A program made the translations under genes and the position numbers. This document shows, one piece after another, positions 1-64,000 of a DNA stretch of 64,000 nucleotides. How positions within the stretch are numbered: the first letter of the stretch is position 1; each line of letters starts with the position of its first letter. The notes beneath the pieces were generated by a model that made no database searches, was not told the DNA's origin, and worked only from the letters and a program-made list of their open reading frames with translations. Source of the DNA: Desulfovibrio sp. JC010 (GTDB lineage Bacteria; Desulfobacterota; Desulfovibrionia; Desulfovibrionales; Desulfovibrionaceae); NCBI RefSeq assembly GCF_010470675.1, contig NZ_VOIQ01000004.1, positions 1-64,000 on the forward strand. Direction: 5' to 3'.

Positions 1-107
1 CGATCCCAAGCAACGGTTCGGGTTAGAAGAACAAAGCATGACGACCCAAGCTCCGGCACGGTCTTAAAAAACCAAGGCAAAATCGGTCTGCCATGCAAAA
101 TTACAAC

Positions 108-125
108 TGTTTAATTGGTTAAACA
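108..125. promoter_or_regulatory. Perfect palindrome upstream of XRE-cupin gene
   Basis: Half sites TGTTTAA and TTAAACA are separated by TTGG, about 40 bases before the start codon of the XRE-cupin regulator. The position fits an operator, perhaps for autoregulation by the HTH protein it precedes, but this is inference from symmetry and place only. The first 107 bases of the window show no gene I can support. Confidence 0.35.
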
Positions 126-166
126 ACGTCAATCAAGACGTACTAGGCTTCTTAATTGGAGGCATT

Positions 167-724
167 ATGAGTAACGAACAAGCTTACAAAGAGATTGCAC
201 CGAGGCTGGCCGGCCTGCGTGATGCAATGGACATGAGCGTTGAGGAGCTTGCTGAAAAAGTAGGTGTTACCCCTGAACGCGCTGCACAGTATGAATCCGG
301 TACTGTTGAAATCCCGGTCAGTTACCTGATGGATGTGGCCCACCTTTGCGGTGTAAGCCTGACCGTGCTGATTTCCGGCAGCGAGGCCCACCTGACCAAC
401 TACGCGCTGGTAAGAAGCGGCAAGGGATTGAACGTGGACCGCCGCAAGGACTACGATTACAAGAACCTCGCATCCACTTTCGTAGGTCGTCGCATGGAAC
501 CTTTCATGGTCGAAGTTCCGGCCAAGGAAGAGTCCGACATGAATTTCACCACCCACCGCGGACAGGAATTTATCTTCGTGCTCGAAGGTCGTCTTGAACT
601 CAGACTCGATGATTCCGTACTGGAGCTTGAAGAAGGCGATTCCCTGTACTTTGACTCCAACACTCCCCACGCCCTGCGCGGTCTTGACGGCAAATCCGCA
701 CGCATGCTGGATGTAATTCTGTAG
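167..724 (+). CDS. XRE-family regulator with C-terminal cupin domain
   Basis: A 185-residue cytoplasmic transcription regulator. Residues about 13-68 form a lambda-repressor-like helix-turn-helix (LRDAMDMSVEELAEKVGVTP...AAQYESG), and residues about 105-185 form a small beta-barrel cupin with the motif-2 stretch LEEGDSLYFDSNTPH. This fusion is a well-known family in which the cupin probably binds a small ligand. A GGAGG Shine-Dalgarno lies just before the ATG. It is followed on the same strand by an acyl-CoA synthetase, a pairing common in Desulfovibrio-type genomes, so it most likely controls that gene in response to a carboxylic acid or acyl-CoA. The ligand cannot be read from the sequence. 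Confidence 0.9.
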   Translation: MSNEQAYKEIAPRLAGLRDAMDMSVEELAEKVGVTPERAAQYESGTVEIPVSYLMDVAHLCGVSLTVLISGSEAHLTNYALVRSGKGLNVDRRKDYDYKNLASTFVGRRMEPFMVEVPAKEESDMNFTTHRGQEFIFVLEGRLELRLDDSVLELEEGDSLYFDSNTPHALRGLDGKSARMLDVIL

Positions 725-787
725 CAGGTCGCAAAATGGATGCACGCCTGTGCACCAGCGGCCTGCGGTAAAAAACACGTTTTTTAC
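724..787 (+). promoter_or_regulatory. Structured leader before the acyl-CoA synthetase
   Basis: Starting on the last base of the regulator's stop codon, GCAGGTCGC (724-732) pairs with GCGGCCTGC (758-766) over nine positions with one G-U. It encloses a second hairpin TGCAC-GCCT-GTGCA (741-754). A third inverted repeat, GTAAAAAAC and GTTTTTTAC, fills 768-787. No long T-run follows the GC-rich stem, so it is not a clear terminator. It could be an attenuator, an mRNA-processing site or an operator. The pairing is seen directly; the role is not known. Confidence 0.4.
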
Positions 788-852
788 ACAAGGATTTTAC
801 ATCAAACAACAGCAACGGGATGCAAGACATCCTACCGTGGAGATATAAAAAA

Positions 853-2499
853 ATGGAAAAGCAGAAATACGGCTCTTACGAAGAATTCTGTGCCGAATAC
901 AAGACCGAGGTCCCTGAAAATTACAACTTTGCTTTTGATTGCGTGGACGTGATCGCCGCTGATGATCCCAACCGTCTGGCAATGATCCACATCGGCCCGG
1001 ACGGCACCCGCACTGAAAAAGATTTCGACTTTTTTTCCAAAAAGTCCTCCCGTCTTGCCAATGCACTGAGCAAAGCCGGAATCGTCAAAGGCGACCGGGT
1101 CATGATCATCCTGTACCGCCGCATTGACTGGTGGGTGGCCATGCTGGCCTGCCACAAAATCGGTGCCGTGCCTGTTCCTTCACCCAACCTGCTCACCGTT
1201 AAGGATATTGAGTTCCGCGTAAACTTCGCCAAGATCAAGTCTGTTATCTGCGAAGATTCCATCACTGAACGGGTTGTGGAAGCTGATAAAAATTGCCCCT
1301 CCCTTGAGGTGCTCGTTCAGGCCGGAGAAAGCGCGGCCCCTGAAGGCTGGCTCGACCTTGAAACCGCCTGCGCCGAAGCCTCCGATTCTTTCCCCCGCCC
1401 GTCAGACTATGCCTGCGGTGACGACTCTTTGCTCATCTTCTTCTCTTCCGGTACCACCGGACCGCCGAAGATGGTTGAGCACACCCACAACTACCCGCTG
1501 GGACACTACGTAACCGGGGCTTACTGGCACGACCTTGAGCCGAGTGACGTACACCTGACCCTCGCCGACACAGGTTGGGGCAAGGCTGTCTGGGGTAAAT
1601 ATTACGGCCAGTGGATGGCCGGGGCTGTCGTGTTTGTCTGGGATTTCCGTGGCAAATTCGAGCCCTCTGAACTGCTTAAGGTTCTGGCCGACAACAAGGT
1701 CACCACCTTCTGCGCGCCGCCCACGGTCTACCGTTTCATGATCCGCGAAGATCTTTCCAAGTACGACCTTTCCGCGCTCAAGCACTGCACCACCGCAGGA
1801 GAACTGCTCAATGCTTCCGTATTCGAAGCATGGAAAGACGCCACCGGGCTGCCCCTCTACGAAGGTTACGGGCAGACCGAATCCGTGCTCCAGATCGCAA
1901 CCTTCCCCAACATGAAACCCAAACCGGGTTCCATCGGTAAACCCTGTCCGGGCTGGGATGTGACGCTTATCGACACTGAAGGTAATCTCTGCTCCCCCGG
2001 TGAAGAAGGCCAGATCTGCGTCAAGCTCGATCCCCGTCCTGTGGGACTTTTCACCGGATATCTCGATGAACCGCAGAAGACAGCAAACGTCATGGTCGAC
2101 GGCTACTACCAGACCGGTGACAAGGCATGGATGGATGAGGACGGCTACTATTGGTTCCTCGGCCGCACCGATGACCTGATCAAGAGCTCCGGTTACCGCA
2201 TCGGGCCCTTTGAAGTAGAGTCCGCCCTGATCACCCATGACGCCATTGTGGAAGCCGCCGTAACCGGCGTGCCCTGCGATGTTCGCGGTCAGGCCGTAAA
2301 GGCCACAGTCGTCCTCGCTCCCGGATATGAAGGCAGCGATGAACTGACCAAAGACCTGCAGAACCACGTCAAGAAGGTCACCGCGCCTTACAAGTACCCG
2401 CGCATCATCGATTACGTAAAAGAATTGCCCAAGACCATCAGCGGCAAGATCAAACGAGCCGAGATTCGTGCTAAGGATGAGGAAGACGCTAAGGCATAA
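853..2499 (+). CDS. AMP-dependent acyl-CoA synthetase
   Basis: A 548-residue adenylate-forming enzyme that should activate a carboxylic acid with ATP and join it to coenzyme A through an acyl-AMP intermediate. Visible motifs are the phosphate-binding loop SSGTTGPPKM, the GYGQTE core, the TGD motif near YYQTGDKAW, and the C-terminal KTISGKIKRAE with the catalytic lysine. The sequence resembles medium-chain or aryl acyl-CoA synthetases more than acetyl-CoA synthetase; a separate acs lies at 50-52 kb. The ATG chosen has GGAG about 11 bases upstream; an ATG 33 bases earlier in frame lacks a good ribosome site. It lies 128 bases after the XRE-cupin gene, its likely regulator. Confidence 0.9.
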   Translation: MEKQKYGSYEEFCAEYKTEVPENYNFAFDCVDVIAADDPNRLAMIHIGPDGTRTEKDFDFFSKKSSRLANALSKAGIVKGDRVMIILYRRIDWWVAMLACHKIGAVPVPSPNLLTVKDIEFRVNFAKIKSVICEDSITERVVEADKNCPSLEVLVQAGESAAPEGWLDLETACAEASDSFPRPSDYACGDDSLLIFFSSGTTGPPKMVEHTHNYPLGHYVTGAYWHDLEPSDVHLTLADTGWGKAVWGKYYGQWMAGAVVFVWDFRGKFEPSELLKVLADNKVTTFCAPPTVYRFMIREDLSKYDLSALKHCTTAGELLNASVFEAWKDATGLPLYEGYGQTESVLQIATFPNMKPKPGSIGKPCPGWDVTLIDTEGNLCSPGEEGQICVKLDPRPVGLFTGYLDEPQKTANVMVDGYYQTGDKAWMDEDGYYWFLGRTDDLIKSSGYRIGPFEVESALITHDAIVEAAVTGVPCDVRGQAVKATVVLAPGYEGSDELTKDLQNHVKKVTAPYKYPRIIDYVKELPKTISGKIKRAEIRAKDEEDAKA

Positions 2500-2506
2500 G
2501 GAGAAT

Positions 2507-2573
2507 GCCTCCGGCGGCTTAAACCCTTTGAAAAGGGTTTAAGAATCCCAAACTTTTTTAATTGGGCTTCGCC
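2507..2573 (+). repeat. Intergenic hairpin repeat, copy 1
   Basis: The element begins with GCCTCCGGCGGC seven bases after the synthetase stop codon. It continues with an inverted repeat TTAAACCCTTT/AAAGGGTTTAA, then GAATCCCAAACTTTTTT, and ends with GGGCTTCGCC. The same order of blocks occurs near 16.25, 18.4, 35.3, 38.7 and 52.1 kb. The hairpin followed by a T-rich stretch could act as a terminator. This copy is followed at once by a second, stronger terminator. Confidence 0.85.
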
Positions 2574-2602
2574 GTGTAGCTTTTAAATCTGTCTAGTTTT
2601 AG

Positions 2603-2638
2603 GACCGCAATATCTTTTGAAGATATTGCGGTCTTTTT
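2603..2638 (+). terminator. Rho-independent terminator
   Basis: GACCGCAATATCTT (2603-2616) pairs perfectly with AAGATATTGCGGTC (2620-2633) and is followed by TTTTTGT. It ends the acyl-CoA synthetase transcript. The stem closely resembles the one at 38.6 kb (GACCGTAATATC), and both sit next to a copy of the intergenic repeat. Confidence 0.85.
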
Positions 2639-2704
2639 GTTTGACCTGTCTATAACTTCATAGTTCATGTTAGGTTCATGACATAGCTATGCACGGAGTT
2701 GATT

Positions 2705-4018
2705 ATGGTTAAAACATCATCAGGTATGACCGTGGGACGGTTGGCTAAAAAATACGGCCTCTCGCGCAGTACTTTGCTTTATTATGATTCGATTGGGTTA
2801 TTGTCCCCGCAAACGCATATGAAGGGTGAGTATCGTTTATATGGTGCGGAAGAGGAAAAACGGCTGGCCCAGATCTGCCATTACCGCAAGGCCGGGATTC
2901 CGCTTAAGGAGATCAAGATTATTCTGGATTCTCCGGTTAGCTCCATTAGCGGAGTGTTGGAAGCCCGGCTCAAGGAACTGAATGAGGAAATTGCCTCGCT
3001 CCATGAGCAGCGGGAGTTTATTTCCGGGATATTGAAGAGTGGGTCGGCGGTGCCGTCCGCCAAAATGGACAAGGCCGCATGGACCGAGGTGCTACGTTCT
3101 TCCGGGTTCAGCGAAGAAGACATGCGCGACTGGCATAAGGCCTTTGAACGCACTCATCCTGAAAGGCACCAGCAGTTTCTGGAATACCTGCAGATACCGG
3201 ACGATGATATACGGCTGATCCGCAAATGGTCCGCAGGACCGCAACGGATACAGAAAATTAAACAAGCGAGTGAAAGATATATGGAACTTTTTTACGATTT
3301 CTTTTCCACCCTGACCAGACTGGGACCGGGCAGCAGCAAAACAACCAAACGGGCACTGGCCTGCGTAAGCGGATTGCCGGAAAATGCGCAGGTGCTGGAT
3401 GTGGGGTGCGGGACTGGTTTGCAGACAATTGCCCTTGCTGAAGACACTGACTTCCAGATTACAGCTGTGGATAACTGGCAGGTCGCGCTGGATAGAATGA
3501 CTGTTCTGATTGAGAAAGCAGGCCTTGCCGAGCGCATTACAGTGCAGCAGAGTGATATGAACGAGCTGGGTTTTGCGCCTGAATCATTGGACCTCATCTG
3601 GAGTGAGGGCGCAATTTATCTCATGGGCTTTGAGAACGGCGTTTCCAAATGGAAGGAGTTCCTCAAACCCGGCGGCTGGATAGCACTCAGCGAGATGACC
3701 TGGACTGCGGACGAACGCCCCGCAGAAGCTGCCGCATTCTGGAATGAAGGTTACCCGGAAATGAAATCCATTACCGAAAATATCGCCACTCTGGAGCGGC
3801 AGGGTTTTGAGGTTGTGGATCATTTCATCCTTCCGCAATCGGATTGGTGGGATATGTTTTACAGGGAGATTGAAGACGCAATTCCCGCTTTTGTGGAAAA
3901 ACACGGCGATTCAGCCGAAGTACGCATGGTTGTGGAAAGCAATGAAAAAGAGATGGAAATTATGCGCAAGTACCATGAGTATCTTGGATATGTTTTTTAC
4001 ATTGCCCGTAAGAAATAG
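2705..4018 (+). CDS. MerR-type regulator fused to SAM methyltransferase
   Basis: A 437-residue three-part protein. Residues about 9-80 are a MerR winged helix-turn-helix (MTVGRLAKKYGLSRSTLLYYD, then YRLYG and the IPLKEI helix), followed by a dimerisation coiled coil to about 115. Residues 121-177 (MDKAAWTEVLRSSGF...IRLIRKWSA) form a small domain that recurs as the separate gene just downstream. Residues about 215-437 are a class I SAM-dependent methyltransferase with motif I VLDVGCGTG at 230-238. MerR-methyltransferase fusions are known; substrate and inducer are not. GGAG lies six bases before the ATG; a TTG two codons earlier is less likely. Two direct repeats GTTCATG, 11 bases apart (2663 and 2674), lie in the promoter region. 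Confidence 0.85.
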   Translation: MVKTSSGMTVGRLAKKYGLSRSTLLYYDSIGLLSPQTHMKGEYRLYGAEEEKRLAQICHYRKAGIPLKEIKIILDSPVSSISGVLEARLKELNEEIASLHEQREFISGILKSGSAVPSAKMDKAAWTEVLRSSGFSEEDMRDWHKAFERTHPERHQQFLEYLQIPDDDIRLIRKWSAGPQRIQKIKQASERYMELFYDFFSTLTRLGPGSSKTTKRALACVSGLPENAQVLDVGCGTGLQTIALAEDTDFQITAVDNWQVALDRMTVLIEKAGLAERITVQQSDMNELGFAPESLDLIWSEGAIYLMGFENGVSKWKEFLKPGGWIALSEMTWTADERPAEAAAFWNEGYPEMKSITENIATLERQGFEVVDHFILPQSDWWDMFYREIEDAIPAFVEKHGDSAEVRMVVESNEKEMEIMRKYHEYLGYVFYIARKK

Positions 4019-4100
4019 TTAATCAGCAACAATCTGCAGATTCAAATACAGGCGCGCCTGCGCAGGCCACGCAGGTGCACAACAAAAGCAGGAGAGTACA

Positions 4101-4274
4101 ATGGACAAGGAAAAATGGACTGAAATCTTCCGTGAAGCCGGATTCAACAACGTGGACATGCACAACTGGCACAAGGCATTTGAAAAGTTATACCCGGAAA
4201 AACATCAGGCCTTTTTGGAGCATATTCAGGTGGGGCCGGAAGAAATCAGAAAGATCAGGGAGTGGTCGAAATAG
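4101..4274 (+). CDS. Free-standing copy of the MerR-methyltransferase middle domain
   Basis: A 57-residue protein starting MDKEKWTEIFREAGF and ending IRKIREWSK, with GGAGAG four bases before the ATG. It aligns without gaps to residues 121-177 of the preceding MerR-methyltransferase fusion. By my count 31 of 57 residues are identical, including WT-E, the block WHKAFE, H-Q-FLE, and IR-IR-WS. It starts 82 bases after that gene and is followed by a terminator, so the two probably form one transcript. I do not recognise the domain. A free copy of an internal domain suggests a ligand- or partner-binding module that could compete with or bind to the fusion protein; this is inference. It is short but well supported by homology. 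Confidence 0.8.
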   Translation: MDKEKWTEIFREAGFNNVDMHNWHKAFEKLYPEKHQAFLEHIQVGPEEIRKIREWSK

Positions 4275-4292
4275 ATTAGACTGTCAACAAGC

Positions 4293-4318
4293 CCCGGTAC
4301 ACGTGTACCGGGCATTTT
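4293..4318 (+). terminator. Terminator-like palindrome
   Basis: CCCGGTAC-ACGT-GTACCGGG forms a strong perfect hairpin 18 bases after the small gene, followed by CATTTTCATT. The T-run is weak, but the position at the end of the operon fits termination. The rest of the gap to the TetR gene shows no further gene. Confidence 0.6.
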
Positions 4319-4508
4319 CATTCTTGATAAGATCGAGTCAGGAATTCACTTTACGCGCAGATGGGGCTTTATAAGCAGTCTGGCTATTTGACCGCGCAAT
4401 CAATCCGGCCTATAAAACCCAAGCGAGCAAACATATAGCGGCAGACTTTATCCGGTCCATTCCGAGATAAAGCCTGACCGTGAACCTTTAACGTGCCAGC
4501 GAGGGGCC

Positions 4509-5093
4509 ATGAAAGGTAAAAATAAAAAAGACGCAATCCTGTATGCGGCTCAGGAGATTTTCGGGCGTTACGGCTATGCCGGAACCACCGTAAAAATGAT
4601 CTCCGAACGGGCGGGCGTGGCATTCGGACTTGTCTCCCACTATTTCGGATCAAAAGAGGAACTCTTCATCACTGCCGGGGTAGCTATTGTTGAAGACCTT
4701 ACTGAATACCTGAGCACGGAAACCCGCAAAGCCAAAAACGGGCTGGAAGGGATTCAGACCTTCATGCGCAGCTATCTGGGATACACCCTGCAGCACCGCA
4801 ACACCTTTCCGGTTCTGCTGCGCTGCTCACCGTTTTCCGATGTGCAGATAGAACTGGACCGGACCCGCATTGCCGTGAAATTTCAGCAACTTTTGAATGT
4901 CATCCGCGAATCCGTGGAACGGGGCATTGAAGACGGCTCCATCCGCGATCTTTCCATTGATGACACCACCACCATTGTTTATTCCAACATCGTAGGTACG
5001 GTCAGGACTAGGTTCCTCTCCCCCTACGACCTGCCCAACCTCTACGAGGAAACCACCGACTTCGTGGTCCGCAGCATCCGGGCCCGGGATTAA
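4509..5093 (+). CDS. TetR-family transcriptional regulator
   Basis: A 194-residue repressor-type protein. Residues about 5-52 carry the TetR helix-turn-helix (ILYAAQEIFGRYGYAGTTVKMISERAGVAFGLVSHYFGSKEELF). The remaining 140 residues are the helical ligand-binding and dimerisation part, which has no recognisable ligand signature. It stands alone, with a terminator on each side. Its targets are therefore not evident; neither neighbour shares a transcript with it. Confidence 0.9.
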   Translation: MKGKNKKDAILYAAQEIFGRYGYAGTTVKMISERAGVAFGLVSHYFGSKEELFITAGVAIVEDLTEYLSTETRKAKNGLEGIQTFMRSYLGYTLQHRNTFPVLLRCSPFSDVQIELDRTRIAVKFQQLLNVIRESVERGIEDGSIRDLSIDDTTTIVYSNIVGTVRTRFLSPYDLPNLYEETTDFVVRSIRARD

Positions 5094-5113
5094 ATTACCC
5101 GATTTTTCAAAAC

Positions 5114-5152
5114 AAAAAAGCCGTGCAAGCTATAGCTTGCACGGCTTTTTTG
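5114..5152. terminator. Bidirectional-looking terminator after TetR gene
   Basis: AAAAAAGCCGTGCAAGC (5114-5130) pairs with GCTTGCACGGCTTTTTT (5135-5151) around the loop TATA. The A-run and T-run let it act in both directions, though only the TetR gene ends here. Confidence 0.9.
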
Positions 5153-5195
5153 TTCCCAACTTGACAGATTGATATTCATCCTCCATCTTGCCTGC

Positions 5196-5831
5196 ATGCA
5201 ATATTTTTCCGAAAATAACACCGGGAATCGCAAAACCGTTCTCCCGGTACTCCTGCTCCTTGGAGCAATGCTTTTCTGCCTGCTCGGTCCGGCAAAAGCC
5301 TCGGCCCATCCGCATGTTTTTGTGGACTGTTCGCTGACCTTTGAATTCAATGACAACGGCCTTGCCGGGGTACGCCAGAAGTGGTGGTTCGATGAAATGT
5401 TCGCGGCCATGATCCTCGGTGATTTCGACAAAAACCACGATAATAAGCTGACCCCGGACGAGGCAAAAGCCCTTGAACAAGGTGCCTTTGTAAACCTGAA
5501 GAACTTTAATTACTTTACACGTATCCTTGTGGACGGAAAAGAACACACTCCGATTGAGGCGATCCGGTTCAAACCTTCCATTGAGGACGGGACCCTTGTG
5601 TATGAATTTTTCGTACCTCTGCAGATTGCGGACAAGGCCAAACATGTGGTCATGGTCGCTATTTATGATGAAAGCTTTTACACTGCGGTCCAGATGGATC
5701 CCCAGAACAAGGTACTGGGAATCAGCGGAAAATATAAAACCAGTCTCGATCTGGAACCGGTTGCGGAAATGGCCTATTTTTATGACCAGATAGTCCCTGA
5801 AGCCGCAGTACTGACCCTGCTACCCCAATAG
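5196..5831 (+). CDS. DUF1007-family periplasmic protein
   Basis: A 211-residue exported protein. A signal peptide spans about residues 1-38 (LPVLLLLGAMLFCLLG, then AKASA), so the mature chain starts near HPHVFVDCSL, the typical histidine-rich start of DUF1007 proteins. An acidic stretch DFDKNHDNKLTPDEAKAL resembles an EF-hand loop. DUF1007 genes are often next to NicO-type nickel/cobalt transporters, as here, where the next gene starts seven bases after this stop. It probably delivers or buffers metal in the periplasm; that role is inferred. No strong ribosome site precedes the ATG, and a TTG 27 bases upstream is an alternative. Confidence 0.75.
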   Translation: MQYFSENNTGNRKTVLPVLLLLGAMLFCLLGPAKASAHPHVFVDCSLTFEFNDNGLAGVRQKWWFDEMFAAMILGDFDKNHDNKLTPDEAKALEQGAFVNLKNFNYFTRILVDGKEHTPIEAIRFKPSIEDGTLVYEFFVPLQIADKAKHVVMVAIYDESFYTAVQMDPQNKVLGISGKYKTSLDLEPVAEMAYFYDQIVPEAAVLTLLPQ

Positions 5832-5838
5832 AATAAAT

Positions 5839-6831
5839 ATGAAAAATACGAACATCCTCATCATTCTGATATTGACTATTACTTTCGCTTTCTCTGCCGT
5901 AACTGCCAAGGCACAACAGAACAACCCTTTTCTGGCCCCTCAAAAACAGGAGACCCAACCGCAGTCCCCTGAACGGCAGGTGCCAAAATCGCCGTTCGGA
6001 ACAGCTGCTCCGGCCCCGTCTCCGGCAACGCAAACAATCCAGAAAGACTGGACTGGGGGGATCTACAGCAAAGCAATGTTCAAGATCACCCTGCTGCAAA
6101 AGGAAATCCGGGCCAAACTGACCGGATTTGCAAGGGAGATCAAAATAAATCCCTACGGTAAGTCGCTATGGATGTTCCTTGGTTTTGCCTTTATTTACGG
6201 GATAGTCCATGCTGTGGGTCCGGGACACGGCAAATCCGTGGTCTGCGCCTACTTCATCTCACGGGGCGGGTCCATGTTTGCGGCAAGCTTCATGTCATGG
6301 GTCATAACTCTTGTGCATGTGGGGTCGGCAACCATTGCTGTCTGCCTTGCCTATCTGTTCCTGAAAAGCGGCATGTCCGGTTTTGAAATATTCAATCGCC
6401 ATCTCCAGACCGCAAGTTATGCACTGGTGGCCCTGATCGGCCTCTGGTTGTTGATTGAAGCCCTGCGCTCATTCAACAAGAATGATCGCGCGGAATGCGA
6501 AAACAGGGGACGCGGATCGCTGAAAGAAATAGCCACGGTAGCCTTTGTAACCGGAATTGTTCCCTGTCCGGGTGCGGCCATCATTCTGGTCTACACCCTT
6601 TCCACAGGCATCCTCCCGGCAGGGCTGGCTGCCATGGTTTTTCTGGCCACCGGTATGGCCGTGACCACCACCTGTTTTGCCCTTGTGGCCGCAAAGGCAC
6701 GTAACGTCATGGACCGCAGCAGCTTCACCCGCAGTGTGCGCATCGCCTACTCGATCATCTCCCTGATCGGGGCTGCGGTGATTATCTGTTTCGGCCTGCT
6801 TATGCTCTCGGCCCACCTTTCGTTGGTTTAA
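5839..6831 (+). CDS. NicO-family nickel/cobalt transporter
   Basis: A 330-residue inner-membrane protein with an N-terminal signal-like helix, a Pro/Gln-rich linker (residues about 28-60), and then about six membrane segments. The family motif HAVGPGHGKSVV and the second half motif GIVPCPGAAIILVY mark it as NicO/RcnA-like, moving Ni2+ or Co2+. Direction of transport cannot be told from sequence; relatives do both efflux and uptake. It is co-transcribed with the DUF1007 gene. The membrane part lacks the long His-rich loop of E. coli RcnA. Confidence 0.85.
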   Translation: MKNTNILIILILTITFAFSAVTAKAQQNNPFLAPQKQETQPQSPERQVPKSPFGTAAPAPSPATQTIQKDWTGGIYSKAMFKITLLQKEIRAKLTGFAREIKINPYGKSLWMFLGFAFIYGIVHAVGPGHGKSVVCAYFISRGGSMFAASFMSWVITLVHVGSATIAVCLAYLFLKSGMSGFEIFNRHLQTASYALVALIGLWLLIEALRSFNKNDRAECENRGRGSLKEIATVAFVTGIVPCPGAAIILVYTLSTGILPAGLAAMVFLATGMAVTTTCFALVAAKARNVMDRSSFTRSVRIAYSIISLIGAAVIICFGLLMLSAHLSLV

Positions 6832-6987
6832 CCTAAGCAACCTGCTTATATTTTTTTAATACAACAATGACAGCACCCTTCAACAATGCTATAAGAATAT
6901 TCAGCCTTTTTTCACCGGGCTGGAAACAGGAGACGACACAGCAATACTGAGCAAAGCAGATACTGCGCCACGGGAGAAGTTGGAACG

Positions 6988-9900
6988 ATGATCAATCTTG
7001 CCGGATATGAAAATGTTGCCCCTTTTTATGAAGGGAATGACATGACACTCTGCAGGGCTGTGAGGGGATATGATGATCTTCCGGTCCTTATAAAATATCC
7101 CAATGACGAACTGCCGTCCCCCCGGTTGCTGGCAGGCTTGAAAAACGAATACGCCACTGCGCAGGAAATCGGCAATACCGGTATAATACAGGTTGTAACC
7201 CTGCATCGCACCGACAACTCACTGGCCCTGATTCTGGAGGATAAGGGATACAACCTGCTCAGTGCCATGATCCCCCGCAACAATACCAACCTGAGCCAGA
7301 AGCTCATGATTGCACTGCGGATTGTCAGTTCCATCAACCATGTCCACACCAAAGGCTACCTGCACCGCAACATCCGCCCGGACAGCATTGCCGTTGCCCC
7401 TGATTACAAAGAAGCACTGCTGACCAATCTGCAGAACAGTTCCCGGGTCACCGATTCATATACCCGCTCTTCTGCGGAGCTTATTTCCGCTGACAATATC
7501 GCCTATATTTCCCCGGAACAAAGCGGCAGGGTCAGTACTGAACTGGACAGACGCTCAGATTTCTATTCACTGGGGGTCACCCTGTTTGAGCTTTTCACCG
7601 GCAGCAAGCCCTTCTCCGCACAGGATGACCTTGAGCTGATCCACTGCCATCTGGCCAAGGAACCTCCGGATCCGCAGAGTGTCAATGCGGAAATTCCGCC
7701 AGCACTGTCCGCAGTAATAACAAAGTTGCTCTCCAAAAATCCCGGTGACCGCTACCAGTCGGCCCACGGCATCAAACAGGACCTGAAATCATGCCTGCGG
7801 ATCATCGGCAAAGAAATCTCAATTAAAGACTTCACACCGGGGCATCAGGATATTTCGGAAATTTTCACGCTCTCGCAGAAGCAGTTCGGAAGAAAGGAAA
7901 ATACGCAGGAACTCAAGGATGCTTTCAGTAAAGTAATGCTGGGCAGCTGCGAAATAGTCTTTATCGGCGGAGAGGCAGGGAGCGGCAAGACCACACTGGT
8001 GCAATCCTTCAGCAAACATGTCTACAGGGAAAACGGGGAGTTCATCTCCGGAAAGTTCGATCAGTTCAGGCGCAACCGCCCATACAGTGCTTTGATTCAG
8101 GCTTTCAAGGAACTGTTGAAAAAAAGACTTTCCAGCCCGACCCCGGTAATCAATGCCTGGAAAAAACGGATCACCAGCGTGCTGGAACAGAACGCCAGCC
8201 TGATAACCGATGTCCTGCCCGAGCTTGAACTTCTTATCGGACAGCAGCAGCCTCCGGCAGAACTTGGTTCAACAGAATCCCGGAACAGGTTTAATCTGGC
8301 ATTCAAAAATTTCATAAAAGTATTCCCGAGCATAGACAAACCGCTGGTTCTCTTTCTGGATGATCTGCAATGGGCGGACCTCTCAACCCTGCAACTTCTG
8401 AAACGGCTGCTTGAAGATCAGGAAACCTCTCACCTGATGCTCATCTGTGCCTACAGAACCAGCCAGCCCATGGAAGAGACCATCCATGAGCGCATCAACG
8501 AGGTTGTGGAACTCAGCCCCAAAGTCCGCACTATCAACCTGCAAAGATTAAAGCTGCACCACGTGCACGGCTTTATCTGCAGAACCCTGAGAACAGACCG
8601 CAAAAGAACTGAAGAACTCGCCCGCATGGTCTTCAACCGAACCGGCGGCAACCCTCTCTTTGTCCGCGAATACCTGCTCAACATGTACCGGGCGGAACTC
8701 ATCAGCTTTAACAGCGACAAGACCCGCTGGGAATGGGATCTCAAGGCCATCCGCAATATCTCCATGGACGGCAACCTCGTGGAGCTCATGGCTGAAAAAA
8801 TCCTGACCCAACCCCGCGAAGGACAGGAAGTCCTTAAAGCCGCTTCAGGGATAGGATGCAAGTTCGACCTGCGCATTCTTATGGAAATAATGGAACTTCC
8901 GGAACAGATCATTCTGGACTACCTGAGCCTTGCGCTGCAGGAAGGATTGATCGTTGCCGACGAAGGAGCAGCCTCTTTGAATACTGATTTTGAGCCCCGG
9001 ACGGGACCTCAATATCTTTCATTCATGCATGACCGGGTACAGCAGGCCGCGTACTCCATGCTGAATGCCGAAGAAAAGACCAACCTTCATATGTCCATAG
9101 GCCGGGCCATGCGCAGCATCTGTTCTGAAAAGGAAATCGACGACGCGACCTTTGAAATTGCCTCCCAGTACAACTTGTGTATCAGTGCAATAAATGACCC
9201 GCAGGAGAAAAAGGAAATTTCTTCGATTTTCATCAAGGCCGGCCGAAAGGCCAAGAGAAGTTCCGCCTTTGAACTGGCTGCCGGATACCTCTCCACAGCA
9301 GCACGTTTGATGGCTGCCAACGGCTGGGAAACAGCCTACAAGAAAAGTTTCAACCTTTATCTTGATTTATACGAATGCGAATTCCTGAACGGCGCACTCA
9401 GGCAGGCTGAAAACACCTTCGAAACCATGATTAAAAACGTGCAGGAACGCACAGACGCCACCAATGCCCAGCTGTCCAGAATGCAGCTTTATTCTGACCA
9501 GAGCAGGTACCACGAAGCAGTTAAAATCGGATTGGAAACCCTGCAGCAATACAACGTGGCAATCCCCGAACTTCCGGGACAAATTTCCCTAGGGGCAGAA
9601 CTGCTTAAAACCAGAGCGGCACTGGGAACCAGAAGCGCAACCCAATTATTGAATCTGCCGGAAATGGACTCTGCAGAACATCTGGAAGTCATGAAACTTC
9701 TAATGCAGACCATCGGACCGGCATACATGTACAACAAGAAACTCGCCCTGCTCATCGTCCTCAGGATGATCCGCTTTTCAATTAAGCACGGCAACGGGCC
9801 GTATTCACCATTCAGTTACATGTTTTATGCCCTGTTTCTGGCTTCCCGGAAATTTGACTTTAAGAAATCAGGGGAATTCACAAAGCTGGCGGTGGATCTG

Positions 9901-12900
9901 AACAAAAAATTCGGGACTTCGGAACTGGAAGCCAAAATCAACCTGCTTCGCGGGGGGATGCATGACCATTGGCATGTACCGCTGCGGGAAAACATTCGCA
10001 TTCTGGATAAATCCTTCCACAGCGGACTCATGCATGGAGACAACACCTATGCCCGCTATGCCGGATACATGGCGGTACATATAAAATTCATGCAAGGAGA
10101 GCACCTTGCAGATGTATACACTCTTGCAGACCGCTATCTGAATTTCATCCAGAAAAACCAGAACACCCTCAGTTCAGGTGCCATCAACCTGACTCTGCAG
10201 ATGTGCAAAAGCCTGCAGGGCAAAACATACACCCCCGGCCATCTTGACGATGACAATTTCCGGGAAAGCAACCTCATCAGTGCCGCCAAAAGCAGCGGTT
10301 CGGAAGTGCTGATCAACTGGACCGCCCTCTCCAAATTAATCTCACTTTCTATTTTCGGCTCCCACACCAAGGCCATGGAACAGGTTGACCAGCTTTACGA
10401 CAAAGTGGATGAAGCCCTCTTCGGCATGTATTCGGTTGCAATTTTCCATTTATTCAGCATTGTAAGCATGGCCGCCCTTTACGAAAAGGCTCCCTCTAAA
10501 ACCCGCAAGCTGTACTTCAAACGCATCAACAACTCTCTTTCCCTGCTGAAAACATGGGAGGCAAGCTGCCCGGAAAACTTCCGCCATCTTTACCTGATCG
10601 GAAGAGCCGAATTTGCAAGACTGACCCAAAACAACAGTCGCGCCATAGCTCTCTATGAGCAGGCCATTAAATTCAGTGTCAATGCCGGATATAATAATTT
10701 CAGCGGACTGGCCTGTGAGCTTGCAGGTGAATTCCATACCGGAATCGGCGGATCACGTTCGGCAACAGCCCTGTTTTCCGAAGCCTGCCATTATTATCAG
10801 GAATGGGGAGCATCCGCCAAAGTACAACGGATGCTCAACAAACATCCGCAATTGCGCTCAGACCCAAACGGCAGCTTCATCCCCGCAGCCTACACAGAGG
10901 ATAAAAGCAGCAGTTCCCTTGATATTTCCGCAGTGGTCAAGGCATCACAAGCCATTTCCGGGGAGATTGTCCTCAACCGACTGTTGGACAAACTCATGCG
11001 CATCGTCATTGAAAACGCCGGGGCGCAAAAAGCCACCCTGCTCCTGAACAACAAGAACAAACTTGAACTCACAGCACATGCCTTTGTTTCCGAACACGGC
11101 ATAACAACCCAGCCCAACCCGGACCAGACTCAGGAGCTGTACTGCCGCAGCATCGTCAACTACGTGCTCCGCTCCAAAGACAATATCGTCATACGTGATG
11201 CCGGAACACAGGGGCCCTTTTCCATCGACAGCTACATCATCAGGACCAAACCTAAATCCATACTGGCCATGCCGGTCATCAACCAACAGCTCATGCGCGG
11301 GGTGCTCTATCTTGAGAACAACCTCAGCCCGGGAGTTTTTACCGATGATCGGCTGGAAGTTCTCAACCTGCTCTGCTCACAGGCGGCTATCTCCATCCAG
11401 AATGCCCGGCTCTATTCCGACCTGCGCGATTCGGAAACACAGCACCGCACACTGCTTGAAAGTGTCAACGTAGGGGTTTTCAGGGCCGAGGTAGACCCTG
11501 ACGGACTGTTGCTCAAGGCCAACCGGGCCCTTGCTGAAATGTTCGGCTACCGGGGCTGGAATGAAATAAGGAAAACCCAGATAAGAAGTCTGTACGTAAC
11601 CCCGGAAACACACCGGGACATCGTCAAAGAACTGGTCGAAGGCGGAATCGTCCGTGACCGGGAAGTGAACATGCGCCGTCAGGACGGCACACCCATCTGG
11701 GTGAACATGACTGTTTCCCTTGAAAAAGACGGCAAGAAAAACAACTGTCTTGAAGGGGTGCTCGAAGACATCACCGAAAAGAGAAAGGCTCAGGAATTTG
11801 AAAAAGCCAAGGTCGCTGCGGATGCGGCCAACAAGGCCAAAAGTGATTTTCTGGCCAGCATGTCCCATGAAATCAGGACTCCCATGAACGCGATTCTGGG
11901 CATGGCCGACCTGCTCTGGGAATCAAGGCTGAGCAAGATACAGCGTAATTACGTTAAAATTTTTAAAAACGCGGGCGAAAACCTGCTCCTGCTCATCAAC
12001 GACATCCTTGACCTCTCAAAAATTGAGGCCGGACAGATTGATCTTGAAGAAATCGACTTCAACCTTGAAGAATTATTTGAGGAAATAGGTTCAATCTTTG
12101 CCCTCAGGGCTCAGATCAAAGCGATTGATTTCTGCTGGTATATCAGTCCGGATGTCCCCCGGCTCGTCACCGGAGACCCGACCAGGCTGCGCCAGATCAT
12201 CGTCAATCTGGTGGGCAACTCCCTGAAATTCACGGAAAAAGGAACCATTACTTTTGAAGCCGACATCACTGAAGGAGGATATCTGCGTTTCATGGTCAAG
12301 GATACCGGCGTAGGCATCCCCGTAAAAAAAATGAACTCGATTTTCGATACCTTCTCACAGGCGGATTCATCCACCACCCGTAATTACGGAGGGACCGGTC
12401 TCGGGCTTTCCATCTGCAGCCGCATGGTGGAAAGCATGCATGGCGGTATTTTTGTATCCAGCACCGAAGGTGAAGGCTCTGCGTTCGCTTTTACAATCGC
12501 TGCGGAATTTCCCATGCAGCCGGAAATAGCCCCTCCGCTTGAAAACTGCGCCATACTGCTGGTGGATAATGAATGCATATGCCGGGATTATCTCAGCCAC
12601 AGTCTGATTGACCTCGGCGCGAAAGTTTATACTGCGGACGGGCTCGGCGATTCTTCGGGTTATGCTGCGGAGGTATCACTTTCTTCATACGAGCACTGCA
12701 TCCTTCTGGTAGGACAGCCGACCGGGAAAGACGACCGTTTCGAAGTCCTGAAAAAGCTGAAGCACGGTCCCTGCCTGAACTGGAAACTGATGATGATAAT
12801 GGAGGCCAAACCGCAACCCAGAGCCACTGCCCGGGCCAAGCAGCTGGGCGCCTCGTACGTGCACCGCCCTGTTCACCCGCAGGCCATAGTGGAAGACATC

Positions 12901-13389
12901 CGCTATGCCTACACCTGTGAAGCCGCTCCGGAAGAGTGCGATGAAAACAGCCATGAACTGGATACAGAACAAGTTGAAATGATGGAAGCGACCTGTGAAC
13001 CGCAGCAGACACCAGCAGAACACAACATCCTGCTGGTGGAAGATTCCGAGGACAACCGCATGGTCATCGATATGTTTCTGAAGGATGCGCCATACAAAAT
13101 CACCTATGCTGAAAACGGGCAGGAAGGTCTGGAAAAGTACAAAGAAGGGGAATACGGCATTGTACTCATGGACATACAAATGCCGATCATGGACGGATAT
13201 GAGGCCACAAAAGCCATCAGACTCTATGAAGAGGAACACGACCTGAACCAGACCCCGATCATGGCCCTGACCGCCAATGCTTTTCAGGAAGATGAGCAGA
13301 AAGCCCTTGAATGCGGCTGCACAGCCCACATGGCCAAGCCGGTCAAAAAGAAAAAGCTGCTCCGCACCCTTGAAGAATTTCTGGGGTAG
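6988..13389 (+). CDS. Giant kinase-like/ATPase/hybrid histidine kinase
   Basis: A 2133-residue cytoplasmic signalling protein. Order: protein-kinase-like domain (about 8-275); AAA-type ATPase with Walker A GGEAGSGKT near 326-334 and Walker B LVLFLDDLQWAD near 454-465; a long helical TPR-like region (about 600-1290); GAF (about 1312-1475); PAS (about 1487-1600); HisKA with phospho-acceptor His1627 (SMSHEIRTP); HATPase with DTGVGIP and GGTGLGLSI; a degenerate receiver; and an intact receiver with acceptor Asp2062 (LMDIQMP). The architecture is a known class of multi-domain kinases. Here the kinase-like domain reads HRNIRPDS where HRD is expected and has TNLQ where DFG is expected, so it looks like a pseudokinase. 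The first receiver has GQPTG at the acceptor site. No output gene is adjacent. Confidence 0.9.
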   Translation: MINLAGYENVAPFYEGNDMTLCRAVRGYDDLPVLIKYPNDELPSPRLLAGLKNEYATAQEIGNTGIIQVVTLHRTDNSLALILEDKGYNLLSAMIPRNNTNLSQKLMIALRIVSSINHVHTKGYLHRNIRPDSIAVAPDYKEALLTNLQNSSRVTDSYTRSSAELISADNIAYISPEQSGRVSTELDRRSDFYSLGVTLFELFTGSKPFSAQDDLELIHCHLAKEPPDPQSVNAEIPPALSAVITKLLSKNPGDRYQSAHGIKQDLKSCLRIIGKEISIKDFTPGHQDISEIFTLSQKQFGRKENTQELKDAFSKVMLGSCEIVFIGGEAGSGKTTLVQSFSKHVYRENGEFISGKFDQFRRNRPYSALIQAFKELLKKRLSSPTPVINAWKKRITSVLEQNASLITDVLPELELLIGQQQPPAELGSTESRNRFNLAFKNFIKVFPSIDKPLVLFLDDLQWADLSTLQLLKRLLEDQETSHLMLICAYRTSQPMEETIHERINEVVELSPKVRTINLQRLKLHHVHGFICRTLRTDRKRTEELARMVFNRTGGNPLFVREYLLNMYRAELISFNSDKTRWEWDLKAIRNISMDGNLVELMAEKILTQPREGQEVLKAASGIGCKFDLRILMEIMELPEQIILDYLSLALQEGLIVADEGAASLNTDFEPRTGPQYLSFMHDRVQQAAYSMLNAEEKTNLHMSIGRAMRSICSEKEIDDATFEIASQYNLCISAINDPQEKKEISSIFIKAGRKAKRSSAFELAAGYLSTAARLMAANGWETAYKKSFNLYLDLYECEFLNGALRQAENTFETMIKNVQERTDATNAQLSRMQLYSDQSRYHEAVKIGLETLQQYNVAIPELPGQISLGAELLKTRAALGTRSATQLLNLPEMDSAEHLEVMKLLMQTIGPAYMYNKKLALLIVLRMIRFSIKHGNGPYSPFSYMFYALFLASRKFDFKKSGEFTKLAVDLNKKFGTSELEAKINLLRGGMHDHWHVPLRENIRILDKSFHSGLMHGDNTYARYAGYMAVHIKFMQGEHLADVYTLADRYLNFIQKNQNTLSSGAINLTLQMCKSLQGKTYTPGHLDDDNFRESNLISAAKSSGSEVLINWTALSKLISLSIFGSHTKAMEQVDQLYDKVDEALFGMYSVAIFHLFSIVSMAALYEKAPSKTRKLYFKRINNSLSLLKTWEASCPENFRHLYLIGRAEFARLTQNNSRAIALYEQAIKFSVNAGYNNFSGLACELAGEFHTGIGGSRSATALFSEACHYYQEWGASAKVQRMLNKHPQLRSDPNGSFIPAAYTEDKSSSSLDISAVVKASQAISGEIVLNRLLDKLMRIVIENAGAQKATLLLNNKNKLELTAHAFVSEHGITTQPNPDQTQELYCRSIVNYVLRSKDNIVIRDAGTQGPFSIDSYIIRTKPKSILAMPVINQQLMRGVLYLENNLSPGVFTDDRLEVLNLLCSQAAISIQNARLYSDLRDSETQHRTLLESVNVGVFRAEVDPDGLLLKANRALAEMFGYRGWNEIRKTQIRSLYVTPETHRDIVKELVEGGIVRDREVNMRRQDGTPIWVNMTVSLEKDGKKNNCLEGVLEDITEKRKAQEFEKAKVAADAANKAKSDFLASMSHEIRTPMNAILGMADLLWESRLSKIQRNYVKIFKNAGENLLLLINDILDLSKIEAGQIDLEEIDFNLEELFEEIGSIFALRAQIKAIDFCWYISPDVPRLVTGDPTRLRQIIVNLVGNSLKFTEKGTITFEADITEGGYLRFMVKDTGVGIPVKKMNSIFDTFSQADSSTTRNYGGTGLGLSICSRMVESMHGGIFVSSTEGEGSAFAFTIAAEFPMQPEIAPPLENCAILLVDNECICRDYLSHSLIDLGAKVYTADGLGDSSGYAAEVSLSSYEHCILLVGQPTGKDDRFEVLKKLKHGPCLNWKLMMIMEAKPQPRATARAKQLGASYVHRPVHPQAIVEDIRYAYTCEAAPEECDENSHELDTEQVEMMEATCEPQQTPAEHNILLVEDSEDNRMVIDMFLKDAPYKITYAENGQEGLEKYKEGEYGIVLMDIQMPIMDGYEATKAIRLYEEEHDLNQTPIMALTANAFQEDEQKALECGCTAHMAKPVKKKKLLRTLEEFLG

Positions 13390-13404
13390 GGGGTCAGCCG
13401 CGCC

Positions 13405-14379
13405 CTACCACCTCCGGGTCAGCACCCCCCTCCAACTGGAGGGGATAAATTCTTCATAATCTTTGCCCACATCCGCAAGGACGGTCATCTCACCGGAAAG
13501 GCTTATGCCGTAAGGTTTCATAAGTCGCAGGGGATACTCGTCATTTTTAAGCTGGAAGCCTGTGGAGCTGTCCAGCACGGTCAGCATTTCTTCCGGGGAA
13601 CGGCCAACCAGCACTGATGACGGAAAAAATCCGGCTTCTGCGGTATGTTCCGTCAACCCCTCACAAAGGGTCCTGCTGATGAAAATAAAATCTTCCTTCC
13701 ACAGACTGCGTCCGGCACTGGGCAGGGTTTCATTGCAGATGTAGTGCAGCTTGCGCCCTTCCAGAAAACCGTAGCTGTCCACCTTTTTGGCATCGGCCAC
13801 CAGAACATTGCCCAGCCCCATGGTTCCGAGAACCTCATTGGTCCGCTCCGCAACAATCTGGTTTCTTTCGATGCCCACCAACGATGCCCCCGCAAAGCCG
13901 TTACGGCGGGCCTGCACATCCATGGCCAGCATCAGGATTCCGGTTCCGGTACCGATGTCCAGCCCGGTGAAATGGTCCCCGCCCAGCTGCGGTCTGGCCT
14001 CGGCAATATCTTTGAAAATATGTACGCTTTTGGGCAGGTCGGCCAGCATGCACAGGGCAAACCCGTATGACAAAAGCTGTTTGCGCAGCTCAAGGCAGTT
14101 TTCCAGCACATCACTGCCCAGCCTGCGGTGCACGAAACGGTCGAAGAGCAGGGAGACATCTTTTAACTCCAGCACCTTTTCGTGGGAGCCGGGATAAACA
14201 TAGGCATGAAAAAATTTAACCATGAGATTCATCAGCAATGGTCCATCCAGCTCCACGGCGGGATTTCCGGCTTCGGCAAGGTCCTCGACCAGCGAAGTCC
14301 GGCGGTAGATTTTCTCTGCTAAAACGGTTTCTTCCATTGGGGGACGCTGTAATAAACGCAAACTGGCTTTCTTAATCAT
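13405..14379 (-). CDS. SAM-dependent methyltransferase-like protein
   Basis: A 324-residue cytoplasmic protein with a class I methyltransferase core. Motif I is GLDIGTGTGILMLAM (near residue 135), followed by an acidic strand end LVGIERNQ and the post-motif LVADAKKVD. The N-terminal 130 residues are helical and not recognised. The layout recalls protein or rRNA methyltransferases that sense bound partners, but the target is unknown. It converges with the giant kinase gene, their stops only 15 bases apart, and is transcribed away from prfC. The first ATG is used; one at residue 15 is possible. Confidence 0.7.
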   Translation of the reverse strand: MIKKASLRLLQRPPMEETVLAEKIYRRTSLVEDLAEAGNPAVELDGPLLMNLMVKFFHAYVYPGSHEKVLELKDVSLLFDRFVHRRLGSDVLENCLELRKQLLSYGFALCMLADLPKSVHIFKDIAEARPQLGGDHFTGLDIGTGTGILMLAMDVQARRNGFAGASLVGIERNQIVAERTNEVLGTMGLGNVLVADAKKVDSYGFLEGRKLHYICNETLPSAGRSLWKEDFIFISRTLCEGLTEHTAEAGFFPSSVLVGRSPEEMLTVLDSSTGFQLKNDEYPLRLMKPYGISLSGEMTVLADVGKDYEEFIPSSWRGVLTRRW

Positions 14380-14607
14380 TATCCGGACCTGCCTTGTTTT
14401 CTGCTGCTGATGAGATTCAAATATAACGCTTTTTACAGTCCATTGCCACTCAATACAGGAGACAGGACTGAATGTATTTACTTGACCTTTGCGCTAATCC
14501 TGATACGGACAACCCAGCACTTGCGGTGAACACATCTATAACTAATGGCAAAAATGCCCTACCAGAGTTCTCCGCCACGATCAAAAAAGAAATACACAGG
14601 AACTACC

Positions 14608-16209
14608 ATGTCCCAGAATATAGACCCAGTTATCAAAAAAGAAGTCGAACGCCGCAGGACCTTCGGCATTATCAGTCACCCGGATGCAGGTAAAACCACA
14701 CTGACCGAAAAACTGCTCCTCTACGGTGGAGCGATCCAGATGGCCGGAACCGTTAAATCCCGCAAAGCCGCCCGCCACGCCACTTCAGACTGGATGGCCA
14801 TGGAACAGGAACGCGGAATTTCCGTTACCACCTCGGTCATGAAATTCAACTACCACGACTACGAAGTCAACCTGCTGGATACCCCGGGTCACCAGGATTT
14901 TTCCGAGGACACCTACCGCGTGCTCACCGCAGTGGACTCCGCACTCATGGTTATTGACTGTGCCAAGGGTGTTGAGGTCCAGACCAAAAAGCTGATGGAA
15001 GTCTGCCGCATGCGCGACACCCCCATCATCACCTTCATCAACAAGATGGACCGCGAAGGGATTGATCCCTTTGATCTGCTGCAGGACATTGAAGAGACCC
15101 TGCAGATCGAATGCGCGCCCTTAAGCTGGCCCGTCGGCATGGGTGCCGACTTCAAGGGCACCTACAACATCCACAAAGGCGAACTGCATCTTTTCTCCGC
15201 CGTTCACGGCGGCGGCATCCAGAAGGGCGAAGTCATTCAGGATCTTTCCGATCCCCGTCTCGATGAACTGCTCGGTGATCAGGCCGACCAGCTGCGCGAG
15301 GAACTGGAACTGCTCGAAGGCGCAGGCTACCCCTTTGACAAGGAACGTTATCTCGCGGGCAAGCAGACCCCGGTTTTTTTTGGCAGCGCAATCAACAACT
15401 TCGGTGTTCAGGAAATGCTGGACTCTTTCGTGGAACTGGCTCCGCACCCCAAGCCGCGTGCCACCACCTCCCGCGAAGTGTCCCCCTTTGAACCGGACTT
15501 TTCCGCAGTGGCCTTTAAGATTCAGGCCAACATGGACCCGGCGCACCGTGACCGCATCGCTTTCATGCGTATCTGTTCCGGTAAATTCAAGCGCGGTATG
15601 AAGGTCCGTCACCACCGCATCGGCAAAGAAGTGCAGATCGCCAACGCCACCATCTTCATGGCGCAGGATAGAACCGGTGTGGAAGAAGCATACCCCGGCG
15701 ATATCATCGGCGTGCACAACCACGGGACCATCAAGATCGGGGACACCTTCACCGGGACCAAGGAAGAACTCAAGTTCACCGGAATCCCCAACTTCGCGCC
15801 CGAACATTTCCGCCGCGTAATCCTCAAGGACCCGCTCAAGAGCAAGCAGCTCGACAAAGGTCTGCACCAGCTGGCCGAAGAAGGTGCGGTGCAGCTCTTC
15901 AAGCCGCTGGGCAACAATGACAAGATTCTCGGCGCGGTCGGTCTGCTCCAGTTCGACGTGATCATGTCCCGCCTTAAAGACGAGTACGGTGTGGCCGCGC
16001 TCTACGAACCCGTAGAATACCACACCGCCCGCTGGATCGGCAGCGACGAACAGAAGGAAATCGACGGCATCAAAAAACGCTACCCCCGTTTCGTGGCCCT
16101 CGACGGTGACGACAACCTGACCTTCCTCGCACCCAGCCAGTGGCGGCTGCAGCAGGCTGAAGAAGAGTGGCCCAAGATTAATTTCAACAAGACCCGCGAG
16201 CATCAGTAA
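14608..16209 (+). CDS. prfC: Peptide chain release factor 3
   Basis: A 533-residue translational GTPase that recycles RF1/RF2 from the ribosome after termination. GTP-binding motifs are clear: G1 SHPDAGKTT (residues 23-31), G2 near [10 protein letters not shown]3 DTPGHQDF and G4 NKMDRE. The length matches the family. The ATG chosen begins [13 protein letters not shown] and has AGGA about six bases upstream; an in-frame ATG 63 bases earlier would add a low-complexity, non-conserved lead. It stands alone and is followed by a copy of the intergenic repeat. Confidence 0.95.
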
Positions 16210-16249
16210 GAAAGTATTGATGCGCTGCGCGCTTTTGATAGGTGATTTC

Positions 16250-16303
16250 GCCTCCGGCGGCCAAAGGGTCCACGACCCTTTGGAATCCCTATCGGGCTTT
16301 CGC
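16250..16303 (+). repeat. Intergenic hairpin repeat, copy 2
   Basis: GCCTCCGGCGGC, then CCAAAGGGTC/GACCCTTTGG as the hairpin, then GAATCCC and a variant tail TCGGGCTTTCGC. The stem sequence differs from copies 1, 5 and 6 while pairing is kept. It starts 40 bases after the prfC stop. Confidence 0.8.
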
Positions 16304-16425
16304 TCTCTTTTGTGGAAAGCCCTGCTTAACTTAAAAGACCTTGCTTCGATACAATGAATCCGCTGCCTGGGGTTGACGAAGGGCTGTTTGGCTAATATCG
16401 AAGGGAGATACTTTTCATCCTGCCC

Positions 16426-16469
16426 ACCCGTGGTTTTTCAGGAATTAACTATCCTGAAGCATCACGGGT
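16426..16469 (+). other. Two-step hairpin before the exonuclease gene
   Basis: ACCCGTG (16426-16432) pairs with CACGGGT (16463-16469), and inside it TCAGGA (16438-16443) pairs with TCCTGA (16452-16457). The two stems are separated by a symmetric five-by-five internal loop, and the apical loop is eight bases. It lies 60 bases before the exonuclease start and lacks a T-run. It may be a regulatory RNA fold or a protein-binding site. The rest of the 318-base gap holds repeat copy 2 and nothing else I can name. Confidence 0.35.
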
Positions 16470-16528
16470 CGGTAGGAATTCTTTGTTTCCACATGACGGA
16501 AATGTAATTACTACCGGGCTATTTTTAT

Positions 16529-17125
16529 ATGCAAGTACCTGAACAATATAAGAAAAAATTCACCAAAGACGAAATAAACGAACTGCCCCTTCGCCAATAT
16601 GAAGGGCCTATAAAGCTCATTGACCGCGAAGAGGACGTTCCGGCGGCTATTGAAGAACTTTGCCGCTGTGAACTGCTCGGCTTTGATACCGAGACCCGTC
16701 CGGTCTTCCGCAAAGGGGTTTCCTACCCCCCTTCCCTGATCCAGCTGGCCACAGAAGACTGCGTATACCTGCTGCATCTCAACCACATTTCCCTTTCCGA
16801 TCATATTAAGGAAGTTCTTTCTTCTGCCGATATAATCAAAACCGGAGTGGCGGTTATCAATGATGTCAAGGAATTGCGTGACGTGTCCCCCTTTGAAGGC
16901 AAAGGGTTTGTAGATCTCGGCGATCTGGCAAGGTCATTGGAAATGCAGACCAACGGACTGCGCAACCTTGCCGCCAACCTGCTCGGATTCCGCATTTCCA
17001 AGGGCGTGCAGTGCTCCAACTGGGGCCGCAAGGAACTGACTCCGCAGCAGATCACCTACGCTGCCACTGACGCTTGGGTCAGCCGGGAAATCTACCTGAA
17101 ATTTCAGGCACTCGGAGTCCTTTAA
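16529..17125 (+). CDS. 3'-5' exonuclease domain protein (RNase D-like)
   Basis: A 198-residue DEDDy-type exonuclease. Visible metal-binding motifs are ExoI FDTETRPVF, ExoII in TGVAVINDVKEL, and ExoIII YAATDAW with the tyrosine-x3-aspartate spacing. It should remove nucleotides from the 3' end of RNA or DNA with two metal ions. It lacks the HRDC domain of full-length RNase D, matching the short single-domain family often called 3'-5' exonuclease. Its stop is 23 bases before the next gene, so the two may be co-transcribed. Confidence 0.85.
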   Translation: MQVPEQYKKKFTKDEINELPLRQYEGPIKLIDREEDVPAAIEELCRCELLGFDTETRPVFRKGVSYPPSLIQLATEDCVYLLHLNHISLSDHIKEVLSSADIIKTGVAVINDVKELRDVSPFEGKGFVDLGDLARSLEMQTNGLRNLAANLLGFRISKGVQCSNWGRKELTPQQITYAATDAWVSREIYLKFQALGVL

Positions 17126-17148
17126 TCGTTTTAAGAATCAGGATCACC

Positions 17149-18306
17149 ATGAAAGCCAGACATACTCTCATCGCACTGTTCATTCTGACAATCTCAGCTC
17201 TTCCGGCTTTTGCACAGGAAGACTGCCCTGATGTTTTCAAAGCCGAGCTTGAAAATATTTCCGGCATTGACGCCGTGGTCCAAAACGATGGCGGATTCCT
17301 TGCCATCCTCAAAAAAGGAAGCAAAAAACGGGCAGTCAGCATTATTTCGCAGATTAACAAGCTGCGTAAAAACAGTGCCGGGGAATGTGATTTCTCCGGA
17401 ACTGCCGTGGCAATTATGGACAGCGACCTTGAACAGCTGAAAAGCAAATCTTCAGCATCCATGTCCAAAGGCGACGTGACCAAACTGCTCTACGACCATG
17501 TCTACAAACTCAGCCCGGTTCAGGTTGCAGAAAACCTGAGGGGCTACGAAAAACTTTCCGAACTGGCTCCCCATAACAGCTACTACAAAGCCCGCAAAGA
17601 GCACTACGCCAAAAGGGCCGAGCTGGTTAAGACAAGGGCAGAGTTCATTGCCCGCTGCATCAAGGCATTTCCCAAAGACCAGAAAATTGTGAACCTGAAG
17701 GTCAAAAGGGATTTCTACCTCTTTGTGGTTGCCGGGGATACCCCGCTCAAAACAGCGGAAGCATTCATGGACAGAATCGCGCAGGAAACTCCGAGACCGG
17801 AAAAGAAAATGTGCGTCATCGCATATTCTGCCGATCTGGGTAAAAGGAAAACCAGCTGCCCTGTTGAATATCAGGAAATGCTGAACTCCAATGAAGAAGA
17901 GCTGCTCATGCGCCATGTGCAGTCCCTGCCCGGCTACAAAGTGCAGCAGAACATCAATGGCTACAAAGCACTGAAAAAGATCAATCCCAACTCCACCCTC
18001 TACACCAAAAAGCTGGCCGCATACGAATCCAAACAAGAAGGTTTGCAACGCTTCCTCAACCTAAGGATTGCTTCCGGAGACAAGTTGATCAGCAAGGACA
18101 GCAACCGCGGTTCCACCCTCTACGCAACTATCAACAGCAAAGCCCTTGACGGGAAATCAGCTTCCGCAAACAAAAGACTCTACCGTTTGCTCACCGATTA
18201 TTACGCCGCAAGCGGATACGCCTACAAAAAATGCGTACTTAAAGGTGCTGCAGGCAAAACACTAGGCACCATCTCCTGCGGGAATTCAAGGTGCAGTTTT
18301 AAATAA
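17149..18306 (+). CDS. Secreted protein with internal duplication
   Basis: A 385-residue exported protein with a clear signal peptide (LIALFILTISALPAFA, cut before QEDC). I do not recognise a family. Two segments, residues about 112-159 and 250-295, share a pattern of L-x2-HV-x2-L, V-x2-N-x2-GY-x2-L, P-N, Y-x2-K and Y, which suggests a duplicated helical TPR-like unit. Several cysteines (DC, ECDF, CIKAF, SCPV, KCV, SC) could form disulfides. AGGA before the ATG supports this start over an upstream in-frame codon inside the exonuclease gene. Function unknown. Confidence 0.75.
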   Translation: MKARHTLIALFILTISALPAFAQEDCPDVFKAELENISGIDAVVQNDGGFLAILKKGSKKRAVSIISQINKLRKNSAGECDFSGTAVAIMDSDLEQLKSKSSASMSKGDVTKLLYDHVYKLSPVQVAENLRGYEKLSELAPHNSYYKARKEHYAKRAELVKTRAEFIARCIKAFPKDQKIVNLKVKRDFYLFVVAGDTPLKTAEAFMDRIAQETPRPEKKMCVIAYSADLGKRKTSCPVEYQEMLNSNEEELLMRHVQSLPGYKVQQNINGYKALKKINPNSTLYTKKLAAYESKQEGLQRFLNLRIASGDKLISKDSNRGSTLYATINSKALDGKSASANKRLYRLLTDYYAASGYAYKKCVLKGAAGKTLGTISCGNSRCSFK

Positions 18307-18330
18307 TTAATTTCCTGATAGACAAATAGA

Positions 18331-18377
18331 AATAAAAATGGGTGAATCAGCAAAAACGGATTCACCCATTTTTATTT
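18331..18377 (+). terminator. Rho-independent terminator
   Basis: AATAAAAATGGGTGAATC (18331-18348) pairs with GATTCACCCATTTTTATT (18359-18376). It is A/T symmetric and can act in both directions, between the secreted protein gene and the convergent panB operon. Confidence 0.9.
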
Positions 18378-18398
18378 TGACGATCTTTCATACGAAGC

Positions 18399-18480
18399 GG
18401 CGAAGCCCCGATAAAAAGTTTTTTGGGAGAGTCCAGAGAACCTTTTTTTCCCAAAAAAAGGTTCTTTGGCCGCCGGAGGC
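18399..18480 (-). repeat. Intergenic hairpin repeat, copy 3
   Basis: Read on the minus strand, GCCTCCGGCGGC starts seven bases after the stop codon of the gate-domain gene. An inverted repeat AGAACCTTTTTTT/AAAAAAAGGTTCT follows, then CTCCCAAAAAACTTTTT and GGGGCTTCGCC. Orientation and distance to the stop match copies 1, 4 and 5. Confidence 0.8.
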
Positions 18481-18487
18481 ATTTCTC

Positions 18488-19447
18488 CTACATAGTCAAA
18501 ACAAAATAGACAGAACCGACCAGCACGAGACTGGCGGCGCGCAAGCCCTGGTTGTAGACGATAAGCTTGAGGGCCATTTTGCCGCGAAAGATTCCGGCAT
18601 AATAGGGCAGCTGATGGCGCAGGGCGCGCACCGGGGTGGAAAGCAGATTACCGATAACCAGTGCCAGCACGATTCCTCGGGGATCAATAGCCCCGGTCCC
18701 GAGCAACGAACCCGCGGCAGCAAGCCCGGCGGTGAATTCAGCGGCAAGGCTGAAAGCGATAATCCCGAAAACCTGCGGATCAAGCCACGACAGAAAGCTC
18801 AGGTGCTCGCTGAGATAGGTCTCAAAAGAAGCAAATATGCCGTAATGACGGAGAAAGAAGAAGGCCGTGTAAATGGGGATGGTCAGGTAAACGACCTTGG
18901 GCAGCCTGCGTTTTAGCCGCTTCACGGCCTTGTCCAGCACTTCGCGGAAGGATTTTGCATCCTGCCCCTTGAGCCGTTCGGAAACATCTCCGCAGCTGCC
19001 GTCGGCAGGCAGGGAAAAACGGCCCCAGAGCACAATGGTCCCGGTACGTACAAAAGCCGCAATGAGGGTTAATCCCACGTAAGTAAAGGCCACATTGCCG
19101 ATAAACGGAGCGGCGATAAAAAAGACCGTGGGCATGTGCAGGAAATAGGTGGGCAGGCTGTTGAAGAGGTTGGAGATAACCAGTTCGCGGTCGCTTAACT
19201 CCCCTTTTTCATAAGCCTCGGAAAGCATGGAGTTGGCGGCTACGCCGGAAAAAAAGGCCAGCGCGAAACTGGCCCCGCTTATATCCTTGAGCCGTCCGGC
19301 CCGGATAAGGGGATTGGCAAGCCGCCCCATGGCCCGGGTCCAGCGCAGACCTTCTACAATATTACCGACCAGCAATCCAAGACTGATAAAAAGCAGCAAG
19401 CGGATCAAGGGCCAGCCCAATCCGTTCCAAAGAATATCTAAAGTCAA
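18488..19447 (-). CDS. Nucleoside-recognition (gate) domain membrane protein
   Basis: A 319-residue inner-membrane protein with about seven or eight hydrophobic segments. The SGVAANSMLSEAY and NLFNSLPTYFLHMPTVFF stretches fit the gate/nucleoside-recognition family seen in nucleoside transporters and spore-maturation proteins. The substrate is unknown. It starts six bases after the small upstream gene, in an apparent operon with panB. The C-terminal half repeats the gate-like pattern (AAEFTAGLAAAGSLLGTGAID). Confidence 0.75.
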   Translation of the reverse strand: MTLDILWNGLGWPLIRLLLFISLGLLVGNIVEGLRWTRAMGRLANPLIRAGRLKDISGASFALAFFSGVAANSMLSEAYEKGELSDRELVISNLFNSLPTYFLHMPTVFFIAAPFIGNVAFTYVGLTLIAAFVRTGTIVLWGRFSLPADGSCGDVSERLKGQDAKSFREVLDKAVKRLKRRLPKVVYLTIPIYTAFFFLRHYGIFASFETYLSEHLSFLSWLDPQVFGIIAFSLAAEFTAGLAAAGSLLGTGAIDPRGIVLALVIGNLLSTPVRALRHQLPYYAGIFRGKMALKLIVYNQGLRAASLVLVGSVYFVLTM

Positions 19448-19453
19448 CAGAAC

Positions 19454-19723
19454 CTACTTTTTCTTCCAATTATCAGCAGCCAGGATTTTGAACACGGAAT
19501 CGTCTTCAGCAAGGACTCCGGCATCAATAAGTTCCTTCATGGCCACCAGAAAATCATTTTCCTCGCCGCTCCATTTCTCAAGGCAGGCAGCATAGGTGAT
19601 GTCGGTGGCAGTGGCTTTACAGTTCTTTTCAGGATCAATCTTACTGCCCAGCATACCTTCGATCAGCAGGAAAAGAGAATTCGCTTCCACGGAAAGTCCG
19701 AGATCAAAAATAGAAACAGCCAT
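19454..19723 (-). CDS. Small conserved-looking protein in panB operon
   Basis: An 89-residue, acidic, cytoplasmic protein (starts MAVSIFDLGLSVEANSLFLL, ends ADNWKKK). GGAGG lies seven bases before the ATG, which decides this start against a longer reading frame running back into panB. I do not recognise a family. It is predicted mostly helical, with a hydrophobic first third. Its place between panB and the gate-domain gene, with gaps of 82 and 6 bases, suggests joint expression. Confidence 0.75.
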   Translation of the reverse strand: MAVSIFDLGLSVEANSLFLLIEGMLGSKIDPEKNCKATATDITYAACLEKWSGEENDFLVAMKELIDAGVLAEDDSVFKILAADNWKKK

Positions 19724-19805
19724 CGCTTCCTCCGTAATTGGTTGGTGATACAATAAAAGTATACTTGAACGGCTCCAAGGGCCAGAGAAAAAACAATTCT
19801 GAAGG

Positions 19806-20654
19806 CTATGCTTTTTCCTGCAGCAATGCTTTGAACTGCTTGAGCTCTTCCTTGTCCATGCGGCTGAAATTCCCTTCCGCAGGAAATGAACCGTCTCCCA
19901 CTTCCGCAATATAACGTTTTACGGCATCAATGCTTTCCCCGCGCAGCTGGGCGAATTTCTTGACGAACATGGGAACAAAACGGTCAAAGAGGCCGAGGAT
20001 GTCGTGGTAGACCAGCACCTGCCCGTCCGTATCCGGGCCGGCACCGATGCCGATGGTGGGAATTGATACCCGGCGGGTAATCTCCTGCGCCACTTCATGG
20101 GGGACTGCTTCAAGGACAATGGAAAAACACCCGGCAGCCTCAAGGGCCAGTGCTTCATCTACAAGGGCGGCAGCTGAACGCCCGTTCTTGCCCTGCGCCT
20201 TGAATCCACCGAAACGGGCTACGTGCTGCGGGGTCAGCCCGATATGGCCCTGCACCGGAACACCGGAATCAACAATGGCCCGCACATGCTCCAGAAAAGG
20301 GAAGCCGCCTTCAAGCTTAACTGCCCGCGCCCCGGTACGGCTCAGGAATTTCCCGGCATTTTCCACTGCCAGTGCCACTGATGGCTGATAGGACATAAAC
20401 GGCAGGTCGCCCACGATGAGTGCCCTCTTGGCTCCGCGCGAAACTGCTGCCGCATGGTGCAGCATATCGTCCATGGTCACGGAAAGGGTGTCTTCGTAGC
20501 CGAGCACAACCATGCCCAGAGAATCCCCCACAAGGATCATATCCACTTCTGCTGCGTCCACAATCTGTCCTGAAGGATAATCGTAGGCGGTTACCATGGA
20601 AATCTTGCGCTGTCCCTTAAGGGCGGTAATGTCCGGAGCTGTAATTTTCTTCAT
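19806..20654 (-). CDS. panB: 3-methyl-2-oxobutanoate hydroxymethyltransferase
   Basis: A 282-residue cytoplasmic enzyme making ketopantoate from 2-oxoisovalerate and methylene-tetrahydrofolate, the first committed step of pantothenate and coenzyme A synthesis. Family motifs include MVTAYDYPSGQIVDAA near the start, LVGDSLGMVVLGYEDTLSV with a metal-binding Asp, KLEGG, GHIGLTPQ and the GIGAG loop. Length is normal. No panC or panD is adjacent. Confidence 0.95.
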   Translation of the reverse strand: MKKITAPDITALKGQRKISMVTAYDYPSGQIVDAAEVDMILVGDSLGMVVLGYEDTLSVTMDDMLHHAAAVSRGAKRALIVGDLPFMSYQPSVALAVENAGKFLSRTGARAVKLEGGFPFLEHVRAIVDSGVPVQGHIGLTPQHVARFGGFKAQGKNGRSAAALVDEALALEAAGCFSIVLEAVPHEVAQEITRRVSIPTIGIGAGPDTDGQVLVYHDILGLFDRFVPMFVKKFAQLRGESIDAVKRYIAEVGDGSFPAEGNFSRMDKEELKQFKALLQEKA

Positions 20655-20764
20655 TTTTTCCTCACAGATTAAATGTCGACTGATTAAGGAAGGATTTTCG
20701 GTGCAGCTTCTTGATATGGGCAGTAGAAAAGTAAATCAAGTCTAGTGAAAAATGTCTCATTGTA

Positions 20765-20796
20765 TAAAAAAAGAGGTCCGGCAGATGCCGGACCTC
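20765..20796 (-). terminator. Terminator of the LexA/CI-like gene
   Basis: On the minus strand GAGGTCCGGC pairs with GCCGGACCTC around a four-base loop and is followed by seven or more T residues. It lies about 25 bases after the stop of the S24-type regulator. Confidence 0.9.
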
Positions 20797-20820
20797 ACTA
20801 ACAATCAAAAATGGGTGGAA

Positions 20821-21507
20821 CTAAAGTTCTTGCATGACCCAGACGACCCGTCCGACCACATGCTTCTCGTGGCTTTCAACCGGGATGTACTGTTCGGGAT
20901 GCTGGGAATCGTCGGGACGCAGAATGAAGCGGGAATTTTCCGGATCAAAAAAGACCCTGCGGATAACCACGCCCTGATGGGGAACATGGATGGCGTAAAT
21001 ATCACCGGCCATGAGCCTTTTCTGGGAATCATCAATACCGACAAATGCATCACGACGGATAGAGGGTTCCATGGAGGAACCTTCAGCCTTGAGAACCACC
21101 AGAGAAGAGCGGTAGAATGTTTCCGGGATGTTCAGTTCTGAAACCTGCTGTGATTTCCAGATTTCCGCTCCGACATCCTCGCCGGCCATGGAGGAAACAG
21201 GAACAATCCTGCCCCGGGACTGCACCTGACCGTACTGGGCGGTTGTTTCGCTCAGAATCTGGTCAGCGGCAATCTTACCCTTGCCCGGCTTAAGATAGAC
21301 AGGTTCAATCCCGTCGGAAAGCCATTCCGGGTTCAGGCCGTGAGTCCTGTACAACTTGATAAACCATTCAGCAGGAATGGAACTTCTTCTCTTTGCATCT
21401 GAAATGCTGGACTGGCGAATATTCAGAATTTCGGCAAGCTGAACCTGAGTTCTTGTTCCGGTAGCCTTCTTGATTCTCTCCAAGCTTTCATCAAACCACT
21501 TTGACAC
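20821..21507 (-). CDS. LexA/CI-like regulator with S24 peptidase domain
   Basis: A 228-residue phage-repressor-type protein. Residues about 5-60 form the DNA-binding helix-turn-helix (RTQVQLAEILNIRQSSISDAKRR). Residues about 115-225 are the S24 domain with the nucleophile serine in EGSSMEPSI and an Ala-Gly pair (SSMAGEDVG) where self-cleavage would occur. The general-base lysine of the Ser-Lys dyad, expected in VKRL, is arginine here (GVVIRRVFF; codon CGC), so self-cleavage may be lost. No phage genes surround it. It may be a chromosomal stress or ligand-controlled regulator. AGGAGG supports the start. Confidence 0.85.
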   Translation of the reverse strand: MSKWFDESLERIKKATGTRTQVQLAEILNIRQSSISDAKRRSSIPAEWFIKLYRTHGLNPEWLSDGIEPVYLKPGKGKIAADQILSETTAQYGQVQSRGRIVPVSSMAGEDVGAEIWKSQQVSELNIPETFYRSSLVVLKAEGSSMEPSIRRDAFVGIDDSQKRLMAGDIYAIHVPHQGVVIRRVFFDPENSRFILRPDDSQHPEQYIPVESHEKHVVGRVVWVMQEL

Positions 21508-21738
21508 GCCTACCTCCTGTGAAGACAGAATAAAAACAGCGATTAACTATCTCAAAAATATAATAACCCTATAAAGCAGATCGTTTTTTCTGCATACAAT
21601 CGATTCTTCTAATACCTATTTAACTGACTGCTATCATGAAATTTATAAACAAGCAAAACATTAAAACAACACACACAGATACAGACTGCGAAGGATGTAA
21701 AAACATCAAGATAAATAAATCAACCCTGCATATGGAAT

Positions 21739-21752
21739 AGTACAATTGTACT
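21739..21752. promoter_or_regulatory. Palindrome in the gap upstream of the LexA/CI-like gene
   Basis: AGTACAATTGTACT is a perfect 14-base palindrome, followed by TTTTTG. It lies in the 369-base AT-rich gap (21508-21876) between the histidine kinase and the LexA/CI-like gene. It could be an operator. Apart from this, the gap holds no gene or other structure I can support. Confidence 0.3.
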
Positions 21753-21876
21753 TTTTGTTTGCCCGCACTGTACAGGCGACAACAAATATAGACAACTATG
21801 AAACGTGCCCTCTATTTTATTTCAATGAAAAACTACAAAAAAAGCAACAACCTATTAAGAACAAGCGAAGCGAATG

Positions 21877-23268
21877 TCAATTTTCTCCCAGAGGAAGGAT
21901 GAAATAAAAATTATTGCCCCCGTCCTGCGGCTCGTAGCCCACATGCCCGCCATGCAATTCCACTACCTGCCGCACAAAAAACAAACCATGCCCGGAACCA
22001 TACTCATCACCAACGTTTTCGCTGCGGAAACCGGGCTGGAAGAGCTCTTCCCGGTCTTCTTCCAAAAGATGCGGGCCGGTGGTGAAAACATTCAACTTGA
22101 GTCCATTCCAACCGTTCTTGAAATAATCTTCCACCACATCCCAACCGTAAGCAGCAAACTTGTCCCTGCGCCCGTCGCACATAGTCTCTTCGCGGGTATA
22201 CTTAACAGCATTGGAGAATAGATTGGCATAAACCTGAGAGATAAGCCCCACATCGGCCACAATACGCACCTCGCGGTCAGGCACGCCGCCCATGCTGGTA
22301 TCCAACCGGATTCCCCGCTCCTCGAACCTTGAACGGTACCGTTCAAGCTGCGGCTCAATAATCTTCTTGAGCAGGTTGCAGGGCCGCTTTTCCACAATAT
22401 AACGTCCCTCTTCAAAGTGCTGGCGACGCAACAAAGTTTCCAGAAAAAGACTGGTCTGCTCATAATGACTGTGGATTTCATTAAACTGGTGAACCAGACC
22501 GTTGTACAGCAGATCCAGATCATGACTGACTTCATCTACTGATTTTCGGTAAACCTCTCCGCGAAGTTTGCGGATATTTTCAATACGGTCACGCAGTCTG
22601 TTGTAAAAAAGCTTGAAATACATGTTAGGGACAATGACATTATGCCCCACGTCCTTGACCAGATTGCGTACGAACTCCAGATGTTCCTGCCCTTTGCGGC
22701 GCAGGAGCTTGCTGTGCAGCTGAAAACCGACCCGGTTGACGAATTTTTCAAAAAACAATGACTGGTGGTCGGAAAGATTATCCAGCTTATAAAATTCAAA
22801 ACAGCCGATCACATCCCCTGCCGGCTTGAAGGGCAACTGGTCCACCAGTTCGATATTCCCCCGGATAGGGATAAAAAGGTGGCCGCCGTGAAAAACCTTT
22901 TCAAGAGGAATTGAACTGCAGACCGGACCGCGGCTTTCCGTTCTGCCCACGGGAATAAACTCGTCCGGTCCAATGGCAAGATAAAGCCTGCAGTCCAGAT
23001 CAAAAAGGGATCGCGGGACGGCTGTACAGACGGCAAAAAAATCTTCTAGGGAATCAAACTCCTGAGCAAGATCAAAAAAAATCATCAACGCCCGCTTTTC
23101 CGTTGCGGAAAAGCTGTAGTCTTTATAATCATCCATTTTTTCATGGATGCGCCGCTGGATATACAACATTTTGTCCGGGGCCGGGCCAAGGGACAGCTGA
23201 AATCCTTCACCCAGCGGACCTTCCGGCTCGTATGAAGAAACATCGGCACTTTTATTTTCGCTGCTCAT
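21877..23268 (-). CDS. Orphan sensor histidine kinase
   Basis: A 463-residue soluble kinase with no membrane segments. Residues about 75-195 look like a GAF-type sensor. A dimerisation helix region around VKDVGHNVIVPNMYF supplies the probable phospho-acceptor histidine. Residues about 320-463 form the HATPase domain, with N-box QVYANLFSNAVKY and G2 box YGSGHGLFFV. The G1 box reads VFTTGPHL, lacking the usual aspartate of DxGxG. No response regulator gene is adjacent, so its partner is elsewhere. GC content and codon use look like the surroundings. Confidence 0.85.
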   Translation of the reverse strand: MSSENKSADVSSYEPEGPLGEGFQLSLGPAPDKMLYIQRRIHEKMDDYKDYSFSATEKRALMIFFDLAQEFDSLEDFFAVCTAVPRSLFDLDCRLYLAIGPDEFIPVGRTESRGPVCSSIPLEKVFHGGHLFIPIRGNIELVDQLPFKPAGDVIGCFEFYKLDNLSDHQSLFFEKFVNRVGFQLHSKLLRRKGQEHLEFVRNLVKDVGHNVIVPNMYFKLFYNRLRDRIENIRKLRGEVYRKSVDEVSHDLDLLYNGLVHQFNEIHSHYEQTSLFLETLLRRQHFEEGRYIVEKRPCNLLKKIIEPQLERYRSRFEERGIRLDTSMGGVPDREVRIVADVGLISQVYANLFSNAVKYTREETMCDGRRDKFAAYGWDVVEDYFKNGWNGLKLNVFTTGPHLLEEDREELFQPGFRSENVGDEYGSGHGLFFVRQVVELHGGHVGYEPQDGGNNFYFILPLGEN

Positions 23269-23431
23269 GATATCTATCCGGGGTTCAATATAGAAAGGGG
23301 CTTCTATGCATCATACGGCCCCTGTTAAAAAGGAGCAAGCAGGAAGATAATTTTTTACGACTCCCGCAATATTTACTGTGATTCAATTTTGTGCGACAGT
23401 CCGCCATCTAACCTACTTCAGGGAAATTACC

Positions 23432-24643
23432 ATGCCCGAAATAATTCTCATTCAAATATCCGGCGAAGACAAACCTGGCCTGACCTCAGCACTTACAGGG
23501 GTTCTGGCGGGCTACGGCATAGACATTCTGGACATCGGCCAATCCGTTATCCACAGCCAGCTTGTGCTGGGGGTGCTGATCAGGATACCCCGCGAGGCGG
23601 AATCCGCCCCGGTACTCAAGGACATCATGTTCAAAGGGTACGAACTGGGGGTCAACGTCAAATTCCGGCCCATTGAAGCGGACAAGTACATGGACTGGGT
23701 CAATGCCCAGGGTAAGCCGCGACACATTGTCACCCTTGTGGGCGATAAAGTAACCGGAACGCATATTTCACGCATTTCGCAGATCATTGCAGACAACGGC
23801 TTGAACATTGACATGATCCACCGCTTGTCAGGCCGCATTCCCATGAACGGGGAACCAGCACCGCGCCATGCCTGCGTGGAATTCTCCATTCGCGGAGTAC
23901 CCGAAGACCTCGACCGCATGCGTTCAAATTTTCTGGATATGGCTGCGCAGGATCAAGTGGACATCGCCCTGCAGGAAGACAACGTCTTCCGCAGAAACAG
24001 AAGGCTGGTGGCCTTTGACATGGACTCCACCCTCATTCAGGCGGAGGTCATCGACGAACTGGCCAAAGCAGCCGGATCAGGCGAAATTGTCAGCCGGATC
24101 ACCGAATCGGCCATGCGCGGCGAGATAGACTTCAAGGAGAGCCTGCGACAGCGGCTGGCGACCCTGAAAGGATTGGATGAATCCGTGATGGAAGGCATCG
24201 CCCACGAACTGCCCATCACCGACGGTGCTGAACGGCTGATCTCCAACCTCAAAAAATTCGGCTACAAAACAGCCATCATTTCCGGTGGATTCACATATTT
24301 CGGTGAAAAACTACAGGAAAAGCTGGGTGTGGACTACGTTTATGCCAACCGGCTTGAAATCGAAGACGGCAAGCTCACCGGCGGGGTTATCGGAGACATT
24401 GTGGACGGAGCCAAGAAAGCGGAACTGCTGCAGAAGATCGCTGGAAAAGAACAGATCAGTCTGCAACAGTCCATTGCGGTTGGAGACGGAGCCAACGACC
24501 TGCCCATGCTCTCCATTGCCGGACTGGGCATTGCCTTTCATGCCAAGCCCAAGGTCAAGCAGGATGCCCGCCAGTCCATATCCCATTTCGGGCTGGATTC
24601 TATTTTGTATCTGATCGGACTGCGTGACCGGGATACGGATTAA
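23432..24643 (+). CDS. serB: Phosphoserine phosphatase with two ACT domains
   Basis: A 403-residue enzyme for the last step of serine synthesis, hydrolysing phosphoserine. Residues about 1-180 hold two ACT-type ligand-binding domains (ILIQISGEDKPGLTSALTG and HIVTLVGDKVTGTHISRI). Residues about 190-400 are the HAD phosphatase: nucleophile motif FDMDSTLIQ with Asp196 and Asp198, SGGFTYF, and VGDGANDLPML. AGGGA before the ATG supports this start. The long ACT-bearing form may be feedback-regulated by serine. Confidence 0.93.
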   Translation: MPEIILIQISGEDKPGLTSALTGVLAGYGIDILDIGQSVIHSQLVLGVLIRIPREAESAPVLKDIMFKGYELGVNVKFRPIEADKYMDWVNAQGKPRHIVTLVGDKVTGTHISRISQIIADNGLNIDMIHRLSGRIPMNGEPAPRHACVEFSIRGVPEDLDRMRSNFLDMAAQDQVDIALQEDNVFRRNRRLVAFDMDSTLIQAEVIDELAKAAGSGEIVSRITESAMRGEIDFKESLRQRLATLKGLDESVMEGIAHELPITDGAERLISNLKKFGYKTAIISGGFTYFGEKLQEKLGVDYVYANRLEIEDGKLTGGVIGDIVDGAKKAELLQKIAGKEQISLQQSIAVGDGANDLPMLSIAGLGIAFHAKPKVKQDARQSISHFGLDSILYLIGLRDRDTD

Positions 24644-24653
24644 AACAAATAAT

Positions 24654-24687
24654 AAGGCCCGGAAAGCAACAGCTTTCCGGGCCTTTT
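24654..24687. terminator. Bidirectional terminator between serB and the DUF4198 gene
   Basis: AAGGCCCGGAAAGC (24654-24667) pairs with GCTTTCCGGGCCTT (24672-24685) around the loop AACA, followed by TT. It lies between convergent genes and can serve both. Confidence 0.9.
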
Positions 24688-24711
24688 CCATACTCAATTC
24701 AATAATCCAGA

Positions 24712-25536
24712 CTACATATCTACGGCTTTGATCCAGATTACGGCATCCTGAGAGAGCTCTTTGCCTTTGAACTCTTTGTCAGGACCGGAACCCAGTGCGC
24801 AGAATCCCCACCATCCGGCTTTGGGAACGGTGAAAGTTACGTAGCCCTGAGCGTCGGTTTTAACACCCATGGTTACGAAAGCGTCCTGAGGAGCTTCGGA
24901 CTTTGCTTCTTTTTTGAAAGCATTCTTTTTCATGTCCGGCTCGTGGTTCATGTATTCCACTTCAACGTCAGCATTGGCAACGGGCTTGCCGCCGGAAAGA
25001 AGCTGGGCCTTGAAGGTCATACCGGTCCACATTGCATAAGGCTTAACAAGGGGAAGCCATTCAGTCTTCAGACCTGCGGGAGCAGACCAGTTGCCGGGCA
25101 GACCGCCAACGTTCATATAAGTCTTGGTGATCTGCTGAATGTAGATGTCTTCTTCACCTTCATAGTAAGGAGCGGGAACCAGTACGAGGGTGTAATCGCC
25201 CATGGAACGGCAGATCTTTTTGGGCAGGGTTGCTTCGTAAGCTTCACCCGAGTTGGTCAGGCTGGTCCAGGTGATAGGCTTGAGCAGTTTTTTGAGGTCA
25301 TACTTTTTGGTTTTACCCTCTTCACCTTTCTGGTGCAGCATGAAGAACTCTTCAGGCATACCCATACCCATGGTGTGACCTGCTTCATAAGGGTGGGTAA
25401 AAACGAGTTTTACTTCAGTTTCGCCGCCCTTGTTCTTGGCAATTTCAGGGGTGTAAACCATCTGGAAATGCGCGGAAGCGGGAACAGCCATGGCTACTGC
25501 CAGCAACAAATTAAGAAAAACTACCTTCATCTTCAT
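24712..25536 (-). CDS. DUF4198-family periplasmic protein
   Basis: A 274-residue exported protein with signal peptide (VVFLNLLLAVAMAVPASA, mature HFQMVYTPE). DUF4198 proteins are linked to metal uptake, often nickel or cobalt, and may bind metal through the N-terminal histidine and a following HPYEAGHTMGMGMPEE segment. Residues about 185-270 look like a carboxypeptidase-regulatory or transthyretin-type beta sandwich. It lies downstream of feoB on the same strand with a small secreted protein between, so a role with iron is possible here. Confidence 0.8.
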   Translation of the reverse strand: MKMKVVFLNLLLAVAMAVPASAHFQMVYTPEIAKNKGGETEVKLVFTHPYEAGHTMGMGMPEEFFMLHQKGEEGKTKKYDLKKLLKPITWTSLTNSGEAYEATLPKKICRSMGDYTLVLVPAPYYEGEEDIYIQQITKTYMNVGGLPGNWSAPAGLKTEWLPLVKPYAMWTGMTFKAQLLSGGKPVANADVEVEYMNHEPDMKKNAFKKEAKSEAPQDAFVTMGVKTDAQGYVTFTVPKAGWWGFCALGSGPDKEFKGKELSQDAVIWIKAVDM

Positions 25537-25634
25537 CTTATTCTCCTGATTATGATTTTGATCCTTCTTATCAATTAAAGAGAGGATTTATCAGCTGCAA
25601 TTAATTGGAAACCAGTGCGGACACTGTTCCGGAC

Positions 25635-25958
25635 TTATTCAACAATATCGGAACCGTCGATTTCAATGGAATGGCCTTCACCGGCATCAAAAGTAACGGT
25701 GTAATGACCGGCGGGCTTATTGAATTCGAACTCGCTGTTTTCGTTCATTGCGCCCTTGAGGACTACTGCCCCGGAATCGTCACGCACGTACATTTTTACG
25801 CCGGAAGCGGAAGAACCGTCAGAGAATCCGCCTTCGCAGAGTACGGTGCCGTCACCGTTGTCAAAGCAGCTGCACAGAGGGGAATGGGCCAGAGCGGCAG
25901 TAGCTGAAAGAGCAATCAGACCACCGGTCACTACGAGTTTTGTGAATATTTTTTTCAT
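25635..25958 (-). CDS. Small periplasmic protein next to feoB
   Basis: A 107-residue exported protein with signal peptide (LVVTGGLIALSATAALA, mature HSPLCSCFDNGDG). The mature form has three cysteines near its start and a beta-rich body with SASGVKMYVRDDSG, resembling small transthyretin-like or DUF4198-related domains. AAGGAG before the ATG fixes the start. It is 25 bases after feoB and about 100 before the DUF4198 gene, suggesting one feoA-feoB-small protein-DUF4198 transcript. Possible periplasmic metal-binding helper; not proven. Confidence 0.75.
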   Translation of the reverse strand: MKKIFTKLVVTGGLIALSATAALAHSPLCSCFDNGDGTVLCEGGFSDGSSASGVKMYVRDDSGAVVLKGAMNENSEFEFNKPAGHYTVTFDAGEGHSIEIDGSDIVE

Positions 25959-25983
25959 ATCTGTCTCCTTAGATATTAATTGG

Positions 25984-28512
25984 TTATTCGGGTTGATATA
26001 CATACGACGCCGCGACCCTGTCCGAAGAAAATTTATGGACAAGGGCTATGAGCAACGCCACTGCAAAAGCCACAAAGTAAAATCCTTTCATCATGGTTAT
26101 GCCGCTGGCACCTATGGCATTACCGAGGGTAAAGACAGTGGACGCCACACCGAAGCCCACCGCTGTGGGAAAGACGATGGCAAAAAGCATCCATTTCCAT
26201 GATCCGGTCTGCACCTTGACCATGATGGTGGCCGCGAGGCAGGGAGGATACAGGGCAAAGAACAGGAGAACCGCAAGGGCATGCAGGGAATTCATACCGT
26301 TATGCTCGCTTTCATTATCCATTCTCTGTTCAAGGGTCTGGTTGTCGTCAGCACCCTGCTGATACAGAACACCCATGGTCGCCACGGAAGATTCGCGGGC
26401 GGCAAAGGAACTGATCAGGGCGATATTAACTTTCCAGTCAAACCCTGCGTACTGGGTGACAGGCTCAAGGGAGCGACCGATCATGCCGAAAAAGGATGTC
26501 TTGATTTTTTCTTCCTTGATCTTGCGGCGCAGGGACTTTCTTTCAGAGGAAAGCTTGCGCAGGGCACGGTTCACAACCTTGGCTTCCTTGTCACCACGGG
26601 GCTTAAGCAGCACGAAGAGGTCCGGGTTGGCTTCCTTGAATGAGCTGTCCACCCGTGCGGCCCCTTCCCTTCCGGAAGAATTCATGCGGGCACGCTTGTA
26701 GTTGTCATAAAGATTGAGCAGGGGCAGCATTTTATCACCGGTGACAAGCCCGCCGTAAGGGCTGGCAGCAACCTTGGAATCAAAAACCGCAACGGCTTTA
26801 CTCATCTCACCCTCATAATAATCCATGCGTTCATCGCTAAGTCCGGGGAACTGCAAGAGGGAGAATACGCACAGGGAAACCGCAACAACAATAGAACCGA
26901 CTTTCTTGATGTATTCCCAGGTTCTTTCAAGGGAACGCTGAGCCACACCGAACATGGTAGGTGCATGGTAGTTGGGCATTTCCATGATGAACGGTGCGGT
27001 CTCGCGGCCCTTGAGGACTGTTGAGGTAAGCACTTTGGCGATGATCAGGGCCATTATGATGGTAATGGTCGAGATAAAGAACATGGCCCATGACTTATGC
27101 TCCGCAAAATAAATGTTCACCAGCAGAGTGTAGAGGGGAATCTTGGCCAGGCAGTTCATGAACGGCACGGTCAGAATCGTTGCCAGCCTTGATCTTTCGT
27201 CCGGGATACCCTTGGTGGACATGATTCCCGGCACAGCGCAGCCCCCGGCAAAAACACCCCCCAGAATAAATGGCAGGGTTGATTGCCCGTGCAACCCGAA
27301 ACTGTGGAAGATACGGTCCAGAATAAAGGCTATTCGGGCCATGTAGCCGGAGTCTTCGAGAATTGCGATGAGCGCGAAGAGGATGAAAAAGATGGGGACA
27401 TAGTTCAAAAGAGTGTTGGCACTGTCCACCATCCACAGGGCCATGGAACGTAACAGGGAATCCTCGATCAATCCGGCTGCGGGCAGTATGTTGGCTACAA
27501 TATCCCTGAACTTTGCAAGGATGGGCCACGTATACTTGGTCAGTTCATAACCCTGAACAATGGAAAGTTCATAGATGATATAAACAGTTGCCAGCAGGAA
27601 AAACGGAGCCAGAGCACGGTTCAGAACCCAGCGGTCGATCCTTTCGGATATTGGCTGTTTTGAATCGTCCTCTTTGCTGACGCAGGCGTCCACGATTTCC
27701 CCGGCCAGACGGTCACGGCAGGCCACAATGTAATCCCCGGTATCCACGTCGGACTCGTTTTCAAAATCGAGTCTGCGGCTCAGGGCTTCTTCAACGATCA
27801 TTTTGCCGTCAGCATGCTTGGTTTCAACAATGTGTCTGGCTTCGGTGTCATTCTCAAGCAATTTGATTGCCAGCCAGCGCAGAGGATAAAGGACTCCGAG
27901 ACTTGCGTCCCCGGCCAGCATATCCTCAAGGGCCTGAATGTGCACTTCGAGATCATTGTAATCAATAGCCACCGGACGGGAATAGGATTCCTGCTGCACG
28001 GACTTGCGGATTGCCGCTTTCAGGGCCTGCTTACCTTTGCCCTTCCGTCCAACCGTGGCAACAACATCAACGCCGAGACGGGCGGTCAGCTCTTTCAGGT
28101 CAACTGAAATCCCCTGACTCTCCGCCACATCCATCATGTTCAGGGCCACGGTAACCGGAAAGTTCATTTCCAGAACCTGAAAGGTGAAATACAGGCTGCG
28201 ACGCAGGCAGGTCGCATCCATGACATTGACTACCACATCAGGTTTTTCTTCCAGCAGGAATTCGCGGGAAACCCTTTCTTCCAGCGAAAAAGAAGTCAGG
28301 CTGTAAGTCCCGGGCAGGTCGACCACTTCATAGCGGACCTTGCCTTCGCGGTAACTGCCGACTTTCTTGTCAACTGTGACACCGGGATAGTTGGCTACAT
28401 GCTGATTTGCTCCGGTGAGCATATTGTACGTAGTCGATTTACCGGCATTTTGCTGCCCGGCAAGGGCGATGAGGAAATTATCCTTCATCATGCGTTTACC
28501 ATCAGCGCTCAT
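25984..28512 (-). CDS. feoB: Ferrous iron transport protein B
   Basis: An 842-residue Fe2+ uptake protein. The N-terminal GTPase has G1 GQQNAGKS (residues 19-26), G2 NYPGVTVDKK, G3 DLPGTYSL and G4 NMMD, followed by the helical GDI-like region and a membrane domain with two Gate repeats (GGVFAGGCAVPGIMSTKG and AARESSVATMGVLY). It is about 70-100 residues longer than typical FeoB, with a charged insert around residues 580-690 between membrane segments. It starts inside the end of feoA (11-base overlap), indicating coupled translation. Confidence 0.95.
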   Translation of the reverse strand: MSADGKRMMKDNFLIALAGQQNAGKSTTYNMLTGANQHVANYPGVTVDKKVGSYREGKVRYEVVDLPGTYSLTSFSLEERVSREFLLEEKPDVVVNVMDATCLRRSLYFTFQVLEMNFPVTVALNMMDVAESQGISVDLKELTARLGVDVVATVGRKGKGKQALKAAIRKSVQQESYSRPVAIDYNDLEVHIQALEDMLAGDASLGVLYPLRWLAIKLLENDTEARHIVETKHADGKMIVEEALSRRLDFENESDVDTGDYIVACRDRLAGEIVDACVSKEDDSKQPISERIDRWVLNRALAPFFLLATVYIIYELSIVQGYELTKYTWPILAKFRDIVANILPAAGLIEDSLLRSMALWMVDSANTLLNYVPIFFILFALIAILEDSGYMARIAFILDRIFHSFGLHGQSTLPFILGGVFAGGCAVPGIMSTKGIPDERSRLATILTVPFMNCLAKIPLYTLLVNIYFAEHKSWAMFFISTITIIMALIIAKVLTSTVLKGRETAPFIMEMPNYHAPTMFGVAQRSLERTWEYIKKVGSIVVAVSLCVFSLLQFPGLSDERMDYYEGEMSKAVAVFDSKVAASPYGGLVTGDKMLPLLNLYDNYKRARMNSSGREGAARVDSSFKEANPDLFVLLKPRGDKEAKVVNRALRKLSSERKSLRRKIKEEKIKTSFFGMIGRSLEPVTQYAGFDWKVNIALISSFAARESSVATMGVLYQQGADDNQTLEQRMDNESEHNGMNSLHALAVLLFFALYPPCLAATIMVKVQTGSWKWMLFAIVFPTAVGFGVASTVFTLGNAIGASGITMMKGFYFVAFAVALLIALVHKFSSDRVAASYVYQPE

Positions 28513-28834
28513 CTTCCACCTCAATCTGATAAGCTTCAGTACGGCGCAGGGTCACGCAGTACCCCGCCACCCGCAGCTCAAGAGGGCAGCCCAGTGTGGC
28601 GACCCGAACCACTTCAATCTTCCTGCCGGGCACAAAACCCAGGTCGAGCAGTCTCTGCCTGACCGCCCCGCCGGAAAAATGCCTGCGAATCACAGCACTT
28701 CCGCCGACGGGAATATCAAGCAGGCTCTTTCCACGCATGGAGCAGGATTTTCCTTGCTTTCTTCCGCCAAAACCGCGCTTTCTTCTCCTTCCGGAAAATA
28801 CTTCACGATCAAAGAAATCAAATTTGTTAAACAT
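28502..28834 (-). CDS. feoA: Ferrous iron transport protein A
   Basis: A 110-residue cytoplasmic protein. An Arg/Lys-rich N-terminal tail of about 38 residues precedes the SH3-like FeoA domain (LDIPVGGSAVIRR...RLLDLGFVPGRKIEVVRVATLGCPLELRVAGYCVTLRRTEA). FeoA assists FeoB in Fe2+ uptake. The upstream 387-base gap to the diguanylate cyclase carries Fur-box-like sequences. Confidence 0.92.
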   Translation of the reverse strand: MFNKFDFFDREVFSGRRRKRGFGGRKQGKSCSMRGKSLLDIPVGGSAVIRRHFSGGAVRQRLLDLGFVPGRKIEVVRVATLGCPLELRVAGYCVTLRRTEAYQIEVEDER

Positions 28835-29092
28835 TTTAACTGCCTTTTCTAATTTACGTGATTGTGAAAATGAAATTCGAAATCAATTACTATATAGCCA
28901 ACTTTTCATTGTCAACCAGAAAAATCGCAGTTCTCGTCAGCAACAATCAAATGTTGTGGGTACTCAAGAACTGCCCAATTATTTTTTCTGATGTAATAAT
29001 TTAAATTATCCTTCTCAATCACCCCCTTAGCTTAGTTCAAAACAAAGCAAGGATAATTTTCATCCTTTTAAGGTCATCTTTTTGCTTGATAT

Positions 29093-29107
29093 TGAAATTC
29101 GTTTTCA
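29093..29107. promoter_or_regulatory. Candidate Fur box in the feoA upstream gap
   Basis: TGAAATTCGTTTTCA has perfect TGAAA/TTTCA arms. It lies between divergent feoA and the diguanylate cyclase and resembles the perfect TGAAATTCAATTTCA site at 31.67 kb. A weaker match, TGAAATTCGAAATCA, is at 28871-28885 close to feoA. Besides these, the 28835-29221 gap is AT-rich and shows no gene. Confidence 0.5.
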
Positions 29108-29221
29108 TTAAGCGAAAAAGAGCTGCAAGGGATACGGAGCACTCTACTCCTCCCCCTACATATATAAAGGCACATTTTTCAATTAAAATATTAGCAATCA
29201 ATTCATACCGGGGAGGTAAAA

Positions 29222-30211
29222 TTGATTCACCTTTTCACAACAAAACTCAATAAAATGATCGAACCCGTCAAAAAGAGATTTACCCGCAACAGACTAAAAA
29301 CACGTGCGGTATTCGCAATTGTTATGCTGGTCGTTTTTCCCGCAGGGGGAATGCTGGCTGCCGCGGAATTCACTGATCAATCCGCTCTGGCCATGTTACT
29401 CTGCCTTCATTTCAGCCTGTGCATTGCCATGTGCATGCCTCTGGCCGGATGGCTGGAAGAAATCATGGCCAACCGCGAGTTACGCAGGATGAACAGCTTT
29501 TGCGTCAAGCTCAAACAAGGCAAGCTGGACCAGCGATTGGAGCTTTATCCCCATAAGATCGGTACCGTGACCGATGAAATCATCCGCCTGCAACACAACC
29601 TGAACTGGCTGGCCCACTCCGTTGCCAAGCGGGAACATAAGTTGACCCAGTCTCTGGTCAAAACCCGCCGGGACAAGGAAAGGCTCAACCTGCTTTCCTA
29701 CACCGACCATCTTACCGGATTATTCAACAAGCGCTTTTTTGAGCTTAAGCTTGTGGAAGCCTGCTCCCGTTGCATTTCCTGCAAGACTCCGCTGCACCTG
29801 ATGCTCATCGACTGCGACCACTTCAAGGAAGTGAACGACCAGTTCGGACATCAGGAAGGTGACCGTTTACTGGCAAACCTCGGCCAGATTATTGATTCTT
29901 CCGTACGCAACGGCACTGACTTTCCTTTCCGTTTCGGGGGCGATGAATTCGGTGCAATCCTTGTCGGCGTGGACTCAACCCGCTGCGAGCAGATTGCAGA
30001 GCGAATCCGGACCCGGTTCTCGGACATGAAAGTAGGCAGGGCCAGCCTGAGTATCGGAATTTCCAAGCTCTGCCGCCATGCCGATGATCCTGAGACTGAA
30101 GCAGATTCACTCATCGCCACTGCGGACAAAGCTTTGTATTTTGCAAAAAATACCGGGAGGGACAAGGTGATCAGCCCCGCCCGGTTCAGAGAAATTTCCC
30201 AGCAGAACTGA
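29222..30211 (+). CDS. Diguanylate cyclase (GGDEF) with membrane anchor
   Basis: A 329-residue protein with two N-terminal membrane segments (about 28-48 and 55-80), a HAMP-like/coiled-coil linker, and a GGDEF domain from about 160 to 320 with the intact signature FRFGGDEFGA. It should make cyclic di-GMP. The usual inhibitory RxxD site before GGDEF reads RNGTD, so the arginine is shifted and product inhibition may be altered. The start is TTG: GGGGAGG lies five bases before it, much better than any site before the ATG at codon 12. Confidence 0.9.
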   Translation: MIHLFTTKLNKMIEPVKKRFTRNRLKTRAVFAIVMLVVFPAGGMLAAAEFTDQSALAMLLCLHFSLCIAMCMPLAGWLEEIMANRELRRMNSFCVKLKQGKLDQRLELYPHKIGTVTDEIIRLQHNLNWLAHSVAKREHKLTQSLVKTRRDKERLNLLSYTDHLTGLFNKRFFELKLVEACSRCISCKTPLHLMLIDCDHFKEVNDQFGHQEGDRLLANLGQIIDSSVRNGTDFPFRFGGDEFGAILVGVDSTRCEQIAERIRTRFSDMKVGRASLSIGISKLCRHADDPETEADSLIATADKALYFAKNTGRDKVISPARFREISQQN

Positions 30212-30215
30212 TTTG

Positions 30216-30437
30216 TTAACCGGCCATATCCGACTTGGCTTCATCAACAAGACGGCCCACTTCGTCCTTTGCCGAAGTGTACTGTTTTGTTGCCCAATTT
30301 CCGGCCTTTACCCCGCCTTTGACCGCTTTGGTCACTGCGGGCTTAACTCCGCCCGCTTTGTAGACAGCGTACACTGCTGCGCCGGCTACTGTTGCGGCAG
30401 CAGAAACCAGCAGCAATCTTCCAAGATTAAAACTCAT
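30216..30437 (-). CDS. Small single-helix membrane protein
   Basis: A 73-residue protein with one glycine/alanine-rich membrane helix (LLLVSAAATVAGAAVYAVYKAG) followed by an amphipathic, Lys/Glu-rich helix (KPAVTKAVKGGVKAG, then SAKDEVGRLVDEAKSD). The layout resembles YtxH/DUF5132-like proteins and matches the C-terminal half of the 105-residue protein at 35.0 kb (P-x-V-x-KAV pattern). AAGGAG and GAGGAT precede the ATG. It lies beside the Fur gene on the same strand, so it is a probable member of the iron module. Confidence 0.75.
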   Translation of the reverse strand: MSFNLGRLLLVSAAATVAGAAVYAVYKAGGVKPAVTKAVKGGVKAGNWATKQYTSAKDEVGRLVDEAKSDMAG

Positions 30438-30551
30438 ATCCTCATTCTCCTTACTGCCCAAACGGCCAGTCTGTTTAGAAGCGAAAAATACACGTTCTCC
30501 AATTCAACACCAAACTCTGATATTGAGAACGACTTGCTAATTCAATCAGCT

Positions 30552-30983
30552 TTACTGTTTACGGCAATCCGGGCAGATACCGTAAAGCACCATTTTATGC
30601 CTGTTGACTGTAAATCCGTGCTTGCGGGCCAGTTTTTCCTGCAGGTCTTCAATACGATCCTCCATAACCTCAATCCTGCGGTTGCAGCGGATGCAGACAA
30701 GATGGTCATGGTGATGCCTGTTGTGACGGCACTCAAAGCGGGTCACGCCATCGCCGAAATCAAGGGCTTCAGCAATACCGCTTTCAGCAAGAAGCTTTAT
30801 GGTCCGGTAGACCGTGGCCGGGCTGATGGAAGGATCACGTTTGCTGACATGAGCGTAAAGCTCTTCGCATGAATGGTGTCCCTCAGTACCGAGGAAAACT
30901 TCAAGAACAACACGGCGTTGTTCTGTGGCAGCCATGTTGTTCTTATTCAAATACTCCAGAAATGTGGTTTGTGGACTTGACAT
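30552..30983 (-). CDS. Fur-family metal-dependent regulator
   Basis: A 143-residue regulator. The winged helix holds QRRVVLEVFLGTEGHHSCEELYAHV and SPATVYRTIKLLAESG. The sensor half has the His-rich HNRHHHDHLVC metal site and two Cys-x2-Cys pairs (CIRC and CPDC) for structural zinc. GGAGG before the ATG selects this start over a 40-residue longer frame. A Fur-box-like palindrome (31007-31021) lies just upstream, suggesting autoregulation. Position between feoAB and the P-type ATPase cluster points to Fe2+ as its cofactor. A second family member at 53.4 kb fits PerR better. Confidence 0.88.
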   Translation of the reverse strand: MSSPQTTFLEYLNKNNMAATEQRRVVLEVFLGTEGHHSCEELYAHVSKRDPSISPATVYRTIKLLAESGIAEALDFGDGVTRFECRHNRHHHDHLVCIRCNRRIEVMEDRIEDLQEKLARKHGFTVNRHKMVLYGICPDCRKQ

Positions 30984-31006
30984 CCTTTCCTCCGTTGTGG
31001 ATTTTG

Positions 31007-31021
31007 TGAAAATGATTTTGA
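31007..31021. promoter_or_regulatory. Fur box and promoter of the Fur-family gene
   Basis: TGAAAATGATTTTGA has seven-base arms with one mismatch to perfect symmetry. On the minus strand it lies 23 bases before the start codon and just downstream of a promoter-like TTGACA with an AT-rich -10 region 17 bases on. Binding here would shut off the gene's own transcription. Confidence 0.55.
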
Positions 31022-31087
31022 CGACTATTCTCAAGTGATAACGTTTGTCAAGGCATGAGTACTTACTTTTGCAGGGAAAAGTCTGCA

Positions 31088-31129
31088 ATTGAGACTCAAT
31101 CATCCTGCTTTCTAAAAATACAAAGCAGG
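31088..31129 (+). promoter_or_regulatory. Palindrome plus hairpin before the MamC-like gene
   Basis: ATTGAGACTCAAT (31088-31100) is a perfect palindrome about its central A. It is followed by CCTGCTTT (31104-31111) pairing with AAAGCAGG (31122-31129). TTGAGA half-sites also occur at 30522 and, reversed, at 31028, flanking the Fur gene. The sites may belong to a local regulator. Role inferred from symmetry and place only. Confidence 0.35.
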
Positions 31130-31191
31130 GTAATTATCAGCTAGGCACAAAAACCAATGACGGACCTGCCGTCTAAATTCAGGAGGATCAT

Positions 31192-31539
31192 ATGACCACA
31201 ACAACTACAGCCCGCATTCTCCCGGTAGTAACCGCTTCCGCAGCAGCCACCGGAGCTCTGGTGGGCGGAACCGTTGCAGCTGTCCGCTCTACTATCGCCG
31301 TTAACGAAGGGCGTATCAGCAGCACCGAAGCTGTAAAAACAGTTGCCAAGGAATCAGCAGGTACAGGACTGGCCACTGCCGCAGGAGTGACAGCCACCGC
31401 GGTACTGGGACTGGGCGGACTGACTGGACTGCTCGGCTTTACCGTGGTCGCTACCGGAGCAAAAATGCTCTGGGACAAAGCGGTACCCACTCCCCTTGAT
31501 GAGACCAAAAACAAAAAACTCACAGAAGTGGCCTCTTAA
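31192..31539 (+). CDS. MamC (Mms13)-like membrane protein
   Basis: A 115-residue protein with two Gly/Ala-rich membrane helices (about 12-33 and 58-86) and a short charged loop between. It matches the magnetosome protein MamC along its length as I recall that family: GALVGG in helix 1, the loop R-I-S-S-T-E-A, then AKESAGTGLATA at the start of helix 2, and AKMLWDKAV after it (MamC: AK-x-WDRGV). In magnetotactic bacteria MamC sits in the magnetosome membrane and its loop touches the magnetite crystal. Here no other magnetosome gene is present; the neighbours are Fur and P-type ATPases. AGGAGG precedes the ATG. A role at an iron-storing membrane is inferred. Confidence 0.75.
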   Translation: MTTTTTARILPVVTASAAATGALVGGTVAAVRSTIAVNEGRISSTEAVKTVAKESAGTGLATAAGVTATAVLGLGGLTGLLGFTVVATGAKMLWDKAVPTPLDETKNKKLTEVAS

Positions 31540-31623
31540 ACCAAACGGAAAATTCAGCCCTGCATCTTAATGTGATGCAGGGCCGCAAAGCCCGTAACAA
31601 CGGCTGATAAATGCCAACTTTTC

Positions 31624-31683
31624 GTTGACAAACAGATTGCACATTTGTATTCCCCTCTTCTGTGGCGTTGAAATTCAATTTCA
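31624..31683 (+). promoter_or_regulatory. Promoter with perfect Fur box before the first P-type ATPase
   Basis: A -35 box TTGACA (31624-31629) is followed about 16 bases on by a TGTATT-like -10. Just downstream lies TGAAATTCAATTTCA (31669-31683), a perfect seven-one-seven palindrome. The site lies between promoter and start codon, a classical place for Fur repression, so the operon should be switched on when iron is short or Fur is inactive. Confidence 0.65.
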
Positions 31684-31733
31684 ATTTCACCGGATGTCCA
31701 CTTGATAATCCAGTAACCAGACAGGACTTTCAC

Positions 31734-33941
31734 GTGAAAAAAGAAAAAACATATGCAAGCATCAAGCACTCCATACCGGGCAGAATCCGGTTCAACGTGC
31801 CTGACCTGAGAAAAAATAAAATTCTTTGCAGCACTGTTGAGCGGAACCTGCAGAAAATCTCCGGGATAACCAGAACCCGGTCCAACAACAAGTGTGCGAC
31901 GCTGGTTATTCGCTATAACCAGAAATATATAACTCCTGAGCGGGTATTTGAATCACTCAGGGAGATCGTCGCGGTGCATACCACTGATATCTGCCCTATC
32001 AAAGACACAAACGAGTGCGGCTGTCCGCAGGTAAAAACAGCACTGGGCTATTTTTCCTTTGTTTCTGCAGTGGGCGGGGCTGTGCTGGTCAGTGAATCCC
32101 TGCTGGGAATCACCGTGGCCCAGACCATGTTCAGCCCCTTGGGTTTTCTCACTGTGCTGGCGGCTGTTCCGCTGGTCAAGGAAGCTGTCAGCAAGCTGCG
32201 CGAAAAAAAATTCGGCCTTGAAGGAATTCTGGCCGGAGGCATTGTGGCCGCGGTAATTGCGGGGGAAGCCATGACCGCCTTTGAAATCCTGTGGATCAAC
32301 GCGGGCGCGGAGCTGCTCACTGCATGGATCACCGAGCGTTCCCGCAGGGCCATCTCCGGCATTCTGGACAACACCACCCACCACACCTTCGTGCTTAAGG
32401 ACGGAGTTGAAGTTGAGATGGAAATCAACGACCTGCAAAAGGGTGACGTTGTTGTCCTGCATACCGGAGAAAAAATCTGCGTTGACGGCACCATTGTGGA
32501 CGGTCAGGGACTGATCAACGAAGCCCCCATCACCGGACGGGCCGACTTCATCCACAAGCAGCCGGAGGATCAGGTCTTTGCCGGAACATTCGTTCGCGAG
32601 GGCGTCATCTACGTCAAAGCGGAAGAAGTGGGTGATAAAACCTATCTGGCCCGCATCCTCCACAAGGTTGAAGATTCACTTGAAAACAAGACCGACATCG
32701 AGACCACTGCGGACAAGCTTTCCGTAAGGCTGGTCAAGATCGGCTTTGCCTGCACCGTGGGAACACTGGTCTTAACCCTTGACCCGTGGCGGGCATTCAC
32801 CGTGCTGCTGGTCATGGCCTGCCCCTGCGCAACCGTGCTTTCGGCCTCCACCCCCATCAGCGCGGCCATCAGCACCGCAGCCAAGAACAACATCCTCATC
32901 AAGGGCGGACGCTACCTTGAAGAAGTTGGCCGTTGCGATGTGGCCTGCTTTGACAAGACCGGAACCCTGACCGGAAGCGAACCGAGTCTCGAACATATCC
33001 ACGTCACTGAAGGCGTGACTGAGACCGAGCTGCTGACCTATGCCTTTTCCGTGGAAACCCACAACCACCACCCTCTGGCACAGGCCATCAAACATGAAGC
33101 TGAACTCAGAACTCTTGCGCCCCTGCCCCACACTGTCTGCGAATATTTCTTAGGCAAAGGTATGCGCGCCGAACTCCCTGAGAATGATAACCATTCCACC
33201 GAAATTCTGGTGGGCAACAAGAAACTCACCGAGCAGTTTGATGTGCGCATCGGCAGTGTCAGCAGGCAGGTTTCAAACCTGAAACGCAAAGGGCTGACCG
33301 TGCTTTACGTGGTCAAAGACAAAGAGCCCATCGGACTGCTGGCCTTTGCCAACACCATTCGCGAAGAGTCCGCCATAACCCTTTCTTCCCTTGAAGCAGG
33401 CGGTGTGGATCGCACCGTCCTCGTCACCGGAGATGAACCGGCAACAGCGGGCACCCTTGCCAAGACCCTGAACATCCCTGAAATCCACGCCTCGGCCATG
33501 CCTGAAGAAAAGGCCACCCTTGTGCGCAACCTGCAAAACGAAGGCGGCAAGGTCATGATGGTCGGTGACGGTATCAATGATGCCCTTGCCCTTGCGCAGG
33601 CCGATGTGGGCGTGGCCATGGGAACAGGAGGCGCGGAAGTTGCCGTTGAAGCCGCTGACATCGCGCTGGTGGACGACGATCTCAAAGGTCTCATGTACGT
33701 TCAGCAGCTCAGTCAGGATACAACCAGAATCGCCTACCAGAACTTCTGGCTGGCCACTGGATCAAATATAGCGGGAGTCATCATGGGCGCGACCGGATAT
33801 CTCTCCCCGGTAATGGCCGGATTCCTGCACATTCTGCACACCATGGGAGTAATAGCCAACTCTTCGAGATTACTCCTGCATTCCCCTGAATCAATCCAAA
33901 CAAACCAAGGCAAAATTTATGAACTTCCACAAAATAGTTGA
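31734..33941 (+). CDS. P1B-type metal-transporting ATPase, CPC type
   Basis: A 735-residue membrane pump. The N-terminus has an HMA_2-like domain with H-S-I-P-G-R-I-R (residues 12-19) in place of a Cys-x2-Cys metal site. The metal-site helix carries CPC (Cys363-Pro-Cys365), the phosphorylated residue is Asp407 in DKTGTLTG, followed by the HP motif in NHHPLA and the hinge GDGINDAL. CPC pumps usually move Cu+, Zn2+ or similar; with this N-terminus and Fur control, iron is plausible but unproven. GTG is the likely start, with AGGA seven bases before. It overlaps the next gene by 23 bases. Confidence 0.85.
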   Translation: MKKEKTYASIKHSIPGRIRFNVPDLRKNKILCSTVERNLQKISGITRTRSNNKCATLVIRYNQKYITPERVFESLREIVAVHTTDICPIKDTNECGCPQVKTALGYFSFVSAVGGAVLVSESLLGITVAQTMFSPLGFLTVLAAVPLVKEAVSKLREKKFGLEGILAGGIVAAVIAGEAMTAFEILWINAGAELLTAWITERSRRAISGILDNTTHHTFVLKDGVEVEMEINDLQKGDVVVLHTGEKICVDGTIVDGQGLINEAPITGRADFIHKQPEDQVFAGTFVREGVIYVKAEEVGDKTYLARILHKVEDSLENKTDIETTADKLSVRLVKIGFACTVGTLVLTLDPWRAFTVLLVMACPCATVLSASTPISAAISTAAKNNILIKGGRYLEEVGRCDVACFDKTGTLTGSEPSLEHIHVTEGVTETELLTYAFSVETHNHHPLAQAIKHEAELRTLAPLPHTVCEYFLGKGMRAELPENDNHSTEILVGNKKLTEQFDVRIGSVSRQVSNLKRKGLTVLYVVKDKEPIGLLAFANTIREESAITLSSLEAGGVDRTVLVTGDEPATAGTLAKTLNIPEIHASAMPEEKATLVRNLQNEGGKVMMVGDGINDALALAQADVGVAMGTGGAEVAVEAADIALVDDDLKGLMYVQQLSQDTTRIAYQNFWLATGSNIAGVIMGATGYLSPVMAGFLHILHTMGVIANSSRLLLHSPESIQTNQGKIYELPQNS

Positions 33942-34236
33942 ACTGGAAAAGTACCTTGATGTGGCCCACCACATACCGGGCCGGATCAGGGTAAAATTCA
34001 GTCCGCTCATTCTCACCCGCCCGGCTGCCCTCGCGGCCATGAAAGAGCATACGGAACTGCCTGAGGCCATAAAAGAAGCCCGGGTCAACATGTCCGCCCG
34101 CTCCGTGGTGATTGAGTACGATCCCGAAGAAATAAGTCCCGAATTGATTGAAGAACTCATTCAAGGAAAGGACAAAGAAAATAAAGCACAGATCATCAGC
34201 GACCTCTACGGAAAACTGATGAAAAACGCTTCATAA
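33919..34236 (+). CDS. Stand-alone HMA_2-like domain protein
   Basis: A 105-residue soluble protein starting in the end of the first ATPase gene. It carries H-H-I-P-G-R-I-R at residues 17-24, the same motif as the N-termini of both ATPases in the cluster, and the beta-alpha-beta pattern of heavy-metal-associated domains (ARVNMSARSVVIEYDPEEISPELIEELI). It lacks the Cys-x2-Cys pair, so it probably does not bind Cu in the usual way. It may act as a partner or soluble counterpart of the ATPase N-termini. Small HMA-type proteins are reported in ferrosome gene clusters. Confidence 0.8.
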   Translation: MNFHKIVELEKYLDVAHHIPGRIRVKFSPLILTRPAALAAMKEHTELPEAIKEARVNMSARSVVIEYDPEEISPELIEELIQGKDKENKAQIISDLYGKLMKNAS

Positions 34237-34270
34237 ACAACCCCTGAAATTAAATTCACAGGAGCCAGAT

Positions 34271-34999
34271 ATGAGCACCGAAACAAGCCAGACCGAAACT
34301 GTACAGACTGCACCGCAGCAGCCCAATACATCCCAGCCGGTAATGGGTCCGGATCAGGGACAGCCCCATTTTTCCTACACCACTCCCGGTGACCCTTATC
34401 AGGGCGCACCCGTTTCCGGGAATGTTCAGGCGACCGATATGACTGCCCAGCAGCCTATGCAGCAGGTTCCCCAACAGCCTGTATACCAGCAGCCCGTTTA
34501 TCAGCAACCTGTTCAACAGGTTCCGCAGCAGCCTGTATATGGCCAGCCCGTGTACTATGGACAGCCTGTTTACGGCCAGCCCGTCTACGGACAACAGGTT
34601 TACCAGCAGCCCATGCAGCAGCCAGTACAACAACCGCTTCAGCAACCACTGCAACAACCTGTTCAGCAGCCCGTGCAGCAGGCTCCCACCGCCGCGCCCA
34701 ACACTTCCGAAGAACAGGTCAAACAGTTTGTAGACCTCGTTAAAGACACTGCGGAAGGCAAGGCCGACCCGGCAAGTTTCTTAAGCTTTTTCAATGGAAT
34801 TGATGACGGTTTCTGGAAAGGTCTGCTTGTGGGCGCAGGTATCACATTTGCCTGCACCAGCAAGACCGTAAGGTCCATCTTCACTTCCGGCGGCAAGGAA
34901 GAAATGTCCGCCGAGGAAATAGAAAAAATGGAAGACCTCAAGGCCGAACAGGAATACATGGCCGCACAGGCTGCCAAAGAAGCAGCGGAAAAGGAGTAA
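34271..34999 (+). CDS. Gln/Pro/Tyr-repeat protein with C-terminal membrane helix
   Basis: A 242-residue protein. Residues about 60-140 are low-complexity repeats of units such as VYQQP, YGQPV, QQPVQ and QQPLQ. Then comes a folded part with a membrane-compatible helix (FWKGLLVGAGITFACTS) and an acidic, Lys/Glu-rich coiled coil at the end. The K-G-x-L-V-G-A-G helix motif is shared with the next gene's product. Such repeats often self-associate or form condensates, so this could be a scaffold or coat on a membrane compartment; this is inference. GGAG precedes the ATG. Confidence 0.75.
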   Translation: MSTETSQTETVQTAPQQPNTSQPVMGPDQGQPHFSYTTPGDPYQGAPVSGNVQATDMTAQQPMQQVPQQPVYQQPVYQQPVQQVPQQPVYGQPVYYGQPVYGQPVYGQQVYQQPMQQPVQQPLQQPLQQPVQQPVQQAPTAAPNTSEEQVKQFVDLVKDTAEGKADPASFLSFFNGIDDGFWKGLLVGAGITFACTSKTVRSIFTSGGKEEMSAEEIEKMEDLKAEQEYMAAQAAKEAAEKE

Positions 35000-35002
35000 A
35001 CA

Positions 35003-35320
35003 ATGAGTCAGGATTACAACAACGACTACGTGTATAATTATCAGGACCCCCAGCTCACCGATCAGCAGCGCGTCGATACCCTGCAGCAGGTTGAGCCCGT
35101 ACAGCAGGATACTTCCGTAAAAAGCTGGGTAAATTTCACTGATTCCCGCTACCTGAAAGGCTTCCTCGTAGGTGCGGGCGTCGCCCTTGTGGCCTCCAAC
35201 CCCAAAGTGCAGAAAGCTGTGGTTTCCGGAGTCGTGAAATCATGGTCCGCTGTTCAGGGCGGCATTGAGGAAGCAAAGGAAAAAATCCACGACATCAAAG
35301 CCGAAGCGCAGTCTGAATAG
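35003..35320 (+). CDS. Small membrane protein paralogous to the repeat protein
   Basis: A 105-residue protein beginning three bases after the preceding stop, with AAGGAG as ribosome site. The N-terminal 40 residues are Asp/Gln/Tyr-rich and disordered-looking. Then YLKGFLVGAGVALVASNPKV forms one membrane helix, followed by an amphipathic helix (QGGIEEAKEKIHDIKAEAQ). The helix matches KGLLVGAG in the preceding gene, and the tail matches the small protein at 30.2 kb. Probably a family of membrane-shaping or scaffold proteins of the same module; function unknown. Confidence 0.75.
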   Translation: MSQDYNNDYVYNYQDPQLTDQQRVDTLQQVEPVQQDTSVKSWVNFTDSRYLKGFLVGAGVALVASNPKVQKAVVSGVVKSWSAVQGGIEEAKEKIHDIKAEAQSE

Positions 35321-35325
35321 GGTTT

Positions 35326-35421
35326 GCCTCCGGCGGCTGGGGAAGGGGAACTTTTGGGAAAAGTTCCCCTTCCCCAGACCCCATCCCCTCAAAACTATTT
35401 AGTCTGCTTCGCATATAGCGC
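35326..35421 (+). repeat. Intergenic hairpin repeat, copy 4 (long stem)
   Basis: GCCTCCGGCGGC begins five bases after the stop codon. The next block is an 18-base perfect inverted repeat with a GGG loop (35338-35376), much longer than in other copies. The tail CCCCAGACCCCATCCCCTC and GCTTCGCATATAGC (35372-35421) recurs at 38.55 kb. It splits the iron cluster into two halves and could terminate or attenuate transcription. Confidence 0.85.
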
Positions 35422-35455
35422 ATTCAATTGCACTTAAGCCCAGAGGTTTCCTGCT

Positions 35456-35710
35456 ATGAACGCTTTACCTGAAATCAAAAGCAAAGAAAAAAAAACTTTT
35501 CGCCAATGCAAAGACTGTCCGCTTACGCCCAGTAAGACAAGGACAGCGGCCAAGGTGGGAATGGTTGCCACGCTTGGCGCCTCGGCGGCATCGGGTATGC
35601 TCAAGTTCAGGGCGGCCAAGCCGATCCACCTCTGGGCTTCTGTTGCTTTTGTCGGATTTACAGCTTTGCACTGGGCGGTTTCCAGAAGACCGCAGAGGAC
35701 CACCAGATGA
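35456..35710 (+). CDS. Small Cys-motif membrane protein
   Basis: An 84-residue protein with a short N-terminal Cys-x2-Cys motif (CKDCPLTP, residues 18-25) and two hydrophobic stretches (KVGMVATLGASAASGML and IHLWASVAFVGFTALHWAV). The cysteine pair could bind iron or another metal. Its stop overlaps the next start by four bases (ATGA), so it is translationally coupled with the second ATPase. AGAGG lies about ten bases before the ATG. I do not know a function; in context it may feed metal to the pump. Confidence 0.7.
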   Translation: MNALPEIKSKEKKTFRQCKDCPLTPSKTRTAAKVGMVATLGASAASGMLKFRAAKPIHLWASVAFVGFTALHWAVSRRPQRTTR

Positions 35711-37830
35711 TCGGAACTCCCAATAGAAAAAAACGTTTTGAAATAGTCCATGAACTGCCGAAAAGGATCAGGCTTAAATCGCTGATCCTGCTTGCGCCGG
35801 ATCTGGACCTCAACTATCTGCAAGCCAGTGTGGAATCCCTTCAGGGAGTCAAATCGGTACGCATCAACGGCCCGGCCTTTTCCATTGCCGTGGAATACGA
35901 CGGCAGCCGTGAAGTGCGCGCATCCATACTGGCAACACTGGACTTCATTCCCAAGGAAGCATTCCTTAAGGGAGCTGAAAGAGAACATGGCGTGGACCTG
36001 ATTGAAGTAGGCGCAAGAACTGCCGCTGCTGCGGCAACCCCGCTCCTGCCCCTGCCTGTTCAGGCCGCCACCAGCTGGATGCTGGGTATCCCCGGCATTG
36101 TGGAAGGACTTGAAACCCTGTTCACCCGCGGTGTTAAAATCGAGGTACTGGACGGTACGGTTAAGGCCCTCTCCCTGCTGCGCGGCGATTACTTCACCTC
36201 CAACTCCGTAGGTGCACTGCTCAGTCTCGGCGAATACCTTGAAGACCAGTCCGAACAGAAATCAACCGACCTGCTCAAGACCCTGCTTAAACCGCAGGTT
36301 GAAAAAATATGGATCGAAAAAGACGGCCGTGAAATCGAAATAGACTTCAATGATCTGCAAGTAGGCGACATTGTGGTTTGCGGGTCCGGGGAACTCATCC
36401 CCATTGAGGGGACGGTTGTGGAAGGCGAAGGTTCCGTGAACCAGAGCTCCATCACCGGGGAATCCGTACCCGTACATTTCCAGCCCGGAGACGCAACACT
36501 TTCCGGCGCGGTTGTGGAAGAAGGGACCCTGAAAATCAGGGCGGACAAAGTCGGCTCTGAAACAGGCATGGCCCGTATCAACCGCTATCTTGAAAGCTCC
36601 CTGCGTTCGCAGTCCAAAAACCAGATCCAGTCCGCAGAACTTGCCGACAAGCTGGTTCCCCTGACCTTTGGAGCCGGACTGGGCGTTTACGCTCTTACCG
36701 GAGACCTTGCCCGTGCGGCATCGGTTCTCACTGTGGACTACTCCTGCGCCATCAAGCTCTCCACCCCGGTTGCCACCCGTACCTCCATGTACACTGCCAG
36801 CCAGTCCGGAGTGCTGCTCAAAGGCGGACAGGCCCTCGACAACCTTGCTGCGGTGGACACCATTGTCTTTGACAAAACCGGAACCCTGACCAAAGGGGAG
36901 CTCATTGTCACCGACATTGTGCCCATGCCCCTTTATGAAGAGGAAGAACTGCTTTCCATTGCCGCCGGGGCCGAGGAACATTACGGACATCCGGTAGCCA
37001 AGGCAGTGGTCAACGAAGCCAGGAACCGCAAAATCGAACTCCCGGAAGTGAGCGGGGTCGATTTTATCGTGGCCCACGGTGTTTCTGCCTATGTTGACGG
37101 CAAACGGGTTCTGGTCGGCAGCGAACATTTTGTTGCCGAAGACGAACACGTGGACTGCTCCTACATGGAAAAGAAAGCCCGCCAGCTGCGCAACGCAGGC
37201 AAAAACCTGCTTTTCGTGGCCATGGACGGAGAACTCATCGGCGTAATCGCCATGCGCGATGAACTGCGCCCTGAAGCTTTGGAAGCCCTCGAAGCCTTTA
37301 AAGCCGCCGGGATCAAGCGCATTGAAATCCTCACCGGGGATCACCGTTCCACAGCACTGGCCCTTGCGGCCCAGCTGCCCCCGGTTGATGCAGTTCACTG
37401 GGAACTTAAGCCTGAGGATAAAGCAAACATTGTCAAGGAACTCAAGGACGGCGGGGCCAAAGTTGCTTTTGCCGGAGACGGAGTCAACGACACCCCGGCC
37501 CTTGTCTGCGCCGATGTAGGCATCTGCATGCCTTCAGGAGCGGACCTTGCCCGCGAATCAGCGCAGGTGGTCATGCTCAATGAAGATATGCTCACCCTTG
37601 TGGAAGCGCACCGCATAGCCCTGACCAACCGCGAGACCCTCAGCAACTGCCTGTGGTCCGCAGTGGTCATCAACTCCGCCACCCTGCTACTGGCCGGGAT
37701 GGGCAAAATATCCACCCTTGCCGCAGCCATGAGCCACAACCTCAGCACAGTAGGCATACTCGGCTACGCAGCCATGAAAACATCGTCCGCAGGGCAGAAA
37801 GCTTCGCAGAGCGCAAAGGAGATAAATTAA
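35707..37830 (+). CDS. P1B-type ATPase, SCA type (FezB candidate)
   Basis: A 707-residue membrane pump. The N-terminus carries H-E-L-P-K-R-I-R (residues 15-22), the cluster's HMA_2-like motif, without Cys-x2-Cys. The metal-site helix reads VDYSCAIKLSTP, with Ser346-Cys347-Ala348 in place of CPC. The phosphorylation site is Asp389 (DKTGTLTKG), the HP motif is in HYGHPVA, and the hinge is GDGVNDTPAL. Non-CPC pumps of this kind fit the P1B-6 subgroup, which includes FezB of ferrosomes; the subgroup call is from memory and not tested. It is joined to the Cys-motif protein upstream and the FeoA-like gene downstream by overlaps. Confidence 0.85.
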   Translation: MIGTPNRKKRFEIVHELPKRIRLKSLILLAPDLDLNYLQASVESLQGVKSVRINGPAFSIAVEYDGSREVRASILATLDFIPKEAFLKGAEREHGVDLIEVGARTAAAAATPLLPLPVQAATSWMLGIPGIVEGLETLFTRGVKIEVLDGTVKALSLLRGDYFTSNSVGALLSLGEYLEDQSEQKSTDLLKTLLKPQVEKIWIEKDGREIEIDFNDLQVGDIVVCGSGELIPIEGTVVEGEGSVNQSSITGESVPVHFQPGDATLSGAVVEEGTLKIRADKVGSETGMARINRYLESSLRSQSKNQIQSAELADKLVPLTFGAGLGVYALTGDLARAASVLTVDYSCAIKLSTPVATRTSMYTASQSGVLLKGGQALDNLAAVDTIVFDKTGTLTKGELIVTDIVPMPLYEEEELLSIAAGAEEHYGHPVAKAVVNEARNRKIELPEVSGVDFIVAHGVSAYVDGKRVLVGSEHFVAEDEHVDCSYMEKKARQLRNAGKNLLFVAMDGELIGVIAMRDELRPEALEALEAFKAAGIKRIEILTGDHRSTALALAAQLPPVDAVHWELKPEDKANIVKELKDGGAKVAFAGDGVNDTPALVCADVGICMPSGADLARESAQVVMLNEDMLTLVEAHRIALTNRETLSNCLWSAVVINSATLLLAGMGKISTLAAAMSHNLSTVGILGYAAMKTSSAGQKASQSAKEIN

Positions 37831-38543
37831 TGTCCCTGACACTGGATAAAGCACCTGTTGAAAAAAACCTTATGCTCAAAGCAATAGGCAGTGATTCGCT
37901 CAAGGCCAGATTTGAACGCATGGGACTCCATATAGGTTCAGAACTTGAAATCATGTCCGAGGATTCGGTCCAGCACCCGGTGCGCGTCAAAGGACCGCAG
38001 GGCGAGGTTCTGCTGGCCGCCGGAATGGCCTCCAAAATCATCGTCCACCATGATGACGGTCACAAGACCCCGGTCTTTGAAATGAATCCCGGCGAAAAAG
38101 GCCACATCGAAGGACTCACCGCCGGATCGCATCTGGAAAAGAGCCTCAAGATTCTCGGCATCTCCGAGGGAGACAACATTGAGCTGATCCGCTGCCTGCC
38201 GCCCATGTCCTACAAGACAGTTGTTGACGGCAAACAGACCAGCCTCACCGAAGGCATGGCCGCCAAAATATGGGGAGAGTGCGATAATGTCCCCTGCCAG
38301 CTGGCCACCTGCGGCAGGGGTCGTCCCTTTGAAGTGAAAAATATCCTTGGCGGTCCAAGAGCTGCCAAGTCCATTTCGTCCATCGGCATCAAGCCCGGTG
38401 CCACAGTGGTTCTTGAAACCGTAGAACCAGCACGGGCTGTGGGCATGACCCCGGCTGCGCGCATAATCATCATGACCAAAGAAGGCTTGCGGTTGCACCT
38501 GCGGCCTGATCAAGCCGAGACTATGCTGGTTAGCGAGATATAA
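37830..38543 (+). CDS. Protein with three tandem FeoA-like domains
   Basis: A 237-residue cytoplasmic protein. Three SH3-like FeoA units are visible: residues about 5-75 (LKARFERMGLHIGSELEIM), 85-155 (LEKSLKILGISEGDNIELI, then LTEGMAAKIWGE) and 165-235 (AKSISSIGIKPGATVVLETV). Two cysteines are in CDNVPCQLATCGRG. Normal FeoA has one unit of about 75 residues. Its ATG overlaps the ATPase stop (TAATG) with AAAGGAG upstream, so it is made together with the pump. By analogy with FeoA-FeoB it may regulate or assist the ATPase. Confidence 0.85.
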   Translation: MSLTLDKAPVEKNLMLKAIGSDSLKARFERMGLHIGSELEIMSEDSVQHPVRVKGPQGEVLLAAGMASKIIVHHDDGHKTPVFEMNPGEKGHIEGLTAGSHLEKSLKILGISEGDNIELIRCLPPMSYKTVVDGKQTSLTEGMAAKIWGECDNVPCQLATCGRGRPFEVKNILGGPRAAKSISSIGIKPGATVVLETVEPARAVGMTPAARIIIMTKEGLRLHLRPDQAETMLVSEI

Positions 38544-38545
38544 TT

Positions 38546-38597
38546 CCCCAGACCCCATCCCTTTCAAAACCTTTCAGTTTGCTTCGCATATAGCTTA
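38546..38597 (+). repeat. Headless tail of a copy-4-type repeat
   Basis: CCCCAGACCCCATCCC, a TCAAAAC block and GCTTCGCATATAGC match the tail of copy 4 in order and spacing, but the GCCTCCGGCGGC head and stem are missing. It begins three bases after the stop of the triple-FeoA gene. It looks like the remains of, or a recombination product between, repeat copies. Confidence 0.7.
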
Positions 38598-38606
38598 TAA
38601 AGTCTA

Positions 38607-38658
38607 CCAAAAACAAAGACCGTAATATCTTACAGGATATTACGGTCTTTGTTTTTGG
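38607..38658. terminator. 23-base-pair bidirectional terminator
   Basis: Positions 38607-38629 pair perfectly with 38636-38658 around a six-base loop. The core GACCGTAATATC recalls the terminator at 2.6 kb. A-rich and T-rich ends allow action in both directions, between the convergent iron operon and the rlmN operon. Confidence 0.9.
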
Positions 38659-38678
38659 ATTAATTTATAAAACTAATT

Positions 38679-38760
38679 GGCGAAGCCCTAATAAAAGTTT
38701 TTGGGATTCTTAAACCCTTTTGCAAAAGGGTTTAAGGCTCCCGGCAGGGCCGCCGGAGGC
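38679..38760 (-). repeat. Intergenic hairpin repeat, copy 5
   Basis: On the minus strand GCCTCCGGCGGC begins one base after the rlmN stop. It is followed by CCTGCCGGGAGCC, the stem TTAAACCCTTTT/AAAAGGGTTTAA, GAATCCCAAAAACTTTT and GGGCTTCGCC. It is nearly identical to copy 6. Confidence 0.88.
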
Positions 38761-38761
38761 A

Positions 38762-39796
38762 TCACTTAATCTGATCAGCCTTTAACTGCCCGCAGGCGGC
38801 TTTAATGTCCTGCCCCATGGACCTGCGGATAGTTGCGGTTATCTTTTTATCCCAGAGATATTTTTCAAATGCGAGAACCCTGTTTCTTGAGGGAGCCTCG
38901 TAAAGCGGATCATCACCGGGATTGTAGGCGATGAGGTTGACCTTGCAGCGGCGGTGGCCGAGCAGCTTGACCAGTTGCTTGGCATGCTCGATGGAATCAT
39001 TGACCCCGCCGAGAAGGAGATACTCGTAGGTGACCTTCTCACGCGGCTTGAGCGGAAAGCGGTCCATGGCCGCCAGCAGGTCTTCGATGTGGGTTTTGGC
39101 GGCCTTGGGCATGATCTTCTCGCGCAATTCCTGAGTGGGGGCATGCAGGGAGATGGCCGGAAGGGTCAGTCCGGTTTTGCCCAGCTCTTCCAGCTGGCTG
39201 ACGAAACCGACCGAAGAAACAGTTATGCGCCGGGGAACAAATGAAAGTCCGTCGGGGTTGTTGAGGTTACGCAGAGTGCGGATGAGGTTGTCGAGATTGA
39301 GCAACGGTTCGCCCATACCCATAAAAACAAGGTTCTTGAGCGGATCAAGGTTGTTCTCACGCAGATATTTACGCCCAGCCAGCACCTGCCCGAGCATCTC
39401 GGACATGGACATGTTGCGTTCAAAACCCATCAGCCCGGTATTACAGAAAGTGCAACCCATGGCACAGCCCACCTGAGTGGACAGACACTGGGTGTAACGC
39501 CCTTCCATGGGGATGAGCACAGTTTCAACCAGCGCACCGTCATTCAGGCGCAGGAGCAGCTTGATGGTCCCGTCCTTACTGGTCTGGACCACATCCACCT
39601 GCGGATGGTTGATGACCGCTTTGGATTTCAGGTCTTCACGCAGATTTTTGGCGAGGTTGGTCATGGAATCGAAATCCGCGACACCCTTCTGCCAGAGCCA
39701 CTGCCAGATCTGGTCGGTGCGGAAACGGGGAGCTTTCAGTTCCTGAGAGACAAAAGATTCCAGCTCGCTGTATTCCAAATCAAGTATATCTATCAT
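38762..39796 (-). CDS. rlmN: 23S rRNA (adenine2503-C2)-methyltransferase
   Basis: A 344-residue radical-SAM enzyme that methylates A2503 of 23S rRNA and some tRNAs. The iron-sulfur cluster cysteines are Cys111, Cys115 and Cys118 in GCAMGCTFC. The C-terminal QDIKAACGQL holds the cysteine used in the methyl-transfer mechanism. Length and motifs are normal. Its ATG overlaps the stop of the upstream glycosyltransferase gene by four bases, so the two are co-translated. Confidence 0.95.
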   Translation of the reverse strand: MIDILDLEYSELESFVSQELKAPRFRTDQIWQWLWQKGVADFDSMTNLAKNLREDLKSKAVINHPQVDVVQTSKDGTIKLLLRLNDGALVETVLIPMEGRYTQCLSTQVGCAMGCTFCNTGLMGFERNMSMSEMLGQVLAGRKYLRENNLDPLKNLVFMGMGEPLLNLDNLIRTLRNLNNPDGLSFVPRRITVSSVGFVSQLEELGKTGLTLPAISLHAPTQELREKIMPKAAKTHIEDLLAAMDRFPLKPREKVTYEYLLLGGVNDSIEHAKQLVKLLGHRRCKVNLIAYNPGDDPLYEAPSRNRVLAFEKYLWDKKITATIRRSMGQDIKAACGQLKADQIK

Positions 39797-41727
39797 TTCA
39801 TTTTACCCGGATTAAAACGGACAATATAAATCTTGCCTTCAACCCATTTAATGGTCAGCAAATCCATTTCCTCAACTTCCATTAAATTTCTGCCCATGGG
39901 TGGCAGAGAGTCAATAAACGGCTTCAAACTATAGTAGTCAATTGAAGAAAGCAGCAATACAGCATTATTGAATTTCGTATTCTTCAGATACTGATAAAGC
40001 GGATACTTTTCCGCGTCCGGATGCTCTTTCTTGAAAATTTCGGCGGCGATATCAGGGGTCGCAAGAGTCTGCAACAAATCGCCGGGACGTGCTTCGGAAC
40101 CGAGCGAGTACATGCAGTCGCCGTCCTTAGCAAGCTTTTTCAGGTAATAGACCACATCCGGAAAGGTTTTGATAAAAAAAGGACGGTGCAGAACAAGCGT
40201 CTTTTCATCTGAGAATTCAGCCAGCTTATCCGTAAGTGCCTGCGCAAGGACAGGCTGGGGCCTGTTTTCGGTCAGGGATGCGTAAGAAGGCAGGGCCTTA
40301 TAGTAAAAAGGCATGACCGCGGAAATAGCCAGAGAGCCGACCACTATATGCAGGGCCGGACGCTGGGACTGCTTGATACTGATCACCAGAAAGACCAGAA
40401 AGAACGCCCCTAGAGCAATGAAGAAAGGAAACATCAATTCCATATACTGGCCTACAGCCACACGGTCGGCGAGGTTTACCGATACACTGCCGGACTTGAA
40501 AGAACGGTAGCCGAGCATGGCCGCCATGGATAATATCCAGACAAAACCCATTTCAAAAAGAGTGCGATACATCTTGTCCCGTTTGGCATTGAGCAGCCAG
40601 TCGCAGACCAGAACAGCCAGCAGCGGAAGAACCGGAAGCATATAACGGTTGGACTTGAGCTTGAAAAGCAGGGTGAAGACCAGCAGGTAGACCAGAAAAA
40701 CACAAGCCATGAACACATACTTTTCATTGAACTTTTCCCTGACTGAACGGTAAATGCCGTAAACAGTGCCGAAAACAAACCCTCCCCACGGGAAAAATAT
40801 GACCGTCAGGGTATCGAAGTAAGGATCAAGGCGGCTAAGCTTATTAGCCACTTTCGAGCTTGTGGAAGCTGTGTTGTGGAAAAACTGGCCCAGCAGCCCC
40901 TGCGTGTAATCAAACCCGCTGCTCAGCCACGCAAAATAGAGCCAGAGAAAAAAAGGAACGCATCCGGCAACGAACCAGAGCAGCAGAATGTTGCGGTCAT
41001 TCCACTTGGCGGCCACAAGTCCTTTGATGTTGAATGCGGATAGAAAAGAAGCGGACTCTCCTGCTTCATGCTTGCGCTGCACATTATAACGGAGCCCGAC
41101 GGCCAGAGCATAGCCGGCCATGGGCAGGAAAGCGAAAGGCCCTTTGGCCAGCACTCCCAGCGCGGTAAGCACTGCCCCGCCGATGGCCGTACGCGGACCT
41201 CTGTCTCCAAGATAACGCAATAGATAAACATATGTAGCCCAGGTCACGCAGCAGGCGAAAACCACATCCACTTTCATCATCACGGCCATGAACTTGAAAA
41301 GCACGGAACTCTGAAGAATCATCCCGGCCAGCAACCCGGTAGCCGGACCGAACAGCTTGCGCCCGGTCAAAGCGGTTCCCAGCACCATGAGTACGGAACA
41401 GATGATGGTTGGCAGCCGCAACAGGCCAAGGGCGTTACCGCCGAAATCACCCAGCGAAGCCAGCCATGCAAAAGGATACATTACCCAATAGGTCAGGGGC
41501 GGCTTTTCCATACGCGGCATACCGTCAAACATGGGTGCAAGCAGGTTGCCGCTGTGTACCATCTCGTAGACCGCGCGGGCATACTTGGGCTCATCAATAT
41601 CATAAAAATAGTTCAGCCATGTTCCGTAACAGGAAACCACAGCAGAAAAAAGAAGCAGCAGCCCGAGCAGCAGGGGCCAGTTTTTACGGCAGAACTCATT
41701 AAGTCCTGATTCGGGTCTAGTATCCAT
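39793..41727 (-). CDS. ArnT/PMT-like membrane glycosyltransferase
   Basis: A 644-residue GT-C-fold membrane protein with about 12 hydrophobic segments. The first periplasmic loop has the acidic catalytic-type motif DIDEPKYARAVYEM, followed by PRMEKPPLTYWVMYP, the signature of ArnT and related lipid-linked sugar transferases. It would move a sugar from an undecaprenyl carrier to lipid A or a protein; the acceptor is not evident. The last 150 residues form a soluble periplasmic domain. Its operon partner rlmN is functionally unrelated. Confidence 0.85.
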   Translation of the reverse strand: MDTRPESGLNEFCRKNWPLLLGLLLLFSAVVSCYGTWLNYFYDIDEPKYARAVYEMVHSGNLLAPMFDGMPRMEKPPLTYWVMYPFAWLASLGDFGGNALGLLRLPTIICSVLMVLGTALTGRKLFGPATGLLAGMILQSSVLFKFMAVMMKVDVVFACCVTWATYVYLLRYLGDRGPRTAIGGAVLTALGVLAKGPFAFLPMAGYALAVGLRYNVQRKHEAGESASFLSAFNIKGLVAAKWNDRNILLLWFVAGCVPFFLWLYFAWLSSGFDYTQGLLGQFFHNTASTSSKVANKLSRLDPYFDTLTVIFFPWGGFVFGTVYGIYRSVREKFNEKYVFMACVFLVYLLVFTLLFKLKSNRYMLPVLPLLAVLVCDWLLNAKRDKMYRTLFEMGFVWILSMAAMLGYRSFKSGSVSVNLADRVAVGQYMELMFPFFIALGAFFLVFLVISIKQSQRPALHIVVGSLAISAVMPFYYKALPSYASLTENRPQPVLAQALTDKLAEFSDEKTLVLHRPFFIKTFPDVVYYLKKLAKDGDCMYSLGSEARPGDLLQTLATPDIAAEIFKKEHPDAEKYPLYQYLKNTKFNNAVLLLSSIDYYSLKPFIDSLPPMGRNLMEVEEMDLLTIKWVEGKIYIVRFNPGKMK

Positions 41728-41893
41728 ATTTTGATTCCGGTTTATAATCTTATTTATTCAAAAACTCATTTTCACTTTGTGGTGTAGCTGTATCAGAGTT
41801 CCCGCTCCAAGTCGAAGCATGCGGGACTGGATTAAATGGCCGCGATAGGTTACTGATTAAGCCATATCCTATCCAATTCAGTAAGAGGCTTAG

Positions 41894-44563
41894 ATGCATT
41901 TTTCATTTTCCGTAAGACTTCTTTTTTGCGCGATTATAATTTCACTGCTCCCAGTTGCGGCCAATGCCTCGCCCGCAATGATCTCCATCGGCGATTTTCT
42001 CACCCCTTCCGGAATGCCTTCTACGGAATTCAAAAGCTATGTTGAACAAAAAATTGTTGCATCCGGCTTGAGTTACGCCAATTGCACCGAGAGTTCCCTG
42101 CAATCCAGATACACCCTTTCCGGGCTGATGGTAAAAGACGATAAAGGGACCTCTTTCTCCGCCCTGCTTACCGATAACTTTCATCTGGAGCCTGATGTTT
42201 TCATCAAAGGTAAACAGGTAGGCGGCAGCACTTCCGAGCCTGCGGCATCCAGACTGGCCGATTCCGCAATTAAACTGATTTCAAACCAGTCCGTAGCCTC
42301 CATTGAAGTAAACGGAGACTCCCGGCTGACTCCCAACGCGGTAATGGCTCTGGCCCAGATCCTTCCCGGAGAAATAGTTACCCCGCAGAAAATTATCGCC
42401 GCCCGGATCATTCTTGAGAACTGCGGACTCTTTGAAAAAGCCCGCATCTATCTGACCCCCGGCCCTGAAGGCCGCAAAGTTAAAATCTCTGTCACTGAAC
42501 GCGAAGCCATGGTGCCGGGAACCATGCCCGGACCGGGTAAAGAAGTTCTGGACAATATTTTGGGACCTCCTGAGGTTTCCCTGCCCGAGTTTCCTGCCAT
42601 TTCCGGCACTGAGTATTCCGCTCTCAGCAACAGCACCTGTGCCGGATATCTCGCATACCGGGCTGAAAGCATCCTGACCCGGCTGCGCAGCAGTAAACAG
42701 GATTTCGGCATAGATGATGTCGAGGAACTGGTTGCAGTTGCCGCAAAAATCAGAAACAGCGTCTCCTCCTATGACACTTCATGCCGGGACATGTGCATTA
42801 TCCTGCTGAAAATGTGCTCCATGCTGGATTCAAAAACTATCCGCAGCATCACGGAAGAACTGCAGCAGTCCATGGCCCTCAATGCAACTGATCCGCACAC
42901 GCTGGAAAAAGACCTGCAACGCATTGAGTTTTTAACTCAGGCCTACAGCACTGCACAGGAAGCACAGCTTGTGCTCTCCTCCAGAATATTTCACGACCGC
43001 ATTCATTCCCCGGTAGTGCCGTGGATTCTGTTTTCGCTGGGAGAACAAGCCCTTAAAGCCGAGGACATCACCCGGGCCGCGCCGCTGCTGAATGGCGCAA
43101 TCGCAATTTCATCTCTGCCTGTTTCCCCGGAAATGCTGCTGACCACAGCCAGAGCCCAGTACAGCAACCTTGACCGCGAAGCAGGCGGAGCTGCCACTTC
43201 CCAGCTCAAACCGCTGCTGGCCGACTCTGATCTGGATGGAGAGTTGCGCAGCCGGATTCAAGCCCTGCCCCGGCTGGCCGAACTGTGCGAAACAGCCACA
43301 TCCATTACTGAACAAGACAGCTTTGAACGGCAACTGGAGAAAGGCAACGCCCTCATTCTTCTGGACCGCCCCGATCTGGCCGAACCGCTTTTCCACAAAC
43401 TGCACGGCATTAAACCCGAAGACGCAAGACCGTTCATCGGCTTCGCACGGCTGGCATTCCAGCGCACTGGCAATCTGCTCTCAGTAAGGCCCTATCTGGA
43501 ACGGGCCGAACACCTGCGCAATAAAGACCGTTTTTTCTATGAGCTGGCTCTCGCCTATAAACTTGAGCGCATTACTGCGGAGGCCCTGCCGACCATAATC
43601 ATCGACGGACGCAATTCCGAAGAAGCTTCAGCCACAAGATTCATTTTGCCCAAAGCACTGGAATATGCAGCCGGATATGAAAAATACAATCGGACACAGG
43701 CAAAGCTCATCAAGGCAGGAATCGAAGTTCTCGGTGAATGGCTGGCCTACCCTTCCATGACCAGAAAAGAAGCCTTTGACAATATGTTCGGGCGGACGCA
43801 AAAGCTGGAAACTGAAATTGGTAAAGATCCGGAAATACTGGCCGCCGAACTATATTTTTCCCGCAATTCCGCCAACAAAGATGAAGCTGAACGGATGATT
43901 TCGCGCCCGCTGTCAGTGAAAGCGGGACTCGAGCCGAGATTGCTGCAGCTGAATCTGCTACTCCGCGAAATGGCCCTTAATCCGTCCCCTGAACTGGCAG
44001 AAAAACTGGAGCAGGCCGGGAGAGCAAGTTTTTCCGATGCCATAAACAGAGAGAAAGCCGTTATTCTGAAAGCGGATGCTCTTGCTGTAGCGGGGTTATA
44101 CAGTAACTCCACAGAAACTTTGGAGCGAGCGGAATCCCTGTATTCCCTTGCCATGGATTTGATTGACGGAAACAAAGGCAGACTGCTCAACAACCTCGCC
44201 TGCGTACACCTCGCCCTCGGTATGACAGCCGAAGCCGATGACCTTTATGACGAAGCACTGGACAGCTCTCCGGCAATACCGCAGGCAGTTGAACTGGGTA
44301 AAGCGATCTCTTCCCTTTCCGGCGAGGAAAGGCTGTCGGCTTTGGGTAAAATTGCGGTAAAAAATAAGCTTTGGGCAGCTGACAACGGCACAGCCGAAGC
44401 TGAAGGGGGCAGTCCTGAAAAGATGGAAACGATTTTCCTGAATGAAGAAAAGGGAATTTCAAGCGGCTACAATAACTACAGCGGCTTGTGGATCAGATTT
44501 AATTACAGCAGCAACATCTGGCTGTTACCCGCTCTGCCGGGCATGCCCATCCAGACTCCTTAA
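41894..44563 (+). CDS. Secreted protein with POTRA-like domain and helical repeats
   Basis: An 889-residue exported protein with signal peptide (LLFCAIIISLLPVAANA). Residues about 134-205 (VASIEVNGDSRLTPNAVMALAQILPGE...ILENCGLFEKARI...KISVTERE) look like a POTRA domain, as in BamA/FhaC-type outer-membrane proteins. No beta-barrel follows. The rest, about 270-850, is helical and TPR-like, clearest near NNLACVHLALGMTAEADDLYDEAL. It may be a periplasmic scaffold working with an outer-membrane exporter. It stands alone between divergent and convergent neighbours. Family not recognised. Confidence 0.7.
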   Translation: MHFSFSVRLLFCAIIISLLPVAANASPAMISIGDFLTPSGMPSTEFKSYVEQKIVASGLSYANCTESSLQSRYTLSGLMVKDDKGTSFSALLTDNFHLEPDVFIKGKQVGGSTSEPAASRLADSAIKLISNQSVASIEVNGDSRLTPNAVMALAQILPGEIVTPQKIIAARIILENCGLFEKARIYLTPGPEGRKVKISVTEREAMVPGTMPGPGKEVLDNILGPPEVSLPEFPAISGTEYSALSNSTCAGYLAYRAESILTRLRSSKQDFGIDDVEELVAVAAKIRNSVSSYDTSCRDMCIILLKMCSMLDSKTIRSITEELQQSMALNATDPHTLEKDLQRIEFLTQAYSTAQEAQLVLSSRIFHDRIHSPVVPWILFSLGEQALKAEDITRAAPLLNGAIAISSLPVSPEMLLTTARAQYSNLDREAGGAATSQLKPLLADSDLDGELRSRIQALPRLAELCETATSITEQDSFERQLEKGNALILLDRPDLAEPLFHKLHGIKPEDARPFIGFARLAFQRTGNLLSVRPYLERAEHLRNKDRFFYELALAYKLERITAEALPTIIIDGRNSEEASATRFILPKALEYAAGYEKYNRTQAKLIKAGIEVLGEWLAYPSMTRKEAFDNMFGRTQKLETEIGKDPEILAAELYFSRNSANKDEAERMISRPLSVKAGLEPRLLQLNLLLREMALNPSPELAEKLEQAGRASFSDAINREKAVILKADALAVAGLYSNSTETLERAESLYSLAMDLIDGNKGRLLNNLACVHLALGMTAEADDLYDEALDSSPAIPQAVELGKAISSLSGEERLSALGKIAVKNKLWAADNGTAEAEGGSPEKMETIFLNEEKGISSGYNNYSGLWIRFNYSSNIWLLPALPGMPIQTP

Positions 44564-44802
44564 TCAAGGGATTCAAGAGTAAGATCCAGCTCTTCAGCCA
44601 TGAGCCGCAAAGGCTCAACCCCGCCCGTAATACGCATGATTTCAACAAGAGTTTCCGCGCCGAGCTTGGCTTTCTTATCTTCCGGATCCACTTCACGGGC
44701 CAGAGTTTTAGGCGATTTACCCAACTTTTCGGCCAGTTTTTCCAATGAAACCGGACCATTGATGACTAATTCCTGAATCGCTCTTTCTACTTTTTCTGAC
44801 AT
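44560..44802 (-). CDS. Small helix-turn-helix, CII-like protein
   Basis: An 80-residue protein: VERAIQELVINGPVSLEKLAEKLGKSPKTLAREVDPEDKKAKLGAETLVEIMRITGG. The HTH and the following R-x-V-x-P-x-D pattern resemble phage CII-type regulatory proteins (a family common in proteobacteria outside phages). Its end overlaps the secreted protein's end by four bases, and it diverges from the PhoR-like gene across a 340-base gap. Two candidate starts are six bases apart (GTG, then ATG); the ATG is given. Confidence 0.7.
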   Translation of the reverse strand: MSEKVERAIQELVINGPVSLEKLAEKLGKSPKTLAREVDPEDKKAKLGAETLVEIMRITGGVEPLRLMAEELDLTLESLD

Positions 44803-44950
44803 TACCACTCTGCCTTATTCATAAACAGTTCGATTTTCCTGTCAGGACTAATAAACTAAAACGAAACACCATTCAATATCCCTAAACGTGGTTTTTTAAT
44901 TAGTACAATAATTTTCTCCATCATACATCTTCTTTATCAGCAAGCGGCAA

Positions 44951-44968
44951 TTGTCACAGTATCGTAAC
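44951..44968 (+). promoter_or_regulatory. Candidate Pho box, distal
   Basis: TTGTCAC and TCGTAAC are placed exactly 11 bases apart (44951 and 44962), the period expected for PhoB binding to tandem CTGTCAT-like units. It lies about 180 bases before the PhoR-like start. Divergent orientation means it might also serve the small HTH gene. Confidence 0.5.
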
Positions 44969-45079
44969 AATAATATTTCCCGCTCAAAAGCCCCACCTGC
45001 GAATACCTCTATTAATTTCAGCCAATTATGCATACAATACACTTTTGTAACAAAACTTGACCTAACCATGCTAACATGC

Positions 45080-45097
45080 TTGTTACTTCGCTGTGAC
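45080..45097 (+). promoter_or_regulatory. Candidate Pho box, proximal
   Basis: TTGTTAC (45080) and CTGTGAC (45091) are 11 bases apart, and a weaker unit TGCTAAC lies 11 bases before them. The site ends about 50 bases before the PhoR-like start codon. A perfect palindrome TTTTGTAACAAAA (45043-45055) lies just upstream. The gene order phoR-pit-phoU downstream supports phosphate control. Confidence 0.6.
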
Positions 45098-45148
45098 ATT
45101 TTGAAAGGTTCTGTTTCCGTTCAGGGTAATCCTCAGGGAGGAATATTT

Positions 45149-46954
45149 TTGCCAAAAACAACGTTACATATGAAGATTCTGCTCTGGGGCTGGGCTATTC
45201 TGCTTTGCACCCTGCTGCTGACCTTCTGGTTTTACTATGGAACGGTGTCGGAAGAATTGACAGCTTCCAGCAGGCAGAACACCTCCCGCCTTTTAAACTA
45301 TGTGCGTTGGAAGATCAGCCACAGCCCGGTCACACCCGGCTCTGCCGGATTTCAAAAAGAAATCACTGAACTGGGCACCCATCTCGATATCCGCATTACA
45401 TATATTAAGAACGGCAGGGTTCTCGCTGACTCAGACGTAAAAGCCGAAAGACTTCCGGAACTGGATGACCATTCCAACCGCCCGGAAGTTATCGCCGCCG
45501 AAGCAGCCGGAACAGGTAAAAACATCCGCTACAGCAAGACCCTGCAGACCCGTATGCTCTATGTGGCGCAAACCATGGACAAGCATGGGGAATTCCTGCG
45601 TCTGGCAATGCCCTACTCGGTAATCGGCGAGAGACTGGACAGGGTCATGCTCCATTTCACCGTGCTGCTGACACTTCTGGCTATCGGCTCTGCTGTAGTT
45701 CTGATCTTTGTCGGCAGACGAACAACCTCTGCAGTCAAGGAAGTTTCCGCCACAGCCCAGGCTATAGGTGAAGGGGATTACAGCAAGCGCATCCGGGTTA
45801 TTCCTGGCGGCGAATATAAAATGATGGCCGAATCCATCAACACCATGGCCAAAAAGATCAAGGGCCATATCCGGATCATCGAAGACCAGCGCAACCAGTT
45901 GGACGCCATGTTTGAAAACATGACTGAAGGCATCATGGTTCTCGACCCGCAAGGAAAAATTGAATCCGTCAATAAATCCATGACCGAGCTGGTCCCGGCC
46001 ACCCATGAATTCATCGGCCGCGCGCCACTTGAAGTCCTGACCAGACATGAAATTCAGGACTCGGTGGATAAAATAATCAGGCAGGACAGCAACAAAGATT
46101 CAGATTCACTTATTGTGGATCTTGCGGACGGACGCTCCATGTCCGTGACCATCTGCTCTTACAAGGATTACAAAAACCGCAGCAAGCTGATTCTCGTTTT
46201 CCACGACATCAGCGAAATGAGGCGCATGGAAAAAGTGCTGCGCGACTTTGTCTCCAATGCCTCACATCAGCTGCGCACCCCGCTGACCAGTATCAAGGGC
46301 TATTCCGAAACACTCATCGACAACCCGCCGCAGGATCAAAAAATCCTGAGCAGCTTCCTCGGGACCATACTTGATAATGCCAACCACATGTCCAAGGTCA
46401 TCACCAGCATGTTCGCACTGGCCCGCAGTGAATATTCCGGCAAAAAACTGCGTACCAGACCAACCGATCTGCAGAAATGCATCGAACTGAGCATGACTAA
46501 CCTCAATTCTCCAGCTCATAAGAAAAACATCCGTATCAGCAAAGGCGAAATTCCGCAGGTCAATGTCACCGGAACCAACGAAGGACTGGTTCAGATTTTC
46601 GACAACCTCATTGAAAACGCCATCAAATATGCACCGGAAAACACCGGAGTGAATATTCAAGCTGAAGTTGATGCCCAGTTCGCGGTGATCAAGGTTGTAG
46701 ACGAAGGTCCGGGCATCGCTGCTGCGGACAGGGAACGAATTTTCGAACGATTTTTCAAACTGGATGAGAACGCTGTGGGACACGGCAGTTCCGGACTGGG
46801 ACTGGCCCTGTGCCGCAGCCTTGCACAAAACTTTAACGGCGACATCTGGGTGGAAAGCCCGGTTGACGCAGCAACAGGTACCGGATCTTCTTTTTGTGTG
46901 AAGCTTCCGGTAACAGCTGAACAAGCTTCTGAATCCGCAACGGATTCACAATAA
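45149..46954 (+). CDS. PhoR-like sensor histidine kinase
   Basis: A 601-residue inner-membrane sensor. Order: membrane helix (about 10-32), periplasmic sensor domain with DIRITYIKNGRVLADSD (about 35-165), membrane helix, HAMP (about 195-245), PAS (about 255-355), HisKA with His373 (SNASHQLRTPLTSIKG) and HATPase with DEGPGIA and GSSGLGLAL. This is the PhoR/WalK layout. With pit and a phoU-like gene directly downstream and Pho boxes upstream, it is probably the phosphate sensor; no phoB is adjacent. The TTG start has AGGGAGG eight bases before it; an ATG seven codons later is the alternative. Confidence 0.85.
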   Translation: MPKTTLHMKILLWGWAILLCTLLLTFWFYYGTVSEELTASSRQNTSRLLNYVRWKISHSPVTPGSAGFQKEITELGTHLDIRITYIKNGRVLADSDVKAERLPELDDHSNRPEVIAAEAAGTGKNIRYSKTLQTRMLYVAQTMDKHGEFLRLAMPYSVIGERLDRVMLHFTVLLTLLAIGSAVVLIFVGRRTTSAVKEVSATAQAIGEGDYSKRIRVIPGGEYKMMAESINTMAKKIKGHIRIIEDQRNQLDAMFENMTEGIMVLDPQGKIESVNKSMTELVPATHEFIGRAPLEVLTRHEIQDSVDKIIRQDSNKDSDSLIVDLADGRSMSVTICSYKDYKNRSKLILVFHDISEMRRMEKVLRDFVSNASHQLRTPLTSIKGYSETLIDNPPQDQKILSSFLGTILDNANHMSKVITSMFALARSEYSGKKLRTRPTDLQKCIELSMTNLNSPAHKKNIRISKGEIPQVNVTGTNEGLVQIFDNLIENAIKYAPENTGVNIQAEVDAQFAVIKVVDEGPGIAAADRERIFERFFKLDENAVGHGSSGLGLALCRSLAQNFNGDIWVESPVDAATGTGSSFCVKLPVTAEQASESATDSQ

Positions 46955-46968
46955 GGGGATTATATCTA

Positions 46969-48204
46969 ATGGATATTTATGATCTGTTTTTCTACATGTC
47001 CCTGTTTGCAGGGTTCATGATGGCCTTCAACCTCGGTGCTAATGACGTGGCCAACTCCATGGCCTCGGCTGTGGGTGCTAAAGCCATCACCATCCGGCAG
47101 GCAGTATTCATTGCGGGTACACTGAACTTTGCAGGGGCGGTCTTCCTCGGCTCACAGGTAACCGCAACAGTCAGCAAAGGAATCATCAACCCGGCAGCCA
47201 TCGCCGACCCCAAAATCATCATGGTCGGCATGTTCTCGGCCCTGCTGGCAGCGGGATTATGGGTGCTCATATCAACGTTCACGGCCCTGCCGGTGTCATC
47301 AACCCACTCCATTGTCGGTGCCATCCTCGGCTTCGGCCTCGTTGCAGGCGGCCCGGACGTGGTTAACTGGCTGAAAATGGTCGGTATTGTAATGTCGTGG
47401 ATTATTTCACCCTTCTTTGCCGCAACCATCGCCTTTGCCATTTTTACCCACATCAGGAAAACAATCCTGTTTAAAAAGGATTTTATACATCAGGCCAAAA
47501 AATGGGCTCCCATCTGGATGGGCCTCACTGTCCTGCTGATTTCTCTTTCCTTTTTATATAAAACTCCGGTAGGTAAAGGTTTAAAGCTTCCCTTTATGGG
47601 GTCACTCGCCCTTGGCTTCGGTATTGCCGCGCTGGTCTGGTTTGCCGGACGCCTTGCAGTAAACAAGCTTGTAGGCGACCCCGAAGAAGGTGCTGAAGCA
47701 GTTGAAGCCACTTTCCGCAAACTGCAGGTGGGGACATCCTGTTACGTGGCCCTTTCACAGGGAGCCAACGACGTTGCCAACGCCATCGGCCCGGTAGCAG
47801 CCATCTACCTCATCTCCAAGGAACACGTGCTGCTGGCCAAAGCTGATGTACCAATGGGCTTATTGGTCATGGGCGGCCTGGGTATCGCCATCGGTATCTC
47901 CCTCATGGGGCACAAGGTAATGGGCACCGTGGGTGAGAAAATCACCGTACTGACCAACACCCGCGGATTTGCTGTTGACTTCGGTGCCGCTTCAACCGTA
48001 CTCACAGCATCCAACATGGGACTGCCCGTATCATCCACCCACGCCGCAGTAGGCGCGGTTGTCGGTGTAGGTCTCGCAAGGGGCTTCTCAGCGGTCAACT
48101 TTAAAATTCTCGGAAGAATCGTGCTATACTGGGTGCTCACTGTACCCATTGCCGCGATCACAAGTATAACAATCTTCAGCCTGCTCAAATGGGCTTTACT
48201 CTAG
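46969..48204 (+). CDS. pit: Inorganic phosphate transporter, Pit family
   Basis: A 411-residue membrane protein with about ten helices. It shows the duplicated PiT signature: GANDVANSMASAVGAKA near the N-terminus and GANDVANAIGPVAA in the second half, plus the SSTHSIVGA and SSTHAAVGA motifs. It imports phosphate (as metal-phosphate) with protons or sodium. It starts 14 bases after the PhoR-like gene and is followed 19 bases later by its PhoU-like partner. Confidence 0.93.
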   Translation: MDIYDLFFYMSLFAGFMMAFNLGANDVANSMASAVGAKAITIRQAVFIAGTLNFAGAVFLGSQVTATVSKGIINPAAIADPKIIMVGMFSALLAAGLWVLISTFTALPVSSTHSIVGAILGFGLVAGGPDVVNWLKMVGIVMSWIISPFFAATIAFAIFTHIRKTILFKKDFIHQAKKWAPIWMGLTVLLISLSFLYKTPVGKGLKLPFMGSLALGFGIAALVWFAGRLAVNKLVGDPEEGAEAVEATFRKLQVGTSCYVALSQGANDVANAIGPVAAIYLISKEHVLLAKADVPMGLLVMGGLGIAIGISLMGHKVMGTVGEKITVLTNTRGFAVDFGAASTVLTASNMGLPVSSTHAAVGAVVGVGLARGFSAVNFKILGRIVLYWVLTVPIAAITSITIFSLLKWALL

Positions 48205-48223
48205 ATAAAACAAGGAGAACATT

Positions 48224-48901
48224 ATGCACTTTCGTCTTCCTTTCTTAGGTCTTATAGTCAACAAGAACCCCATGGACGGACTGGTCAAGCACTACGACAA
48301 AATCGCCGAGTGCATCCATATCATCAACGATTCCGTTGAATGCTACGTTGCCGGCAATGAAACCTGCCGCGAATTCAGCGAGCTCATCGAACAGATCGAT
48401 ACCGTCGAAGCTCAGGCTGACAAGATCAAACGTTCCATCCGCAACCACCTGCCCCACTCCATGTTCATGTCCGTGGATAAGGTCCTGTTCTTCAACTACA
48501 CCCGCAGCCAGGACAACATTCTGGACAACGCACAGGAAGCCCTGCACTGGCTGGCCATGCGCAAGGTATCCATCCCTGCCGAGTACCAGAAGGACCTGAT
48601 CCTGCTGCTCTCCGAGGTAAACGACACCACCACCAGCCTCGGCCCCGCGCTCAAGGCGACTATTGCTCTTAACGAAGGCAAGTCCATTGACCGCGAAGGC
48701 ACCAAAAACAAGTTCCGCAAAGTCCGCAAGCACTACGCACAGGTTCAAAAACTTCGCAAAGACCTTGCAAGCGATATCTATAATTCCGATATGGATTTCA
48801 AAGATATCTACCAGCTCGTGCACTTCGTTGACTGCCTGAGCGAAATGGCGCATCAGGCTGAAACCTGCGCTGATATGCTGCGGGCTATGATTGCGCGCTA
48901 G
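48224..48901 (+). CDS. PhoU-like (DUF47) protein
   Basis: A 225-residue all-helical cytoplasmic protein of the DUF47/TIGR00153 family, which are PhoU relatives encoded next to Pit transporters and thought to regulate them. Typical features are the three-helix bundle pattern and the acidic metal-binding helices around ETCREFSELIEQIDTVEAQADKIKRSIRNHL. It ends the phosphate operon and is followed by a terminator. Confidence 0.9.
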   Translation: MHFRLPFLGLIVNKNPMDGLVKHYDKIAECIHIINDSVECYVAGNETCREFSELIEQIDTVEAQADKIKRSIRNHLPHSMFMSVDKVLFFNYTRSQDNILDNAQEALHWLAMRKVSIPAEYQKDLILLLSEVNDTTTSLGPALKATIALNEGKSIDREGTKNKFRKVRKHYAQVQKLRKDLASDIYNSDMDFKDIYQLVHFVDCLSEMAHQAETCADMLRAMIAR

Positions 48902-48927
48902 TATTCGATTTATACGATTTTAAAAAG

Positions 48928-48957
48928 GAGCAGTGAGTATTCGCTGCTCTTTTTTTT
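48928..48957 (+). terminator. Terminator of the phosphate operon
   Basis: GAGCAGTGA (48928-48936) pairs with TCGCTGCTC (48941-48949), with one G-T pair, and is followed by eight T residues. Confidence 0.9.
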
Positions 48958-49009
48958 ATGCATTGCATCGTCCTGACCACATGGGTAATAAATAGGGATG
49001 GAGGGTGTT

Positions 49010-49915
49010 ATGAAGTTTGGTTTTTTGTTGAGTAAGAAAGAAGTCTCTTTTGGGTAATTCACGATTCGTCCGCTTGAAAACTATGATGAGACAGTAGAAC
49101 GGTTTTATAAAACATGCCCTGTAAGTAATGGATGGGTTTATGAAATCCCGGAAGAACTTCCTTTAAACTCGCAGGAGCAGAAATTGTTTTCTTCTCCGAA
49201 GAAAGCCATTGATCTTGAGCCTTTTAGACTTCTGTCTACACACTGTATTGAATCAACTAGTTTCGGCACAACTGAAGAACACTTTAAATTCTTAATTCTA
49301 GCATATGGTTTTCTGCATGGACTACACCTTCTTCCTGAAGGTCATATGCATCTTTCACGGACACCATATCGCGTAGGAGAACTTACAGGACTCGTACCGC
49401 AAGGATCAGACTTGCAACAGGGCATGTCACACTTAAATCACTACTACGAAGCATCAAAACCTGAATGTAAAAAACAAATTTTTGCGACACTACACTGGTT
49501 CCTCATGGGACAGTCATACAGAAATGTCTGGGACCAATTCGATGCACAGTATAAAGTTCTTGATAGCATCCATTCGCTAGCCAAAAAGCAAAGAAAAGTC
49601 CAAACCCGCCCAAGAATTCCCCATGCCACAGTCCCTCAACGCCTAGCAAAGATTTTTGGTGCCTACACCCCAGAGTGGGCTATAATGAACAAAGCTGAAA
49701 ACAGTTGTGAGTTAAGCAAAATTAGAAATGATTTCATTCATGATGCAATATATTCAGAGCAAGCCATAGGATATAAACATTCCAAAATCAATTTTGGTAT
49801 AGAATTCCCTGAGTTCAACCTTAAACTAATATGCGGAATACTTGGCTTAAAAACAGATTTCATTCAACGTAAATTTACGAGGGGCAAGGGAACATGGAAT
49901 TTTTACATATCATAG
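49010..49915 (+). pseudogene. Hypothetical gene interrupted by an in-frame stop
   Basis: From an ATG with GGAGGG five bases upstream, the frame reads MKFGFLLSKKEVSFG and then hits TAA at 49055-49057. The same frame then stays open to 49915, giving a plausible protein of about 301 codons (FTIRPLENYDETVERFYKTC... to GTWNFYIS). A shortened protein of 243 residues could start at TTG 49184, with GGAG eight bases before it. I do not recognise the family. The end region contains SCELSKIRNDFIHDAIYSE, a HEPN-like R-N-x3-H pattern, but this is weak. It is more AT-rich than its neighbours, suggesting recent acquisition and decay. Confidence 0.6.
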
Positions 49916-49934
49916 AGAAAGATAAGGTGGGACA

Positions 49935-50222
49935 ATGCACTACAAAGGATATTACGCAAAAATAAAACAAGACGTTGAAGACCAAATTTTCATCGGTCAT
50001 GTCATCGGCATAAAAGATATCGTAGGGTTTCATGGAAAATCTGAATCTGAACTGGAACAAGCGTTCCATGAAGCTGTCGATAACTACTTAGCAGCCTGCG
50101 ATGAATTAAACCAATCCCCAAAAAAAACTTCTGAAGATAGCTTTTCTCTCAATGCAGCCATGCGTGGAATGGAAGACGAAGTCGAGTCTGAATATACACA
50201 AGCAAATCTAAAAGACAATTAA
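49935..50222 (+). CDS. HicB-family antitoxin-like protein
   Basis: A 95-residue protein whose first 60 residues match the HicB partial RNase H-like fold (MHYKGYYAKIKQDVEDQIFIGHVIGIKDIVGFHGKSESEL, then FHEAVDNYL). The C-terminal part lacks the clear HTH or ribbon-helix-helix DNA-binding motif of many HicB antitoxins. No hicA-type toxin gene (small, with a G-x-H motif) is adjacent on either side, so it is an orphan. It follows the broken gene by 19 bases. AAGGTGGG precedes the ATG. It may be inactive or act on a toxin elsewhere. Confidence 0.75.
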   Translation: MHYKGYYAKIKQDVEDQIFIGHVIGIKDIVGFHGKSESELEQAFHEAVDNYLAACDELNQSPKKTSEDSFSLNAAMRGMEDEVESEYTQANLKDN

Positions 50223-50224
50223 TC

Positions 50225-52096
50225 CTACCCCAACTCAGTCCGCTTAATCTTCCCGCTGGAAGTCTTGGGCAACTCGTCCCGGAATTCGATAGAACGTACA
50301 ATCACGATGGGACCGAGCTCGCTACGAATGTGTTCCTTCAGTTCCCGGTGCAAATCATCGGACCCGGCAACACCGTGGTTCAAGGTCACATACCCTTTGG
50401 CGACCTGCCCCTTGATCTTATCCGCAACCCCGACCACAACCGCTTCCGCAACCTGCGGATGACGGGTCAGTGCGCATTCAACCTCGGCGGTTCCGATGCG
50501 GTGGCCTGAAATATTGAGCACATCATCGGCGCGGCCCTGAATCCAGAAATAGCCGTCCTCATCCTTGCGGGCCACATCCCCGCAATAAAACATTCCCGGT
50601 ATGCGCTTCCAGTAATGGGCCATGACCTCTTCGCGGTCTCCGAGCACATCACTGAACATGGCAGGCCACGGCTTTTTAATAACCAGATAGCCGCCCTTTC
50701 CGTCCGGTACGGGATTGCCGTCAGCATCCACGACCTCGGCATCAATACCGGGCAGGGGACGGGTAACAGAACCGGGCTTGAGCACGGACACGGGCATGGG
50801 GCTGATCATGATCATTCCGGTCTCGGTCTGCCACCATGTATCAAGCACCGGGCACTGGCCTTTGCCGATATTCTCATACATCCAGAGCCATGCTTCGGGG
50901 TTGAAAGGCTCACCCACCGCGCCCAGAATGCGCAGAGAGGAAAGGTCATGCTGTTCCGGATAACGGTGCCCGAAACGCATGAGCGTCCGAATCTGGGTAG
51001 GCGAAGTATAAAAAATTGTAACCCCGTACTTGGAAATTATATTCCAGAGACGGTCAGCCTGCGGGTACAGGGAATGCCCCTCGTACATAACTGTAGTGGT
51101 CCCGGCCAGCAGCGGGCCGTAGACAAGGTAACTGTGCCCGGTGATCCAGCCCGGATCAGCTGAACACCAGAAAATATCGGTGGGTTTGAGGTCGAATACC
51201 CATTTAAAGGTCCGCTGCACCCCGACCATATAGCCGCCGTGGGAATGGACCAGCCCTTTGGGCTTTCCTGTGGTACCGGAGGTATGCAGGATGAACAGGG
51301 GATCGTCGGCTTCCATGATCTCGGCAGGCGCATGGGGACGTTCATGGCGGACAAGGTCCTCGTACCAGTAGTCGCGGGCGGAATCCATGCTCACGTCCAC
51401 ATTGGCCCGGTGCACAACCACAACGGACTCTAATGCGTCCGCTGGATCATCCAGCAGCGCACGGTCCACCTCCTCCTTGAGACGGATGACCTGACCGTTG
51501 CGGTAAAAACCGTCCACGGTAACCACCGTCCGGGGGTTGACCTCGCGGACCCTCTCGCGCAGCAGACGGGCGGAAAAACCGGAAAAGACCATGGAATGAA
51601 CCGCCCCGATACGGGCGCAGGCCAACATGGCAATAACAGTCTCAGGCAGCTGGGGCATGTAGAGGACCACCCGGTCACCCTTGCCCACTCCAAGGCCTTT
51701 AAGACCATTGGCAAAACGGTTCACGGCCCGGTAAAGCTCGTAGTAAGTGTACTGGCGTGAATCGCCCGGTTCACCTTCCCAGATCAGGGCCAGGCGGTTC
51801 TTGTTGACCGTCTCGATGTGGCGGTCAAGGGCATTGTAGGTGATGTTGCAGCGCGCGCCGTTGAACCAGCGATAGTTGGGCGCATCGGAAATATCGCAGA
51901 CCTGTTCCCATTTCTTAAACCAGTCCAGTTCTTCGGCTGCTTCTTCCCAATAGGAACAAAGATCAACTTCCGCCAGCTCCCGCGCAGCGCGCAGGTCCTG
52001 CGGATTGACCCCGGCTTCAATAAGCATCTGAGGCAGCGGGCGGAAGACCCGTTCTTCATGCAACAGGTTGTCTAGTGTGTCTTTTTTATTATCCAT
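50225..52096 (-). CDS. acs: Acetyl-CoA synthetase
   Basis: A 623-residue AMP-forming enzyme that converts acetate, ATP and CoA to acetyl-CoA. Motifs include the N-terminal WFNGARCNITYNALDRH typical of Acs, the loop TSGTTGKPKGLVHSHGG, DTWWQTETGMI and the C-terminal LPKTSSGKIKRTELG with the acetylation-controlled lysine. The start is the ATG of MDNKKDTLDN; 22 further upstream codons are open only because a repeat element happens to be readable. The Shine-Dalgarno GGAGG, six bases before this ATG, is itself part of that repeat. It converges with the hicB-like gene, leaving two bases between stops. Confidence 0.95.
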   Translation of the reverse strand: MDNKKDTLDNLLHEERVFRPLPQMLIEAGVNPQDLRAARELAEVDLCSYWEEAAEELDWFKKWEQVCDISDAPNYRWFNGARCNITYNALDRHIETVNKNRLALIWEGEPGDSRQYTYYELYRAVNRFANGLKGLGVGKGDRVVLYMPQLPETVIAMLACARIGAVHSMVFSGFSARLLRERVREVNPRTVVTVDGFYRNGQVIRLKEEVDRALLDDPADALESVVVVHRANVDVSMDSARDYWYEDLVRHERPHAPAEIMEADDPLFILHTSGTTGKPKGLVHSHGGYMVGVQRTFKWVFDLKPTDIFWCSADPGWITGHSYLVYGPLLAGTTTVMYEGHSLYPQADRLWNIISKYGVTIFYTSPTQIRTLMRFGHRYPEQHDLSSLRILGAVGEPFNPEAWLWMYENIGKGQCPVLDTWWQTETGMIMISPMPVSVLKPGSVTRPLPGIDAEVVDADGNPVPDGKGGYLVIKKPWPAMFSDVLGDREEVMAHYWKRIPGMFYCGDVARKDEDGYFWIQGRADDVLNISGHRIGTAEVECALTRHPQVAEAVVVGVADKIKGQVAKGYVTLNHGVAGSDDLHRELKEHIRSELGPIVIVRSIEFRDELPKTSSGKIKRTELG

Positions 52097-52100
52097 AGAT

Positions 52101-52170
52101 GCCTCCGGCGGCCCTGCCGGGGGCCTTAAACCCTTTTTGAAAAAAGGGTTTAAGAATCCCAAAAACTTTT
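52101..52170 (+). repeat. Intergenic hairpin repeat, copy 6 (inverted relative to acs)
   Basis: GCCTCCGGCGGC, CCTGCCGGGGGCC, a stem TTAAACCCTTTTT/AAAAAGGGTTTAA, then GAATCCCAAAAACTTTT, nearly identical to copy 5. Unlike the other copies it lies upstream of a gene, with its head four bases before the acs start codon on the opposite strand. It thus places GGAGG in the acs ribosome-binding position. The rest of the 187-base gap to the LytTR gene shows nothing else. Confidence 0.88.
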
Positions 52171-52282
52171 AATAGTTTTAAATAATCCTTTGACCCACTA
52201 CACAACCTAAACATAATAAATCTAGTATTCATCCCATATTCGGCAAACGGTGCGGGGATATCGGTAAACGGCGCATTCATGA

Positions 52283-53149
52283 TCACATCCCCAGAATCTG
52301 CTTGAGTTTGCTGATCCGCCTGCGGCTGATGGGCAGCTCGATCCTTGTTCGCCCTGCAGTACGCAGCATGAAGTTACTGCCCGGCAGGGAAGCAATCTCG
52401 GTGACCATTTCCAGATTAACCAGATACTTGCGGTGCACTCGAAAAAAACGGTGCGGGCCGAGGCGTTCTTCAAGATTTTTAAGACGGTGGGAAGTGAGAA
52501 ATTTCTGATTTGCGGTGTGTACGTAGGAATAATCTTCGTAAGCTTCCACAAAAATAATCTGGGTGTAGGGGATGAGCATCATGCGCCCGTCCTGATTGAC
52601 CGGAAGTTTTTCAATCTCCGGCTGACGGGTCTGGGAAAAATCCCATGCATTCTTGAGAGCGGAAAGAAATTTATCCTGCTCATCTTCGCCAAGGGAAAGC
52701 TGCAGGGTCTCTTCCCCGGTTTCCACCCCGGTTCCGGACTCTTTCCAGTCCGAGGGCTCGGGAACTTCGCGGAAATGGCTCTTGAAGCGGGCGATACGCT
52801 CCAAAGTCTTCTGCATACGCTCTTCATCCGGAGGCCAGATCAGGTAATCCACAGCCCCCAGTTCAAAGGCTTCGTAAGCCTTTGTCTCATCTCCGGCAAT
52901 AAAAATCAGGCCGGGTTTGTGCTTGCTGGCCCCGAGGGCCTGCGCCAGTTCCGCGCCGCTGATGCCCTCTTCAAAATCGAAGCCCAGAAATATAATTCCG
53001 TAGCCCACAGCCTTATGCAGCTCCAAAGCTTCGTCCGCGCTGACCGTTTCCCCCAGAACACGCACCAGCTTATCGCCACGCAATGTTTCGCGGATACCGC
53101 TGCGGACCTCAGCGTCCGGGTGCAGAATTAAAGTCTTCAGGCTGGGCAA
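52283..53149 (-). CDS. LytTR-type regulator with degenerate receiver
   Basis: A 288-residue regulator. Residues about 1-115 look like a response-regulator receiver, but the acidic pair reads HPDAE and the phospho-acceptor position in IIFLGFDFEEG is glycine, so phosphorylation is doubtful. Residues about 185-288 are a LytTR DNA-binding domain (IIFVEAYEDYSYVHTANQKFLTSHRLKNLEERL...FFRVHRKYLVNLE). It lies directly upstream of acs on the same strand, 187 bases apart, and may control it. It diverges from perR. Confidence 0.85.
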   Translation of the reverse strand: MPSLKTLILHPDAEVRSGIRETLRGDKLVRVLGETVSADEALELHKAVGYGIIFLGFDFEEGISGAELAQALGASKHKPGLIFIAGDETKAYEAFELGAVDYLIWPPDEERMQKTLERIARFKSHFREVPEPSDWKESGTGVETGEETLQLSLGEDEQDKFLSALKNAWDFSQTRQPEIEKLPVNQDGRMMLIPYTQIIFVEAYEDYSYVHTANQKFLTSHRLKNLEERLGPHRFFRVHRKYLVNLEMVTEIASLPGSNFMLRTAGRTRIELPISRRRISKLKQILGM

Positions 53150-53242
53150 GTGAACTCCGGCAATTACAATTAATCCAATTATTCAAGGGATAGCTTGAAT
53201 TCAGCCCGACTGCAAGCCTCTATTCTCCATGCCCACCCTCTT

Positions 53243-53265
53243 TATCATACTCCACAAGTATGATA
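53243..53265. promoter_or_regulatory. Inverted repeat between the LytTR gene and perR
   Basis: TATCATACT and AGTATGATA are perfect nine-base arms with a CCACA spacer, between two divergent regulator genes. A dimeric regulator could bind here. Which of the two is not clear; it does not match the usual PerR box. Confidence 0.45.
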
Positions 53266-53312
53266 CGGTTTACGCCAACATTAATATTTTTCATTCTCTG
53301 CGCTAAAAAAAG

Positions 53313-53341
53313 TTGACACAAACGAGAACTATTACTACTTT
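53313..53341 (+). promoter_or_regulatory. Promoter of perR
   Basis: TTGACA is followed after 17 bases by TACTTT, about 17 bases before the perR start codon. The AT-rich spacer (GAACTATTACTACTT) could hold an operator for self-control. Confidence 0.6.
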
Positions 53342-53357
53342 ATAGCCAGAGGTGCAC

Positions 53358-53747
53358 ATGAAAATAGGACAAAGAAGATCAAAACAGAGGGAACTCATTC
53401 TTGAAGAACTAAAAGGGCTGACCTGCCATCCCACAGCGGATGAGCTGTATGAACGGGTGCGCAAAAGACTCCCCAACATCAGCCTTGGCACTGTATACCG
53501 CAACCTTGAATTAATGGCGGACCACGGTGTTATCCTTAAGATTGAGACTGGCGGCAAAAACAGATTTGACGGTAACGCAGAACCGCATCCGCACATCAGG
53601 TGCTTACAATGCGGCAAAGTGGATGACGTCATGAACGAAGTGACCGCTCCTGAGATCAGCGAAATTGAAGCCCAGGGCTATGATGTAAAAGGATGCTCCA
53701 TCGAGTATTTTGGCTTATGCCCGGAATGCCGAACAAAAGTACATTAA
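53358..53747 (+). CDS. perR: PerR-type Fur-family regulator
   Basis: A 129-residue metal-dependent repressor. The winged helix includes SKQRELILEELKGLTCHPTADELYERV and LGTVYRNLELMADHG. The sensor half has a PHPHIRCLQCGKV zinc/metal segment and CPEC. It heads the oxygen-defence cluster, which suggests PerR (peroxide sensing through histidine oxidation) more than iron-sensing Fur; the family cannot be split with certainty by eye. AGAGG lies before the ATG; a GTG two codons earlier is possible. Confidence 0.85.
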   Translation: MKIGQRRSKQRELILEELKGLTCHPTADELYERVRKRLPNISLGTVYRNLELMADHGVILKIETGGKNRFDGNAEPHPHIRCLQCGKVDDVMNEVTAPEISEIEAQGYDVKGCSIEYFGLCPECRTKVH

Positions 53748-53761
53748 ATATATTTTAAAAT

Positions 53762-53810
53762 AACATCTTCATACAATACCCGTAGTTAAATATGGAGATG
53801 TTATTTTTTT
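53762..53810 (+). terminator. Terminator after perR
   Basis: AACATCTTCAT (53762-53772) pairs with ATGGAGATGTT (53792-53802), with one G-T pair, and is followed by ATTTTTTT. It separates perR from the rubrerythrin operon. Confidence 0.8.
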
Positions 53811-53910
53811 ACCCAAAAAACCTGACAGCGGCGCTATTAACTGTTAAATATCACTAGTGCCAGTTCCGTTTAAAATCTGCTGTGCAAAGCAGCGTGATAA
53901 GGAGATGTTC

Positions 53911-54486
53911 ATGTCCCAACTCAAAGGTTCCAAAACAGAAAAGAATATTCTGACCGCATTCGCAGGTGAGTCCCAGGCCCGTAACCGTTATAACTACTTT
54001 GCCTCCAAGGCTAAAAAAGAAGGTTATGTGCAGATTTCAAAAGTCTTCGAAGAAACCGCAAATCAGGAAAAAGAGCATGCCAAAAGACTGTTCAAGCTTC
54101 TTGAAGGCGGCGAAGTGGAAGTAACTGCAGCCTTCCCCGCAGGGGTGATCGGTTCCACCATTGAAAACCTTAAAGAGTCTGCCGGCGGTGAAAGACACGA
54201 ATGGGAAGAAATGTATCCCGAATTCGCCAAGGTTGCTGAAGAAGAAGGCTTCAAAGATATTGCAGCTATTTTCCGCTCAATCGCCGTGGCCGAAGAATTT
54301 CACGAAAAAAGATACCTTGCCCTTGCCAAGAACATCGAAGACGACAAGGTATTCAAAAAAGACGCTGTCACTATCTGGCAGTGTCAGAACTGTGGATACA
54401 CCCATGAAGGCACCGGTGCACCGCACAAGTGTCCCGCATGCGACCATCCGCAGGCACATTTTCAAGTCGTTTGTGAAAACTGGTAG
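53911..54486 (+). CDS. rbr: Rubrerythrin
   Basis: A 191-residue non-heme diiron peroxidase that reduces hydrogen peroxide with electrons from rubredoxin. The four-helix bundle has the iron ligands in GESQARNRY, EKEHAKR and the paired EEFHEKRY region. The C-terminal rubredoxin-like domain has CQNCGY and CPACDHP. GGAG six bases before this ATG selects it over one two codons upstream. It starts the run rbr-dfx-two rubredoxins-roo. Confidence 0.95.
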   Translation: MSQLKGSKTEKNILTAFAGESQARNRYNYFASKAKKEGYVQISKVFEETANQEKEHAKRLFKLLEGGEVEVTAAFPAGVIGSTIENLKESAGGERHEWEEMYPEFAKVAEEEGFKDIAAIFRSIAVAEEFHEKRYLALAKNIEDDKVFKKDAVTIWQCQNCGYTHEGTGAPHKCPACDHPQAHFQVVCENW

Positions 54487-54516
54487 TCCATAACCTTAAC
54501 CTGGTGGAGATTTAAA

Positions 54517-54900
54517 ATGGCTGAACTGTACGAAGTTTATAAATGTGAAGGTTGCGGTAATATCACTATGGTTCTTCATGCCGGTCCCGGCAACCTTGCC
54601 TGTTGCGGATCTGACATGATCCTCATGGCTGAAAACACTGTTGACGCTGCCAAGGAAAAACACGTTCCTGTTATTGAAAAAACTGCTGACGGCTATCTGG
54701 TCAAAGTCGGTGATGTTGCCCACCCCATGGAAGAAAAGCACTGGATCGAGTGGATTGAACTTTCCTGCGGTAACGCACGTATGATCAAGCAGCTCAAGCC
54801 GGGCGAAGCTCCCGAAGCCAAGTTCTGCTGCTGCAAGGAAAGCACCGAACCTGTTGTTGCCCGCGCATACTGTAACCTGCACGGCCTCTGGAAGGCTTAA
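54517..54900 (+). CDS. dfx: Desulfoferrodoxin (superoxide reductase)
   Basis: A 127-residue two-iron protein that reduces superoxide to hydrogen peroxide. Centre I is the desulforedoxin-like Cys4 site (CEGC and CC near residue 30). Centre II ligands are in [17 protein letters not shown] and CNLHG. One extra cysteine cluster, FCCCKE, is unusual compared with typical family members. It lies 30 bases after rubrerythrin, which would remove the peroxide it makes. Confidence 0.95.
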
Positions 54901-54914
54901 AACAAGGCGGCAAT

Positions 54915-55094
54915 ATGGCTGAACCAAAAGATATGTACCAATGTCAGGTAAGTAACTGCGGTTACATATACAATCCGGACAAAGGTGACCGCAAGAGCAA
55001 AACCCCCAAGGGAACTGCTTTTGCCGACCTGCCCGAAGACTGGAAATGCCCAGTCTGCGGTGCGAGTAAAAAAGCGTTCAAGCCTCTTGGCTAA
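54915..55094 (+). CDS. Rubredoxin, type 2 (Cys-x4-Cys)
   Basis: A 59-residue electron carrier. The first iron-binding pair is CQVSNCGY, Cys-x4-Cys, two residues longer than the classical Cys-x2-Cys; the second pair is CPVCGA. Such two-residue insertions are known in type-2 rubredoxins of Desulfovibrio. It starts 14 bases after dfx and is directly followed by a classical rubredoxin. Possible partners are Dfx, rubrerythrin and the flavodiiron protein. Confidence 0.9.
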
Positions 55095-55117
55095 CTGACC
55101 TACCACGGAGAATGAAA

Positions 55118-55276
55118 ATGAAATACGTATGTACTATTTGCGGTTGGGTTTACGATCCCGCTGAAGGCGACCCGGACGGCGGCATCGCTCCCGGCACCAA
55201 GTTTGAAGATATTCCCGAAGATTGGGAATGCCCGGTCTGCGGTGCAGGCAAGGACGATTTCGAGCCTGAAGATTAA
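55118..55276 (+). CDS. rub: Rubredoxin, classical
   Basis: A 52-residue rubredoxin: [18 protein letters not shown] at the start and [15 protein letters not shown] at the end, with both Cys-x2-Cys pairs. Electron donor to the flavodiiron oxygen reductase encoded next. GGAG seven bases before this ATG selects it over an ATG two codons upstream. Confidence 0.95.
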
Positions 55277-55328
55277 AAGATAACGTCCGGCACTGCCTCC
55301 GGATGTGGATAATGTGAAAATGAACACG

Positions 55329-55354
55329 GAAAGCCGGGCTATGTCCCGGCTTTC
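55329..55354 (+). other. Hairpin between rubredoxin and roo
   Basis: GAAAGCCGGG pairs perfectly with CCCGGCTTTC around a six-base loop. No T-run follows, so it is more likely an RNA-processing or 3'-stabilising hairpin setting relative levels within the operon than a full terminator. Confidence 0.5.
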
Positions 55355-55396
55355 TGACCCTGAAAACACAATTCAAAATATATTAGGAAGACTCAA

Positions 55397-56602
55397 GTGA
55401 GACCTGTTGAAATTAAAGAAGGCGTACATTGGATCGGAGTTGTAGACTGGAACTGCCGTAATTTTCACGGCTATGCCCGCTCCGCAAACGGCACCACCTA
55501 CAATGCTTTTTACATTGAAGATGAAAAAAAAGTACTGGTGGATACTGTTTCCAAAGGCAGCGAGAGTCAGTTCATCTGCTCCCTTTCGCACCTGACCAAA
55601 CCTGAAGAGATCGATTACATCGTGGTCAACCACCTTGAACCCGACCACGCCGGCTGCCTCGAAAAAATGATCGAGCTCTGCAAGCCTGAAAAAGTATTTG
55701 TTTCCGTCATGGGCGGCAAGGCTCTTAAAACCTTCTTTGACTGCGAAGACTGGCCTATCCACGTAGTCAAACCCGGTGAAGAAATTTCCATCGGTAAACG
55801 TACCCTGCGATTTTACGAAACCCGCATGCTGCACTGGCCCGACAACATGTTCACCTTTTGTCCCGAAGACAAAATTCTCTTTACCAGTGATGCCTTCGGA
55901 CAGAACATCGCCGCCAGTGAACGCTGGGTGGATGAAATGAGCAAGGAAATGGTTGCAGATCACATGCAGCAGTACTTTGCAAACATCATCACTCCCTACT
56001 CTTCCAAGGTTATCAAGACCCTCGAAACTTTTGCGGGACTGAATCTCGATGTAGACATGATCTGCCCGGACCACGGCCTCATGTTCCGTGGCGATGACTG
56101 CGCATTCGCCCTTGAAAAATACATGGAATTCGCCAAGCAGGTTCCCAAGCAGAAAGCGACCCTGTTCTACGATACCATGTGGAGTTCCACCGAACGCATG
56201 ATCAACGCTGTTGCTTCCGGTCTGGTTTCCGAAGGCATTTCCGTTAAGGTCATGTCCGTTAAGGCCAACCACCACAGTGACATCATGAGCGAAGTTTTCG
56301 ACTCCGCAGCCATTGTCATCGGTTCCCCGACCCACAATAACGGCATCCTGCCCGGTATGGCTGACGCCCTGACCTACGTTAAGGGTCTGCGTCCGCAGAA
56401 CAAAATCGGTGCCGCCGTGGGATCCTTCGGCTGGTCCGGTGAGTGCGTTAAAATTCTTAACGAATGGCTTGAAAAGATGAGCTGCGATATCATCGCCCCC
56501 CAGATCAAAGCCAAAAACCGCCCCGACCACGACACTCTTAAAGAATGCTTTCAGCTCGGCGTTGCCATTGCTGCTGCAATCAAAGAGAAGACCGGTAAAT
56601 AA
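55397..56602 (+). CDS. roo: Rubredoxin:oxygen oxidoreductase (flavodiiron protein)
   Basis: A 401-residue A-type flavoprotein that reduces O2 to water (or NO to N2O). The metallo-beta-lactamase-like half has the diiron ligands in NHLEPDHAG (H-x-E-x-D-H), and HWPDN and SDAFG. The C-terminal flavodoxin-like half binds FMN (LFYDTMWSSTERM, GSPTHNNGILP, SFGWSGE). The start is GTG with AGGA about nine bases upstream. The two rubredoxins just before are its electron donors. Confidence 0.95.
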   Translation: MRPVEIKEGVHWIGVVDWNCRNFHGYARSANGTTYNAFYIEDEKKVLVDTVSKGSESQFICSLSHLTKPEEIDYIVVNHLEPDHAGCLEKMIELCKPEKVFVSVMGGKALKTFFDCEDWPIHVVKPGEEISIGKRTLRFYETRMLHWPDNMFTFCPEDKILFTSDAFGQNIAASERWVDEMSKEMVADHMQQYFANIITPYSSKVIKTLETFAGLNLDVDMICPDHGLMFRGDDCAFALEKYMEFAKQVPKQKATLFYDTMWSSTERMINAVASGLVSEGISVKVMSVKANHHSDIMSEVFDSAAIVIGSPTHNNGILPGMADALTYVKGLRPQNKIGAAVGSFGWSGECVKILNEWLEKMSCDIIAPQIKAKNRPDHDTLKECFQLGVAIAAAIKEKTGK

Positions 56603-56608
56603 TTTATC

Positions 56609-56641
56609 CGGCCCCGGAGGACTCAGTTTCATCCGGGGCCG
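56609..56641 (+). terminator. Strong GC hairpin after roo
   Basis: CGGCCCCGGA (56609-56618) pairs with TCCGGGGCCG (56632-56641). The following AATTTCC is only weakly T-rich. Probably ends the rbr-dfx-rub-roo transcript. Confidence 0.6.
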
Positions 56642-56774
56642 AATTTCCAGATACTAATTCACAAAACCTTCTCTTTTATGCTACTAGGGAGTTGAAAAGC
56701 TAAAAATAGGACTTATTTACATAGTTATCGATAATAGTTTTTCTTAGCGTCACTATCCAAACGGAGGCTCGCAT

Positions 56775-57473
56775 ATGGCACTCGGACGCAAGCTTAAAAA
56801 AGAAGTAATGGCCGTACTGGCAGACGAGAACTGGGAAAGCAGGTTTGAAGAACTCATGGATGAGTATTCCATGCAGAACCTTGTAGCCCCGCTTTTCGCA
56901 TCGCTATGTGCAACAACGGTAATTGTCCGCTGGCATGGTGTCACCTGCTTCGGCAAGGTCATCTCGCGAATGGTTAAAGAAGACGCACCCAAGGCCCGCG
57001 TGGTCATGCGCAGAATCATGTGGATGCTCAATGAGGAGTCCGGGGGTTGTGCCTGGGGAGTCCCCGAAGCCATGGGTGAGATTGCCGCTGTGAACGATGC
57101 CATGGCTGCCGAATATGGAAAAATACTGCTCAGCTACAGCCATGAGGACGAAGAAGGGCCGGAGAACTACCTTGAATTTCCCACCCTGCTCCGGGGTGCG
57201 GTCTGGGGAGTAGCCCGCATGGCCCAGACTCGTCAGGAAATCGCAGCTCAAGCAACGGATGATCTGATCCGCTTTCTTTCCTACCCCGACCCGGTCATTC
57301 AAGGCACGGCCTGTTGGGCTCTTGGAGGACTTAAGGCGGCGGGATCCGTTAAAAAGCTTGAAGCTTTGGTGAATAATGATACTGTTATAGATATTTATAA
57401 GGACTCTTTATTGCAGTCTGTAGCAGTGGGAAGGCTGGCTCAGGAAGCTCTGGATAGAATTTCAGGGAATTAA
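56775..57473 (+). CDS. HEAT-repeat-like protein (DVU0298-type)
   Basis: A 232-residue all-helical cytoplasmic protein. Helical pairs such as LLRGAVWGVARMAQTR and DPVIQGTACWALGGLKAAGSVKKLEALV are HEAT-like. It resembles a Desulfovibrio family I know as DVU0298; its biochemical role is unknown. GGAGG precedes the ATG. It lies between roo and cydA and is probably linked to the oxygen-reduction genes. Conserved WHGVTCFG and ESGGCAWGVPEA stretches might bind a partner or cofactor. Confidence 0.75.
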   Translation: MALGRKLKKEVMAVLADENWESRFEELMDEYSMQNLVAPLFASLCATTVIVRWHGVTCFGKVISRMVKEDAPKARVVMRRIMWMLNEESGGCAWGVPEAMGEIAAVNDAMAAEYGKILLSYSHEDEEGPENYLEFPTLLRGAVWGVARMAQTRQEIAAQATDDLIRFLSYPDPVIQGTACWALGGLKAAGSVKKLEALVNNDTVIDIYKDSLLQSVAVGRLAQEALDRISGN

Positions 57474-57501
57474 ATCAACAACTTGAACAAGGAGAGGGAT
57501 G

Positions 57502-58815
57502 ATGGATGTTCTGATGCTGTCAAGGCTGCAATTTGCCATGGCAACTATGTTCCACTTCATTTTCGTACCGCTCACACTGGGACTTTCCATCATGGTTGCC
57601 GTAATGGAAACCATGTACGTGCGCACTAAAAAAGATATTTACCTGCGCATGACCAAATTCTGGGGAAAGCTGTTCGTCATTAACTTTGTTCTCGGAATCG
57701 TGACCGGAATCACACTTGAATTCCAGTTCGGTACCAACTGGTCCCGCTATTCCGAATACGTGGGTGATATCTTCGGTTCACTGCTGGCTATTGAAGCCAC
57801 CGTGGCCTTTTTCATGGAATCAACTTTTCTTGCTGCATGGATTTTCGGCTGGAAAAAACTTTCCCCCAAAATGCACGCTGCCTGTATCTGGATTGTGGCC
57901 ATCGCTTCCAATATTTCCGCAGTCTGGATCATCCTTGCCAACGGCTGGATGCAGAACCCCGTGGGTTACGTGATCCGCAACGGCCGCGCAGAACTGGACA
58001 ACTTCTACGAAGTCATCACCAACCCCTTTGCATGGGGCCAGTTCTTCCATAACGGCTTTGCCGCATTTATGGTTGCCAGCTTCTTTGTCATGGGCGTCAG
58101 CGCCTACCATCTGCTGCGCAAGAATGAAGTCGAATTCTTCAGCAAGTCTTTCAAGATGGGACTGATCGTAGCCTTCATCTTCTCCATTCTGGTTGCCGCA
58201 CAAGGCCACCACCATGCCCAGACCGTTGCTAAAATGCAGCCTGAAAAACTGGCCGCCATGGAAGCTCTCTGGGATGACCACCCGGACGGAGCTCCCATGT
58301 ACCTGCTGGCAATGCCCGATGAAAAGAACGAGAAGAACTCCATTGAGCTCTTCGGACTTCCCGGCGCACTCAGCTTCCTGGCCTTCAACGACTTTGACGC
58401 TCCTGTAAAGGGCCTCAAATCATGGCCCAAGGAAGACCGTCCTCCGGTAACCATCACATTCCTTGCTTTCCGCATCATGGTCGGACTGGGAACACTCTTC
58501 CCGCTGCTCGCTGTCTGGGGCTGGATGAAGCGCAAAGAGCTTATGGAAAACAAGCTTTACCTGCGCATCATGCTCTTCTCCATTCCGCTGCCCTATATCG
58601 CCATCTGGGCCGGTTGGGCTGTTGCTGAAGTAGGACGCCAGCCGTGGATCGTTTACGGCATGATGAAGACCAGCGATGCGGTCTCACCCATTGCCACAAG
58701 CCAGGTCGCGTTCTCATTTATCGCCCTGACCACTCTCTACACCCTGCTCGGTGCGTGTGAAATCTACCTTCTGGCAAGATTTGCCCGCAGAGGCCCTGAA
58801 CCTGAAAAGGCTTAA
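57502..58815 (+). CDS. cydA: Cytochrome bd oxidase subunit I
   Basis: A 437-residue membrane subunit binding hemes b558, b595 and d and oxidising quinol. His18 in MATMFHFIFVPLTLG is the expected heme ligand, and the GITLEFQFGTNW, GSLLAIEATVAFFMEST and GRQPWIV motifs are present. The Q-loop is of the short type. Two adjacent ATG codons are possible; the second has GGAG at seven bases. It reduces oxygen in the inner membrane and so protects the anaerobe. Confidence 0.95.
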   Translation: MDVLMLSRLQFAMATMFHFIFVPLTLGLSIMVAVMETMYVRTKKDIYLRMTKFWGKLFVINFVLGIVTGITLEFQFGTNWSRYSEYVGDIFGSLLAIEATVAFFMESTFLAAWIFGWKKLSPKMHAACIWIVAIASNISAVWIILANGWMQNPVGYVIRNGRAELDNFYEVITNPFAWGQFFHNGFAAFMVASFFVMGVSAYHLLRKNEVEFFSKSFKMGLIVAFIFSILVAAQGHHHAQTVAKMQPEKLAAMEALWDDHPDGAPMYLLAMPDEKNEKNSIELFGLPGALSFLAFNDFDAPVKGLKSWPKEDRPPVTITFLAFRIMVGLGTLFPLLAVWGWMKRKELMENKLYLRIMLFSIPLPYIAIWAGWAVAEVGRQPWIVYGMMKTSDAVSPIATSQVAFSFIALTTLYTLLGACEIYLLARFARRGPEPEKA

Positions 58816-58841
58816 GAAAGCTGTAAAACAAGGAGATAATT

Positions 58842-59855
58842 ATGTTGGAATCCATATGGTTCTTGTTATGGGGCTTACTCTGGGCCATCTATTTCATGCT
58901 CGACGGGTATGATCTGGGTCTGGGGACCATGATGCCCTTTCTGGCCAAGAACGAAAAAGAAAGAAAAGCTATTTATAAATCAATCGGCCCCTTCTGGGAC
59001 GGCAACGAAGTATGGCTGATCACCGCCGGCGGTGTAACCTTTGCCGCATTTCCCAAGGCGTATGCAGTAATGTTCAGCGGACTTTACACCGCGCTCATGC
59101 TGCTGCTCATCGCCCTGATTATCCGCGGCGTGGCCTTTGAATTCCGCGGACTGGTTGAAAGCGAATGGGCCCGCAAACTCTGGGATAAGGCAATGGTAGT
59201 CGGCAGCTTCCTGCCCGGACTGCTGCTCGGCGTTGCCTTTGCCAACATCTTCATGGGTATCCCCATTGATGAAAACGGCGTATTTCAGGGCAACCTCTTT
59301 ACCCTGCTCAACCCCTACGGTCTCGGCGGCGGTATTCTTTTCGTACTGCTCTTCGCCCAGCACGGCTGCCTCTGGTGTGCAGTGCGCACTGACGGTGAAC
59401 TCAATGAGCGGGCCGGAAATCTGGCTGCGACTCTCTGGCCGGTAGTGGCCGCAGTTTATATTGCCTTTCTGGCCCTTACCGGGGTATACACCAAGCTGCT
59501 CAGCAACTACCTGACCTACCCGGCCCTGTTGCTGATCGTTCTGATTCCGGTCTTTGCAATCGTCAAGGTCCGCACCCTTATCGCAGCACGCAAGTGGTGG
59601 AAAGCATGGGCTGCTTCCTCAGTGCTTATCGTATCCACCACCATGTTCGGTGTGATCGGACTGTTCCCGGCATTACTGCCTTCCAGCATCAATCCGGCAT
59701 ACTCCATCACCATCCACAATGCTGCTTCAAGCCAGCTGACCCTGAAAATCATGCTGACCGTTGCACTGATCATGGTCCCCATCGTCATCGGTTACCAGTT
59801 CTGGATGCATAAAGTATTTGCAACCAAGATCACTGATGAAGATCTGGGCTACTAA
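58842..59855 (+). CDS. cydB: Cytochrome bd oxidase subunit II
   Basis: A 337-residue membrane protein with about eight helices and the family start WFLLWGLLWAIYFMLDGYDLGLGTMMPF. Also present are GPFWDGNEVWLITAGG and FEFRGL. It forms the oxidase with CydA, encoded 26 bases before. AAGGAG precedes the ATG. No small cydX gene is visible after it. Confidence 0.95.
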   Translation: MLESIWFLLWGLLWAIYFMLDGYDLGLGTMMPFLAKNEKERKAIYKSIGPFWDGNEVWLITAGGVTFAAFPKAYAVMFSGLYTALMLLLIALIIRGVAFEFRGLVESEWARKLWDKAMVVGSFLPGLLLGVAFANIFMGIPIDENGVFQGNLFTLLNPYGLGGGILFVLLFAQHGCLWCAVRTDGELNERAGNLAATLWPVVAAVYIAFLALTGVYTKLLSNYLTYPALLLIVLIPVFAIVKVRTLIAARKWWKAWAASSVLIVSTTMFGVIGLFPALLPSSINPAYSITIHNAASSQLTLKIMLTVALIMVPIVIGYQFWMHKVFATKITDEDLGY

Positions 59856-59887
59856 CAAACTGATTCCAATTACGGAGAACATCAACA

Positions 59888-60394
59888 ATGTCTAACAAGG
59901 TTCTTGAAAAAGCTCTGAACGAACAGCTCAACGCTGAAATGTACTCTGCATACCTCTACCTCTCCATGTCCGCATATTTCAGCGACATCGGACTGGACGG
60001 CTTTGCCAACTGGATGCGGGTACAGGCCAAGGAAGAGCAGTTCCACGCCATGAAGTTCTACGATTACATCAACGAACGCGGCGGGCGCGTACTCCTCTCC
60101 GCCATCGAAGCACCCAAGACCGAGTGGGAATCCCCGCTGGCCTGCATTGAGGCAGTACTTGAGCACGAGAAGCACGTTACTTCCCTGATCAATAACCTCG
60201 TGAACCTCGCCATCGATGAAAGAGATCACGCCACCAACATCTTCCTGCAGTGGTTTGTAACCGAGCAGGTTGAAGAAGAAGACAGCGTGAACGCAGTACT
60301 GAACAAGCTGCGCCTGCTCAACGGAGAAGGCAACGGCATGTTCATCCTCGACAAGGAACTGTCCGCCCGCGTATTCAACGCACCGGCTGAGTAA
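59888..60394 (+). CDS. ftn: Bacterial (non-heme) ferritin
   Basis: A 168-residue iron-storage protein forming 24-mer cages. Ferroxidase ligands appear in [32 protein letters not shown] and a later E-x2-Q region ([14 protein letters not shown]). No heme-ligand Met typical of bacterioferritin is evident. It follows cydB by 32 bases, so iron sequestration is likely induced with oxygen defence. It gives the organism a protein-cage iron store beside the possible membrane-bound one at 30-38 kb. Confidence 0.93.
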
Positions 60395-60416
60395 TCCCTG
60401 TTTCTGCACAGAATCC

Positions 60417-60462
60417 AAACGGCCTTACCCCCGATTCAATTTGAGGGTAAGGCCGTTTTTTT
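60417..60462 (+). terminator. Terminator after ferritin
   Basis: AAACGGCCTTACCC pairs with GGGTAAGGCCGTTT and is followed by TTTT. It ends the cyd-ftn transcript. Confidence 0.92.
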
Positions 60463-60544
60463 ATGCCTTTAATCATTCTCATTTATTTTGTTGGAAAAAT
60501 CAGCCAATATACACGCGCTTGTAAACACATAATCCATCTTCGTA

Positions 60545-62251
60545 ATGCTACACAATAAAGCCGCATACCTGAAAATCCTGCTCCTCGCCTTATTGCTGGT
60601 AATAAGTGCGTGTGTCCCGAGGTCAGACGACACCCGGAACCGGGCGGTGCGCGGTCATCTTAACCTGAGCGGATGGGACTTCAATGAACAGGGTCCGGCC
60701 CCGCTTGACGGTGAGTGGGAATTTTATGCGGACACTTCTTATACGGCTGTAACGAAAAACAAGCCTGTGCAAAAAGATTATTTCCCGTTGCCTTCCATCT
60801 GGAAAGGGACGACAAGCAAGGGGATTGCCCTGCGCCATCAAGGCCGGGGAGTGTATAGACTGAAAGTAAAGCTCGGCCCGGACAGCCCTGCTGATTCTTT
60901 ATTTCTTTCCGGAGCTCTTTCAGTGTGCAATGTGCGGGTCAACGGTCAGCTGGTGGGATCAACAGGAAAAGTCGGCTCTGACCAACAATCCGAACAGCCT
61001 GTAAAACACCTGATAACCCCGGTCTTCAACTCCAAAGAAGAGTATGCCGATATTGTTATGGAAGTTTCAAACTTCCATAACAAGGAAGGGGGGATCAATT
61101 CCAGCATACTCATGGGCAGCCATGACCAGATTGAAAGCCTGATTAATTACCGCCGTATTTCCGGGGCAATTATCGGCGGGGCCTTGCTGATCATGGGCAT
61201 TTTCCACCTCGTAATCTTCAGCATGCGCCGCGCCAACCGTGAAAACCTTTACTTCGGCGGATTCTGTATTGTCTGGTGTATTGCCACTGTTTTTAATCCG
61301 CCCTCAGCCTTTCTGGCCGAAGAGCTTCTATCCATAGACTGGAGCTGGTATATAAAAATCTGTCTGCTGCCCACCGGGCTGGCCATTCCCCTGCTGCTAG
61401 TATTCTACAACTCTATTTTCCCCCAGAAGTACGGAAAACAAATCTGCTGGTTGTACTCATCAATCGGCGGAATCTATTGTGTTTATACTCTCATCACCCC
61501 GCCGGGGGCATATTCCGCAGCTGCTTTCACCTACTTCCTGATTACCCGGACAGCGTACATTTACCTGATTGCATCTTTCCTGAACGACCTGCGCAAAAAA
61601 AAGAAAGGGGCAATCTATCTAGCTCCGGGATATCTGGCTCTTTTTTTAGCAGAATTCGATGAAATCCTCTTTGACCTGAATATTTTCGGATCAGCAGATT
61701 TCACCCCTTACGGAACTTTTATCTTCATCCTTTCGTATTCCCTGCTCATGTCGGCGCGCTTTGCCGAAACCCTGTCCAGCTATGAAAAGGTCAGCGAAGA
61801 ATTGGAGGTTCACAAGAAAAAAGAACAGAATCATAAAATGGTCCGACAGCACCTTTCCAGAAAGCTCGACTCGCTGGAGAAAGAAACCATCGCCGTCAAC
61901 CGCGAACTGATCCATGTGCTTACCCGAAAAACGGAAGAAAAAAAGCCGGACAAGCGGGAACTGGCTGTCTGGCTGATGAATGAATCCCTTGAATGCTGGG
62001 AGAAATGTACAGGCAAAAGCAAAGCCGATCTGGCTTCGGAATCCGGAATCTGGAATATCTACATTGAAAAAGACGGCTATGCCCGCACCCAGACCCTTGA
62101 CCGCTATATGAGCATAGACACCCTGCCGGAACGACCGCGCTGGAAAAACATATACGCCACTGCGGAATTCGTAATCAGCAACTGTTCCGGCAAAACCGAA
62201 GCTTCCGCCAAACTGGAACAAAATCTCAATCAGTTGAAAAAAATGTCGTGA
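60545..62251 (+). CDS. 7TM-DISM receptor-like lipoprotein
   Basis: A 568-residue membrane receptor. A lipobox ISAC with Cys23 ends the signal peptide. Residues about 35-195 form the extracytoplasmic jelly-roll sensor (7TMR-DISMED2-like: GEWEFYADT, GVYRLKVKL, SLFLSGALSVCNVRVNGQLVGSTG). Residues about 204-415 hold seven membrane helices. A coiled coil follows (about 418-470), then a C-terminal domain of about 90 residues (LAVWLMNESLECWEKCTGKSKADLASESGIW) that I do not recognise; no kinase, cyclase or GGDEF domain is present. No ribosome site stands out. Stands alone. Confidence 0.8.
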   Translation: MLHNKAAYLKILLLALLLVISACVPRSDDTRNRAVRGHLNLSGWDFNEQGPAPLDGEWEFYADTSYTAVTKNKPVQKDYFPLPSIWKGTTSKGIALRHQGRGVYRLKVKLGPDSPADSLFLSGALSVCNVRVNGQLVGSTGKVGSDQQSEQPVKHLITPVFNSKEEYADIVMEVSNFHNKEGGINSSILMGSHDQIESLINYRRISGAIIGGALLIMGIFHLVIFSMRRANRENLYFGGFCIVWCIATVFNPPSAFLAEELLSIDWSWYIKICLLPTGLAIPLLLVFYNSIFPQKYGKQICWLYSSIGGIYCVYTLITPPGAYSAAAFTYFLITRTAYIYLIASFLNDLRKKKKGAIYLAPGYLALFLAEFDEILFDLNIFGSADFTPYGTFIFILSYSLLMSARFAETLSSYEKVSEELEVHKKKEQNHKMVRQHLSRKLDSLEKETIAVNRELIHVLTRKTEEKKPDKRELAVWLMNESLECWEKCTGKSKADLASESGIWNIYIEKDGYARTQTLDRYMSIDTLPERPRWKNIYATAEFVISNCSGKTEASAKLEQNLNQLKKMS

Positions 62252-62274
62252 CCGAAATAATTTCGATCACGACA
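62244..62274. terminator. Hairpin between convergent genes
   Basis: TGTCGTGA pairs with TCACGACA and encloses GAAAT/ATTTC. The receptor's stop codon lies within the 5' arm. No T-run follows in either direction, so termination is uncertain. Confidence 0.5.
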
Positions 62275-62303
62275 CCTGCATAGCGATACTGATTCAATCT
62301 TAA

Positions 62304-64000
62304 TCAGCGTCTTGCCCTGCGCGCACAAATCCCCAGCAAGCCGACCACAAACAATCCGCAAAGCTCCACAGACATACCCGCCTGCGGATTCAGCACACAC
62401 CCGGTACCGCCCGATCCACCGGAAGTGCCCGGAACAACAGGGTCGTTAATCACGCCGGGGGTGTCATCCAAATCATAATCACCGTTATCTTTTACAGAGT
62501 AGTTGACCGTATAGGTCCGCGCACCTTCAAGAATCATCTTCGGGTCAATATACTGCCCGCTGTTGCCTTCATCGGTAATCCAGAAATAGCCTTCTTCAGA
62601 AGGATTTTTACCGGAGCTGTAGGTAAAGCTCTTGGATTCCTTATCCGGGAAGAGCTTGAAAAGGGCCACATCCTCAGCAGCACGTTCACCGAGACTTGAG
62701 CTGTTGAAACAGAAATAGGCAACTTTTCCAGCTGTAACCGAGGCGGTAAATTCGTAGACATTTGCACCGAGCATGGAATCCATGCCCGGGCTCTGGTGCT
62801 CTTTTTTTACTTCCGCTGTAGTCTTCACCTTCTTGGTGACCGAAGTCACAATCGCGCTGGTGCCTGTGGGCTGTGTTGCTGTAGGACTGACGGTTTTATC
62901 AGCGCAACCTTCGGGGCTGACTATGTTGGGGATTTTAAAATAGTATGCGGCACCGGAGTTGGGTAGAGGGGGATTGCCAAAAAAATTATTTTTCTTTTCC
63001 TCTCTTTTTGATGAACCGATCAGGCTGTAATCACCACAAATAAAAACACTGCTACCTATCTTGGAGTCTGGCTCTGCTTCAAAATCGCCAATTGTCTTGG
63101 CTATACCCCAAGAGCCTATATCAGACTGGCTTTTTGAAAATAGGTAAGCTCCATAATGTGAAGCTATAAGTGCTAAATCACCTGAAATGGAAACATCACA
63201 TCCAAAATAGGCTAAATCCAAATTACGCGGTGTTCCACTCTCAAGCACGGCAGTTAATTTTTTAACGCCCCCCCACTGATCAGCCCCACCTTTATCCTTA
63301 GAATATATGTAAGCAGCTCCGAACCTTTTCTTCCTATTTCTTTCGGGAGCTCCAACAATAAGCAAGTCACCGGAAAGATCTACTGCGGACCCGAACCTCA
63401 TCTCCAGATCAAGATCAGAAGTTCCATCATCATTTTGAGCACGTACCTTTTTCGTAAACCTCCACTCTCCGGACGAGTCCTTGTCATAAAGATAAACAGC
63501 CCCATACGCATTAGCACCTATCTTCTCTCCCCTGGCACCAACAGCAAGAACAGCTTCAGTGAGAGAGACTGAACATCCGAAATGTGTATAGGCGGGGTCT
63601 CCTTCATTTTGAGGAAAGAGTTTCTGCACCAGCTTCCATTGACCGGGATTGTCCGGATCAGGATCAAAAACACAAACACTCCCTACTGCATCGTTGAAAC
63701 CAGCGCTCTGCTCCGATTGACCCACTACAATAGTTCCACCACTTATAGCCACACTCATCCCGAAACGATAAGACGAGGCAAGCGGCTCATCATGAAGAAC
63801 TTGTATCAGACCCCAGTCGTTTTTTCTGTCAAGGACATATACTGTACCGGCATTGTTCTCTCCCTCATAACGTTCACGAGAATTGGAAATAACCAGATAA
63901 TCCTCACTAAGGTCAATTACGCTTCCAAAAAATCCATAAGCAATGGCAGCACCGGCACTTAAATCATTCGCAGTTATTCTCTTTACAAGCCCCCAATTGT
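62304..64000 (-). CDS. FG-GAP beta-propeller surface protein, 5' end beyond window
   Basis: A partial gene, read on the minus strand and open to the window edge; an internal ATG at 63758 is not the start, since the frame continues upstream with the same repeats (for example FFGSVIDLSEDYLVISNSRE). Several units of the kind FG-x2-V-x-L-x-x-D-L-L-I-V-G followed by GAAYIY form an integrin-alpha-like beta-propeller. Then comes a beta-rich domain, a Gly/Ser linker, and a C-terminal tail GTGCVLNP, a hydrophobic helix and RRARR, the three-part form of a surface-sorting signal. It is exported and processed at the cell surface; role unknown. Confidence 0.8.
   Translation of the reverse strand, partial: NWGLVKRITANDLSAGAAIAYGFFGSVIDLSEDYLVISNSRERYEGENNAGTVYVLDRKNDWGLIQVLHDEPLASSYRFGMSVAISGGTIVVGQSEQSAGFNDAVGSVCVFDPDPDNPGQWKLVQKLFPQNEGDPAYTHFGCSVSLTEAVLAVGARGEKIGANAYGAVYLYDKDSSGEWRFTKKVRAQNDDGTSDLDLEMRFGSAVDLSGDLLIVGAPERNRKKRFGAAYIYSKDKGGADQWGGVKKLTAVLESGTPRNLDLAYFGCDVSISGDLALIASHYGAYLFSKSQSDIGSWGIAKTIGDFEAEPDSKIGSSVFICGDYSLIGSSKREEKKNNFFGNPPLPNSGAAYYFKIPNIVSPEGCADKTVSPTATQPTGTSAIVTSVTKKVKTTAEVKKEHQSPGMDSMLGANVYEFTASVTAGKVAYFCFNSSSLGERAAEDVALFKLFPDKESKSFTYSSGKNPSEEGYFWITDEGNSGQYIDPKMILEGARTYTVNYSVKDNGDYDLDDTPGVINDPVVPGTSGGSGGTGCVLNPQAGMSVELCGLFVVGLLGICARRARR

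Follow-up and report, generated by a model that had tools for sequence, protein, structure and literature searches.

What does the gene cluster at positions 30216-38543 of the present window, the 64,000-nucleotide stretch of Desulfovibrio sp. JC010, probably a sulfate reducer, that was analyzed as a whole, make, and how do its less usual members belong to it? Ferrosomes are recently described membrane-bounded iron stores, and we know of no assigned function for most of their small proteins. The ferrosome of Desulfovibrio magneticus was reportedly described with FezA, FezB and FezC by Grant et al. in 2022, and a six-gene fez operon is present also in Shewanella putrefaciens. From the sequence analysis given below, we judge it quite probable that the present cluster is the Desulfovibrionaceae form of an iron-regulated ferrosome (fez) operon, the product of which would most likely be an iron-storing membrane compartment.

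All parts described in the initial annotation for this region are present, among them a Fur-family regulator, small membrane proteins, two P1B ATPases, a separate copy of their HMA domain and a protein with three FeoA domains. On the reverse strand lie a small glycine-rich single-TM protein (smTM; 30216..30461), which has no Pfam match and a homologue at the same place in the ten compact-type clusters including that of the window, and the Fur-family regulator (30552..30983; Pfam FUR 120 bits). The forward strand carries a MamC-like two-helix membrane protein (31192..31539), ATPase 1 (31734..33941), a stand-alone HMA_2 domain (33919..34236), a Pro/Gln-rich membrane protein (PQTM; 34271..34999), a single-TM protein of a YtxH/DUF5132-like family (TM105; 35003..35320), a FezC-like two-histidine membrane protein (35456..35710), ATPase 2 (35707..37830) and the triple FeoA-domain protein (37830..38543; Pfam FeoA in three stretches, 80 bits). 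Three starts were corrected on the basis of homologue lengths: that of the Fur gene, the listed frame of which extends to 31103, to 30983 (several homologues have 143 amino acids); that of the FeoA protein, listed from 37653, to 37830 (several have 237 amino acids); and that of ATPase 1, which is probably GTG at 31734, the start as listed sitting by a Fur box. In the TM105 family, YtxH was matched in four and DUF5132 in five of ten members, and the window copy matches neither. A terminator-like stem of 20 pairs lies 3' of the operon on the forward strand (38609..38656), found by a pattern scan which gave 21 sites vs 15.0 in shuffles. The feoAB genes adjoin the cluster. A second cluster with its own MamC-like copy is present in the same genome, and the genome's nine HMA_2 matches all fall within these two clusters or an orphan ATPase. 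RNA families and tRNAs were searched for in the window and none were found; a phage link was set aside, the single phage-family match having an E-value of 0.016.

The core gene set is far beyond chance: all seven of its families were jointly present in 34 of the 36 Desulfovibrionaceae loci fetched, the remaining two being truncated by contig ends. The PQTM and TM105 families are in all 34 complete clusters. The gene order is constant in most loci: the MamC-like gene comes first in the ten compact clusters, the window among these, FezC is placed first in loci L008 and L107, and in locus L142 the position of FezC is blurred by a merging of the gene by the ORF caller. Fez-type operons from other phyla repeatedly contain members of the families of the FezB-type ATPase, the FezC-like protein, the stand-alone HMA_2 domain and three small membrane proteins; in six such operons, TM105 was found in all six, the HMA_2 protein in five, the MamC-like protein in four, and PQTM and the FezC-like protein in three each. 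An Azospirillum plasmid operon consists of six genes (an HMA2-FezC fusion, HMA_2, two small proteins, a YtxH-like one and a FezB-type ATPase). Judged through this operon, the window is alike in number and kind of genes to the six-gene fez operon of Rhodopseudomonas palustris (RPA2333-2338), which makes ferrosomes from six fez genes according to the excerpted text of PMC12016538, but it adds an ATPase with the motif MACPCAT (ATPase 1), the triple FeoA protein, the Fur gene and one more small membrane protein.

Both ATPases match TIGR01525 (475 and 462 bits). The initial annotation had given both of them an N-terminal domain with the H-x-x-P-x-R-I-R motif; as an HMA_2 match this was borne out in ATPase 1 (50.1 bits) and in the stand-alone protein (38.9 bits), and in ATPase 2 the HMA_2-like N-terminus reached only 24.9 bits, under the Pfam cut-off of 30. 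It had also named the placing of both ATPases in Cu or Zn clades, with no Fez relatives, as part of an outcome against a fez system, and the tree did not give this result. In a quick tree of 95 rows, ATPase 2, which has the motif DYSCA, fell inside a starred DYSCA clade of 37 rows with support 95, or of 39 rows with support 99, also starred, when two cyanobacterial rows are added. This clade holds ATPases from fez-type operons of other phyla as well, and its FezB-type assignment is to be read within a tree whose rows do not include the experimentally verified Fez sequences (D. magneticus, R. palustris, S. putrefaciens and C. difficile), verified FezB being absent also from the 80 loci of the genome scan and the 30 plasmid records listed. 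We take P1B-6 to be the class name of FezB-type ATPases. ATPase 1, with its HMA_2 domain, Cys-rich linker, MACPCAT motif and HxxxH in TM6, lay outside the Cu clade and outside the Zn clade; its nearest row, a mycobacterial CPC ATPase (L021), was joined to it with a support of only 87. In the motif table, neither ATPase of the window has the residues which the Cu and Zn control rows carry in TM5 and TM6 and which presumably bind the metal in P1B ATPases.

ATPase 1 is present in 41 of 199 sampled Desulfovibrionaceae genomes. With this frequency, and with the full set in 34 of the 36 loci of this family, the two-pump form is common enough for testing. Outside the family, 13 genomes have ATPase 1: three with the full set, one with a set that lacks a FezB-type ATPase within the fetched stretch, and nine with few partners at most or none, and ATPase 1 was thus rejected as a gene exclusive to fez clusters. 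Together with a full cluster, ATPase 1 and the triple FeoA protein were found only in Desulfovibrionaceae and three other Desulfobacterota genomes, and in none of the six fez-type operons outside Desulfobacterota. As sequence families, the two are the additions that mark this variant among the loci compared, in agreement with the initial annotation, which had regarded a second ATPase and the FeoA member as extras.

The membrane protein noted at first for a Cys motif is a candidate FezC/DUF4405-like cytochrome. The excerpted text of PMC11334425 describes FezC of D. magneticus as a DUF4405-like heme-b cytochrome and FezB as a putative ferrous iron transporter, and the window has counterparts of both. 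FezC-like proteins match DUF4405 weakly (E at most 0.1 for 12 of 15, the best 0.0006), and the window copy, with E 0.007 and 17.2 bits, is under the cut-off of 26.7. Both histidines are invariant in 15 of 15 aligned proteins, and the spacing H-x13-H is kept in 40 of 40.

For regulation, the delta-proteobacterial Fur consensus WTGAAAATNATTTTCAW (PMC545781) was used in a scan scored out of 16. The two best sites in the 64 kb, at 29092 and 31668, have 14/16 each, and the latter (31668..31684) lies before the main operon. The divergent promoter has a delta-Fur-like box of 13/16 (31006..31022), which overlaps a conserved operator-like block at about 31018-31051 that is kept in ten loci of the genus. 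The Fur boxes claimed initially are thus present as sequence matches at these three places. Eight sites of at least 13/16 were found in the window, five of them elsewhere, vs a mean of 1.6 in ten shuffles. In eight of the ten compact loci, the box lies 94-101 bases 5' of the HMA_2 motif. Sites with 13/16 or more precede ATPase 1 in nine of ten compact loci, but in only 21 of 49 of all ATPase-1 upstream regions, and in several compact loci an equal score was obtained in 10-27 of 200 shuffles. The E. coli-type consensus, written from recall, gave no 19-mer of at least 13 in the divergent promoter, where the delta consensus fits better; as a 7-1-7 repeat it gave 11/14 at 31036, which was equalled in 11 of 500 shuffles. 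With a FezB-type ATPase, a FezC-like partner and delta-Fur boxes, the sequence argues for the Fur-linked variant fez system that had been proposed.

MamC contacts the magnet crystal in magnetic bacteria, and it is its loop that touches the magnetite. The window copy of the MamC-like protein matches NCBIfam MamC (NF038051) with 44.9 bits and E 1e-11 and does not reach the curated cut-off of 100; among 348 genomes of the class searched, no protein exceeds this cut-off, the scores being 20-62 bits. BLASTP connects the window copy at 1e-8 with a MamC that passes the cut-off, and hhalign connects the MamC-like family with MamC (98.6%, E 8.8e-16). With a gammaproteobacterial MamC over the cut-off as the query, all 45 MamC-like proteins were found at E up to 6e-5, and the 170 other small cluster proteins gave no match at E up to 1. 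In the PDB, MamC was retrieved neither by the window protein nor by profile A4, but only, and weakly (E 0.38), by the second-cluster copy (L008:15448-15780); the case for homology is therefore built on NCBIfam and on MamC over the cut-off. By these comparisons, the cluster protein is a true MamC homologue.

The homology to magnetosome MamC (Mms13) spans 65-94 residues, the inter-helix loop included. This loop is like the magnetite-interacting helix of MamC, the likeness being fullest in the copy from the genome's second cluster. The magnetite-contact residues are positions 10 and 14 of the 21-residue peptide; among the 45 MamC-like proteins, Glu10 is kept in 29, Asp14 in 18 and Glu18 in 41, and the window copy keeps Glu10 and Glu18 but differs from MamC by Thr for Asp14 and Ala for Gly16. 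The initial annotation had considered a MamC-like member foreign to fez sets, yet it was recognised in four of the six fez-type operons outside Desulfobacterota (Hahella, Rhodomicrobium, Vibrio and Arcobacter; loci L010, L011, L123 and L124) and not recognised in the other two (L122 and L125). As a marker of fez clusters only, the gene was rejected: three gammaproteobacteria carry it although no cluster family is matched within 1.5 kb of it, so that its presence by itself is diagnostic of neither organelle, magnetosome or ferrosome.

These three genomes, the absence of any protein over the MamC cut-off in the 348 genomes, and the lack of magnetosome-named families other than MamC among the matches listed for the cluster proteins make it very improbable that the MamC-like protein and its partners form magnetite-like crystals as part of a magnetosome, despite the MamC homology and the resemblance of the loop. 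A metal-efflux platform having no organelle, in which small Gln-rich membrane proteins cluster P1B ATPases for the export of excess Fe, Zn or Mn, draws on the small Pro/Gln-rich membrane proteins adjoining the ATPases here and on the mycobacterial nearest row of ATPase 1, with its support of only 87. The model is the mycobacterial PacL/CtpC platform, where, in the excerpted text of PMC9374683, PacL1, a protein with a membrane helix and Gln/Ala repeats, works together with CtpC, a small Gln-rich membrane protein thus standing beside a P1B ATPase. The window differs in that the Pfam matches of the cluster include no PacL-type family, and its core set matches fez-type operons that contain a FezC-like protein. 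To our knowledge, no FezB- or FezC-like partner occurs in the mycobacterial platforms. The delta-Fur boxes and the adjoining feoAB genes indicate iron as the metal, with expression when it is scarce rather than in excess, and we regard efflux as unlikely.

In the ferrosome reading, Fur would repress the operon when iron is plentiful, and expression would follow when it is scarce. The FezB-type ATPase may pump Fe(II) into an inner-membrane-derived compartment, and the FezC-like protein, if a heme cytochrome, may transfer electrons so that iron can enter storage by oxidation or leave it by reduction. The small Pro/Gln-rich, YtxH-like and MamC-like membrane proteins would shape the compartment or act as its scaffold, the MamC-like loop possibly facing the lumen and contacting the iron mineral or restricting its growth. 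The MACPCAT ATPase and the triple FeoA protein, a regional addition, would probably serve as a second step for a cation or iron and as a protein for docking or control, respectively.

A wider idea, which we offer tentatively and with some doubt, is that one mineral-facing protein is common to ferrosomes and magnetosomes: the MamC-like protein would be a regular member of proteobacterial-type ferrosome operons, with a lumenal loop that nucleates or caps iron mineral as MamC does magnetite, and the magnetosome protein may have come from, or been passed on to, a more widespread iron-storage organelle. The organelle of Desulfovibrionaceae would then work with two pumps, FezB-type and MACPCAT, under FeoA-based control, and would have spread partly on conjugative elements. 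The MamC homologue would give one small ferrosome protein a concrete, testable role and may link two classes of bacterial iron organelles.

The cluster in the window is a variant ferrosome-type operon, whose function we infer throughout. A small membrane protein gene (30216-30461) and a Fur-family gene (30552-30983) lie on the minus strand, and a gene for a relative of the magnetosome protein MamC (31192-31539) lies on the plus strand. The operon, also on the plus strand, begins with ATPase 1, a P1B ATPase with a MACPCAT motif (31734-33941), followed by genes for an HMA_2 protein (33919-34236), a Pro/Gln-rich membrane protein (PQTM, 34271-34999), a single-TM protein of the YtxH-like family (TM105, 35003-35320), a FezC-like protein (35456-35710), ATPase 2, which is FezB-type with a DYSCA motif (35707-37830), and a triple FeoA (37830-38543), after which a terminator-like stem of 20 pairs is found. 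Immediately upstream of the cluster are feoB, feoA and a GGDEF gene. By the definition in the available text of PMC545781, delta-Fur boxes are located at 29092, 31006 and 31668, the first being among the two best in the window; feoAB and the GGDEF gene (28834-30211) diverge from the region holding the 29092 box.

Family profiles were built from this cluster and its paralogue (see below), then widened and run on the loci of relatives. ATPase 1 was found (E up to 1e-120) in 41 of 199 genomes and 14 of 44 genera of the Desulfovibrionaceae; 14 of these 41 genomes were sampled first, plus 20 of the remaining 27. ATPase 1, HMA_2 protein, PQTM, MamC-like protein, TM105, FezC-like protein and ATPase 2 occur together in 34 of the 36 fetched ATPase-1 loci, and contig ends interrupt the cluster in the other two (L131, L145); L121, which had entered through a weak FezC match and has no ATPase 1, was left out of the count. 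Of the complete clusters, 33 also have FeoA and one, L119, does not. The usual gene order is ATPase 1, HMA_2, PQTM, MamC-like, TM105, FezC, ATPase 2 and FeoA. Exceptions are ten compact-type clusters, the window's own and nine others from its genus, with the MamC-like gene in front beside Fur, and L008 and L107, with FezC in front; the place of FezC in L142 is ambiguous. Nine of the ten compact-type loci have a top Fur site ahead of ATPase 1 that matches at 13 or 14 of 16 positions, and the tenth has one that matches at 12. The distance from this site to the HMA_2 motif downstream is 94-101 bases in eight of the ten; its scores were reached by 0 to 27 of 200 shuffles. A search of the phylum, Desulfobacterota, for ATPase 1 gave 18 positive genomes, 13 of them outside the family. 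Three of the 13 have the full set (L197, L198, L202), L201 lacks only the FezB-type ATPase and FeoA within the stretch fetched, and nine, several with short stretches, have few partners at most. Such partners include FezC-like protein and FeoA (L199), HMA_2 and FeoA (L203), and HMA_2 or small matches (L204, L207).

Six fez-type (ferrosome) operons of other phyla were compared (Hahella, Rhodomicrobium, Vibrio, Arcobacter, Azospirillum and Cereibacter; L010, L011, L123, L124, L125 and L122). A FezB-type ATPase and TM105 are present in all six, an HMA_2 protein in five, a MamC-like protein in four, and PQTM and a FezC-like protein in three each; ATPase 1 and triple FeoA are found in none within the available stretch, although Cereibacter has a single-domain FeoA gene close by. 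Azospirillum has two small genes at the PQTM and MamC-like positions that the family profiles do not recognise, nor does NCBIfam the second. FezC is described in the available text of PMC11334425 as a heme-b cytochrome related to DUF4405. In the FezC-like family both histidines are kept in 15/15 aligned proteins and the H-x13-H spacing in 40/40; in Azospirillum and Hahella, this part is fused with an HMA_2 domain.

A tree of 95 P1B ATPases (126 of 171 gathered rows chosen, 8 of 39 Cu-type rows retained) was constructed by a quick method without bootstrap. ATPase 2 falls inside a DYSCA clade with ATPases of fez-type operons, Firmicutes and methanogens (support 95, starred; 99 when two cyanobacterial rows join). 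The ATPase 1 proteins group separately from both Cu and Zn rows, in a clade with support 100 (starred), their weak nearest kin being a mycobacterial CPC ATPase (87). Neither ATPase has the TM5 and TM6 residues of the Cu rows, which are N/Y and MxxSS, or of the Zn rows, which are K and D. The linker that follows HMA_2 contains at least three Cys in 34 of 49 ATPase 1 proteins and in none of the 24 FezB-type ATPases placeable by motif search. The Cys-rich stretch of the window's ATPase 1, possibly a metal or redox site, lies at about 31990-32025, between the HMA_2 domain and the first membrane helix. Elsewhere in the genome (L009:2536-4653, contig C10), an orphan gene encodes a further P1B ATPase with HMA_2, whose DYVCS motif is unusual; in the tree it groups with the third ATPase that the long clusters carry.

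The paralogous, longer cluster of this genome (L008:4772-16398, contig C19) has three ATPases, two MamC-like proteins and, by family profiles, three stand-alone HMA_2-type proteins, two of which Pfam confirms. Its neighbours include a topoisomerase gene and one that is ArdC-like. Genes for metal uptake, of ZnuA-like and ABC-3 type, immediately adjoin it (L008:16670-18474), and two more feoB genes are on the same contig (L210:2351-4879, L211:480-2669). The long cluster recurs in a relative (G007:C16, L107), where some 17 kb of DNA is 87-93% identical and lies on a 51-kb contig with VirB4-, VirB6-, VirB8-, VirB9- and VirB11-type transfer genes. Because of this shared contig, ferrosome-like clusters may move by conjugation.

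The window's MamC-like protein matches the NCBIfam MamC model at E 1e-11 (44.9 bits; cut-off 100), and 14 of 17 such proteins match it at E up to 0.1. The model matches 50 of 348 class genomes, none over the cut-off, and 0 of 14 control genomes. ATPase 1 was seen in 41 genomes, all of them among the 50; the other nine are matches to the MamC model, three of them weak and inside long open frames. In Rhodomicrobium's class, only Rhodomicrobium's own genome of 385, which has the fez-type operon, gave a MamC-like match. The MamC-like family profile A4 matches 4 of 369 genomes in Hahella's class, in Hahella at its fez-type operon; in the others (G1140, G1288, G1336) no cluster-family match lies within 1.5 kb, and no magnetosome or fez gene was recognised by eye in their ORF lists of 10-15 kb. 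MamC or MamC-like genes of these gammaproteobacteria are at L215:1480-1842, L217:1486-1785 and L218:1525-1902. Among four proteins scanned from these genomes, one exceeds the MamC cut-off (132 bits; the rest 52, 68 and 75). A search with this MamC recovers 45/45 of the MamC-like proteins from fez clusters, at E up to 6e-5, and 0/170 of the remaining small proteins of the clusters when E up to 1 is allowed; hhalign against A4 gave 98.6%.

According to the available text of PMC6206293 and PMC6584501, a 21-residue loop between two helices of MamC contacts magnetite, with the main ion site of the loop peptide at Asp14 to Thr19 and a contact pair at 66/70, given as Asp66/Glu70 in the former and Glu66/Asp70 in the latter, where peptide Asp14 is MamC Asp70. 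For L008:15448-15780, in the second cluster, the MamC-loop fusion 6eqz is the sole PDB match up to E 10 (E 0.38, weak); the loops of this protein and of MamC share 10 of 21 residues, including Glu10, Asp14, Gly16, Lys17, Glu18 and Gly21. Among 45 MamC-like proteins, Glu10 is found in 29, Asp14 in 18, Gly16 in 4, Glu18 in 41 and Gly21 in 27, and the window copy keeps Glu10, Glu18 and Gly21 with Thr14 and Ala16 instead. Therefore the loop retains its frame, and only some of the exact contact residues. None of the available text of the ferrosome, fez and MamC literature searched describes a fez operon that includes a relative of MamC; Grant et al. (2022) and Pi et al. (2023), outside this coverage, might do so. 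The link to MamC is the most interesting part of the window's ferrosome-type operon.
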